From: an uncultured Treponema sp.
Lineage (GTDB): Bacteria; Spirochaetota; Spirochaetia; Treponematales; Treponemataceae
Direction of reading: 5' to 3'
Assembly (NCBI GenBank): GCA_944389965.1
Contig: CALXOI010000005.1
Location: 1-43,403 of the forward strand
Length of the DNA stretch: 43,403 bases
Shown piece after piece: positions 1 to 43,403 of the stretch. Positions within the stretch are counted from its first letter, which is position 1. Each line of letters opens with the position of its first letter. Made by a program: the position numbers and the translations under genes. A model generated the notes under the pieces. The model was not told the DNA's origin and made no database searches. It saw only the letters and a program-made list of their open reading frames with translations.

Positions 1-759
1 AGGTAGTCGGTAATAGAAAAAGCCTTGTGTACCCTGTAAAATCTGTTCTCTGAATGCTTCTATAGAAAATTTTTTCTGAGGAACGGTCCGCTTTTCCATA
101 AATTCAAAATAATTTACATCTGATTCTGTCAGAATAGACCGGGGGTCTCGGGAACGGACTATGATGTTTCCCTCTGTATCAATAATATTCATATATCCCT
201 GTCCCTGCAGAATGTTAAGCAACGTGTATTCAGTGGCTGTTGCTGGTGTAATAATTCCTAACAACGCACCGGTAACGGATCCGTTCTGTTTTACCGGGAT
301 TCCGTATACGATTCCGGCATCTTGAGTCCCTGGAAGTTTCCGAAGATATGTGATACGTGATTCTCCACTAAAAATTCGGGTTAAATATGGTGCGGTTTCA
401 AGAACCATATGTTGTCCTGAAGCTGTAACAGCTGTGCCTGAAGTATCTATCCATGCAAAATCTGTAAATATCTGATTTGTATCCCGGGAAATAAGGAACA
501 ACAGCATATCTTCCGGTGTGTAAGTACCAGAATAAGCCTGAAGTGCAACAGTGAGATACTGCATCGGTTCCTTCAGCTGGGCATTGACTGCTTCAGCTGC
601 AAGGATAGAAGTATTCATAAGCTTTTCTTTTATCTCTGCTACAGCAAACTTTTTGTTAATTATATAATAGGAGCAGGCGACCAGAACAAAAGCCCCGATT
701 AAAACGCTTAAACAAATGAAGAACAAACGGTGCATTTTTTTTGTTTCAGTTGAAAACAT
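1..759 (-). CDS. Membrane-anchored Cache-type sensor protein, N-terminal part (truncated by window edge)
   Basis: Reading the minus strand from the ATG at 759 gives an uninterrupted frame of 253 codons to the window edge, so the C-terminal output domain is missing. The N-terminus has a short basic stretch (ETKKMHR), then one strong membrane segment at about residues 10-33. The rest looks extracytoplasmic: an amphipathic helix rich in AAEAVNAQL, then a PAS/Cache-like fold with FAWIDTSGTAV, GIVYGIPVKQNGSVTGALLG and YMNIIDTEGNIIVRSRDP. That pattern (D-x-x-G-x-x-V, then G-x-x-x-G) is typical of dCache_1 sensor domains. Such modules usually precede a GGDEF, EAL, histidine kinase or chemoreceptor signalling domain, and nothing here decides which. 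No strong Shine-Dalgarno (SD) precedes 759, and an in-frame ATG at 735 is an alternative start. The gene is divergent from the lacI-type gene. Confidence 0.8.
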   Translation of the reverse strand, partial: MFSTETKKMHRLFFICLSVLIGAFVLVACSYYIINKKFAVAEIKEKLMNTSILAAEAVNAQLKEPMQYLTVALQAYSGTYTPEDMLLFLISRDTNQIFTDFAWIDTSGTAVTASGQHMVLETAPYLTRIFSGESRITYLRKLPGTQDAGIVYGIPVKQNGSVTGALLGIITPATATEYTLLNILQGQGYMNIIDTEGNIIVRSRDPRSILTESDVNYFEFMEKRTVPQKKFSIEAFREQILQGTQGFFYYRLP

Positions 760-845
760 TATATAATTATAACTTCTTATATGGGAGAGTGCAAGTAAAA
801 AATAAAGCAACTTTGAAAAACTTTATTTTGTCAATTTTTATATCT

Positions 846-875
846 ATTGTATTTTTTTAGCTAAAAAAATACAAT
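846..875. promoter_or_regulatory. Perfect 30-bp palindromic operator upstream of the LacI-family gene
   Basis: Positions 846-860 are the exact reverse complement of 861-875, centred on tagcta. The core TTTTAGCTAAAA recurs at 1929-1940 before the epimerase operon. The palindrome lies 31 bases before the regulator start. It overlaps the -10 of a possible lacI promoter (TTGTCA at 828-833, 16-base gap, TATTTT at 850-855), which suggests autorepression. That this is the LacI-type protein's own site is inferred from position and symmetry. Confidence 0.75.
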
Positions 876-906
876 GGAATAGTTTATCATAGTAAAAGGA
901 AATGAA

Positions 907-1917
907 ATGGGGCTGCATAAAAAAATAAGACTGGCGGATATTGCTGAAAAAGCAGGGGTCAGTATTGTTACTGTTTCAAAGGCTCTTGCCGGAAAGGATG
1001 GCGTTGGATCTGCATTGCGGGAAAAAATATGGCAGCTTGCAACAGAGCTAGGATATGAGGTAAAGCAGCCTGCTGTTCATGTGGGAACCGGAACAGTGGG
1101 GGTTTTGATTCCGGAACGTTTTTTAAATGATGCAGGTAGTTTTTATTGGAATGTATATGGCAGGGTTTCTGCTGAATTATTGAAGCAGAATTACAACTGC
1201 GTTATGGAAGTTTTATCTTTGGAATATGAAAAATTATGCCAGTTGCCGGTAATGGTTCAAGATAGAAGAATTTCCGGTATGATTATACTGGGACAGATAC
1301 AAAATGACTATATCCGAGTGCTGTCCGGATGTGGTGTACCGTTTGTGTTTCTTGATTTTTATTATGCTTCCCGGTATTTTCATGTCGACGCTGTTGTTTC
1401 TGATAATTATTACGATATGTTTTTGCTGACAGAGTATGTCATAGAACAGGGGTACCGTAATCTCCGTTTTGTAGGTACGTTCTTTTCTACCAGTTCTATT
1501 CAAGACCGTTTTTTTGGTTTCATGAAAGCAATGACTTTACATAATCTGCCGGTTTCTTTGGAAGATATTATCAATGACCGGGATGAAAACGGGACTTTTA
1601 TTCCTTTACAACTCCCAGATGATCTTCCAGAGGCTTTTATTTGTAATTCTGATGTAACAGCCCGGAGGGTTATCGCAAAGCTTGCAGAAAGAGGCATATC
1701 AGTACCCGGTGATATTGCTGTAACCGGATTTGATAATTATTTATCACCAGAATATTCTATCCCTGATTTAACTACTGTTGCAGTGGATACTAATGCTCTG
1801 GCCCGGGTTGCAGCAGATATTATCGTTAAAAAGATTTCTGGACAATCGTATACTGCAGGAAGGAATTTAATTCCAGGTAAGCTAATTATACGTAATTCAG
1901 TATTAAATAAAAAGTAA
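907..1917 (+). CDS. LacI/GalR-family transcriptional regulator
   Basis: A 336-residue repressor of the usual LacI/GalR length. Residues 7-52 form the DNA-binding headpiece (ADIAEKAGVSIVTVSKAL, then LREKIWQLATELGYEV, the hinge). Residues from about 60 to the end form the periplasmic-binding-protein-like effector domain, with AVTGFDNYLSPEYSIPDLTTV near the C-terminus, the conserved family signature. The SD AAGGA lies 6 bases before the ATG at 907; an ATG at 902 is out of frame. A perfect palindrome precedes the gene and its core is repeated just before the downstream mannobiose operon, so it probably represses itself and the epimerase/phosphorylase genes until a manno-oligosaccharide or derivative is present. 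The effector is inferred, not visible. Confidence 0.9.
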   Translation: MGLHKKIRLADIAEKAGVSIVTVSKALAGKDGVGSALREKIWQLATELGYEVKQPAVHVGTGTVGVLIPERFLNDAGSFYWNVYGRVSAELLKQNYNCVMEVLSLEYEKLCQLPVMVQDRRISGMIILGQIQNDYIRVLSGCGVPFVFLDFYYASRYFHVDAVVSDNYYDMFLLTEYVIEQGYRNLRFVGTFFSTSSIQDRFFGFMKAMTLHNLPVSLEDIINDRDENGTFIPLQLPDDLPEAFICNSDVTARRVIAKLAERGISVPGDIAVTGFDNYLSPEYSIPDLTTVAVDTNALARVAADIIVKKISGQSYTAGRNLIPGKLIIRNSVLNKK

Positions 1918-1928
1918 TTTTAATTAAA

Positions 1929-1940
1929 TTTTAGCTAAAA
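1929..1940. promoter_or_regulatory. Second LacI-type operator core (TTTTAGCTAAAA)
   Basis: This 12-bp perfect palindrome is identical to the centre of the 30-bp palindrome at 846-875. It ends 3 bases before the -35 box of the epimerase promoter, where a bound repressor could block RNA polymerase. The two sites are about 1.07 kb apart and flank the regulator gene, so DNA looping is possible but unproven. Confidence 0.72.
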
Positions 1941-1943
1941 ATA

Positions 1944-1973
1944 TTGACAGTATACAGGAACTGTTGCTATACT
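1944..1973 (+). promoter_or_regulatory. Sigma-70-type promoter of the epimerase/phosphorylase operon
   Basis: TTGACA at 1944-1949 and TATACT at 1968-1973 are separated by 18 bases. The start would fall near 1980, about 24 bases before the ATG at 2004. The operator core sits directly upstream. Confidence 0.7.
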
Positions 1974-2003
1974 TATTTTATCAGGTACAGAAAGGGGGAT
2001 AAA

Positions 2004-3266
2004 ATGAGTATAGTTCCTCAAAGATGTAAATTTTCGTTTTCTCCAGATAGTTTTGAATCCCATGCACAAAAGATTATCCTGCCGTATTGGGAGCGGTTCA
2101 GTCGGGATGTTGCAACCGGTGGTTTTTACGGTAGAATAGACGGATACAATGTTCAAGATTCGACGGAATCCCGTTCCATCGTTATGACAGCGCGTTTTTT
2201 ATGGGCGTACAGTGCATCCGCCCGTTTTTTTCATAATCCCGCATATTTGGATTTAGCAGAATATGCTTATAAAGCTATATGCCGGGATTTTATTGATATG
2301 GAGTGCGGAGGGGTTTATTGGTCTGTAAAACCAGACGGTACTGCTGATGTAACAAAGAAGCAGATTTATGGAGAAGCATTTGCGATATATGGATTGTCTG
2401 AATATGCTGCTGCTGTACAGGAATTATTATCTGATACAGACACGGCCCGGCAAGCAATGATGTATGCAGTCTCATTGTATAATCTGTTGGAACAGTTTGC
2501 CTATGAACCAGAGTTTGGCGGATATATAGAAGCCCGGGCTCGGAATTGGAGCGAAACCGTTGATTTAAAACTTTCCCCTAAAGATATTGACTGCTGTAAA
2601 TCCATGAATACAAATCTTCATGTAATGGAAGCATTTACAAATTTGTACCGGACTGCAGCTGTTGTGATACCGGAAAAAACAGAATTCCGGCGGAATGTCT
2701 GTGTATCATTGAAAGCACTTATTCAAACAACTGTTTGCCATATTTTCAATCATGAGACTCATCATTTAATGCTTTATTTTGATAAAGAATGGAATTCAAT
2801 GAAACAGATTGTTTCTTATGGACATGATATTGAGGCCAGCTGGTTGTTACAGGAAGCTGCTGAAATAATAGGTGATAATGGTGTGATATCAGAAGTCCGT
2901 GAGACAGTACTTAATTTGGCGGCAACTTCTTTGGATGAAGGTTTTGATTCTGTAAACGGCGGGTTATATAACGAAATCGAAAACGATGTGCGTGATGAAA
3001 CCCGTATTTGGTGGAATCAGGCAGAAGCTCTTACCGGATTTTATAATGCTTGGCAGATGACCGGTGATATTTCCTATTATTCCGCTGCTGAAAAAACTTG
3101 GGATTGGATTTGTACAAAGCAGGTTGACTATTCAGGCGGGGAATGGTATCAGGCAGTACGTCCTGACGGCAGCCCGGTACTTACGGAAGATAAAGGCGGA
3201 AACTGGAAAACAGCATATCACAATGTCCGGGCATGCCTGGAGCTTGCCCGGCGGATTCCGCGGTGA
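2004..3266 (+). CDS. Cellobiose 2-epimerase / mannobiose 2-epimerase (AGE superfamily)
   Basis: A 420-residue protein of the N-acylglucosamine 2-epimerase superfamily, closest in motifs to cellobiose 2-epimerase, which inverts C2 at the reducing end of beta-1,4-disaccharides (mannobiose to mannosylglucose). The three histidines expected at the (alpha/alpha)6-barrel active site are visible: His206 ([15 protein letters not shown]), His274 ([11 protein letters not shown]) and His406 ([10 protein letters not shown]). The helix [17 protein letters not shown] is also typical. The start at 2004 is chosen because the SD AAAGGGGG lies 5 bases upstream; an in-frame upstream extension would run through the promoter. 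There is no signal peptide, so it is cytoplasmic. The GH130 phosphorylase follows directly, which favours mannobiose over cellobiose as the physiological substrate. Confidence 0.9.
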
Positions 3267-3316
3267 CTATGGGATGTGATACAAAACGGTACGCAGTAGA
3301 GGACAAGAGGTTTAGT

Positions 3317-4516
3317 ATGATGATGGAAAATTTTGAAGACAGACGAGATTTGTTGGCAGCAGATTACCGGGCATTGATTACCCGCCCGAATCATCCGGTT
3401 TATCCGGGGAACGGCATTTATGTCCGGTACAAAAATCCGGTGGTAACGGCAGACCATATCCCGCTGGAATGGCGGTACGATTTTAATAAAGCTACAAACC
3501 CGTATTTGATGGAACGCATGGGGGTAAACGCCGCTTTTAACGCGGGAGCAATCAAATTGAATGGAAAATATTGCCTGGTAGTGCGGGTTGAAGGTGTTGA
3601 CAGAAAAAGTTTTTTTGCTGTAGCAGAAAGTTCTAATGGAACTGATAATTTCACTTTTACCGGTATGCCAATTTTATTACCTCAAACGGAAAAACCTGAT
3701 GTAAATGTATATGATATGCGGTTGACCCGGCATGAAGACGGCTGGATTTATGGAATTTTTTGTACTGAACGGAAAGATTCCACTGCCCCTGAAAGTGATA
3801 CATCAAGTGCAACTGCCGCCGCCGGTATCGTCAGAACGAAAGATTTAGTCACGTGGGAACGGCTGCCTGATTTAAAAACCGTTTCCCAGCAGCGGAATGT
3901 TGTGCTGCATCCGGAATTTGTGCAGGGTAAGTATCTGCTCTATACCCGGCCGCAAGACGGGTTTATTGATACCGGTTCCGGCGGCGGCATTTGCTGCGGA
4001 TTTACTACTTCTATGGAAAATGCTGTTGTTGAAAACGAAAAAATTATCGATGAAAAAATTTACCATACAATAAAAGAAGTCAAAAACGGTGCCGGTGTGG
4101 TACCGGTAAAAACTCCCAAAGGCTGGCTTCATATTGCTCATGGGGTAAGAAATACTGCTGCCGGGCTCAGGTATGTTATCTATGCGTTTATGACTTCGCT
4201 GGATGACCCTTCCCGGGTTATTGCATCCCCGGGAGGGTATCTGATAGCTCCCCAAAAAAAGGAGCGGATAGGTGACGTTTCCAATGTCGTGTTCATTAAT
4301 GGTGCTATTGCCGATGATGACGGCAGGTTGCTTATGTATTATGCCTCATCAGATACCCGGCTCCATGTTGCAGAAACAACTATAGACCGGATGGTCGACT
4401 ACTGCATGAATACCCCGCAGGATACATTCACTTCCCGGGGATCTGTGGAACAGCGGATTTCACTGATAGAAAGAAACCGGATGGTAATAAACCCACCGGC
4501 AGACTCTTGCCGGTAG
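3317..4516 (+). CDS. GH130 4-O-beta-D-mannosyl-D-glucose phosphorylase
   Basis: A 399-residue glycoside hydrolase family 130 enzyme that phosphorolyses beta-1,4-mannosylglucose to mannose 1-phosphate and glucose. The five-bladed propeller signatures are clear: [38 protein letters not shown] and [17 protein letters not shown], where Asp133 is the expected general acid. The [22 protein letters not shown] region and the [12 protein letters not shown] phosphate-site stretch also fit subfamily 1. The start at 3317 follows the SD ACAAGAGG by 6 bases; ATGs at 3320 and 3323 are further options. The gene lies 50 bases after the epimerase gene, presumably in one transcript. Together they convert imported mannobiose to glycolytic intermediates. 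No dedicated transporter or beta-mannanase lies next to them. Confidence 0.9.
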
Positions 4517-4533
4517 TACCTGTCAGTTTACAG

Positions 4534-4556
4534 AACCGGATCAGCGTGATCCGGTT
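4534..4556. terminator. Hairpin between convergent operons, probable bidirectional terminator
   Basis: AACCGGATCA at 4534-4543 pairs perfectly with TGATCCGGTT at 4547-4556 across a GCG loop. It lies between the end of the phosphorylase gene and the convergent DUF308 gene. Only a short T run follows on either strand. Confidence 0.7.
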
Positions 4557-4569
4557 TCCGGATAAATAT

Positions 4570-5124
4570 TTATTCGTCGTCAGAAACAGATGTAGGATAT
4601 ACGATATAATTCCGGTTTTTCCATTCCCAGACAATAATACCGATTCCGGTGACAATCAGTACACCTCCGCAAATTTGAATCAAAATCTGCCCTAACTGTA
4701 CCGGTATAATAAACAGTATTACCGCTAAAATAATGGAACCGATTATTTCCCCGTAATAGGGTTTTACTTCAACTCCGGCGGATTTTAATTTTATGGTTGC
4801 ATATATTTCCAAACCGGAAGATACAAGCAGATAACCGGCCAGAACGTAGAGCATGATTGTCCATAATGTTGCTACGATGACCAACGGTAAAATAATAACG
4901 GTCAATCCGATTGCAATACTGATGATGCCCCGGAACAAAACAGCTTTCCGGTATAATTCATCGTCGATGATAGTTCTCACATAAATTATATTGAAAAAAC
5001 CGTTTACAATTGCTGCAGTTCCCAATAATATGACTACAACTTTCAGCCATGCTTCCGGTGCAAATACCATCAGCAGTCCTACAATGGCTGTCAACAGCCC
5101 AATTCCTAAATATGTTTTCCTCAT
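4570..5124 (-). CDS. DUF308 / HdeD-family integral membrane protein
   Basis: A 184-residue, very hydrophobic protein with about six membrane segments as three helical pairs, the layout of the HdeD/DUF308 family. Segments include LGIGLLTAIVGLLMVF, VVVILLGTAAIVNGFF, GIISIAIGLTVIILPLVIV and IIGSIILAVILFIIPV. HdeD is an inner-membrane protein linked to acid resistance in Escherichia coli; the function in spirochetes is unknown. The start at 5124 (MRKTYLG) is chosen because GGAG lies 6 bases before it, whereas the upstream ATG at 5136 has no SD. The gene follows trxA by about 41 bases and is probably co-transcribed with it. The C-terminus is a short charged cytoplasmic tail ending SDDE. Confidence 0.82.
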   Translation of the reverse strand: MRKTYLGIGLLTAIVGLLMVFAPEAWLKVVVILLGTAAIVNGFFNIIYVRTIIDDELYRKAVLFRGIISIAIGLTVIILPLVIVATLWTIMLYVLAGYLLVSSGLEIYATIKLKSAGVEVKPYYGEIIGSIILAVILFIIPVQLGQILIQICGGVLIVTGIGIIVWEWKNRNYIVYPTSVSDDE

Positions 5125-5165
5125 GTTTGTCTCCATATATATATTATATACAAAAAAGTCCTGAA

Positions 5166-5477
5166 CTACAAATCAATCAGTCTTATTAAATCTGATTTGC
5201 TTCTGCCACCGGCTTCCCGGGCTGTAATGGTGCCGTTTTTAATTACGATGAATGTGGGAATATTGGTAATATTGAATTTATCAGCAATCTGTGTTTCCAA
5301 ATCAACATCAATTTTGTAAACGGTTACACTGTCTTTTAATTCTTCTGCCAGCTGATCCACCACGGGGGTCATAAGTCTGCACGGACCACACCATGCTGCA
5401 AAAAAGTCGATTAGGACAGGTTTTTCAGATTCAAAAATTGTATTTAGGAACAATTGCCGGGTATCAGTGTGTGTCAT
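5166..5477 (-). CDS. trxA: Thioredoxin
   Basis: A 103-residue classical thioredoxin. The redox motif WCGPC is at residues 29-33 within LIDFFAAWCGPCRLMTPVVD. The cis-proline loop NITNIPTFIV and the glycine-rich end (TAREAGGRSKSDLIRLI) are in their usual places. The start at 5477 follows a perfect AGGAGG by 5 bases; an upstream in-frame extension has no such site. It is cytoplasmic, a general protein disulfide reductant recycled by thioredoxin reductase, which is not in this window. The gene leads the short operon that includes the DUF308 protein and is divergent from the acyl-CoA synthetase gene. Confidence 0.93.
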   Translation of the reverse strand: MTHTDTRQLFLNTIFESEKPVLIDFFAAWCGPCRLMTPVVDQLAEELKDSVTVYKIDVDLETQIADKFNITNIPTFIVIKNGTITAREAGGRSKSDLIRLIDL

Positions 5478-5554
5478 TCCAGCCTCCTGTATATTGCTAT
5501 ATCGTAAATACCCGAGCATTTATTTTGTTACATAAACTGTTTATTATGACGTAA

Positions 5555-5583
5555 TTGACAAAAATGTCATTTCAGCATAATAT
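5555..5583 (+). promoter_or_regulatory. Promoter of the acyl-CoA synthetase gene with an embedded palindrome
   Basis: TTGACA (5555-5560) and TAATAT (5578-5583) are separated by 17 bases. Inside it, TGACAAAAATGTCA at 5556-5569 is a perfect 5-4-5 inverted repeat overlapping the -35 box and spacer, a likely repressor site. The start would be near 5590, giving a leader of about 75 bases. Confidence 0.68.
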
Positions 5584-5664
5584 TTCTATATTCATGCAAC
5601 ATTTTTTTGCTGTCCAGTGTCTAATAAAAACGTGATACAATACGCAAAAAAGAGGTTTTAGATA

Positions 5665-7350
5665 ATGCTTTTAGATAAATTTGTAAACGGAAATAAGACG
5701 TATACTTCATATGAGGATTTGAAAAACCAGTTTTCTATTTTAATTCCTGAGTCATTTAATTTTGCTTATGATGTTGCAGATGAATATGCCCGGACAGAAC
5801 CTTCCCGGAAGGCTTTGGTGTGGTGTGACGATGCCGGGGATGAACGGATTTTTACCTTTCAGGATTTAAAAACAGCCTCAGATAAAACCGCAAATTTTCT
5901 GGTGAATCACGGAATAAAAAAAGGTGATGCGGTAATGTTGATTTTACGCCGCCGGTATGAATTCTGGTTTTTCTTGTTGGCGTTACACAAAATCGGGGCA
6001 ATTGCTGTTCCGGCAACCCATATGCTGTTGAAAAGTGATCTTGAATACCGTAACAATGCGGCCGGAATAAAAATGATTGTAGCTCTGGATGAACCGGATT
6101 CGCAGGAACAGGTTGAACAGTCATTGGCTGCATCGCCGACAGTACAGCAGCTGGTGACGGTGGGACCGGAGCGCACCGGCTGGATTAATTTCCATGAGGA
6201 ATATGACAGCCTGTCTGCGGATTTTCTGCGTCCTTCCGGTGATTCCGCTGCCGGTAACCATGACATAATGCTGCTGTATTTTACTTCCGGAACATCCGGG
6301 TACCCAAAAATGGTACAACATGATTTTACGTATCCTCTGGGACATATCGTGACCGCAAAATATTGGCAGAATGTGGTGGATGGAGGGCTCCATCTGACTG
6401 TAGCAGAAACCGGCTGGGCAAAGGCTGTATGGGGTAAAATTTACGGTCAATGGCTTGCCGGAAGTGCAGTGTTTGCCTATGATATGCTGTCATTTGTTCC
6501 AGGCAAATTGCTGGAAAAAATGGCTCAGTATAAAGTTACTACGTTTTGTGCCCCGCCTACAGTATACCGGTATCTGATTAAACATGATTTATCAAAATAT
6601 GATTTATCCAGTCTTGTATATTGTACCACTGCCGGTGAAGCATTGAATGCAGAAGTGTACAACCGGTTCTATGAACAGACCGGATTGAAGATGAAAGAAG
6701 GATATGGACAGACAGAATTAACACTGACAATCGGTAATTTTGCTGGTATGGAGCCAAAGCCCGGTTCTATGGGGAAACCGGCACCTGGCTACCGGATTGA
6801 CATTGTTAATGGTAACGGTGAATCCTGTAAAGCCGGTGAAACCGGTGAAATTGTAATTCGCCTTGATCAGGGGCATCCGTTCGGAATGTTTGCTGGGTAT
6901 TATCATGATGACGAGCTCACTGCAGCTGCATTTGCAGGTGATTTGTACCATACGGGTGATACTGCCTATTATGACGAAGACGGATATTTCTGGTTCGTCG
7001 GCAGGATAGATGATATGATAAAAAGTGCCGGTTACCGTATCAGTCCCTTTGAAGTGGAAAGTACCTTGCTTCAGCATCCTGCTGTATTAGAATGTGCCGT
7101 AACCGGTGTGTCTGATGCCAAACGTAATCAGATTGTAAAAGCAACTATTGTATTGGCTTCCGGTTATGAGCCGAGCCAGAAGCTGGCACAGGAAATCCAA
7201 GATTATGCCAAGCATGTTACTGCTGCATATAAATATCCGCGGCTGATAGAATTTGTTCCGGAATTACCCAAAACAATCAGCGGAAAAATCCGCCGGGTGG
7301 AAATACGGGAAAAAGATAATGGAAGCAGTACGGTAAGCACTGTGGAATGA
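5665..7350 (+). CDS. AMP-forming acyl-CoA synthetase (medium-chain/acetyl-CoA synthetase-like)
   Basis: A 561-residue member of the ANL adenylating superfamily, which activates a carboxylate to acyl-AMP and then acyl-CoA. Motifs in order are TSGTSGYPK (residues 207-215, AMP-binding loop), [16 protein letters not shown] (adenine and Mg site), [32 protein letters not shown] (hinge and C-terminal domain) and [10 protein letters not shown], with Lys541 the expected adenylation lysine. The layout resembles medium-chain ACSM-type synthetases, and the acyl substrate cannot be read from sequence. AGAGG lies about 10 bases before the ATG. Its position just ahead of fabF and fabV suggests feeding exogenous fatty acids into lipid metabolism, or short-chain acid use. 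It is cytoplasmic. Confidence 0.87.
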
Positions 7351-7474
7351 AATAAATATATTGGACAGTCTGTATTGTAGCGGACAGTATTGGCAGGGTC
7401 CGTTACAACAGTTGTTCTGCTGCGAAACTGGTACCGCTGCTATGCTAGGGTATTCAGTTGGCAAAGGAGTCCCT

Positions 7475-8731
7475 ATGACAAAGAGAAGAATTGTGGTAAC
7501 GGGTATGGGTGCCGTTACACCGGTTGGAAACACCGTTGCTGATACATGGAAAGCAATCCGTGCCGGTGAATGCGGTATTGATAAGATAACTTTGTTTGAT
7601 ACAACTGACTATGCAGTAAAAATTGCGGCGGAAGTTAAGAATTTCAATCCGGCGGATTATGGCATTGACCGTAAGGAAGCCCGGAAAATGTGCCGCTTTA
7701 CACAATTTGCCGCTGCCGCTGCATCCCAGGCATTGGCAGATGCTGGATATACTAAAGAAACAATTGCCGCAGAAAAATCCGGTATTCTGTTAGGAAACGG
7801 TATCGGTGGCTTTGAAACCATGGAAGCCGGCTACAAGAAGTATTTTGAAGCCGGCAATACCCGTATTCCGCCGCTGTCGGTACCGATGTTTATTACCAAT
7901 GAAGGTGCCGCAAATGTAAGTATGCTGTTTGGAATCAACGGACCGTCATGGACGTTGGCAACAGCATGTGCCTCTGGTACGGATGCATTGGGTGCAGCTT
8001 TGGATTTAGTTCGATCAGGGCGAGTTGATGTGTGTCTGGCGGGTGGTACCGAGGCGGCTATTACCGGATTTGGTATCGGGTGTTTTACGGTATTGCAAAC
8101 GCTGGCAACATCTTTTAACGATGACCCGAAAAAAGCCAGCCGCCCCTTTGATACAAAACGTGAAGGCTTTACGATGGGAGAAGGTGCCGGCATTCTGATT
8201 TTGGAAGAACTGGAACATGCGCAAAAACGCGGCGCAAAAATTTATGCGGAATTTGCAGGATACGGTGCTTCCAGCGACGCATATCACATCACCAGTCCCC
8301 GGCCTGATGGAACCGGTGGTGCTCTTGCGATTACCCGGGCTCTGGAAGATGCAGGTGTAACTCTGGAATCAGTGGATTATTATAATGCCCACGGTACATC
8401 GACGCCCATAAACGATCCGGCGGAAACACAGATGGTAAAACTGGCATTTGGAGACCATGCATACAAGATGAAAGTTTCTTCCACTAAAAGTATGACAGGA
8501 CACTGTGTGGGTGCTGCCGGTGCAATTGAAGCTATCATCAGCATCAAGGCAATGAACGAAGGGTTCTATCCGCCGACAATCAATCTGGAAAATCCGGATT
8601 TGGAGCACGGATGCGATTTGGACTACGTTCCGAACGTCGGTGTTGAAGGGGAAATCAACTGCATTGCCTCCGCATCTTTGGGATTCGGCGGACATAACGG
8701 CTGTATTATAATGAAGAAATATAAAGAGTAA
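7475..8731 (+). CDS. fabF: 3-oxoacyl-[acyl-carrier-protein] synthase II
   Basis: A 418-residue KAS II, normal for the family. It condenses malonyl-ACP with acyl-ACP in fatty-acid elongation. The catalytic triad is complete: Cys165 (TACASGTDALGAA), His306 (NAHGTSTPINDPAE) and His343 (TGHCVGAAGAIEA), with the supporting Lys338 in STKSMTGH. The GFGGHNG stretch closes the C-terminus. The start at 7475 is fixed by AAAGGAG 6 bases upstream and by the family N-terminus KRRIVVTGMGAVTPVG. It follows the acyl-CoA synthetase gene after a 124-base gap without a terminator and precedes fabV by 20 bases, so fabF and fabV are almost certainly co-transcribed. Confidence 0.96.
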   Translation: MTKRRIVVTGMGAVTPVGNTVADTWKAIRAGECGIDKITLFDTTDYAVKIAAEVKNFNPADYGIDRKEARKMCRFTQFAAAAASQALADAGYTKETIAAEKSGILLGNGIGGFETMEAGYKKYFEAGNTRIPPLSVPMFITNEGAANVSMLFGINGPSWTLATACASGTDALGAALDLVRSGRVDVCLAGGTEAAITGFGIGCFTVLQTLATSFNDDPKKASRPFDTKREGFTMGEGAGILILEELEHAQKRGAKIYAEFAGYGASSDAYHITSPRPDGTGGALAITRALEDAGVTLESVDYYNAHGTSTPINDPAETQMVKLAFGDHAYKMKVSSTKSMTGHCVGAAGAIEAIISIKAMNEGFYPPTINLENPDLEHGCDLDYVPNVGVEGEINCIASASLGFGGHNGCIIMKKYKE

Positions 8732-8751
8732 ATAAAATTAGAGGTGACAAC

Positions 8752-9963
8752 ATGGTTATTAAACCGATGATCCGCAGTAATATCTGCATCAATGCGCATC
8801 CGGCAGGTTGTGCAAAAGAAACAGAGCGTCAGATTGCCTATGTTCAATCCCGGAAATCAAAGCGGGGGATAAAGACTGCAGCGGAAGGCGGCACTGCTCC
8901 TAAGGCTGTACTGGTGCTTGGCTGTTCAACCGGCTATGGTCTTGCCAGCCGGATTGCGGCGGCATTTGAGTATGGTGCAGCGACAATCGGCGTATCATTT
9001 GAAAAAGAAGGAAGTGAAAAAAAGGGTGGAACTCCCGGTTGGTACAATAATCTTGCCTTTGACCAGGCTGCCAAAAAAGCAGGTATCCCTTCTGTGACTT
9101 TAAATATGGATGCTTTCAGTGATGCCTGTCGGGATTCAGTTATTGCCGAAGCAAAAAAACTGGGAATTACGTTTGATTTGGTTGTGTACAGTCTGGCAAG
9201 TCCGGTACGGACAGATCCCGACACCGGTGTATTATATAAATCTGTGCTGAAGCCATTCGGTAAGCCGTTCACCGGGCAGACTGTGGATATGATGACCGGT
9301 GAGCTGAGTATGATGAGTGCTGATCCGGCAAATGATGATGAAGCAGCCCAGACTATTAAAGTTATGGGTGGAGAAGATTGGGAACGCTGGATTACCCGGC
9401 TGTCTGCAGCAGGGGTACTTTCAAAAGGATGTATGACTGTTGCGTATTCCTATATTGGTCCTGCTTTATCTCATGCCATTTACCGGGATGGTACTATTGG
9501 TGGTGCTAAAAAGCATCTGGAAAAAACAGCCCGTGCTTTGGATTCCCGGATGTCTGCTGAACTGGGTGGACATGCATATGTGTCAGTAAATAAAGGTCTG
9601 GTAACCCGGTCAAGTGCGGTAATTCCGATTATTCCGTTGTATCTTTCTGTGTTGTTCAAGGTAATGAAGGAAAAAGGTACCCATGAAGGTTGTATCGAGC
9701 AGATGGAGCGGCTGTTTGCGGAACGGTTGTATACCGGCGGTGATGTCCCTGTTGACAGCGAACACTTAATCCGTATTGATGACTGGGAACTGGATCCGGC
9801 TGTTCAGGCAGAAGTTAATGCCCGGCTTGCAAAAGTGACACAGGATAATCTTGCCGAATTAGGTGATATGGATGGATACCGCCATGATTTTCTGGCAACA
9901 AACGGCTTTGATGTGGAAGGGGTCGATTACGAAGCTGATGTAGCCCGGATGGATGTTATCTGA
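8752..9963 (+). CDS. fabV: FabV-type trans-2-enoyl-ACP/CoA reductase
   Basis: A 403-residue NAD(P)H-dependent enoyl reductase of the FabV/TER family, which carries out the last step of fatty-acid elongation. The cofactor loop GCSTGYGLASRIAAAFEYG is at about residues 63-81. The FabV active-site pattern Tyr-x8-Lys is seen as Tyr244 to Lys253 (YRDGTIGGAK), preceded by VAYSYIGPALSHA. The N-terminal MVIKPMIRSNICINAHPAGC and C-terminal FDVEGVDYEADV also match the family. AGAGGTG precedes the ATG. Crystallised T. denticola TER is a close family relative and acts on crotonyl-CoA. Enzymes of this family are intrinsically less sensitive to triclosan than FabI, so the organism may rely on FabV. A strong terminator follows. 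Confidence 0.94.
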   Translation: MVIKPMIRSNICINAHPAGCAKETERQIAYVQSRKSKRGIKTAAEGGTAPKAVLVLGCSTGYGLASRIAAAFEYGAATIGVSFEKEGSEKKGGTPGWYNNLAFDQAAKKAGIPSVTLNMDAFSDACRDSVIAEAKKLGITFDLVVYSLASPVRTDPDTGVLYKSVLKPFGKPFTGQTVDMMTGELSMMSADPANDDEAAQTIKVMGGEDWERWITRLSAAGVLSKGCMTVAYSYIGPALSHAIYRDGTIGGAKKHLEKTARALDSRMSAELGGHAYVSVNKGLVTRSSAVIPIIPLYLSVLFKVMKEKGTHEGCIEQMERLFAERLYTGGDVPVDSEHLIRIDDWELDPAVQAEVNARLAKVTQDNLAELGDMDGYRHDFLATNGFDVEGVDYEADVARMDVI

Positions 9964-10019
9964 TTTATTCATAACACAGTAATTGAGATCGTTTGCTGTA
10001 GCAACACGAATACAAATCA

Positions 10020-10048
10020 AAGGGGTTCCTCCGGGAATCCCTTTTTTT
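10020..10048 (+). terminator. Rho-independent terminator after fabV
   Basis: AAGGGGTTCC (10020-10029) pairs with GGAATCCCTT (10034-10043) with one G-T wobble and a 4-base loop, followed by a T run to 10048. It ends the fabF-fabV transcript. Confidence 0.85.
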
Positions 10049-10139
10049 GGGGTAAGCTGTGCAACGCCCTGCAGAATCCCGGTATGACGGTAAGCTGCGG
10101 TTTACTGTGCGTTGTTTTTTCCGGATAGTAAATGTTACT

Positions 10140-10700
10140 TTATAGGAATAATACACCGAACAAAGCGCCTGCAATAATAACCGGAATCGGACTGATTTTT
10201 GTTTTCAGCAGAATGATAACAGCAACAATATAGAACAGAGCTGGTGGAATATTGATTATGTGAAGCAGATTGCCGCTGGCCTGCCATGCCGGAATATTTA
10301 AAATGGTAATCACAAAAATCTGTGCAGCGGCAACCAGTATCATGCCACTCACTGCCGGTCGTAACCCGGTAAAAGCGGATTTGACCAGCGGTTTTTCTTG
10401 AAATTTATCAAAAAATTTTGCAATTATAATAATTATGATAAATGAGGGCATAACCGTTGCTGTCGTTGTTGCAATCCCTCCCCAAATACCATACAGTTCA
10501 CAGCCAATATATGTTGCCATATTTATTCCGATTGGACCCGGTGTTGATTCTGAAATTGCAACCATATTATAAAACTGTTCCGATGTAATCAATCCATTAC
10601 CGACAATGGGATCATACATCAATGTGATAGCAACCAACCCTCCGCCGATAGTAAATAACCCTACGTAGAAAAAAATACCCATGAGTTGTAATAATGACAT
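10140..10700 (-). CDS. Short-chain chromate (CHR) family transporter, second half of first pair
   Basis: A 186-residue single-domain member of the CHR/ChrA family. It has the two CHR landmarks, FTIGGGLVAITLM near the first membrane segment and the STPGPIGINMATYIG motif, and about five or six hydrophobic helices. Single-domain CHR proteins usually occur as adjacent pairs that work together, in contrast to the fused two-domain ChrA. This gene begins only 1 base after the stop of its partner (10702-11361), with SD GAGGG before the ATG. ChrA proteins export chromate, but in anaerobic spirochetes the natural substrate may be another oxyanion or organic anion. Confidence 0.85.
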   Translation of the reverse strand: MSLLQLMGIFFYVGLFTIGGGLVAITLMYDPIVGNGLITSEQFYNMVAISESTPGPIGINMATYIGCELYGIWGGIATTTATVMPSFIIIIIIAKFFDKFQEKPLVKSAFTGLRPAVSGMILVAAAQIFVITILNIPAWQASGNLLHIINIPPALFYIVAVIILLKTKISPIPVIIAGALFGVLFL

Positions 10701-10701
10701 A

Positions 10702-11361
10702 TTATCCCTCGGTTGAACCGGTATCTGTCAACCGGTTTTTTCTTGTCTTATCGGATACCCCGTCAGAATCAGATTGATTTTTTAGTATTGTTGGATGTAT
10801 CTTTTTATAGTTCTGGATATTTGAAATAATGATTCCTGCCAGGGCTCCGCAGATAATAATCCAGATAGAATCGAATTTAAAAAAGAACATACTGATAAAT
10901 GCTGCTGCAAAAATTATCCATCCCCAGATATTTTTTACTGCTTTTGCACAGAACTGTTGTACAGCCTGTGTTAAAAGAGCGGCAACCGCTATATTGATGC
11001 CTGAAAGTGCTTTTTGAACCCAGACAAGTTCAGTAAAATTTTTGATGAATTTCGCTAAGATTGTAATAATGATGATAGACGGAGTGACTATTCCTGCTGT
11101 TGCCACTGCAGATCCAATCAGTCCGTATTTGTTATATCCGATAAATGTTGCTACGTTTACTGCAATAATACCTGGTGTTGACTGTCCGATTGCATAGTAG
11201 TCCAATAATATTTCTTTGGTTGTCCATTTACGCCGGAACACAAGTTCCCGTTCCAACATGGGGAGCATTGCGTAACCTCCCCCGAACGTTACGGCACCTA
11301 TTTTAAAAAATACAAAAAAAAGTTCCAAACATAAGGACAACCGATTTTGTTTTTTTCTCAT
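10702..11361 (-). CDS. Short-chain chromate (CHR) family transporter, first half of first pair
   Basis: A 219-residue single-domain CHR protein. GAVTFGGGYAMLPMLERE and GQSTPGIIAVNVATFIGY are the diagnostic motifs. Several hydrophobic helices follow, then a hydrophilic basic and acidic C-terminal tail of about 35 residues (SDSDGVSDKTRKN) absent from its partner. The partner gene follows after 1 base, so translation is probably coupled. A homologous but separate pair lies at 17137-18291. The minus-strand tRNA-Asn gene lies about 55 bases upstream, with a bidirectional hairpin between them. Confidence 0.86.
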   Translation of the reverse strand: MRKKQNRLSLCLELFFVFFKIGAVTFGGGYAMLPMLERELVFRRKWTTKEILLDYYAIGQSTPGIIAVNVATFIGYNKYGLIGSAVATAGIVTPSIIIITILAKFIKNFTELVWVQKALSGINIAVAALLTQAVQQFCAKAVKNIWGWIIFAAAFISMFFFKFDSIWIIICGALAGIIISNIQNYKKIHPTILKNQSDSDGVSDKTRKNRLTDTGSTEG

Positions 11362-11383
11362 TCTAAACTCAAAGGGTAGTAAA

Positions 11384-11415
11384 TAAAAAAAACGGTCTAT
11401 AATAGACCGTTTTTT
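11384..11415. terminator. Bidirectional terminator next to tRNA-Asn
   Basis: ACGGTCTA (11392-11399) pairs with TAGACCGT (11403-11410) over a TAA loop. A run of A on the left and T on the right makes it a terminator on both strands. On the minus strand it directly follows the tRNA. Confidence 0.85.
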
Positions 11416-11416
11416 A

Positions 11417-11489
11417 CGCCCCCTGCTGGGCTTGAACCAGCGACAAACGGATTAACAGTCCGTTGCTCTACCAACTGAGCTAAGGGAGC
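11417..11489 (-). tRNA. tRNA-Asn (anticodon GTT)
   Basis: On the minus strand this 73-base sequence folds as a full cloverleaf. The acceptor GCTCCCT pairs with AGGGGGC (one G-T wobble), the D-arm is AGCTCAGTTGGTAGAGC, the anticodon stem-loop is GGACTGTTAATCC (anticodon GTT), and the T-arm GCTGG and CCAGC pair around TTCAAGC. The discriminator is G. CCA is not encoded, so it must be added enzymatically. Confidence 0.95.
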
Positions 11490-11566
11490 ATTCATAAGAT
11501 TGAATGTGCTTATGATAATATATGAATATAAAAAAAAAGTCAATAACAAATCGTAATGTTCTTATA

Positions 11567-12184
11567 TCATTTACAAAATATAATCCGGGATGGAGTCAGA
11601 ATATGGGAAACCGGTATGTCGGTACAGGTGGAAGGAATATTCGGTAAAATTTGAAAATCAAAGCAGACACCGACTACTGGTATCTGCCGGCATGGACTGG
11701 TCATTTTCTGAAAGGAATTTCCAAGCCACCGGTCATAGTATCCTTTTCCCCGTCCCAGACGGATTCCTGATGAAGTGAATGCAAGTCCCGGAACCAGAAT
11801 AATTGCCGCATCTAAAACGGTTTGTTCTGTAACTGCTGGTTGCAGCGGTATAGGCTCCCGTATCCCGAATGTTCCGCTAACCAATTGCTGGTCCAGAGAT
11901 TGGTTTTCTGTCAGGTAAAAAAATTCCATAATCCCCGATTCCGTCAGGATTCGGGGCAGAGCAACGGTTTTTCCGTCTGCCAACGCTTGTCTGATGATTT
12001 TATCTATATTCAGTTCCTGGGGCATCGCTGCATATGCGTATATAATTTGCGCATTCCGGTATAGAGGAGATTGCAGTAGAATGCAGGCTGTGTTCTCTGC
12101 ATCATCTGATGCAGAGCTGTTTTGTGTGTAAAGGGATAGTTTTTGTTTTATTTTTTTTCGGATCATTTGTTTCTGTTCATACAT
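11567..12184 (-). CDS. 5-formyltetrahydrofolate cyclo-ligase
   Basis: A protein of about 205 residues that converts 5-formyl-THF to 5,10-methenyl-THF using ATP. The family signature GRGKGYYDRWL is present after IILVPGLAFTSSGIRLG. The earlier YAAMPQELNIDKIIRQAL and VALPRI stretches also match. The start is uncertain. The ATG at 12184 sits almost at the predicted transcript start of a good promoter (TATAAT at 12195-12200), whereas the ATG at 12166 (MIRKKIKQK) matches the usual family N-terminus. Neither has a clear SD, and a TTG at 12217 lies within the promoter spacer. It is cytoplasmic, and stands alone between the tRNA and a divergent HD-GYP gene. Confidence 0.88.
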   Translation of the reverse strand: MYEQKQMIRKKIKQKLSLYTQNSSASDDAENTACILLQSPLYRNAQIIYAYAAMPQELNIDKIIRQALADGKTVALPRILTESGIMEFFYLTENQSLDQQLVSGTFGIREPIPLQPAVTEQTVLDAAIILVPGLAFTSSGIRLGRGKGYYDRWLGNSFQKMTSPCRQIPVVGVCFDFQILPNIPSTCTDIPVSHILTPSRIIFCK

Positions 12185-12194
12185 ATGAGCCGTG

Positions 12195-12224
12195 ATTATA
12201 TCATAAAATATATACAAACCTCAA
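12195..12224 (-). promoter_or_regulatory. Promoter of the 5-FTHF cyclo-ligase gene, possibly giving a leaderless mRNA
   Basis: On the minus strand TTGAGG (12224-12219) and TATAAT (12200-12195) are 18 bases apart. The predicted start, about 12188, leaves only a few bases before the ATG at 12184. Confidence 0.6.
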
Positions 12225-12331
12225 CTTTTTACTAAAGGATTACCCGGCTGAACCGATATTCATAATATACAGTAAAAATGGACAGCGGTCATCGACATCC
12301 AGACGCTGTCTGTTGTGGTATTGTATCTTAT

Positions 12332-12380
12332 AAGGTTGTCTAAAAAGTTATTTTATATGACTTTAGACAACCTTTTTTTA
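12332..12380 (+). terminator. Orphan terminator-like hairpin between divergent genes
   Basis: AAGGTTGTCTAAA (12332-12344) is perfectly complementary to TTTAGACAACCTT (12362-12374), with a 17-base loop and a T run after it on the plus strand. No plus-strand gene ends upstream; the nearest, fabV, ended 2.3 kb before behind its own terminator. Another inverted repeat (GACAGCG/CGCTGTC) lies at about 12281-12310. This may be the end of a small RNA or an element in the leader of the next gene. Confidence 0.5.
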
Positions 12381-12447
12381 TGGCAATGAAGAAAATCCTC
12401 TTTTTTACCGATATAATAATATAGAAAGCTTTGAGTGAGAGATCAGT

Positions 12448-13872
12448 ATGAATTCATTTGTAACGACAGAATTAAAAACTCCTTCTTATTTTTCTGATGA
12501 AGTTTTTTTAGATAAAACATTTCTTTTATTACCAAAATCTCTTCCGGTAACTGAACCGTTACTGTCAGCTCTTCGTGATTGGGAATTTAAAGAAATATTT
12601 TCAAAGGGAACTTGCAGTGAAACATTGGTTCAGGATACAGCAGGTAATGTTGCTTCTAAACAGCCGGTAGAAACTCTTTCTTCTGAACAGAAAAAAAATA
12701 TTGCACTGGAAATTGAAACTGTTGATTTAAAAGACCTTGGAGTTGAACTTGATCCAGTGCCGTCAGTTGCAGCAACCACGCAATCGGTCGTGAATTCTTC
12801 TAGAGTCGTTGCCGGTTCTGGTTCTGCGGCCAATATGGGTGATGTTCCGGAAGCAAATAATGTTCGGCAACAGGTTCAGACTGGAGAATATGCCGGTTCT
12901 GCCAGCAAAAGAGCGATCCCAATAAAAACAGCTGATAATGTTTTTCTGGATAATGAATCAAGACGCATTGATGCAGTGCGGAATTCTTATGCGGAATATC
13001 TGGAATATATTAATACGGTTTATATTCATTACGCAACTCATAAAACGTTGGATTTAGACAATATTTCTGAAAAAGTAAAAGAATTATGCATTTTTATCAA
13101 AGATAACAGACGGTATGTGCTGAGAATTGAGCAGGAAATGTACGATACCGATTATAATTTTTTAATAAAACATTCCATGCGGACTACTGTTCTTGCTGTT
13201 ATCATTGCGTTGCAACTTAGAATGCCGCTAACAAAAATAATTGAGCTGGGGGTCGCCTGCGTGCTTCATGAAATAGGAATGATACGGCTGCCACCGCAGT
13301 TATATCTTTCAAACCGGGTTTTGTCTTCTGCAGAAAAGAATCAACTATGTACGCATCCGATTATTTCTTACACAATTCTAAAAGGTTTTAATGCACCACT
13401 TAGCATTTGTCTGGGGGTACTGGAACATCATGAAAAAGAAAACGGACGAGGATATCCTCGTCATTTAAGTGGTAGTAAAATATCTCTGTATGCAAAAATT
13501 ATTTCGGTTGTGTGTTCTTTTGAAGCCATAACTGCTCCCCGGACATATAAGACGGCATCAGGTTCTTTTGAGGCAATGGTTGAATTGCTGAAAAATACCG
13601 GGCAGCAATACGACGGTACCGTAATAAAAGCACTTTTGTATAGTTTATCTCTGTTTCCGGTTGGTTCCTACGTATATCTTTCCGATGGCCGGATCGGGCG
13701 GGTTGTGGATGTCCATCCGGAGAATCCGAAAAATCCTGTTGTAGAAATTATTGGTGCAACAGCTACGGGTGAAGATTCAACCGTTATTGAAACCAATAAT
13801 AGTGATTTGAGCATTGTGCGGGCATTAACAAAAAATGAAGTTGAGTCTGTAATAAAAGCAACAAAGGTCTAG
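12448..13872 (+). CDS. HD-GYP-like domain protein with an HE-for-HD substitution
   Basis: A 474-residue cytoplasmic protein. Residues 1-180 are poorly conserved and low in complexity (Ser/Ala/Val/Gln-rich linker around 65-160). Residues from about 185 hold an HD-GYP-like helical domain: FLIKHSMRTTVLAVIIALQL, VLHEIGMIRLPPQLY, HPIISYTILKGF, LEHHEKENGRGYP and ISVVCSFEAITAPRTYK. The usual HD-x-GK motif is altered to His274-Glu275-Ile-Gly-Met277, while His327-His328 and Gly335-Tyr336-Pro337 are kept. HD-GYP proteins normally hydrolyse cyclic di-GMP; this variant may bind rather than cleave, or use another metal arrangement. The C-terminal VGSYVYLSDGRIGRVVDVHPENPKNPVVEI is typical of spirochete HD proteins. 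TATAAT at 12412-12417 may be its promoter. Confidence 0.8.
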   Translation: MNSFVTTELKTPSYFSDEVFLDKTFLLLPKSLPVTEPLLSALRDWEFKEIFSKGTCSETLVQDTAGNVASKQPVETLSSEQKKNIALEIETVDLKDLGVELDPVPSVAATTQSVVNSSRVVAGSGSAANMGDVPEANNVRQQVQTGEYAGSASKRAIPIKTADNVFLDNESRRIDAVRNSYAEYLEYINTVYIHYATHKTLDLDNISEKVKELCIFIKDNRRYVLRIEQEMYDTDYNFLIKHSMRTTVLAVIIALQLRMPLTKIIELGVACVLHEIGMIRLPPQLYLSNRVLSSAEKNQLCTHPIISYTILKGFNAPLSICLGVLEHHEKENGRGYPRHLSGSKISLYAKIISVVCSFEAITAPRTYKTASGSFEAMVELLKNTGQQYDGTVIKALLYSLSLFPVGSYVYLSDGRIGRVVDVHPENPKNPVVEIIGATATGEDSTVIETNNSDLSIVRALTKNEVESVIKATKV

Positions 13873-13879
13873 TATTTTT

Positions 13880-14641
13880 TTATGAAAAAAACGACCGGGC
13901 CAGTGCGGCTTCCTGCATAAATTTGTCATCAACAACCGGTGGATGAGCTTCAAAATATAAAATTTGGTGCAATTCTTCTTCTGTGCGGATTCCCCAAAGA
14001 GGGACAATATTTTCATATTGACGGAGAAAACCGTATGCCAGCGGAATATTTCTAATAACCCCACCGCAGAGTGGTTGCATTGCGATAAATCCAATATCGT
14101 GCAGAGCGCATCGTTTTACTATTTTTGCAGACAGATCTGCTGACAGCATATTGAACGGCATCTGTATTGTTTCATACAAATTGGTTTCCAGTGCTTCTTC
14201 TGCTTGTTCCGCTGTATCAGCAATAAACCCGATGTGTCTGATTTTCCCGCTCTTTTTCAGGGTGGACAACGTGTTATATATGTCATCCGCTGAATCCTGC
14301 CGGGGAACAAACGTATTCTGTTCAATTTGATACAAATCAATGTAGTCTGTCTGTAAAGCTGTCAGACTTTCTTCTATATCAAGCCGAATCTGTGCCGGTG
14401 TTGTTGCGGTTGTTTTTGATGCCAATATCACATTCTGCCGAATTGTATGAATGGCGTATCCGAGACGGGTTTCGCTTCCTGATTTTGAACGGGCGGTATC
14501 AAAAAAATTGATACCGCCGTCATATGCTTTCTGAACCAGAATTGCAGCTGCTTCATCTGAATCGAGCTGCTGCAATCCGTATGCCCCGAACGCCGTCCGG
14601 CTTACCAATAAATTGGAACGTCCCAGCGCTATGTATTCCAT
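13880..14641 (-). CDS. Aldo/keto reductase family protein lacking the usual Tyr and His
   Basis: A 253-residue TIM-barrel protein of the aldo/keto reductase superfamily, shorter than the usual 280-330. The N-terminal ALGRSNLLVSRTAFGAYGL and NFFDTAR (Asp48) are typical, and Lys76 lies in ILASKTT. The catalytic tyrosine of DTAxxYGxSE is Lys53 here (TARSKSGSE), and the active-site His is Glu107 (DLYQIEQN). Reduction by the normal mechanism is therefore doubtful; it may have another activity or bind nucleotide only. The gene starts 3 bases after the glyQS stop, so it is the second gene of that transcript. It ends 7 bases from the convergent HD-GYP gene, with no obvious terminator between. Confidence 0.83.
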   Translation of the reverse strand: MEYIALGRSNLLVSRTAFGAYGLQQLDSDEAAAILVQKAYDGGINFFDTARSKSGSETRLGYAIHTIRQNVILASKTTATTPAQIRLDIEESLTALQTDYIDLYQIEQNTFVPRQDSADDIYNTLSTLKKSGKIRHIGFIADTAEQAEEALETNLYETIQMPFNMLSADLSAKIVKRCALHDIGFIAMQPLCGGVIRNIPLAYGFLRQYENIVPLWGIRTEEELHQILYFEAHPPVVDDKFMQEAALARSFFS

Positions 14642-14644
14642 ATG

Positions 14645-15991
14645 TTACACGCAGTTGTAATTTTTGATTTCCTGATGGAGCCGTGCTGTCAGTTCTTTCC
14701 GCGGAACCCGGACTTGTTCCATGGAATCCCTGAAGCGGATAGTTACCGTTCCGTCTTCTTTTGTATCATGGTCAATAGTGACACAGAATGGCGTTCCTAT
14801 TTCATCCTGCCGGCGGTACCGTTTTCCGATAGTACCGGACTGGTCGTAATCAGTGACAAAATCTTCTTTTAGTTCACTCTGAATTTCCTGGGCAAGTTCT
14901 GCCAGACCGTCTTTTTTCATAAGCGGAAGTACTGCTACTGTAACCGGTGCAATTTTCGGGTGAAAGTGCAGGACTGTCCGGTAATCGTCCGGTTCGCCTT
15001 CTTTTGCCACATTTTGTTCTTCATAGGCATCACACAGGAACATCAACAGGTTGCGGGTAAGACCTGCTGATGTTTCTATGATGTACGGAATGTATTTTTC
15101 ATTGCCGTTATCCTGATCAATATATTGCAAGTCTTTTCCGGAATATTCTGTATGGCGGGACAGGTCAAAGTCCGTCCGGTTATGAATACCTTCCAATTCC
15201 TGGAATCCCATGGGGAATTCATATTCAATATCATATGCATCTTTGGCATAATGTGCCAGTTTTTCGTGATGGTACCAGCGGAGTTTTTCCATATGGATAC
15301 CGTATTTTTTATAGAAATTCCAACGCTGTTCCCGCCAATATTCAAACCATTTTTCGTCTTCACCCGGTTTTACAAAAAACTGCATTTCCATCTGTTCAAA
15401 TTCACAGGTACGGAAAATAAAATTTTTAGTGACAATCTCATTGCGGAAAGCTTTTCCAACCTGGGCAATGCCAAACGGGATTTTCATCCGGTTTGATTGA
15501 ATGATATTTTTATAATTTACATAAATACCTTGTGCGGTTTCCGGTCTCAAATACACAATGCTGGCACTATCTTCCGCAGGACCAATATGTGTTTTGAACA
15601 TCAGATTGAATGCTCTCGGTTCCGTGAGTTCCCCGCCACAATTCGGGCATTTTTTTGCTGCCAGTGCGGTTTGATCCATTGTATCTGCCCTGAACCGCAT
15701 TTTACACTGTTTGCAATCTACCAGTGGATCAGAAAAATTTGCAACATGACCTGATGCCTCCCAGACACGGGGGTGCATCAGTATTGCCGCATCAAGTCCG
15801 ACAATATTATCATGCAACTGTGTCATTTCTTTCCACCAGGCATTTTGTATATTTTTTTTCAGCTCAATTCCTGCAGGTCCGTAATCCCAGGCACCTGCTT
15901 GTCCGCCGTAAATTTCTGAAGATTGAAAAACAAAGCCTCTGCGTTTACAGAGACTAACAATTTTATCCATTGTGATTTCATGTGAATCCAT
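14645..15991 (-). CDS. glyQS: Glycyl-tRNA synthetase (homodimeric type)
   Basis: A 448-residue class II synthetase of the alpha2 type, which charges tRNA-Gly. Recognisable parts are the N-terminal [21 protein letters not shown] and [12 protein letters not shown], a CxxC pair pattern (CKQC and CPNC, probable zinc site) at about residues 95-120, motif 2 around [34 protein letters not shown], and the C-terminal anticodon-binding domain beginning [12 protein letters not shown] lies about 7 bases before the ATG at 15991. An aldo/keto-reductase-like gene follows in the same operon. Bacteria use either this enzyme or the alpha2beta2 GlyQ/GlyS form; spirochetes use this one. Confidence 0.95.
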
Positions 15992-16148
15992 ATCAACGCC
16001 TCATTATAAATGATACTTTCAATATAATATCATAAACAAATGGGGTATGTACAGTATCTTTTTTCAAGCAGGATTGTTGTTTCTCTGGACGCATTGCTTT
16101 GTCTTAGGTATATTATATGATAAACAATCATTTAGGAGAATTACAAAG

Positions 16149-16967
16149 ATGAAAACAAACAGATTTCTGTTGGTAGCCATTGTTGCTGCAGGTATAACTT
16201 GTTTAATCTGCTTTACAGGATGTGCTTCAACGGACATGGTTGAAACACCTGCTACTCCGGTCCTTGCCGGTGACTGGATTTTAGCTTCTGCGGTTGCTCA
16301 TGGAGCAGAAGCCGGGATTCCTTCAGGTGAGAGCATTACATTGTCCCTTGATGAAAACGGTGGTGATCTATATGCCTTGTATGGTTTTTCCGGAGTGAAT
16401 AACTATACTGGTTCTGCTTCGGTAACCGGGAATGATTTCATCGTCGGTCCGATGGCGGTAACTATGGTTGCCGGTGATCCGGAACACACGCAGTTTGAAC
16501 AGTTGTATTTTTCTGTCTTGAATACAGTTCATTCTTATACGATCACTGATACAGCATTAGTTCTTAGCTCTGCAGATGGAAACAGTTCCTTGGTATTTGT
16601 CCCGCTTGTTCTTGATGGAACCAGTTGGACATTGACCGGATATAATACAGGTGATGCAGTTGTATCTGTTGCTTTGGATTTGGAAGTACCGGGACTTGAA
16701 TTTACTACGGATGGTACTGTTTCCGGTTTTGCCGGAGTGAACCGGGTAACAGGATCTGTTGTTACAGATAAAACTTTGCGGACAGTATCTTTTTCGCAGC
16801 TGGCAACCACACGGATGGCCGGATCTCCGGATGCAATGGCGTTGGAACAAATATATCTTGATTTGCTGGGAAAAACACAGGTATATCAAATGTCCGGTTC
16901 TACGCTTCGGTTGATGACGGCAGATGGAATGACGCTGCTGGTTTTTACGAAAACTGATATTCAGTAA
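16149..16967 (+). CDS. Lipoprotein with two META (HslJ-like) domains
   Basis: A 272-residue predicted lipoprotein. The signal peptide is followed by the lipobox ending in Cys25 (ICFTGC), so it is probably anchored in the periplasm or outer membrane. Two tandem META domains follow: about residues 35-140 (LAGDWILASAVAHG, YGFSGVNNYTGSASV, FEQLYFSVLNTVHSYTI) and 150-270 (DGTSWTLTGYNTGD, FAGVNRVTGSVV, LEQIYLDLLGKTQVYQM). Each ends with a valine-rich strand (SLVFVPL, LLVFTKT). META domains occur in HslJ, a heat-inducible protein linked to novobiocin resistance, and in many secreted proteins of unknown role. The start at 16149 follows AGGAG by about 10 bases; an upstream in-frame extension lacks a signal sequence. 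The two domains are probably an old duplication. A terminator follows. Confidence 0.88.
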   Translation: MKTNRFLLVAIVAAGITCLICFTGCASTDMVETPATPVLAGDWILASAVAHGAEAGIPSGESITLSLDENGGDLYALYGFSGVNNYTGSASVTGNDFIVGPMAVTMVAGDPEHTQFEQLYFSVLNTVHSYTITDTALVLSSADGNSSLVFVPLVLDGTSWTLTGYNTGDAVVSVALDLEVPGLEFTTDGTVSGFAGVNRVTGSVVTDKTLRTVSFSQLATTRMAGSPDAMALEQIYLDLLGKTQVYQMSGSTLRLMTADGMTLLVFTKTDIQ

Positions 16968-16975
16968 TTTTATGC

Positions 16976-17013
16976 AAAAGAGACGGGGGCTGTTTCCCTT
17001 CCGTCTCTTTTTA
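16976..17013 (+). terminator. Rho-independent terminator after the META lipoprotein
   Basis: AAAAGAGACGG (16976-16986) pairs with CCGTCTCTTTT (17001-17011), loop of 14 bases, followed by T residues. Confidence 0.85.
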
Positions 17014-17136
17014 TAAACCGGGTATCTGGTTCGTGGAGAGCAGTCCGGTACTTGAGATGCATTTATCCAATCCGGATTGTTTTGCCTGTTTGGTGGCAAA
17101 TAGTATTATCGCTACTGGTGCTGCCGATTCGATAGA

Positions 17137-17721
17137 TTACAGAATTTGGTGGATTAGATCGGACAGGTGGTATATAATAAATCCAGCTAATCCTGAACCA
17201 AAGATTGCAATAATTGGATTCAGTTTATATTTCCTGATACAGAACAGAAATATGCAAAACAAAGTTGCTTCGATTATCCTGAAATTTGATGGTTTGATGC
17301 TATAGATATCGGAATTAAAAAGTGCCAGCAATAAAATGGAAAAACCGGCCGATGCTATCATTGATACAATTGCCGGACGGAGTCCCGTTAAAATTCCCTG
17401 CATTAACCTCAGGTTTCGGAATTTCAGATACAGGAATGATAAAAGTAAAACCACAATCAATGAGGGAGTTATGCTGCCAATGGTGCATACAATTGCGCCG
17501 GGAAAGCCGGCAACCTGTTGGCCTACAAAAGTTGCACAGTTGAGAACTATCGGACCAGGTGTCATTTCTGAAATAGTAATCAAATCCGCAAATTCCGAAA
17601 GGGTAATCCATCCATAAATATCAATTATTTGATGTTGTATCAGCGGTACCGCAGCATAGCCTCCGCCGAAACTAAATAACCCGATTTGAAAAAAAGCAAA
17701 AAACATTTGAAGATAAATCAT
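17137..17721 (-). CDS. Short-chain chromate (CHR) family transporter, second half of second pair
   Basis: A 194-residue single-domain CHR protein. The motifs are IGLFSFGGGYAAVPLIQHQ and EMTPGPIVLNCATFVGQQ. About six hydrophobic helices follow, ending at an aromatic amphipathic tail (FIIYHLSDLIHQIL). AGGAAA lies before the ATG. Its partner gene ends 9 bases upstream, so they form one operon. The two pairs in this window are more alike in organisation than in sequence, which argues for an old duplication or separate acquisition rather than a recent copy. Confidence 0.85.
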   Translation of the reverse strand: MIYLQMFFAFFQIGLFSFGGGYAAVPLIQHQIIDIYGWITLSEFADLITISEMTPGPIVLNCATFVGQQVAGFPGAIVCTIGSITPSLIVVLLLSFLYLKFRNLRLMQGILTGLRPAIVSMIASAGFSILLLALFNSDIYSIKPSNFRIIEATLFCIFLFCIRKYKLNPIIAIFGSGLAGFIIYHLSDLIHQIL

Positions 17722-17730
17722 TTGAATTTC

Positions 17731-18291
17731 CTATCTGTTTGAGAATATCATAACCAGCAACCCGATAATAGCGCAGGCAATAATGATGATAATCGCGCCG
17801 ACATTAAAAAAGAATGACAGTATAAACGTAATGAACATAATAGAAATCCATATAACATTTTTTGTTTTGAAAATGTTATATGCTAACGAAATAACGACAT
17901 CAAAAATAACTGCTGCAACACCTGCCCTCATAACCTGGAGTAAAAGTGCAATTTGTGTGTTGGTTTTGAACCAGTTATATATCAATGCGATAGCAGAAAT
18001 AATAACCAACGGCGGTATAACCGTACCGAGTACCGAAACAAAGGCGCCAAGTATTTTTTTTACCCGGTATCCAATGATGATGGCCATATTTATAGCTAAT
18101 GATCCCGGTGAAGATTGAGCAATGGCAGTCATGTCCAGCATTTCGTTTTCTTCAATCCAATGAAGTTCTTCTACGAATTTCCGTTTCATCATTGTAATGA
18201 TAACGAAGCCGCCCCCGAAGGTGCAGGAACTTAAAATAAGGTTTGTAAGAAATAGTTTCCAATAAATTTTTAATGAATTTTCTTTGTCCAT
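17731..18291 (-). CDS. Short-chain chromate (CHR) family transporter, first half of second pair
   Basis: A 186-residue single-domain CHR protein with SSCTFGGGFVIITMMKRKF and AQSSPGSLAINMAIIIGY. The usual STPG is SSPG here. The rest is hydrophobic helices, including a very isoleucine-rich one near the C-terminus (VGAIIIIIACAIIGLLVMIF). GGAG lies 5 bases before the ATG at 18291. It is first in a two-gene operon with 17137-17721. Likely an anion exporter in the inner membrane; the substrate is not deducible. Confidence 0.85.
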   Translation of the reverse strand: MDKENSLKIYWKLFLTNLILSSCTFGGGFVIITMMKRKFVEELHWIEENEMLDMTAIAQSSPGSLAINMAIIIGYRVKKILGAFVSVLGTVIPPLVIISAIALIYNWFKTNTQIALLLQVMRAGVAAVIFDVVISLAYNIFKTKNVIWISIMFITFILSFFFNVGAIIIIIACAIIGLLVMIFSNR

Positions 18292-18391
18292 ATGGGCTCC
18301 GTGGTAAAAGATATTTCCTGTATATCATACAAAATAACCGGTGCAGAAACAAGTTCCGGATTGCACAAACCGTTCTAGCCGGGGATTTTAT

Positions 18392-18420
18392 TTGACACAA
18401 TCAGTTATTTCTGGTAGTAT
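18392..18420 (+). promoter_or_regulatory. Promoter of rpmB
   Basis: TTGACA (18392-18397) and TAGTAT (18415-18420) are 17 bases apart, 32 bases upstream of the rpmB start. Confidence 0.72.
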
Positions 18421-18452
18421 GGTGATTCAGATATATTATAGGCAGGTTTATT

Positions 18453-18644
18453 ATGTCCAGAAGATGTGATATTTGTGGAAAGGGCTCTCTGAGCGGTAAT
18501 AAAGTGAGTAAGTCTTATAATCATACACGCCGTATCTGGAAGCCGAATATTGTCGAAGTAAAAACCGAAATCGGTGGAACTACAATGACAATTAAAATGT
18601 GTACCCGTTGTTTGAGAAGCGGTTATGTAACAAAAAAGGTCTGA
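18453..18644 (+). CDS. rpmB: 50S ribosomal protein L28
   Basis: A 63-residue L28, the usual short bacterial size. It has the family N-terminus SRRCDICGKGSLSGNKVSKSYNHTRR and the KPNIVEVKTEI core. Two CxxC pairs (CDIC and CTRC) make the zinc-binding form of the protein. It is a monocistronic gene with its own promoter and a strong terminator. It stands apart from rpmG, with which it is paired in many bacteria. Confidence 0.96.
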   Translation: MSRRCDICGKGSLSGNKVSKSYNHTRRIWKPNIVEVKTEIGGTTMTIKMCTRCLRSGYVTKKV

Positions 18645-18664
18645 TGTGGCCGTATGTATTTGGG

Positions 18665-18699
18665 AAAGAGCTGCTCCAATGCCGGCAGCTCTTTTTTTT
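18665..18699 (+). terminator. Rho-independent terminator after rpmB
   Basis: AAAGAGCTGC (18665-18674) pairs with GCAGCTCTTT (18685-18694) around a 10-base loop, followed by a T run. Its 3' side overlaps the end of the convergent cardiolipin synthase gene by a few bases. Confidence 0.88.
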
Positions 18700-20221
18700 A
18701 CATTAATGCAGAAAATAATTTAAAAAATGCCCAGCATGCACGGCGGAAGATACATTGTGATTCAAACCACTGCTTTTCCAACGGCATAGAATTCTGTATA
18801 TCCTGTAAAAAAATATTTCTGTTTTTTTCTGCGAAATGTTTGTCATAAAAAACAGCATTTACTTCATAATGTAGTTCAAAACTTCTGGTGTCAATGTTTG
18901 TGGAACCGATTGTGGTGACTTTATCGTCTGAGACAAGCATTTTGGAGTGTATAAAGCCATTGTATTGGTAAAAAGTGATACCGGGAGCGCTCATACCCCT
19001 GATAAATTCGTATGCAGCGGCTTTGACATAAAATTTATCCCATTTTCCAGGAACTATAATCCTGATATCTACCCCGGAGTATGCGGCGATACGCAATGCG
19101 TTGATAAAAGTACTGTCGGGCGTAAAATACGGTGTTTGAATATACACATATTTCTTTGCACTCATAATCATCCGTATCAGTGCATCTTCTATTTCTGTAT
19201 GGTAAATATTGTCTGGCCCGGCAGTAATAATTTGAGTAGGAATATGATTTTGGGATAAAATATTCTGGAACATATGTTCCTGTGCCGATAGGGACAGATT
19301 CGGTTTCATATGGGAAACAACGGATTCCGGGAAGAATTTACTGATGTCTTCCAGTTTTCTGAGTCGCATTTTCCACACTGGTGTTGTAAACCAATCAAAC
19401 ATAAAAACTGTTTGCAACGCTAGGACGCTGGTACCCGTAATGCGGATATGGGTGTCTCTCCACAATGGCTTTCTTTTATTTTTACTGCAATTTGCGTATT
19501 CATCCCCGATGTTAACACCACCCATATACCCGATGCTGCCGTCGATTACAGTAATTTTTCGGTGGTTTCTGAAATTAATCGTAAGTGGTAGTCTCCAGCG
19601 TATGGGGAAAAAACCGATGGACATACCTCCGGCTTGATTCAGTTTTCGGAAAAATGATGCCGGAGTTCTGATTGATCCGAAATCATCGTATAGTAGCTTT
19701 ACACTGATACCCTGCCGGGCTTTGCGGCAGAGAATTTCCATAATTTCGCTGCCTGTTTTATCATTATGAATGATAAAGGATTCTATATGGATACTTTCTG
19801 TTGCTGCTTCTAAATCTTTTTTTAAATCCAAAAACATATCCTGACCCCAACAGTATATTTTGATATTGTCTGTTGTCATCAGCAGGCTGTTACTTTTGGT
19901 AATATTCATATCTATTAAAGGTAAATATTCTTTTAGAGCGGAATTGGTAATAAGAGATTTATGTTCAGACAGGAATTTTTTTTGTTCATATTGAAATTTT
20001 TCGTTTAATGAAGAAACATATTGGTTTATCTTGATCAGTTGTTTTGATCGGGTAAAAAAATGTCCGCTCAAAAGTATGTATAAGCACATACCGATTCCTG
20101 GTAAAAATATCAATGTCAGTAACCAGGCGAATCTCCTGGAATCTTCTTTCCGTTCAAAAAAAAGTACGAACAGGATGAATATCAGATTTAATCCTTGTGC
20201 AATATCGATGAGTATTCCCAT
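18698..20221 (-). CDS. cls: Cardiolipin synthase (phospholipase D superfamily)
   Basis: A 507-residue membrane enzyme that joins two phosphatidylglycerols into cardiolipin. Two N-terminal membrane segments (GLNLIFILFVLFF and FAWLLTLIFLPGIGMCLYILLSG) precede two PLD domains. Both HKD motifs are intact: HRKITVIDGSIGYMGGVN and HSKMLVSDDKVTTIGSTN. The NIDTRSFELHYEVNAVFYD stretch is a family hallmark. AGGTG is the SD before the ATG at 20221. A perfect 10-bp hairpin (20237-20260) lies immediately upstream of that SD, between pncB and this gene. The C-terminal end runs into the terminator of convergent rpmB. Probably co-transcribed with pncB. Confidence 0.92.
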   Translation of the reverse strand: MGILIDIAQGLNLIFILFVLFFERKEDSRRFAWLLTLIFLPGIGMCLYILLSGHFFTRSKQLIKINQYVSSLNEKFQYEQKKFLSEHKSLITNSALKEYLPLIDMNITKSNSLLMTTDNIKIYCWGQDMFLDLKKDLEAATESIHIESFIIHNDKTGSEIMEILCRKARQGISVKLLYDDFGSIRTPASFFRKLNQAGGMSIGFFPIRWRLPLTINFRNHRKITVIDGSIGYMGGVNIGDEYANCSKNKRKPLWRDTHIRITGTSVLALQTVFMFDWFTTPVWKMRLRKLEDISKFFPESVVSHMKPNLSLSAQEHMFQNILSQNHIPTQIITAGPDNIYHTEIEDALIRMIMSAKKYVYIQTPYFTPDSTFINALRIAAYSGVDIRIIVPGKWDKFYVKAAAYEFIRGMSAPGITFYQYNGFIHSKMLVSDDKVTTIGSTNIDTRSFELHYEVNAVFYDKHFAEKNRNIFLQDIQNSMPLEKQWFESQCIFRRACWAFFKLFSALM

Positions 20222-20236
20222 TCACACCTGCCTTTT

Positions 20237-20260
20237 GGCAGAAGACGGGTGTCTTCTGCC
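20237..20260 (-). promoter_or_regulatory. Hairpin just upstream of the cardiolipin synthase SD
   Basis: GGCAGAAGAC (20237-20246) and GTCTTCTGCC (20251-20260) form a perfect 10-bp stem with a 4-base loop. On the minus strand it is followed by AAAAGGCAGGTG rather than T residues, so it is not a standard terminator. It could be a processing site or control access to the SD. Confidence 0.5.
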
Positions 20261-20280
20261 ATTTATTTATTTATTTATTT
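20261..20280. repeat. Tetranucleotide tandem repeat (ATTT)5 at the 3' end of pncB
   Basis: Five exact copies of ATTT, which span the stop codon of pncB and its spacer to the next gene. Slippage would change only the last codon region of pncB or the spacer length. Confidence 0.9.
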
Positions 20281-21732
20281 TAACCGTGCTTCAATAAATT
20301 TTATTTTCAATGATTTTAATTTGTCGGTAATTGATACTTTATAAATATGGGGATTCAGAATCCGCTTGTATGTTGCATCTAATGTTTCCAGCTGCTGCTG
20401 CATGGTTTGTCTGGCAGTCTGAATTGCTTGGTCGGGAGGAATTAGTCCCTGAACCCGTTCTCCTGCTGCCAGCCGTTTTTTGAGCAACAATTCAACTTTT
20501 GCAGGTGTAAAACCGAATTGCCGGTAATCAATTGACGGGTGGTAATACCGGCGGTATTCCCCTGGCAGAATAACTTCGGTTTCCAATGCCAATATATCTG
20601 CCCGGGCCATTCCATCAGCATCGTATAATCTCCATACATTTTTAATGCCGGGATTTGTTGTTTTTTCTGGATTATCTGAAAACTTCATGGCAGGAATCAT
20701 TTCCCCGTTGGTTGTGTATCGGGCCGCAAGCTTATACACACCGGTAAAGGAAGCCTCATTGCCCCCGGTAACCATATGGGTTCCTACGCCCCAGCTGTTA
20801 ATCGGTGCCTGCTGTTGTACTAGCGTTTCAATAATTTCTTCTGTCAGCTCATTGGATACGGAAATCTGTGCATTACGGAATCCTTCTTTATCCAGATATT
20901 GCCGTACCTGAGTCGATAAATACTGTATGTCACCGGAGTCAAGTCGAACCCCAAAATTGTATCCTTTTGCAACAAGTTTTTTCCCGGCTTCAACGGCATT
21001 TTTTATTCCTGAATTTAAAGTGTCGTAGGTATCTATTAAAAAAATTGATTTTTCCGGATATAAATTTGCATAGGCATCAAAAGCTTCCAATTCTGACGGA
21101 AATGACATAATCCATGAGTGAGCCATAGTTCCCTGTACCGGAATACCATACAGTTTTCCCGCCAGAGTGTTACTTGTTCCGGCGGCCCCTCCGATATATG
21201 CAGCCCGGGATGCGCTCATTGCCCCGTCGGGACCCTGTGCCCGCCGTAGTCCGAATTCCATGATGTGTCCTTTTCCGGAAGCAAGCCACACTCTGGCTGT
21301 TTTTGTTGCAATTAAACTTTGAAAATTGATGTGATTTAACACAAGACCTTCTATGATTTGTGCTTCAATTAGATTTGCATGAATCCGGATAATCGGTTCA
21401 TTAGGAAAAATTACGGAACCTTCATCAGCTGCATACACATCTCCTGAAAATTTGAAGGTTTTTAAATAATCTAAAAAATCTGGTTCAAAAATTCCCTGTT
21501 TCTCTAAATAGGCAATATCACTGCTGCTGAATGTAAAATTCACTAAGGCATCGAGTAATGTTTCCAATCCTGCAAAAATGGAAAACCCGCCGTTAAACGG
21601 TTGCCGCCTGAAAAACATATCAAAAACAGCCGGGTAATTCATGTTCTGCTTCCAGTACCCTTGTGCCATAGTCAGTTCGTAATAATCGGTAAATAAAGCA
21701 CTTGTTTTGTCATTTTCAATTGAATGCAGCAT
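20275..21732 (-). CDS. pncB: Nicotinate phosphoribosyltransferase
   Basis: A 485-residue enzyme that makes nicotinate mononucleotide from nicotinate and PRPP in NAD salvage. Typical parts are the N-terminal LFTDYYELTMAQGYW, IMEFGLRRAQGPDGAMSASRAAYIGG (substrate region), GTMAHSWIMSFPSELEAF with the histidine that is phosphorylated in the family, FLIDTYDTLNSGIKNAVEA and FGVRLDSGDI, and GVGTHMVTGG. The size is that of the larger, Gram-positive/human-like branch. AAGGAGG lies about 6 bases before the ATG. The gene has its own promoter at 21872-21900 and a leader of about 130 bases. Cardiolipin synthase follows. Confidence 0.94.
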   Translation of the reverse strand: MLHSIENDKTSALFTDYYELTMAQGYWKQNMNYPAVFDMFFRRQPFNGGFSIFAGLETLLDALVNFTFSSSDIAYLEKQGIFEPDFLDYLKTFKFSGDVYAADEGSVIFPNEPIIRIHANLIEAQIIEGLVLNHINFQSLIATKTARVWLASGKGHIMEFGLRRAQGPDGAMSASRAAYIGGAAGTSNTLAGKLYGIPVQGTMAHSWIMSFPSELEAFDAYANLYPEKSIFLIDTYDTLNSGIKNAVEAGKKLVAKGYNFGVRLDSGDIQYLSTQVRQYLDKEGFRNAQISVSNELTEEIIETLVQQQAPINSWGVGTHMVTGGNEASFTGVYKLAARYTTNGEMIPAMKFSDNPEKTTNPGIKNVWRLYDADGMARADILALETEVILPGEYRRYYHPSIDYRQFGFTPAKVELLLKKRLAAGERVQGLIPPDQAIQTARQTMQQQLETLDATYKRILNPHIYKVSITDKLKSLKIKFIEARLK

Positions 21733-21871
21733 TAGATTCCTCCTTCTAGTACTTGCACTATACAGATTGTTCTGTTGTATGTGGTATTCCGCAGCATGGT
21801 TTGTTTACCGGATTCAACATATACAGCATTTTACGCATCCGGCAAGCGTTTGTATTGTTACAACTGTTTTT

Positions 21872-21900
21872 ACTATAGACTTATCAGCCGGTAATGTCAA
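21872..21900 (-). promoter_or_regulatory. Promoter of pncB with long leader
   Basis: On the minus strand TTGACA (21900-21895) and TATAGT (21877-21872) are exactly 17 bases apart. The transcript would start near 21865, leaving about 130 bases before the ATG at 21732. I see no named riboswitch in the leader, but its length leaves room for one. Confidence 0.7.
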
Positions 21901-21926
21901 ACAGCTCCGGCGTGGTCACTGAAAAA

Positions 21927-23468
21927 TTATTGTATCAGATGGGAATCCAGGATTTTCAATTTATCCCGGTCAAGTTTTATGAATAGGTTCTTTTCCTGGG
22001 ATGGCAGAACCAGCCCTTTAGGACCGTTCTTTGCTCTGCGCAGATATTTTACCTGTGTATAGTATAAGTCTGCCTGACCGGATTTCCGTGCTTTTGAATG
22101 GTATACAGCCAGGTTTCCGGCCAGCAGCAGTATGTCAAGCGGAACGGTTTTTCCTGCCCGGGATTTTATAAACACATAACCGCCGGCATAGTCTCTTGTA
22201 TGCAGCCACATATCCTGTCCTTTGACATGTCGCCGGAGTAATTCATCATTTTCTGAAGCAGTCCTACCGGCAAACAATGTCCAGCCGTCTATTTCGTATG
22301 TCAGTCCCGGACGTTTTTTTTCAAGTTGTTGCCGCGGTTTTGTCTGCCGGCGGATCATTTGCTGCATTTTTATCGGATTCGGTTCCCGGCATATAGTTTG
22401 GTATACTGCTTCTAAATCCAGCAGTTCCCGCCGGGCTTTTTGAATATCGTATTCCAATTCTGACAATCCGGAAACTGCTTTTTTGTATTTTGTATAATAC
22501 ATCGTTGCATTTTCCTGTGCCCGCTTTTCAGGATTTATTTGTATTCTGATGGTATTGCCGGTTTCGTAATCTTCACATTCAATATAGGAGGCGCTACCGT
22601 CTACCAAATGACCGTATGCAAGAATCATATCCCCGTAGTGTTTCCACCGTTCTGCATGCATAAAATCCTGCCGTTTTTGTTCCAATCGATGTAGTGCGCT
22701 TTCCATACGGCTGTGCCGGGATGTGTAGAATTTTGATGCCTGTTCCAACAACGCTTCTCGGGATAACTGACCAGAATGTTCTCCGTACCATTGATCAATT
22801 TTTTCATTCAGTGTCAAATGTGCTGCGTCGGGAAGGGTGTCAAATGTCCTGATGATACGGGTGTCGTCAGTTTGCGGCAAATCATCTGTTTTTTCTGAGG
22901 ATGCATTGTGCTGGTCACAGTGTTTTTGAGTATTATTGTATTCCTTTTCCAGGATCGGATTGATGACCGCTGTTTTATTCTGGTGATTCTGTGTTGATTG
23001 CTGGATTTCTTCCGGCAGGGTGAATGTACCGCCGGTAATTTCTCCTTTTGCAGGGCGCCGGTAAAAAGAATCAAGTATGACGTTCCCGGTATCTGTCAGC
23101 AGTATATTTGCGGCACCGCTCCATAATCTTATATATAGAAAGAACTTTTCTCCACAGTGGCTCAGATCCATTTTGATAATCCGTTCCCTGCCAAGCTGTT
23201 GCACCTGTTCAATTCGTGCTCCTTTTATCCGTGATTTCAAAAATTCCATAAAACGCAACGGTTTGTCTGCTTTTGGGACAGAACGTTTGGTTTCATGGAT
23301 ACGGCAGGCGCCACCGGCAAGACAAATAAGTATTGTTTTGGGTGTTCCGGTTTTATATGTATACAAGGCAATGCTGTCATATCCAGGTTGTACGATCTGC
23401 TGAATAAAAGCTCCTGTAAGATTGAGTTCGTTTAAAACAGCATCGATTTCTTTCCAATTGAGTGACAT
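21927..23468 (-). CDS. rqcH: NFACT-family protein RqcH (ribosome-associated quality control)
   Basis: A 513-residue NFACT protein. The N-terminal NFACT-N domain contains LTGAFIQQIVQPGYDSIALYTY and LYIRLWSGAANILLTD. A coiled-coil middle covers about residues 240-370 (HRLEQKRQDFMHAERWKHYGD, then YYTKYKKAVSGLSELEYDIQKARRELLD). The C-terminal NFACT-R (DUF814) domain contains GRTASENDELLRRHVKGQDMWLHTRDYAGGYVFIKSRAGKTVP. RqcH binds obstructed 50S subunits and adds alanine tails that mark nascent chains for degradation. Older annotations call the family fibronectin-binding protein A. The gene follows the glycogen-binding protein by 17 bases in the same direction. Confidence 0.88.
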   Translation of the reverse strand: MSLNWKEIDAVLNELNLTGAFIQQIVQPGYDSIALYTYKTGTPKTILICLAGGACRIHETKRSVPKADKPLRFMEFLKSRIKGARIEQVQQLGRERIIKMDLSHCGEKFFLYIRLWSGAANILLTDTGNVILDSFYRRPAKGEITGGTFTLPEEIQQSTQNHQNKTAVINPILEKEYNNTQKHCDQHNASSEKTDDLPQTDDTRIIRTFDTLPDAAHLTLNEKIDQWYGEHSGQLSREALLEQASKFYTSRHSRMESALHRLEQKRQDFMHAERWKHYGDMILAYGHLVDGSASYIECEDYETGNTIRIQINPEKRAQENATMYYTKYKKAVSGLSELEYDIQKARRELLDLEAVYQTICREPNPIKMQQMIRRQTKPRQQLEKKRPGLTYEIDGWTLFAGRTASENDELLRRHVKGQDMWLHTRDYAGGYVFIKSRAGKTVPLDILLLAGNLAVYHSKARKSGQADLYYTQVKYLRRAKNGPKGLVLPSQEKNLFIKLDRDKLKILDSHLIQ

Positions 23469-23485
23469 AGATATTTAAAACCGGA

Positions 23486-24196
23486 TTATTGCACTGTAAT
23501 GACGGATGCGACACGCCCGTCTGCAGTATACGCCCGTTCAGGATTTGTTGTGTCAATAAAAGATGATACACCTTCGTAATATGAATAATAATATGTTCCT
23601 TTGGGAAGTGGAAGTTCCAATTCATAAAATCCGGGAGAAGTTTCTTTTAATTCATATATTGAAGAATCCCAGTTTGTAAAGCTCCCTCCCAGTCTGATGT
23701 GCCGCCCTTGATCACCTTGATAAATAAATTTTACTGTATTCTGTGCCGGAAGGGATGTAACCGGTTCTGCTATCAAAGGAACTTTGATTTTTGACATCAA
23801 GCAATTTGCCCTGCTGTTGTATTCTGTCCGGGGGTTTTCGGGATCTGTAGTCCATAACCCGTCAATGACCAAACGGTAGGCAATATCTGTTGTGTTTCGG
23901 GGAATTTCCAGGATATAAAAATACAAGGATTGGACAACTTCATTATCCAGATTCCGTGTGTCCAACCGTTCAAAGGAATGTATGGTATTGAAATTTTCAA
24001 AGTCAAATACAATTCCCACGTGTCGGGCATTATTTTTTGCTGTAAAAATCAGGTATCCGTCTTTTATAACCGGCAATCCTGTCTGGTTTATTTGGGAAAC
24101 AAGTTTATCTTTTGTATATGAGTCGATTGCTTCTGTTGAAAAAGCAGCAGCACTCACAAAAATAAGGCTGGTCAGCAGAACAATATTTCTTTTCAT
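23486..24196 (-). CDS. Secreted protein with a C-terminal glycogen-binding (CBM48-like) domain
   Basis: A 236-residue protein with an N-terminal signal peptide (IVLLTSLIFVSAAAFS, cleavage near residue 20). Residues 30-125 are a domain of unknown function with YFYILEIPRNTTDIAYRLVIDGLW and NPRTEYN. Residues 145-236 form an immunoglobulin-like CBM48/AMPK glycogen-binding fold: VKFIYQGDQGRHIRLGGSF, TNWDSSIYELKETSPGFYELELPLPKGTYYYSYY. No catalytic domain is attached. It may bind alpha-glucan in the periplasm or serve a structural role. The ATG at 24196 has no clear SD, and a TATAGT box lies only 8 bases upstream (24205-24210). Followed by rqcH. Confidence 0.78.
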   Translation of the reverse strand: MKRNIVLLTSLIFVSAAAFSTEAIDSYTKDKLVSQINQTGLPVIKDGYLIFTAKNNARHVGIVFDFENFNTIHSFERLDTRNLDNEVVQSLYFYILEIPRNTTDIAYRLVIDGLWTTDPENPRTEYNSRANCLMSKIKVPLIAEPVTSLPAQNTVKFIYQGDQGRHIRLGGSFTNWDSSIYELKETSPGFYELELPLPKGTYYYSYYEGVSSFIDTTNPERAYTADGRVASVITVQ

Positions 24197-24311
24197 ATGT
24201 ATTTACTATATCGGCGGATTACCAGAGAAACTAAAGCACAGAAAAAAAAAAGCCGAAGATATAGAAGACAATACTTGTTATAATGTAGCATTGTGGAGTA
24301 CAATTAACAAA

Positions 24312-27300
24312 ATGCCGGGATTAAATCAGCTGAAAAAATTCAGCGAAGATGTAGCTAATTTAGGAAATGAAATCTCTATCCGGAAGGAACGGGGTGAACA
24401 GCCGGTGCAGGTTGCGCTGCCGGTAAATATATCAGAAGCTGATGACTCTGACGATTTTGTTTTTGGCTTGCCGGGAACCGAGTCTGATGACCAGACCTCT
24501 GGTGATGATTTGAGTATGGATGCATTGCAAGATATTGCTTTGGATAACGGAGATAGCTCTACAGCCATAGATACATCCATTTTTCCCGAACTTGACAGTA
24601 TTTTGAATGGGACAGACTCCGCATCGGCGGATATGTCTGGTTATCCCGATCTGGAGGATCTGCTGAATCCTGTTCCAGACAACAGTACGCTTTCTGCACC
24701 GGCGGCAGAGCCTGCGCCTGAAACAGTTGTGCCGCAACAGGAAAATCCTGTTGGAGAAGCCGCATCGGCGGGGCTGTCTGATTTTCCCGATCTGGATGAA
24801 CTGTTGAATCCTGTTCCAGACAACAGTACGCTTTCTGCACCGGCGGCGGAGCCTGCGCCTGAAACAGTTGCGCCGCAACAGGAAAATCCTGTTGGAGAAG
24901 CCGCATCGGCGGGGCTGTCTGATTTTCCCGATCTGGATGAACTGCTGAATTCTGTTCCAGACAACAGTACGCTTTCTGCACCGGCGGCAGAACCTGTGCC
25001 TGAAACAGTTGTGCCGCAACAGGAAAATCCTGTGCCGGAATTCCGTGAGACAGATGCTGACAGCAATGTATCCGGTACAGAACAGTTTGATACCGGTAAT
25101 GATCAAGATTCCGTTATTTCGGCAGCAGATAACGGGTTTTTAAACATACCGGATATACCTGACTTTGATATGCCTGATATTCAGGATATTTCTCTTGATA
25201 CTGGAGACAGTTTGGGTATGGCGGAACAAAACGCAGCTGATCCGGCTTCGCATACATTTAATGCGGAATCAGATAATGGTTCTACCGGGGTGGTAACATC
25301 TGCAACGCCAGACAATACAGGTTTTGAAGACGCTTCAGCCGTTCCTGCTGAAGAAAACCTGTCGTTCCAGGATGATAGTTTGTCTGATGTTGCCGGGCAA
25401 AAACAGACAGATGACACTGCTGAAAAAAATACCTCCGAACCTAATGATGGCGGTTCGGATACCGGTGCTGGAACCTTTGATATTCCTGATTTTGATATGC
25501 CTGATATGTCAATGGCTACGTCTCCACAGGATGAAGCGTTCAATTTTGATGTATCTGACATTCCTGATTTTTTTCCGGATGTTGATGAGCCTGAAAAGGA
25601 ATCATCAGTTCCTGACACTGTTCCAGATACTGATGCTGCAAATGACGGATTGGTTAAGCCATCTTCTGATTTTGATGTTTCTGCTACGTTGGATGATTTA
25701 CCATCTTTTGATGATGTATTTAACACAGAGGTAGATTCTCACAATACAAATGAAGCGGCTGATACGTCTGTGAATCAGACAGCCGGAAATAAAATTTCTG
25801 AAGATTTTTCTTTTAAAGAAGAACCTGCCATTTCAATTGAAACTGATAGTGCCGGAGAAGACGGTTCTGCCACAGATAATTTTTCATTTGCAGAAGATAC
25901 TGTTCCAGATGACGCTGGGGAAGAAGAACCTGCGGTGCACGAAGTATTTGAAGCTCCTGAAGATCCATTTGACGGAGAACCGCCTGCTGCGGATTCCGAT
26001 CTTGATGATCCTTTCAGCGGTTCTGATTTCAGTGATTTTGATATACCGGGCTTTTCTGATCAAAGTGCCGGAGCCGCCCAATCAGCTCCCCGTAGGAAAC
26101 TGAAAACAAATAACGGTGATATTGAAAAAAATACACTGACGGATACGCAGTATAAAATTTTCAGAAAAAATCTGGCGGAATATCCTCTTAATATCAGGAT
26201 TGCTTTTGAAGAACTGATTGTTAATGATGAATTCAAAGATGAAATAGTATTTGATTTAATCCAGAAAGTTATTAAGAAAATTTCTGCCCGGCAACTGGCA
26301 ATTCAGCTTGATAAACTACTTGATGTTGGTTTGTCCGTTCCACGGGATTTTGAACGGCGTACCTATGAACAGTATGAAGAATACAAAAAATCCTTGGAGT
26401 ATCAGGTTAAAAACCGGATTCTGCCGGTTGCCTTGCTGGGAATTATGTCAGCATGTATTTTATTCTTGCTGTTCCTATTCTGTAAGAACATGATTTACCG
26501 GCCGGTAAAAGCGGAAATCCTGTATAGTCAGGGATATGAATTGCTGGAAAACGGTGCGTATCCTCAATCTGAGTTGAAATTCAATGAGGCCATAGCATAT
26601 CAGCAAAAGAAACGGTGGTTTCTAAAATATGCTGACGGTTACCGCCAGCATAAGCAGTACGAACGGGCCCGGACTATGTATACATCTGCATTGCAACGTT
26701 TCAATCACGATAAAGAAACCGGGCTCCTGTATGCCCGGATGGAAATGGAAGATTTACGTAATTTTGAAAATGCAGAAGCAATTGTCCGCCGGGAAATTCT
26801 TGATTACCACATCAATGATAAAGATGGACTGCTGTTGCTTGGTGATATCTTTTTAGAATGGGGTGATGAAAAAGATCCTGCAAAATATGAAGATGCCCGG
26901 CAGATTTATGCGGAACTTATCCAGCTATATGGTCAGAAAGATTTGTATCTCGCCCGTATGATGCGGTATTTTATCCGTGTTGATGATTTGCGGAATGTCC
27001 TGCAGCTTAAAGAGCATTTTTATCCCCGAAAAAAATCATTAGGTGGACAGGATTTAATAGAACTCAGTGGTTATCTCTTAGAAAAACTATATGGTTACAT
27101 TAATCCGGCTGATGAATATTTGCGGGCTTCAATAGAAGATGTGCGGGAACTGTTGGAACGGGCGGCAACCGCTGCACCCGATGTGCCTGAAAGCAGGTAT
27201 AATATGGGATTATATTTTGTTCACACAAATAATACCAATGCTGCTAAAGACTGGCTGGCTGCTGCTGTTGAGTCTTTTAAAACAGCTGCAACTCAATCCA

Positions 27301-28103
27301 GAAACCGATTGTTACGTTACATCAATACATACCGTTTGCTGGGCGAATTATACAGTCACGATGACGAATTCCTGTCTGCGGAACAGTATTACCGGACCGG
27401 TATTGAGTTATATGAGTCTGCAGTAGCTGCAGGTTTTACCGGAAACAACATCGTCGGACAGTTATATGCAGATTTGGCCGATTTGAATTATTTTGTTATC
27501 GGAGATATGGATGTTGCATTAAAGAATTATCTTGCAGCAATTCCGTTGGATAATGATACTGCATCAATCCGCTACCGGGTCGGATATATTCAATATGCGC
27601 ACAACCAATATATGGAAGCTTTAGGTTCCTTTATAAAAGCAGTAGATTATAATCCGACTGATACCCATATTCTTCTGGCATTAGGTAATGTACTGTCCAT
27701 CAGGGGGGATAATTTTGCTGCTCAAGGATATTATGAACAGCTTATGCAGATTCTGGATGCAGAACGAGTCAGGTATGGTATTTTATTCCCGCAGATAAAC
27801 ATGGAACATACAGATATTGTGGATTTGTATTTAAAAGCATCCAACAATCTTGGAGTAACATTGTACCGCCTTGCCCGTCAGACAGGAGACAGTTCGTTGA
27901 ATGCAGAAGCTTTGGCAAACTTGTCTATGTCAATCCGTGCATGGGATGCGATGACCCGTAATCAGGAAACAATGGTACGACTGGGTGGCAGTAATCTTGC
28001 AGAACGTAATATTGCATATATGAGTTATCCGGTATCGGATTATGAACCGTCTATTTATACGGAGATTCCCCGTGTTTTGGATAACGAGGTTATCCCGTAT
28101 TAA
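24312..28103 (+). CDS. Large acidic membrane-anchored TPR protein, candidate periplasmic flagellar collar protein (FlcA-like)
   Basis: A 1263-residue protein. The start at 24312 (MPGLNQLKKFSEDVANLGNE) is chosen because that N-terminus looks conserved and TATAAT (24279-24284) lies upstream; the in-frame extension would run antisense through the neighbour. Residues 30-600 are extremely acidic and Ser/Pro/Ala-rich, with repeated PDFDMPD and FPDLDELLN motifs and a 47-residue tandem repeat. Residues about 600-700 are a folded charged region (LTDTQYKIFRKNLAEYPLNIRIAFEELIV). A single membrane segment is at 703-727. The rest is TPR helices, including GYELLENGAYPQSELKFNEAIAY and YRVGYIQYAHNQYMEALGSFIKAVDYNP. 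Spirochete collar proteins have this plan, so flagellar motor assembly is likely but inferred. Confidence 0.75.
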   Translation: MPGLNQLKKFSEDVANLGNEISIRKERGEQPVQVALPVNISEADDSDDFVFGLPGTESDDQTSGDDLSMDALQDIALDNGDSSTAIDTSIFPELDSILNGTDSASADMSGYPDLEDLLNPVPDNSTLSAPAAEPAPETVVPQQENPVGEAASAGLSDFPDLDELLNPVPDNSTLSAPAAEPAPETVAPQQENPVGEAASAGLSDFPDLDELLNSVPDNSTLSAPAAEPVPETVVPQQENPVPEFRETDADSNVSGTEQFDTGNDQDSVISAADNGFLNIPDIPDFDMPDIQDISLDTGDSLGMAEQNAADPASHTFNAESDNGSTGVVTSATPDNTGFEDASAVPAEENLSFQDDSLSDVAGQKQTDDTAEKNTSEPNDGGSDTGAGTFDIPDFDMPDMSMATSPQDEAFNFDVSDIPDFFPDVDEPEKESSVPDTVPDTDAANDGLVKPSSDFDVSATLDDLPSFDDVFNTEVDSHNTNEAADTSVNQTAGNKISEDFSFKEEPAISIETDSAGEDGSATDNFSFAEDTVPDDAGEEEPAVHEVFEAPEDPFDGEPPAADSDLDDPFSGSDFSDFDIPGFSDQSAGAAQSAPRRKLKTNNGDIEKNTLTDTQYKIFRKNLAEYPLNIRIAFEELIVNDEFKDEIVFDLIQKVIKKISARQLAIQLDKLLDVGLSVPRDFERRTYEQYEEYKKSLEYQVKNRILPVALLGIMSACILFLLFLFCKNMIYRPVKAEILYSQGYELLENGAYPQSELKFNEAIAYQQKKRWFLKYADGYRQHKQYERARTMYTSALQRFNHDKETGLLYARMEMEDLRNFENAEAIVRREILDYHINDKDGLLLLGDIFLEWGDEKDPAKYEDARQIYAELIQLYGQKDLYLARMMRYFIRVDDLRNVLQLKEHFYPRKKSLGGQDLIELSGYLLEKLYGYINPADEYLRASIEDVRELLERAATAAPDVPESRYNMGLYFVHTNNTNAAKDWLAAAVESFKTAATQSRNRLLRYINTYRLLGELYSHDDEFLSAEQYYRTGIELYESAVAAGFTGNNIVGQLYADLADLNYFVIGDMDVALKNYLAAIPLDNDTASIRYRVGYIQYAHNQYMEALGSFIKAVDYNPTDTHILLALGNVLSIRGDNFAAQGYYEQLMQILDAERVRYGILFPQINMEHTDIVDLYLKASNNLGVTLYRLARQTGDSSLNAEALANLSMSIRAWDAMTRNQETMVRLGGSNLAERNIAYMSYPVSDYEPSIYTEIPRVLDNEVIPY
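24621..25036 (+). repeat. 141-bp in-frame tandem repeat, about three copies
   Basis: The block beginning GCATCGGCGG recurs with an exact 141-base period (for example the LLN codons at 24660, 24801 and 24942), giving a 47-residue protein repeat with VPDNSTLSAPAAEP and VPQQENP. Copies two and three are nearly identical; the first differs at its start. The period is divisible by three, so copy-number change would keep the frame. Confidence 0.92.
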
Positions 28104-28120
28104 CAGAAAGGGAAATATCA

Positions 28121-28756
28121 GTGTTTCATCACCGGCACTTTGATTGTTACAAAACAGGAATTCAGTGGAAAAAGTACATAAATGATGTACAAAAAGAATT
28201 GCTGCGGAAAAGCATTCATATGTGTACTGCAGTCATACCGTTTATGTTGCGGGAAGCATACGTTCCGGTTATGACAGCCCTGCTTGTAATACTGGTGTTG
28301 TATTGTGTCGCGGAATTGCTGCGGTTACGGGGATTTACCGTACCATTTGTTTCTGCTATTACCGAAGCTGCGTCCCGGAAACGGGATGAAAACCATTTTG
28401 TGCTGGGTCCGGCAACACTTGCTGTAGGTGTACTGGTGACAGCGGCATTTTTTGAGCCACGCCCTGCGGCTGCAGGAATTTTTGCGTTGGCATTTGGAGA
28501 TGGGCTTGCCAGTCTGGTGGGAAAATGTTTCGGCAGGATACAAATTCCCTGTTCTGCGGGAAAAACCGCAGCCGGTAGTATTGCCTGTTGGGTTGCGGTC
28601 TTTTGCTCATCCATGGCTGTATCTCACCGGGCTGATGCTGCTTTTGGTCTTGCGCTGACTGGAATGTTGATAGAAGTTTTCCCAATCAAAGATTTTGATA
28701 ACATTTTTATACCGGTTTTGATAGCTACTGTCGCACAGTTTTATTTCCACATATAA
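28121..28756 (+). CDS. Polyprenol/diacylglycerol kinase-like membrane protein (SEC59/DGK1/VTE5 type)
   Basis: A 211-residue integral membrane protein with about six helices. QKELLRKSIHMCTAVIPFML at about residues 26-45 is the typical opening of the CTP-dependent dolichol/diacylglycerol/phytol kinase family. It is followed by VILVLYCVAELLRLRG, GPATLAVGVLVTAAFF, AGIFALAFGDGLASLVGKCFGR (the conserved GD-GLAS-GK region) and GMLIEVFPIKDFDNIFIPVLIA. The start is GTG at 28121, preceded by GAAAGGGAAA. It follows the TPR protein by 17 bases and is probably co-transcribed. The lipid substrate is unknown. The last 16 bases overlap the end of the convergent membrane protein gene. Confidence 0.8.
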   Translation: MFHHRHFDCYKTGIQWKKYINDVQKELLRKSIHMCTAVIPFMLREAYVPVMTALLVILVLYCVAELLRLRGFTVPFVSAITEAASRKRDENHFVLGPATLAVGVLVTAAFFEPRPAAAGIFALAFGDGLASLVGKCFGRIQIPCSAGKTAAGSIACWVAVFCSSMAVSHRADAAFGLALTGMLIEVFPIKDFDNIFIPVLIATVAQFYFHI

Positions 28757-29571
28757 TATTTATGAAGGTTCCGCAGGAATACGGTGCTGCCGGTTGCCAG
28801 CAGTACCGTGCCGGCCACCAATAAAAACAGAGCATCAGTCTGGATAAGCAGGCTATATCCGGCAGTCATAATAATAAACCCGGTTGATGCTTTCCGGTAT
28901 TCAGGACTGCCAAGGCTCTGTGCCTGAAACCGCATGGCAACAAAAGATGTTATGTAGCATACCCATACCAAGCTCATATATAGTTTTTCATATCCGAATC
29001 TGACAGCATAGTTTGACGGAATAGTAATCGTATCAACAGGGACAATAAAGGCAAAAAGACACGCGGCTGCAGCAATGAGCACACAGTTTTTATCTGCATC
29101 CTGATGTGCGTTTTTATTTATGGAAAGCAATGCAATAAAAATTAAACTGAGAGAGGCTATCATGCGGCTGAAAAACAGGAAACGGCCGATTCCTACGTAT
29201 ACATTTGAAAAATCCCGCCACAAGTTGAATGCCGGAATCCAGAGCCGTATGCCTTCCAGCATACACCCGGCAAGAAACAGTGTAAAAAAGATAATTTCCG
29301 GTGACTGGGTTTTTTCAAAATTAAATCGAACAAAACCAAGCATACTGCTGGCATACAGCATCAGCACTGTTACGGCACAGACTGAAACAATGAAACAAGG
29401 TGTGAAGAAAAACGGCGAGTCTGGCAGTGAAAATAATCTGCTGACTGTCTGAGGAATTACTACTGTATGCTTTATGGTTGCTATTACTGCTACAGCAACA
29501 GTAACGATAATAAAACTAAATCCTACAATAAAAACTGCAAACAGCAGCCTGTTTCGTGCTCGGAGTGTCAT
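28741..29571 (-). CDS. Polytopic membrane protein of unknown function
   Basis: A 276-residue protein with about seven predicted membrane helices, for example LLFAVFIVGFSFIIVTVAVAVIA, FTPCFIVSVCAVTVLMLYASS, IIFFTLFLAGCMLEGIRLW, IASLSLIFIALLSI, CVLIAAAACLFAFIVPV and ALFLLVAGTVLLATGSTVFL. I do not recognise a family; the arrangement recalls 7TM sensory input domains, here without a signalling domain. The start at 29571 is ATG with no SD, but a good promoter (29578-29606) ends 6 bases before it. Its 3' end overlaps the convergent kinase-like gene by 16 bases. Confidence 0.7.
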   Translation of the reverse strand: MTLRARNRLLFAVFIVGFSFIIVTVAVAVIATIKHTVVIPQTVSRLFSLPDSPFFFTPCFIVSVCAVTVLMLYASSMLGFVRFNFEKTQSPEIIFFTLFLAGCMLEGIRLWIPAFNLWRDFSNVYVGIGRFLFFSRMIASLSLIFIALLSINKNAHQDADKNCVLIAAAACLFAFIVPVDTITIPSNYAVRFGYEKLYMSLVWVCYITSFVAMRFQAQSLGSPEYRKASTGFIIMTAGYSLLIQTDALFLLVAGTVLLATGSTVFLRNLHKYYMWK

Positions 29572-29577
29572 AGTTTT

Positions 29578-29606
29578 AGCATACTGTGAACACAAATTTA
29601 TGTAAA
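29578..29606 (-). promoter_or_regulatory. Promoter abutting the start of the 7TM-like gene
   Basis: On the minus strand TTTACA (29606-29601) and TATGCT (29583-29578) are 17 bases apart. Only 6 bases separate the -10 box from the ATG at 29571, so the mRNA would have essentially no leader. Confidence 0.6.
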
Positions 29607-29665
29607 GATGGCTGTTGTTTTACCGACATATATCATATACAGATTGTTGTAACAAGGATATGCAT

Positions 29666-30355
29666 ATGAGAAAACTACTTGGTACGGTATTCGCCTGTGT
29701 ATTATGTGGAACATTCGTTTTTGCCGGTGATGCAGCCGCATTTGTCGATTTAGGTTTTTCCACTGATAATCAGACTTATGTATTCGGCCAGTACGGTAAA
29801 ACCGATAAATCTTTCCAGGCATATGCAGAGATTTATACGGTGGATATGAAGAAAAATGACTTCGTTTCAAACGGTGTATTCAAAAATACAGGCAGTAACG
29901 CCGTTACCGGCAAAGAATTATTTTCTGAACTGGTTTCCCGGAACAAGTCCTTTTTATCCGCTTATACATTGCATCCGGTACGTCCGGAATCTGTGTTATA
30001 TATCCGCGAAGATGATTCAAAAAATCCGGCAGAAGAAATTGTTTTTAAAGATTTCAGCAACCCTGCTGCATCCGTTTTTTACCATGTGCGGTTGGTTCCC
30101 CTGTATGAAGGCACCGGCAGCAAAACCAAATCATCTTTTTATATTGTAGCAGAAAAAAAACAGGAAAACGGCACTCTGCTGGCCCGGTTTGTTGCGGGTA
30201 ATCCTGACATAAAGCGGGACGGCGTGACCGGTTATGCAATTGATCAAATATTCGCAGCACCTGACGGGAGCGGTATTGTGTTCGTCGTGGAAAAAACAGT
30301 CGCAGATTCTACCGGAATTTCCATCCGGTATATGGTAGAAACAGTTGTATTCTGA
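29666..30355 (+). CDS. DUF2259-like secreted protein
   Basis: A 229-residue exported protein. The signal peptide LLGTVFACVLCGTFVFA is probably cleaved near residue 20. The mature part begins GDAAAFVDLGFSTDNQTYVFGQYGKTDKSFQAYAEIYTVD, a pattern I associate with the spirochete-rich DUF2259 family of predicted secreted proteins. It ends with VTGYAIDQIFAAPDGSGIVFVVEKT. No catalytic motif is visible and the function is unknown. The start at 29666 follows AAGGA by about 7 bases; an ATG at 29660 in the same frame is a close alternative. A terminator follows, so it is probably monocistronic. Confidence 0.78.
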   Translation: MRKLLGTVFACVLCGTFVFAGDAAAFVDLGFSTDNQTYVFGQYGKTDKSFQAYAEIYTVDMKKNDFVSNGVFKNTGSNAVTGKELFSELVSRNKSFLSAYTLHPVRPESVLYIREDDSKNPAEEIVFKDFSNPAASVFYHVRLVPLYEGTGSKTKSSFYIVAEKKQENGTLLARFVAGNPDIKRDGVTGYAIDQIFAAPDGSGIVFVVEKTVADSTGISIRYMVETVVF

Positions 30356-30371
30356 TACCTGTTATATGCAG

Positions 30372-30398
30372 GCCGCCGGGTTGCCGGCGGCTTTTTTT
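30372..30398 (+). terminator. Rho-independent terminator after the DUF2259-like gene
   Basis: GCCGCCGG (30372-30379) pairs with CCGGCGGC (30384-30391) over a GTTG loop, followed by a T run. Confidence 0.9.
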
Positions 30399-30453
30399 AT
30401 ACAAAGAGGGGTATTGTTCACAAACAGCGGTTTCTGGTATTGTTATGGAAAAA

Positions 30454-30482
30454 TGAATCTAAAATTGACTCAAAATTGAATC
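30454..30482. promoter_or_regulatory. Three direct repeats TGA(A/C)TC upstream of argC
   Basis: TGAATC at 30454, TGACTC at 30466 and TGAATC at 30477 recur at about one helical turn, separated by AAAAT-rich spacers. The half-site resembles arginine repressor boxes (TGAAT), so this may be a feedback-control site for arginine synthesis. No argR is in the window. Confidence 0.4.
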
Positions 30483-30505
30483 ACAATATTTGTTGAGGGG
30501 GACTC

Positions 30506-31600
30506 ATGATTTCTGCTGGTGTTATTGGAGCGACAGGATATGCCGGTGTTGAACTGGTACGGCTGTTGCTGTGTCATCCGGAAGTAGGTAATGTTTTTGT
30601 CAGCTCCGTCAGTTTTGAAGGGCAGCAGCTGGATGCCGTATATCCAAACCTATACAGTTTATGCGGCAATGCTCCGTTGTACGGAAAAAGTACCGGACTG
30701 CTGGAAACAGCGGATGCCGTGGTTGAAAAGTCAGATGTTGTTTTTACAGCGTTGCCCCACGGTGTCGCGGAACAGTATGCTGACCGGTGTGTCAAAACCG
30801 GTAAAAAACTGATTGATTTGTCCGCAGACTTCCGGTTTGATAAGGATGAGGCTGTTTTTGCAAAATGGTACAAAAAAAACTGGGATTACCCTGAAGTCCA
30901 TGCAGAATCCGTGTATGGTCTGCCTGAAATGAACCGCCGGCGCATTGCTTCCGCTCGGATTATCGGTAATCCCGGTTGCTATGTAACATCCGCAACACTG
31001 GCGTTGCTGCCTGCATTATCGGAAAATATGATAGAAACTGATACTATTATTATTGATAGTAAAAGCGGTGTTACCGGCGCCGGCAGAAACCCTACCATGA
31101 CAAATCAGTTTTGCGAGTGCGGGGAATCCATGTCGGCCTACGGAGTCGGTGCCCACCGCCATCAACCGGAAATTGCCCATAACTGTAAAGCAATATCGGG
31201 CAAACCGTGCGGTATTGTTTTTACGCCGCATCTGGTTCCCATGAGCCGGGGGATTATCAGCACCATATACGCATTTTTGAAAAATCCCCCGGACTTACCC
31301 GATGATGCCGCCTGCAAAGCATTCACCGCAGAAATCCGTAACCGGTACCAGGCATTTTATGTGGCTGAACCGTTCGTGCGGGTACTTCCCGAAGGAAAAA
31401 ATCCCGTAACAAAGAATGTCCGGTATTCAAATTATTGTGATATGCAGGTATATACCGTTCACAACGGACGGATGCTGCAGATAGTATCTGTGCTTGACAA
31501 TATGGTAAAAGGCGCTGCAGGACAGGCGGTGCAGAACATGAATCTGATGTTCGGCTTTGCAGAAACCGCCGGACTTGATATGATTCCCCCGGCTTTTTGA
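30506..31600 (+). CDS. argC: N-acetyl-gamma-glutamyl-phosphate reductase
   Basis: A 364-residue NADPH-dependent reductase for the third step of arginine synthesis. The N-terminal GVIGATGYAGVELVRLL is the nucleotide-binding loop. Cys158 lies in the active-site motif GNPGCYVTSATLALLP, followed by DSKSGVTGAGRNP and the GAHRHQPEI histidine stretch. VVFTALPHGVAEQYA and SADFRF also fit. GAGGGGG lies 6 bases before the ATG. The enzyme is cytoplasmic. No other arg gene is adjacent, which is unlike the usual argCJBD cluster. Three TGA(A/C)TC repeats upstream may be a regulatory site. Confidence 0.95.
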   Translation: MISAGVIGATGYAGVELVRLLLCHPEVGNVFVSSVSFEGQQLDAVYPNLYSLCGNAPLYGKSTGLLETADAVVEKSDVVFTALPHGVAEQYADRCVKTGKKLIDLSADFRFDKDEAVFAKWYKKNWDYPEVHAESVYGLPEMNRRRIASARIIGNPGCYVTSATLALLPALSENMIETDTIIIDSKSGVTGAGRNPTMTNQFCECGESMSAYGVGAHRHQPEIAHNCKAISGKPCGIVFTPHLVPMSRGIISTIYAFLKNPPDLPDDAACKAFTAEIRNRYQAFYVAEPFVRVLPEGKNPVTKNVRYSNYCDMQVYTVHNGRMLQIVSVLDNMVKGAAGQAVQNMNLMFGFAETAGLDMIPPAF

Positions 31601-32208
31601 AACATAACCGGAGCCGGTATCCTCGGATTGCAGCAGTTTTCCGTTCCATGAAAAAGCAACAGCACCCGCTTTCCGGAAAAACCGGCCCGCCAAACAAAAG
31701 GTGGTGCGGAATGTTTTGTTGTCCGGCTGTGCTTGTTTTTGTTCCGGGCGCATACCGCCGTGGGGCGGTACCGGGTCGGCTCCGGGCTTCCGGTCCGCAG
31801 GGCTGCCACCGTTTTCCCTGCGGACGCCTGCGGCCCCTCCGCGCCCCTTGCGCAACGTACAGCGTCAGTTTTTTTTGCTGCCGCCCGCCGTGGGGAATAG
31901 CAGTATCATTCCACCGGGGTGTAAACCGTCTGTTTTGTTCCGTACCGGACAAACCGGGCTTACTCTGTCCGCCGGATGCTGCGTCCGTGCCGTCCCGTCC
32001 GGTGCGGCATTCCGCCGCTTTGACCGGGCAGCAGTATGGCAGCGGTTTTATTCTGCCGGCTTTCAGGTACCGCTGTCAGATCCGGCAGCGGCTTTCTGCG
32101 GAAAGTTTTTGTGAATTTGTTGCGCAACTGCATTTTTTGTGTATACTGCAATGTATACTTCAAATAATAACTGTAATTATTTATTTTATTAAAAAGGATT
32201 ATAACGTT
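31601..32208. other. GC-rich gap without a convincing gene
   Basis: About 600 bases between argC and the alpha/beta hydrolase. The middle part (31740-31860) is much richer in G+C than the flanking genes. All frames are open for long stretches because stop codons are rare in such DNA, but none has a start with SD or recognisable protein sequence; translations are Arg/Pro/Cys/Gly-rich. Several CCGG words occur. The final 60 bases turn AT-rich and carry the SD AAGGA of the next gene. It may be decayed sequence or a dispersed repeat. Confidence 0.6.
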
Positions 32209-33132
32209 ATGGAGAGAAAAGATTTTTCACTTTCTTCCCCGGCTGACGGACTGGAGCTCCGTGTCATTGTAATGATTCCCGACAACGCTGCCCGGGGTAT
32301 TGTACAGATTTCCCATGGTATGGCGGAACATAAAGAACGGTATTTTGAATATATGGAATTCCTGACCGCCGCAGGTTTCATTTGTGTTATCCACGATCAC
32401 CGGGGGCACGGGGAATCTGTCGTGGAACAGTCAGATTTAGGATATTTTTATGACACAGATGGTATTGCGGTAGTAGATGATGTCCACGCTGTAACCCTGC
32501 GGGTAAAGGAGCTGTATCCGAATCTGCCGCTGATTCTATTCGGTCACAGTATGGGTTCGCTGATTGTCAGGTCGTACATCAAAAAATATGACCGGGATAT
32601 TGATATGCTGATTGTATGCGGTTCCCCGTCCCGCAATCCGATGGTTCCGGTGGCATTGCTGCTGGTGAATATCCTGACAGTCTTGAAAGGTGACCGGTAC
32701 CGGAGCGGACTGGTAAATGATCTTGCGTTCGGTTCATTTGACGGGCAGACGGAAACACCGGGACAGGCAAACAGATGGCTTTCAACAGATGAAGAAACCG
32801 TAAAAGCGTATAACAATGATTTGTATTGCGGATTTACCTTTACACTGAACGGATTCCATAATCTTTTTTCATTATTGAAGGCTGTGTATCATAAAAAAGG
32901 CTGGAATGTGCAGAATCCCGGGTTGCCGGTTCTGTTTATTGCCGGAGAAAAAGATCCGGTTATCGGCAGTGAAAAAGCATGGCTTGATGCACAGCAGTTT
33001 TTACGGGACCGCGGATATACAGATGTATCCGGTATTTTGTATGATGGAATGCGTCATGAAATCCTGAATGAACAGAAAAAAGAACTGGTGTACCATGATG
33101 TGTGTGACTGGATTCAGGAGCACTTAAAATGA
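32209..33132 (+). CDS. Alpha/beta hydrolase, serine aminopeptidase/monoacylglycerol lipase type
   Basis: A 307-residue hydrolase of the S33 / monoglyceride-lipase-like group. RGIVQISHGMAEHKERYFEYMEFL and VIHDHRGHGES are the typical first strands and oxyanion region. The catalytic triad is visible as Ser114 (GHSMGS), Asp249 (GEKDPVIG) and His283 (MRHEILNE). There is no signal peptide, so it is a cytoplasmic esterase or lipase, perhaps lysophospholipase-like. The start at 32209 follows AAGGA by about 10 bases; the reading frame stays open upstream into GC-rich non-coding sequence, which I do not include. Its stop overlaps the next start (ATGA at 33129-33132), so the two genes are translationally coupled. 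Confidence 0.88.
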   Translation: MERKDFSLSSPADGLELRVIVMIPDNAARGIVQISHGMAEHKERYFEYMEFLTAAGFICVIHDHRGHGESVVEQSDLGYFYDTDGIAVVDDVHAVTLRVKELYPNLPLILFGHSMGSLIVRSYIKKYDRDIDMLIVCGSPSRNPMVPVALLLVNILTVLKGDRYRSGLVNDLAFGSFDGQTETPGQANRWLSTDEETVKAYNNDLYCGFTFTLNGFHNLFSLLKAVYHKKGWNVQNPGLPVLFIAGEKDPVIGSEKAWLDAQQFLRDRGYTDVSGILYDGMRHEILNEQKKELVYHDVCDWIQEHLK

Positions 33133-33674
33133 TGTGTCTGCCGGAAATTGAATTCTGCACAGAACAGTGTATACTGCAACTGCTGGAAGCGCATCCGCTG
33201 AAGCCGGGCAGCATTTTTGTCATCGGCTGTTCTTCCAGTGAAGTCTGCGGAGGAACGATTGGTAAAAATTCCAGTGAAGAAACCGGCAGGGCTGTATTTG
33301 CCGCTGCATTCCGGGTTCTATCAGAGAAACACATATATCTTGCCTGCCAGTGCTGCGAGCATTTGAACCGGGCATTAGTGGTGGAAGCCGCCTGCTGTAC
33401 GGAACATCGGCTGGAACCGGTCAGTGTCGTACCTTGGCTTCATGCCGGCGGTTCTTTTGCAACCGCCGCTTGGAATCTGATGCCGGAACCGGTGGTTGTG
33501 GAACATATCCGGGCGGATGCAGGGCTTGATATAGGCGGTACGCTGATTGGCATGCATTTAAAAGAAGTTGCCGTCCCGTTCCGTCTGCAGCATCCCCGTA
33601 TCGGGCAGGCTGCTGTGACCGCTGCCTGGACCCGCCCGAAACTGATTGGCGGTGAGCGGGCCCGGTACCGGTGA
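33129..33674 (+). CDS. UPF0340 (YwlG-like, TIGR01440) family protein
   Basis: A 181-residue protein matching the UPF0340 family: PGSIFVIGCSSSEVCGGTIGKNSSEE near the N-terminus, ACQCCEHLNRALVVE, and AGLDIGGTLIGMHLKEVAVPFR. The C-terminal TRPKLIGGERARY is also typical. The function is unknown; related Gram-positive proteins are YwlG. The ATG overlaps the stop of the alpha/beta hydrolase gene by 4 bases (ATGA). Several cysteines occur in the central part. It is cytoplasmic. Confidence 0.88.
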   Translation: MMCLPEIEFCTEQCILQLLEAHPLKPGSIFVIGCSSSEVCGGTIGKNSSEETGRAVFAAAFRVLSEKHIYLACQCCEHLNRALVVEAACCTEHRLEPVSVVPWLHAGGSFATAAWNLMPEPVVVEHIRADAGLDIGGTLIGMHLKEVAVPFRLQHPRIGQAAVTAAWTRPKLIGGERARYR

Positions 33675-33964
33675 AAACTGCGTGAATCCGGCGGGGAACC
33701 GGCGGCGGTGCAGGTAACCTTGTGCGGAGACGCTGGGCTGTGTTTGTTTCCGGTGCTGCTGCCGTCCATATGGTGAGCCTGTCCGGTGTAGTTTTGCCGG
33801 CGGCGGTACGTGCCGTGTACCGGACACGGTTTGGCGGCAGCGGTGGTTGTTCCGCGGTAATCCTCTGTTGTTTTTGTTTCCTGCGCCGGTTATAGTGCGG
33901 ACGTGCCTGCCGGTACCGGTTTGGCAGGACGGCAGCAGCCAGGTTCCGGAACCGGAATTAACGC
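33675..33964. other. CCGG-dense non-coding gap
   Basis: GC-rich sequence between the UPF0340 gene and yccF with many CCGG and GGCGG words. It includes a 17-bp sequence at 33944-33960 that recurs at 36164-36180. I see no SD-start pair and no recognisable protein. The last 36 bases before yccF hold its promoter. Confidence 0.6.
33944..33960 (+). repeat. Dispersed 17-bp repeat, copy 1 (TTCCGGAACCGGAATTA)
   Basis: Identical to 36164-36180. Both copies are at the end of CCGG-dense non-coding sequence. Confidence 0.8.
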
Positions 33965-33993
33965 TTGACGGATAACCGTAAAATATTCATACT
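33965..33993 (+). promoter_or_regulatory. Promoter abutting yccF, possible leaderless transcript
   Basis: TTGACG (33965-33970) and CATACT (33988-33993) are 17 bases apart. The predicted start coincides with the ATG at 34000, which has no SD. Confidence 0.55.
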
Positions 33994-33999
33994 TAACCG

Positions 34000-34359
34000 A
34001 TGGGATTTCTTGGAAACATTTTATGGTTTTTGTTCGGCGGTTGTATTGCCGGTATCAGCTGGTTTCTTGCGGGTTTGCTGTGGTGCATTACCATAGTCGG
34101 AATTCCGTTGGGACTGCAATGTTTTAAGTTTGCATCTCTGTCTTTTTGTCCGTTTGGAAAACAGATCGTTTTTGGGGGCGGGGCGGGCAGTGTTCTGCTT
34201 AATATTTTTTGGTTGATTTTGTCAGGAATCCCGCTGGCATTGGAATTCGTTCTGATTGGTTGTGTCTGGTGTGTTACCCTCGTAGGCATCCCGTTCGGAA
34301 TGCAGTTTTTTAAACTCGCACGGCTGGCACTGACACCTTTCGGTGCAGTTATCCGGTAG
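34000..34359 (+). CDS. yccF: YccF-domain (DUF307) membrane protein
   Basis: A 119-residue inner-membrane protein with two copies of the YccF domain. The first is ILWFLFGGCIAGISWFLAGLLWCITIVGIPLGLQCFKFASLSFCPFG. The second is NIFWLILSGIPLALEFVLIGCVWCVTLVGIPFGMQFFKLARLALTPFG. Each is a pair of hydrophobic helices followed by a GIPxGxQxFK turn. The function is unknown. No SD precedes the ATG, and a promoter seems to end directly at it. The last 138 bases are antisense to the C-terminal tail of the diguanylate cyclase gene. Confidence 0.88.
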   Translation: MGFLGNILWFLFGGCIAGISWFLAGLLWCITIVGIPLGLQCFKFASLSFCPFGKQIVFGGGAGSVLLNIFWLILSGIPLALEFVLIGCVWCVTLVGIPFGMQFFKLARLALTPFGAVIR

Positions 34360-35556
34360 CCGGGAACCGGTACGGATAAAATGCCGGGATGCAAGCACAT
34401 CTATACGGTTTGCCCCGATGTCTGATTCAAACCCCATATCTGATATAAGTCCCATGGACGGAATGTAACCGGAAATCTTGTTCCTTCCATGGGTTTTTGA
34501 GTGATACAATGCGGTATCTGCCATATTGATGAGGTTTGCATATCCGTCGGCTTTGTTTTCGGTAAGCTCTGCATACCCCTGGCTTACCGTGAGAAAACCG
34601 GTATCTGATTTTTCAAAGGGAATCTGCAGCCGGGCAAGTATCTGCTGCAACGCTGCGCATTTTTCCCCGGTTTCCTGATAAGATAAGGTGCAGAGGCCTA
34701 TAAATTCTTCCCCTCCGTAGCGGTAGAATTCAATATTGTGCTCTTTTCCAAATCCGGCAAGAGTTTCGGACACTTTTTGAAGGCATAAATCCCCCTGCTG
34801 GTGACCGTAAGAATCGTTATACATTTTAAAAAAATCAATATCCATCATGATAACAGCGGAAATTACCGGATTTATTTCCTTCCGTTCACTTTTGGAAATA
34901 TCCTCAAACAATTTCCGGCGGTTGGGCAACCGGGTAAGAAAATCCTGATACCGCTGGATGTCCAGTTGCCGCTGGGAATCAAACAGATTCAGATTCTGAT
35001 TCTGGACATGAAAACCGATGCAGAAACTGATAATAGTAAAGCAGACAAAATTGATTGTATCGTCTGCCGCCAGCGACGGAATTTTGCATATCCATGTTGC
35101 GGCAATCAATCCTGCCGTTGCAAATGCCATAATGACAGCTGTCCTGATGGATTTATCGGTAATAGTGGGTGGTACAATACAGATAAGCCCTATGGTGCTG
35201 GCAGATAAAGATTTATTGTTTATATAAATACTGACGTATCCGGAACCGGCGTATGCGGTTACCATGACCCAGTATAATCCGGCAAGAATCAACAGGTGGT
35301 TGTCCGTTTTTTTGAATACAAACCATGAAAATACAAATAAAAGGAAAAAAGAAAAATACAGAAAAAAGCGGCTGCGCAGAATTGGTGAACAAAAGCTGAA
35401 CAGTGACAGCCCTGCAAACAGCACTGTCGTCATGCACAACCAAAACAGCAGGGTTTTTTTGTTAAGTTTGGCAACAGCCTGCTGGTTTTGCTGTAAAAGC
35501 TGCTTTTCCCGTTGCAGGGGTTTGGTAATAAAATCAAAAATACCGGTATATTTCAT
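34222..35556 (-). CDS. Membrane-anchored diguanylate cyclase (GGDEF domain)
   Basis: A 444-residue protein. The N-terminal half has about six membrane segments (LLFWLCMTTVLFAGLSLFSF, FLYFSFFLLFVFSWFVF, LLILAGLYWVMVTAYAG and others), an unnamed sensor region. The GGDEF domain begins at FLTRLPNRRKLFED, has VIMMDIDFFKMYNDSYGHQQGD and the active-site signature YGGEEF, and ends at YHSKTHGRNKISGY. It should make cyclic di-GMP. The final 77 residues after that point have no family similarity I can see, are Cys/Gln/Arg/Asn-rich, and the last 45 codons are antisense to yccF. A normal stop near 34456 may have been lost. The promoter lies at 35601-35628. Confidence 0.88.
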   Translation of the reverse strand: MKYTGIFDFITKPLQREKQLLQQNQQAVAKLNKKTLLFWLCMTTVLFAGLSLFSFCSPILRSRFFLYFSFFLLFVFSWFVFKKTDNHLLILAGLYWVMVTAYAGSGYVSIYINNKSLSASTIGLICIVPPTITDKSIRTAVIMAFATAGLIAATWICKIPSLAADDTINFVCFTIISFCIGFHVQNQNLNLFDSQRQLDIQRYQDFLTRLPNRRKLFEDISKSERKEINPVISAVIMMDIDFFKMYNDSYGHQQGDLCLQKVSETLAGFGKEHNIEFYRYGGEEFIGLCTLSYQETGEKCAALQQILARLQIPFEKSDTGFLTVSQGYAELTENKADGYANLINMADTALYHSKTHGRNKISGYIPSMGLISDMGFESDIGANRIDVLASRHFIRTGSRLPDNCTERCQCQPCEFKKLHSERDAYEGNTPDTTNQNEFQCQRDS

Positions 35557-35600
35557 AATAATCAGGAAAAACCCTCTCTCATGTCTTTTCTACCTTATTT

Positions 35601-35628
35601 ATGATAAGACAAATAAATAATCTGTCAA
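35601..35628 (-). promoter_or_regulatory. Promoter of the diguanylate cyclase gene
   Basis: On the minus strand TTGACA (35628-35623) and TATCAT (35606-35601) are 16 bases apart, followed by GAGAGAGGG in the leader before the ATG at 35556. Confidence 0.6.
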
Positions 35629-35725
35629 GGTTTTACCGTATTTATGCTGAAAAAAAATCGCCGTTTTGCCGGTAATATCGGAAAAGTCCAAAAAACGGAC
35701 GGTTCATTTTTGCCGGGATATGTAA

Positions 35726-35834
35726 TAATACACTTGTTACCCAAGGTTCCGGTTACAGATTAAGCATCTGCATCCTACTCCTTATAGAATTCCTGTGTTA
35801 CGGGGCTGTCCGTCGGGCAGCCCCGGTTTTTTTT
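35726..35834 (+). ncRNA. Candidate small RNA ending in a strong orphan terminator
   Basis: An 11-bp stem (35801-35811 with 35815-35825, one G-T wobble, 3-base loop) followed by eight T residues forms a textbook terminator. No plus-strand protein gene ends before it; the nearest, yccF, ended 1.4 kb upstream and the intervening DNA codes on the other strand. TTCATT (35703-35708) and TAATAC (35726-35731) with a 17-base gap could start a transcript near 35738, of about 97 bases. I cannot assign it to a known RNA family. Confidence 0.45.
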
Positions 35835-36340
35835 ACCAAGTTGTATTTTCCCGTGACAAAAGAAAATATTTCCCGCTGTCCAAAAACAGAATTTTGCGGT
35901 TTCCCGGGATTCCTTTTACGCCGGTTTACGGGCGGATGTCTGGCGCCGGCAGGATTGCCGAATACCTGCGGAAATATCCGGATGGAATGCCAGGTTTGAA
36001 CAAAATACCGGCGGAACCGGGTGCATCCTGCCCGCCTGACCGGGCAGACACAACAGCTTGCGGAAACCGTGGAATGTCCTGCCTGAACAAGTGGAAACCG
36101 GGCAGTAAAAAATCACTGGCAGCCGGTGGCACGGATTTGCAGAAACCGCTGTACAGCCCGGGCTTCCGGAACCGGAATTATTGTTCCTCCGTATTCAAAA
36201 AAGTATGGCGTCATTGAACCTGCCGGACAGAAAAAGGTGCCGCCCGGTAAAGAAGTCGTAAAAGTCCAAAACTTTAGCGGAAAATTATTTTTGACCCGGA
36301 ACATAATAAAACAACAAATGACAATTTTTCTATGAATTTA
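35835..36340. other. CCGG-dense non-coding gap before the pectin lipoprotein cluster
   Basis: About 500 bases with many CCGG words and no reading frame with SD and recognisable protein; the longest open frame begins inside the preceding terminator. It includes the second copy of a 17-bp repeat (36164-36180). The last 60 bases are AT-rich and probably hold the promoter of the lipoprotein gene. Confidence 0.55.
36164..36180 (+). repeat. Dispersed 17-bp repeat, copy 2
   Basis: Exact copy of 33944-33960, also preceded by GG in a GC-rich non-coding setting. Confidence 0.8.
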
Positions 36341-36352
36341 GGAGGAAAAATT

Positions 36353-36988
36353 ATGAAGAAATTTATCAGCGTATTGTGTGCAGTCACTTTAGTGTGCTGC
36401 GGTCTGTTCTTGTCCTGTGACAACGGAAACGGCGGAGAGCCGGAAGCACCGGCGGTATCTGCCAGTACCACTTATACTTGGAGTTTTTCGGATTTGGATT
36501 TAAGTTCATATTCTTTCACTTCAAGTAACGATTCTTCTGCTACTTTGCCTGATGCAGATGGAATTGTATCTAAAGTTTTGATTGGTGGGGATGGTTCAAT
36601 TTCCTATGATTCAACACCTGCCGGTTTGAAGCTGATTCTTAGTAACGGGGAAACAGGAGGAAGCTATAATAAAATTAATCCCGCCCAGAGTGGCAAAGCT
36701 CCTGGATCTGATGGTGCGATTGAACCATCAAAAGCTGATATGGTGTATTGTGAACTTGCTGGACCATTCACTGCCAAAATGATTTATGGAGCAAATTCAA
36801 ATACTGATAAAACAGATAGAACAGCGCAGATAGTAATTGGAGGAGAGGTGGTTGCTTCCGGCACTGAAAATCTTGTTCCGGTTACTCCGGTAGAATTGGC
36901 ATATAAATATACAGGAACTGATACTGTAAAAGTATTTTTTGGCGGTACTAATATTATTCGTATCTATGATATTTCAATCGAAAAATAA
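36353..36988 (+). CDS. Small lipoprotein of unknown function beside pectin enzymes
   Basis: A 211-residue predicted lipoprotein. The signal peptide ends at Cys22 (LFLSC), followed by a DNGNGGEPEAP linker. The rest is a beta-rich domain: TYTWSFSDLDLSSYSFTS, KLILSNGETGGSYNKINPAQ, CELAGPFTAKMIYGANSNTDKTDRTAQIVIGG and VKVFFGGTNIIRIYDISIEK. The same layout (polar strand, then sugar-like cell around RxxxI and a final strand ending IYxIxI) appears in the middle of the pectate lyase downstream, around TLKFNVSGPCTVTVYCASAS to GINIYGVKIS. It may therefore be a stand-alone carbohydrate-binding domain. GGAGG lies 7 bases before the ATG. A terminator follows. Confidence 0.75.
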   Translation: MKKFISVLCAVTLVCCGLFLSCDNGNGGEPEAPAVSASTTYTWSFSDLDLSSYSFTSSNDSSATLPDADGIVSKVLIGGDGSISYDSTPAGLKLILSNGETGGSYNKINPAQSGKAPGSDGAIEPSKADMVYCELAGPFTAKMIYGANSNTDKTDRTAQIVIGGEVVASGTENLVPVTPVELAYKYTGTDTVKVFFGGTNIIRIYDISIEK

Positions 36989-37007
36989 TATTTTCTGAAA
37001 TCTTTAT

Positions 37008-37050
37008 ACCGGACTGCCGCCTGTGCTATAGCTGCGGGGTCCGGTTTTTT
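37008..37050 (+). terminator. Terminator after the small lipoprotein
   Basis: ACCGGAC (37008-37014) pairs with GTCCGGT (37039-37045), with a second CGC/GCG helix inside, followed by TTTTT. Confidence 0.75.
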
Positions 37051-37135
37051 GTAACGCGGAGATACCGGTACGGATTTTCCGCGGGTGTCAATTCCGTACG
37101 GTTTGATACCATGCATCCATATAGTATAGAACAAA

Positions 37136-37157
37136 AATCCGGCTTGTAATCCGGATT
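37136..37157 (+). promoter_or_regulatory. Hairpin immediately upstream of the pectin methylesterase SD
   Basis: AATCCGG (37136-37142) pairs with CCGGATT (37151-37157) over 8 bases. The SD AGGAGG starts 3 bases later (37160-37165). It may modulate translation or mark an RNA end; no T run follows. Confidence 0.5.
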
Positions 37158-37169
37158 CCAGGAGGATAT

Positions 37170-39680
37170 ATGACTGTATTCAAAAAAGTTTTGGCATGGT
37201 GCGGATGTATTTCCGCCAGTGTATTACTGTTTTGTTGCGCAAATGTAACTTCACGTCCCGCCACAGATGAGGCGGCTGCGGCACAAACCGCCGGGGCAGG
37301 CGGTACGTTCACGTTTGCAGGTTTTACCTGGCAGGTTGTCAGCGGCACTGCCTCTGTTCACAACGGAACGCTGTTTGTTTCTGCCCCGGAAGAAGGTATT
37401 GCTGTCCAGCTTACCGGTGAGTCCCTGCAGCAACTTGCGGATGTCCTGGATTCAGAGCAGTTTTATGTGGAAGCAGTCGTCCGGCCTACAGGAAAAGGTT
37501 CCGGTTCCAATAAAAATTTTGGTGTTGCCAGCCATATTGGCAAAACAGCTGACGGTAAAGATAATTTTTACTATGCGGGCGTTAATTTCAATGGGCGGAC
37601 ACAGCTTGGTACCGGGTTAACACCAAAAGGTTTGCAGTTCGGCTCATTGGTTTCCGACACTTCTGTTTTTTCTGCGGATGGGTGGCAGCAGTTTTATAAG
37701 ATACGTTATGAATACGACAAAGGTTCTATTGCCGGGTATATCAATAATATTCAATTTATTAAAAGCGGGCAAACATCGTATACCATTCCCTCCGGAGAAA
37801 CGGTTGCGGACGGAACAGTGGGAATTTATACCAACGGGGACAGTTTTGAAATGACGTCATTCCGTGCCGGCAAACTGACAGAAGGCTATGCCGGATTGTT
37901 GCTGTCCGGTAATTCCACAGACTTTATTACATTGGCTTCCGGCAGCGAAAAATATATATTCCTGAATTCTATAGAATATGAAGTCCGAGCAGGCTCCGAT
38001 CCGGTTTCTTTTACGGTAACCGCATTTGATGATTCCAAAGCACCCACCGGTTTTTCTGTTGAATCCTCTGATAAAAAGGTTGTATCGGCAGTAAAAACAG
38101 ACGGCGGTTTTACGCTGAATTTTAAAAGTACGGGAAACGCTGTGATCACGGTACAAAATGATGCTGTCCCGGCTGAAATCAAAACAATATATGTGATTGT
38201 TCTGGAACCACTTGCTGAAACAGATACGGATTACGGTGTGTATACCGGATTTTATCCGCAGCCGGGTGCAACCGGTGTTTTTGAGGATTCCGCTTTGTCC
38301 ATTACTTTTGACGGTGAACCGGAATTGAATGAGGGTTCGGTATATATTTACAAAAACGACGGGACTCTGGTTGATGAAATAAAAATCGGGGCGGAACAGA
38401 ATACGGTTTCAGACGGAACCAATTCATACAATTTTACCCTTAAAAATTTTATGGTTCAGAAGTCAGGGAATACGGTGCATATTATTCCCCATAGCGGAGT
38501 TCTTGAGCCGCAGACAGAATATTATGTTGCAATCGGAGATGGTTCCATCACCGGCACTGTCAACGGCAAGAAATTTACCGGTTTTACCCAGGCAGCCCGG
38601 CGGTGGTATTTTACAACCCGGGAGGCACATACACCGGCGGATTCTGCTTCAATTACCGTGTCGCTGACGGACAGTACCGCAGATTACCGGACGGTTCAGG
38701 CGGCACTGGCTCATGCAGTTGAAGGGAGCGTAATTACCGTTGATCCGGGAATATACCGGGAAATTGTTTATTACAAGAAAGGGTTTGGTGTGACAATCAC
38801 CGGTAATACGGAAACACCATACGGGGCTGATGTGGTAATCCAGGGAATCAACTGTAATGCATATAACGGCAGTTCCCACACCCGTGCTGCCTTTTATTGG
38901 AGCGGTTCCGATTTGACACTGAAAAACCTGACAATAGAAAATGCCTATGACCGGAATGTAGACGGTACCGCCCAGTCCGAAGCATTGTTCTTTGCAAACG
39001 GTGCCGGGAAAAAACTGACGGCATATAACTGTTCGTTCAAGGGGCATCAGGATACGCTCCAGACATCCGGTAAAAACTGGTTTTATCGGTGCTATATTGA
39101 AGGCGACACGGATTTTATCTGGGGTACTGCGGACGTAGCGCTGTTTGAAGAGTGCCGCATTACAATGCTGGACAGCACCGGTGATGAGGTAAAGGCTTCT
39201 GATGCGATTATTTTTGAAACCCGGGTCGGTAATACGGCAGAAACGGTTGTTCCCAAAGGATATGTGCTGCTGAACTGTACGGTAGATGCGCAGCATCCGA
39301 CTTCTTATCTGGCACGCAGGGCAACCAACAAGCGTACCACCGCTTATTATGATCAGGCGGCGGTCATAAATTGTACGTTTACCGGTACGCTTAATGAAGA
39401 ATTGTGGCTCAGCCAGAATGTAAAAGCTGACAAAAATCTGCCGGAATATCTGGAAAAAGATGCCGGCGGCAATATGAATGTAGGCTGGAAAGTATACGGC
39501 GGTTCCGGGATTCCGGAGGAAAAAATTGACAGTTATCCGTACGCAGGCACTGTTTCAGAGGATGTATATTCCAATGAATACAGTAACCGTGACCAGATTA
39601 TGAACCGGGTATTCAATAAAAATACCGGAACGTATGAATCCGCCGCCACAAAGTGGGATCTGGATTCCGGTTCGCTGTAA
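37170..39680 (+). CDS. Multidomain pectin methylesterase (CE8), predicted lipoprotein
   Basis: An 836-residue exported enzyme that removes methyl esters from pectin. The signal peptide ends in two cysteines (LLFCC, Cys22/Cys23), a weak lipobox. Residues about 45-235 look like a concanavalin-type jelly roll (FYVEAVVRPTGKGSG, GYINNIQFIKSG). Residues 250-345 resemble an immunoglobulin-like strand domain and 350-480 an SbsA-like domain (YPQPGATGVFEDSALSITFDGEP, YYVAIGDG). The C-terminal CE8 beta-helix has the family motifs GIYREIV, GHQDTL (Asp628) and DFIWGTADVALFEECR (Asp648), both catalytic aspartates present. AGGAGG lies 4 bases before the ATG. A pectate lyase gene follows in the same direction, the natural next step of pectin breakdown. 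Confidence 0.9.
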   Translation: MTVFKKVLAWCGCISASVLLFCCANVTSRPATDEAAAAQTAGAGGTFTFAGFTWQVVSGTASVHNGTLFVSAPEEGIAVQLTGESLQQLADVLDSEQFYVEAVVRPTGKGSGSNKNFGVASHIGKTADGKDNFYYAGVNFNGRTQLGTGLTPKGLQFGSLVSDTSVFSADGWQQFYKIRYEYDKGSIAGYINNIQFIKSGQTSYTIPSGETVADGTVGIYTNGDSFEMTSFRAGKLTEGYAGLLLSGNSTDFITLASGSEKYIFLNSIEYEVRAGSDPVSFTVTAFDDSKAPTGFSVESSDKKVVSAVKTDGGFTLNFKSTGNAVITVQNDAVPAEIKTIYVIVLEPLAETDTDYGVYTGFYPQPGATGVFEDSALSITFDGEPELNEGSVYIYKNDGTLVDEIKIGAEQNTVSDGTNSYNFTLKNFMVQKSGNTVHIIPHSGVLEPQTEYYVAIGDGSITGTVNGKKFTGFTQAARRWYFTTREAHTPADSASITVSLTDSTADYRTVQAALAHAVEGSVITVDPGIYREIVYYKKGFGVTITGNTETPYGADVVIQGINCNAYNGSSHTRAAFYWSGSDLTLKNLTIENAYDRNVDGTAQSEALFFANGAGKKLTAYNCSFKGHQDTLQTSGKNWFYRCYIEGDTDFIWGTADVALFEECRITMLDSTGDEVKASDAIIFETRVGNTAETVVPKGYVLLNCTVDAQHPTSYLARRATNKRTTAYYDQAAVINCTFTGTLNEELWLSQNVKADKNLPEYLEKDAGGNMNVGWKVYGGSGIPEEKIDSYPYAGTVSEDVYSNEYSNRDQIMNRVFNKNTGTYESAATKWDLDSGSL

Positions 39681-39841
39681 TTATCCGAAACCCGGCTGCT
39701 GTCGTTGCGGAAAATGTGAATCCGGCAGGTTATGGCATGGCTATTTATGTGCACCGGCACATCTTTCCGCAGCAGGTGCGCAGGGTATGCTGCAATATGG
39801 AAAAAACTGCGCCGGAACAAAATATTTTCAGGAGGTTTTAT

Positions 39842-42385
39842 GTGAAAAAATCAGGTTTGATTTTTGGAGGACTGCTTGCAGCTATGATACTGCTTTGTGC
39901 CGGCTGTGCAAACACTGTTACAGCCGGAGGAAATGCATCTGCCGGTGTTCCGGTTGAATCTGTTACAATATCCGGGAAGAAAGCTGTCGCAGTAGGATCT
40001 TCCATATCACTGCAGGCAACCGTCAGCCCGTCAAACGCAACGGTGCAGACACTAAGCTGGACATCCAGTAATACCGGTGCGGCAACAGTTTCCGGGTCGG
40101 GGAGCCGGGCTACGGTTACCGGTGTGGCGGCAGGAACAGCGGTGATTACCGCCGCTGCAACAGACGGCAGCGGTAAAAAAGCAGAGTGGCAGGTGACAGT
40201 TACATCATTCACCATTAACCCCACACGTGTTCTGCTGGTGGAAGGCAGTACGGCACAGATTAGTCTGACCGGTGACGCCGGCGGTGTAAGCTGGACATCC
40301 AGTAATACCGGTGCGGCAACAGTTTCCGGGTCGGGGAGCCGGGCTACGGTTACCGGTGTGGCTGCAGGAACAGCGGTAATTACCGCCGCTACGGAGGAAT
40401 GTACCGCAACATGTGAAATAACCGTGGAATCCGGCACGCTGCCTGCGGAAACCTGGTGGAGAGCGGAGGAGTACCCTGCCGGGGATATTACTGAAACAAC
40501 AGAACTGGGGATAATGACTGCGGTCATTGACAGTGCAACTAATAAATTGACTATAGAAAAGTCGTCAAAAACAATAGGAGATATTGTTTTTAACGCCCGT
40601 CTCAAAACAAACGGCTCTGGTTCAACAAGCAAAAGGACACTAAAATTTAATGTTTCAGGTCCGTGCACGGTAACGGTGTATTGTGCTTCCGCAAGTTCTT
40701 CTGCGGCAGACAGACCGCTTGTTTTGGCGGATGACAACGGACCGCTGGTTTCTGATAACTGTGCTCCTGTTGAAGCCGGAACGCTGGTATATGATTATAC
40801 GGGAATGGCGGGAACCCTTTATCTGTATTCCGGAAACAGAGGTATAAATATTTACGGTGTAAAAATATCTACTACAGCCGGAACCACCGGAACTGTTGTT
40901 GCTCCTTCCGGCATTGCGGTTGACAAAACGTCTCTTGGTTTTGATTTGTCTGAGGGAAATGCAACAAGTACGCTGACTGCAACACTGCAACCGGCGGATG
41001 TGACGGCAGGCTATGACGGAATCATCTGGGAGTCAGACAATCCTGCTGTGGCAACCGTTGACGGCAACGGCAAAACAGCCCTGGTAAGGGCTGTCGCTGC
41101 AGGAACAGCCGTTATAACCGCAACCACAGAATACGGCAGTTTTTCCGCCGGATGTACGGTAACCGTTACCGGAGAACGGACAGCGGTAATCCGGGCGTCG
41201 GATATTCCTTCCGGTTATGCTTCAACCGGTGTCAGTACCTCCGGTTTCGGGGGATACGGCGGAACGGTTGTAACGGTTTCTTCTAAAGAAAAACTTGTGG
41301 AATATGCAAAAAAATCCGGTAAATATGTTATCTATATTGACGGTATGATTGATATGTCCGGCGGAATGTTGCCGGCTGAAGGCGGCGGTTCAACAACAGC
41401 ATTGGACGAATTTGTAAAGAATAATTCGGATTTTGAAACGTATGAAGCGTTCAAAACAGCTTATGCGGGTGCGTGCAGTGAGAAAACAGATGATAGCTCC
41501 AGTTCCAGCCCGGGAAGCACTTATGGCAGCGTCTTGTGGACACTGAACAAAGCGTATAAAAATGTAATCCAGTTGAACCTGACCAGCGACAAGACACTGA
41601 TCGGGCTGGGTACAGGCAGCGGTATCAAGGGTGGAACAGTCAGCATTGCTGATGCAAGCAACATTGCGCTGAGAAATCTGACCATACAGGATGCCTATGA
41701 TCCGTTCCCCCATCATGAGGACGGAGACGGATTCAATGCCCAACATGATGCCATTGGTATTCAGGGTACTTGTTCCAACATCTGGATTGATCACTGCACC
41801 CTGAAAGACACTCTGTACGCAGGAACGGTTTTAATCAGTGACGGCGAATCAGAAAAATGGCAGACATATGACGGTCTGTGCGACATGAAAGGTGACGTAA
41901 AAAATATAACGGTTTCTAACTGTAAATTCATGGAACACGATAAAACCATGCTTGTGGGTTCCAGTGATACAGACGGAAGCAATGAAACAAGGACGCTTAC
42001 ATTGAGCGGTAATTATTTTTATAATTGCGGACAGCGCCTGCCTATGGCACGGAATGTAAAAGCGCATATTTACAATAATTATTACGATGCGGAATCATCT
42101 CCCCATTATAAACAGCAGTATGCGGTCGGCTGCCGTGCCGGTTCCCTGATTGTTGCCGAGAACAATTATTTTGGCAGCGGGATTGATTACAGCTTCAAGA
42201 ATTCGGACGGAACACTGTATAGTTCCGGTAATACGGATAATTCCCAACAGAAATGTAGCACAACAACGATAAGTAGCAGCAAACCGTTTGTGATTCCCTA
42301 TACTTATACGGTAGTGTCTGCTTCGGAAGCAAAGGCTGTTGCAGAAGAATTTGCCGGTGCCGGTACCTGTTCTGTAATACAATAA
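39842..42385 (+). CDS. PL1 pectate lyase with bacterial Ig-like (BIG2) domains, lipoprotein
   Basis: An 847-residue exported enzyme that cleaves polygalacturonate by beta-elimination. It starts with GTG at 39842, 6 bases after AGGAGG; the overlapping ATG is followed at once by TGA in another frame. The signal peptide ends at lipobox Cys22 (CAGC). Three BIG2-like domains lie at about residues 35-115, 118-190 and 345-425, and a carbohydrate-binding-like region between the last two. The catalytic PL1 beta-helix runs from about 435: TLIGLGTGSGI, NLTIQDAYDP, DAIGIQG, WIDH (Asp650-His651), DGLCDMKGDVKNITVSNCKFMEHDKTMLVG and RLPMAR (Arg732, Arg737), all family hallmarks. It is probably surface-anchored and acts with the methylesterase upstream. 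A terminator follows. Confidence 0.92.
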   Translation: MKKSGLIFGGLLAAMILLCAGCANTVTAGGNASAGVPVESVTISGKKAVAVGSSISLQATVSPSNATVQTLSWTSSNTGAATVSGSGSRATVTGVAAGTAVITAAATDGSGKKAEWQVTVTSFTINPTRVLLVEGSTAQISLTGDAGGVSWTSSNTGAATVSGSGSRATVTGVAAGTAVITAATEECTATCEITVESGTLPAETWWRAEEYPAGDITETTELGIMTAVIDSATNKLTIEKSSKTIGDIVFNARLKTNGSGSTSKRTLKFNVSGPCTVTVYCASASSSAADRPLVLADDNGPLVSDNCAPVEAGTLVYDYTGMAGTLYLYSGNRGINIYGVKISTTAGTTGTVVAPSGIAVDKTSLGFDLSEGNATSTLTATLQPADVTAGYDGIIWESDNPAVATVDGNGKTALVRAVAAGTAVITATTEYGSFSAGCTVTVTGERTAVIRASDIPSGYASTGVSTSGFGGYGGTVVTVSSKEKLVEYAKKSGKYVIYIDGMIDMSGGMLPAEGGGSTTALDEFVKNNSDFETYEAFKTAYAGACSEKTDDSSSSSPGSTYGSVLWTLNKAYKNVIQLNLTSDKTLIGLGTGSGIKGGTVSIADASNIALRNLTIQDAYDPFPHHEDGDGFNAQHDAIGIQGTCSNIWIDHCTLKDTLYAGTVLISDGESEKWQTYDGLCDMKGDVKNITVSNCKFMEHDKTMLVGSSDTDGSNETRTLTLSGNYFYNCGQRLPMARNVKAHIYNNYYDAESSPHYKQQYAVGCRAGSLIVAENNYFGSGIDYSFKNSDGTLYSSGNTDNSQQKCSTTTISSSKPFVIPYTYTVVSASEAKAVAEEFAGAGTCSVIQ
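40053..40156 (+). repeat. Direct repeat within the pectate lyase BIG2 domains, copy 1
   Basis: About 104 bases nearly identical to 40287-40390, offset 234 bases, encoding LSWTSSNTGAATVSGSGS and the following strands. Confidence 0.92.
40287..40390 (+). repeat. Direct repeat within the pectate lyase BIG2 domains, copy 2
   Basis: Second copy of the block at 40053-40156, differing at only a few positions, so recently duplicated or converted. Confidence 0.92.
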
Positions 42386-42407
42386 CAATTTGCGTTTCCG
42401 GTCTGTG

Positions 42408-42438
42408 ACGGGTATTCCTGCGGGAATATCCGTTTTTT
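42408..42438 (+). terminator. Rho-independent terminator after the pectate lyase gene
   Basis: ACGGGTATTCC (42408-42418) pairs with GGAATATCCGT (42423-42433) with one G-T wobble and a 4-base loop, followed by six T residues. Confidence 0.9.
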
Positions 42439-42486
42439 ATGCAGAATACAAGGATGCAGAAGTCTTTTTGTTTTGTCTTATTCCGC

Positions 42487-43403
42487 CCGGCTGTGTCTGC
42501 CAGGCAGCGGGAGGGATAAACGCGGAAACGGGGCACCTGTTTTCAGCGCAAATGGAAGCGGCTTAGCGGTTGGGGTTGCCTTGTGTCGCCGGTTTGCCGG
42601 TTGCGGTTTGCCCTGCGCCGGTGGTTTGCCCTGTACCGGTGGCTTGCCGGTTGCGGGTTTGTCGGTGTTTTGCCGGTTGCGGTTTGCCGGTGGTTTGCCC
42701 TGCGTCGGTTGCGGCTTGTCGGCAGTTTGCCCTGCGCCGGCTGCGGGTTTGCCGGTAGTCTGTCCTGTGCCGGTTGCGGTTTGCCGGCGGTTTCTCCTGC
42801 GCCGGCTGCGGGTTTGCCGGTAGTCTGTCCTGTGCCGGTTGCGGTTTGCCGGTGGTTTGCCGGTTGCGGTTTGCCGGCGGTTTGCCGGTGGTTTTGCCGG
42901 TTGCGGGTTTGCCGGCTGTGTCTGACACAGGCAGCGGGAGGGATAAAAGCGGAAACGGGCGCTCCTGTTTTCAGCGCAAATGGAAGCGGCTTAGCGGTTG
43001 CGGCGGCTTGTGTCGCCGGTTTGCCGGTTGCGGTTTGCCGGTTGCGGTTTGCCGGCGGTTTGCCGGCGGTTTTGCCGGCGGTTTTGCCGGCGGTTTTGCC
43101 GGCTGTGGTGGCTTGTCCTGCGCCGGTAGTTTCTCCTGCGCCGGTTGCGGTTGCGGCGGTTTGCCGGTGGTTTTGCCAGTTGCGGTGGCTTGCCCTGTAC
43201 CGGTGGCTTGCCGGTTGCGGTTTGCTCTGCGCCGGTTGCGGGTTTGTCGGTGTTTTGCCGGATGCCCGCCCGGTTTGCCTTGTGCCGGTTGCGGCTTGTC
43301 GGCAGTTTGCCCTGTGTCGGCAGTTTGCCCTGCGCCTGTGGCTTGCCGGCTGCAGTAGTCTGCCCTGTGCCGGAGGTTTTCCGGTTGCGGTAGTCTGTGC
43401 TGT
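42487..43403. repeat. GC-rich higher-order repeat array, runs off the right edge
   Basis: About 920 bases built of short overlapping words such as TTGCCGGTTGCGG, TTTGCCGGCGG, TTGCCCTGCGCCGG and TTGCCCTGTACCGG. Two levels are visible. A head of about 110 bases (CAGCGGGAGGGATAAA, then GCGCAAATGGAAGCGGC) occurs at 42487-42600 and again at 42915-43030, an offset of 427-428 bases, each followed by a long run of the short words. Within the second run a perfect 12-base unit GCCGGCGGTTTT repeats at 43062-43103. Frames on both strands are open because the words contain few stop codons, but translations are repetitive Cys/Arg/Gly or Lys/Pro/Gln-rich with no SD, so I do not call a gene. Confidence 0.85.

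Follow-up and report, generated by a model that had tools for sequence, protein, structure and literature searches.

A layered, non-coding GC-rich repeat array at a contig end of an uncultured Treponema

Minisatellites or VNTR loci of bacteria are tandem repeats that are used in MLVA typing (PMC2884548). The array described here, from an uncultured Treponema, shares with them the head-to-tail arrangement of degenerate copies, a period of more than ~10 bp and a position outside genes, but differs in having two to three nested levels, namely short words, units of 32 and 65 bp and a segment of ~427 bp that includes non-repetitive DNA. Copy-number variation between strains is the hallmark of minisatellites; the genomes compared here comprised one per species, and the congeners lack the locus. 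In the higher-order repeats of eukaryotic satellites, a block of several words is duplicated as a whole. A multi-word block was likewise copied whole in the present case, but the resemblance is one of form only, and the array differs in showing two units, a head that is not made of array sequence, and poor homogenisation. A further point of comparison is provided by HIP1 and related highly iterated palindromes of cyanobacteria, where an excess of rCCGGy together with a gained methyltransferase is described for Oscillatoria PCC 10802 (PMC4390886). A search of the literature on repeats in rumen Treponema yielded no report. The locus is most likely a known kind of element, a bacterial minisatellite, with an unusually layered build.

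Layered architecture of the array

The window, i.e. the whole stretch of DNA that was analysed, is the entire contig C5 (43,403 bases) of a 2.39-Mb draft genome in 193 contigs. Its end is the end of the contig, and the array is thus truncated by the assembly. The array and its left flank comprise the following features:

39653..42385, + strand: pectate lyase gene of the left flank, an open reading frame matching PF00544 (E 1e-33)
42407..42434, + strand: intrinsic terminator of the pectate lyase gene, a 12-pair stem with a T run after it (fold z -3.2)
42487..42600, + strand: head, copy 1, whose only other copy in the genome is copy 2
42600..42911, + strand: word array of unit 1, holding a 77-mer (42785-42861) in common with the end of contig C179
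42912..43026, + strand: head, copy 2
43027..43403, + strand: word array of unit 2, cut by the contig end and collinear with unit 1 at offsets of 559-598
43044..43103, + strand: near-perfect block of the 12-bp tandem unit GCGGTTTTGCCG (TRF: 5.2 copies, 97% matches)

The pectate lyase additionally carries three Big_2 domains (Pfam PF02368, E 3e-28). The two heads, ~115 bp each, start at 42487 and 42912, and each precedes a dense GC-rich array of GCCGG and TTTGCC words. Their identity is 93-100% depending on the segment; in register, segments at spacings of 425, 427 and 428 bp are 94%, 97% and 93% identical, and the 33 bp of array immediately 3' of the head are identical in both units (42580/43007). 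TRF detected periods of 11, 12, 14, 18, 24, 25, 32, 36, 65 and 97 bp in the array, the strongest inner period of unit 1 being one of 65 bp (2.9 copies, 88%) that is made of two halves of 32/33 bp. With the heads removed, only 341 of ~680 10-mers are distinct, compared to at least 665 in 200 shuffles. As evidenced by TRF, the 10-mer counts and the paired heads in register, the sequence-only reading was correct in describing an array of GCCGG and TTTGCC words with a repeated head, and the strong terminator that it placed ahead of the array is indeed present.

The same reading had described a super-repeat of 427 bp, and this holds for the distance from head to head (425-428 bp), but not as a constant period. 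In exact-match chaining, the offsets of 425-428 between the heads jump to 559-598 past the head, because the 12-bp unit was amplified inside unit 2 (43044-43103). It follows that unit 2 was copied from the whole of unit 1, head included, and received inserted tandem copies, that block among them; the super-repeat is one segmental duplication without a regular period.

Among 300-bp windows taken from 447 kb of the genome, the array is extreme in GC content (0.65) and AT skew (-0.67), and its 8-mer diversity of 0.43 is the lowest, the next lowest GC-rich patch reaching 0.88. The + strand of the unit 1 array contains 1.3% A, 40% G and 33% T. Compared with 20 dinucleotide shuffles, the entire array has a more stable fold as single-stranded DNA (z -3.7), which is expected from repetitive CCGG palindromes; it could also mean structure.

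We consider it probable, at about 0.75, that the array is a neutral minisatellite with nested levels, situated between genes and giving rise to no gene product, and that the head is a passenger of the segmental duplication. Its copies are tandem and head to tail, with units of more than about 9 bp, and matches to the array are confined to C5 and the end of C179, so that it is locus-specific and not dispersed. The earlier notion of a non-coding minisatellite with a super-repeat thus finds support in the nested repeats, the collinear units and the absence of a coding signal. The GCCGG and TTTGCC words would have multiplied through replication slippage or unequal exchange, with periods of about 11-12, 32/33 and 65 bp; a segment of ordinary spacer DNA, the head, would have been duplicated along with the array at least once, after which the extra 12-bp expansion would have arisen in the second copy. 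Slippage seeds should be plentiful, as GCCGG is 5.6-fold over base expectation outside the array, and in a gap between two terminators, with neither a promoter nor a reading frame to protect, nothing would select against growth of the array. Such a locus would make a hypervariable marker for strains.

Further repeats were noted in this genome. On C179 (L006, 1488-2092), 13.8 copies of the 44-bp unit TCTTGTCAGCCCAACAGGAGAATCTTTTCAGCCTGACAATATTC lie in an intergenic-looking region upstream of a Big_2-domain gene, and the 22-bp unit GGATACGTTATCCATAAGCCTA, or a close variant, is found in tandem on C4 (L042, 4065-4206, 6.5 copies), again in what looks like intergenic DNA, and at the end of C16 (L112, ~1010-1140). 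In view of these other tandem arrays, the genome seems prone to such growth. A dispersed repeat family is represented by GC-rich spacers at 31600-32100 of the window and, in reverse orientation, at ~2150-2560 of C179 (L006), which have words such as GGGCGCATRCCGCC, CCGGGTCGGCTCCGGGCTTCCGG and CCTCCGCGCCCCTTGCGCA in common.

The head and the right flank

The head had been proposed to be an embedded functional element, such as a recombination hotspot, a nucleoid site or a structured RNA. It does differ from the array in composition, with 16-18% A on the + strand versus 1-3%, and ~93-97% identity was retained between its two copies. Nevertheless, a functional head, be it a protein-binding site, a structured RNA or a recombination site, with the array as an attached amplifier, appears unlikely. 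Folding of the head on both strands gave no excess over shuffles (z +0.57, -0.29, +0.47 and -0.22) and a search of Rfam returned no family match, so that neither mark of a structured RNA was found. A search of its own genome did recover the two copies on C5, but none beyond these; the head was also absent from nine congeners and, among the best candidates scored per genome, from the 274 genomes searched across the family. The E. coli Chi octamer GCTGGTGG does not occur in the array, and the head and the long words are found only here and on C179, in contrast to a dispersed functional repeat (REP/BIME-like, uptake sequence or E. coli Chi). A 17-mer core of the head has 27 exact matches in viral contigs of IMG/VR, but these are set in unrelated flanks and were rejected as chance. 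The better preservation of the head than of the array between copies could be due to selection, but is also accounted for if short repeats turn over more quickly.

Assemblies of short reads frequently get tandem repeats wrong (PMC6868369), and the second unit or the order of the repeats might have been created by the assembler. The array stops at the contig end, and contig C179 (4,418 bases) terminates in 77 bases that are identical to 42785-42861 in the interior of the array, much like a branch in a de Bruijn graph; an overlap of exactly this length points to an unresolved assembly branch. An artefact is unlikely, however, since the units differ in substitutions, indels and internal expansion, which no assembler would be expected to make up, and array words are also found beside unique DNA on the independent contig C179.

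Past the shared 77 bases, C179 has ~30 bases of further array words before its sequence becomes unique; a short distance on, a repeat resembling a terminator follows, and then a PurF-like gene oriented towards the array. Judged by this one shared 77-mer, C179 very likely forms the right flank of the array, which would then lie between the 3' ends of convergent pectate lyase and PurF-like genes, each ended by a terminator. On this reading, which is the simplest, the 77-base stretch would recur at least once more past the end of C5; alternatively, C179 may represent a strain with a shorter array. The array accounts for a break in the assembly. PurF-like orthologues (79-83% identical) in two other genomes, G005 and G006, have a different gene immediately downstream and no array. 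The pectinesterase-like gene of the window has relatives in genomes designated 'Spirochaetaceae bacterium' and 'Treponema sp.', and those examined have no array downstream.

CCGG excess in the genome

The abundance of CCGG was determined for 447 kb of the genome without the array (window 1-42386, L006 and L036-L055). With 11,264 observed versus 2,062 expected occurrences on both strands, CCGG is present at 5.46 times expectation, the ratio being 5.3 in presumed genes and 6.3 in the remainder, and the excess is seen in all three codon phases. TGCCGG is over-represented 9.5-fold and GCTGCCGG 24-fold. Synonymous codon choice in this sample tracks the neighbouring bases: usage of GCC for alanine is 55% before GG versus 13% before GA, GC or GT, and usage of ACC for threonine is likewise 68% versus 20%. 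Other palindromes, CGCG, GCGC, GGCC (0.46) and GATC, are depleted. Elsewhere, the CCGG ratio ranges from 0.0 to 2.9 in small samples of genomes from the genus, and it is 4.2 in one other genome of the family.

This excess resembles the HIP phenomenon in that CCGG, like HIP1 in cyanobacteria, is a short palindrome that recurs in genes as well as in spacers. A literature search for CCGG tetranucleotide excess with palindromes retrieved nothing, and the nearest published case that we found is the rCCGGy of Oscillatoria PCC 10802 (PMC4390886). Unlike in that case, a cognate methyltransferase for CCGG is only a candidate here, among five C5-methyltransferase matches in the genome. There is also one Vsr match, and in Caulobacter a Vsr-like protein is functionally tied to the methyltransferase of YGCCGGCR motifs (PMC12907096). 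Simple very-short-patch repair found no support as the cause of the CCGG excess, the expected deamination products CTGG and TCGG not being depleted relative to their neighbours as it would predict. An HpaII-type endonuclease was sought in the genome and none was found. On C152 (L107), a C5-methyltransferase adjoins a putative HaeIII-type endonuclease. A drive of HIP type acting on CCGG and its half-sites, perhaps by way of a cytosine methyltransferase and a Vsr-type repair enzyme, might together with slippage have built the array as a dense CCGG cluster that serves as a methylation or repair landmark; we regard this origin as improbable. Unlike the dispersed palindrome HIP1, the array forms a clustered tandem locus. 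In itself, the CCGG excess offers an example, open to testing, of a highly iterated palindrome in an organism other than a cyanobacterium, and it may hold more interest than the array.

Reading frames and array-like words in genes

The array is non-coding, as it had appeared to be from the letters. Its words occur in all three frames, the offsets of repeated 10-mer pairs are spread over the three phases (450/342/358) with no strong 3-bp rule, and none of the spacings of 25, 32, 65, 97, 427 and 428 is divisible by three. Neither the single conserved frame of a protein-coding repeat gene nor main spacings in multiples of three were found, and a Pfam search of three long array frames gave no match. 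It is very improbable that the minus strand encodes a low-complexity protein rich in Lys, Pro, Ala and Gly that runs in from past the contig end. There is an open frame of 286 aa on this strand, and the 12-bp unit translates as K-P-P-A, with like words in frame within genes of other genera (G035, G039). With only 1-3% A on the + strand, however, stops seldom occur in any of the frames, and a long open frame is uninformative. The three-frame word usage, the spacings and the Pfam result also argue against such a protein, and on C179 this strand shows no clear gene start, the open frames of all three phases beginning with TTG only. GC-rich repeats free of A keep every frame open, with a risk of false gene calls.

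Candidate homologues of the array in G001, G035, G039 and G194 were dismissed, as the matches fall within protein-coding sequence or within in-frame linkers of low complexity; G196 has a short match to the array. In other genera the matches that were read are weak and belong to in-frame coding sequence, the array-like words forming, for instance, linkers rich in A/G/K/T/P in a diguanylate-cyclase-like protein of G035 and in a second enzyme of G039. The former (L056, ~1501-1558) is a membrane protein with an in-frame GRTAGRTTGKTAGKTAG insert that is built from the DNA words of the array. The window itself encodes a large, acidic, transmembrane-segment-bearing protein whose gene carries an in-frame tandem repeat of 141 bp at 24619-25033 (2.9 copies, 94%).
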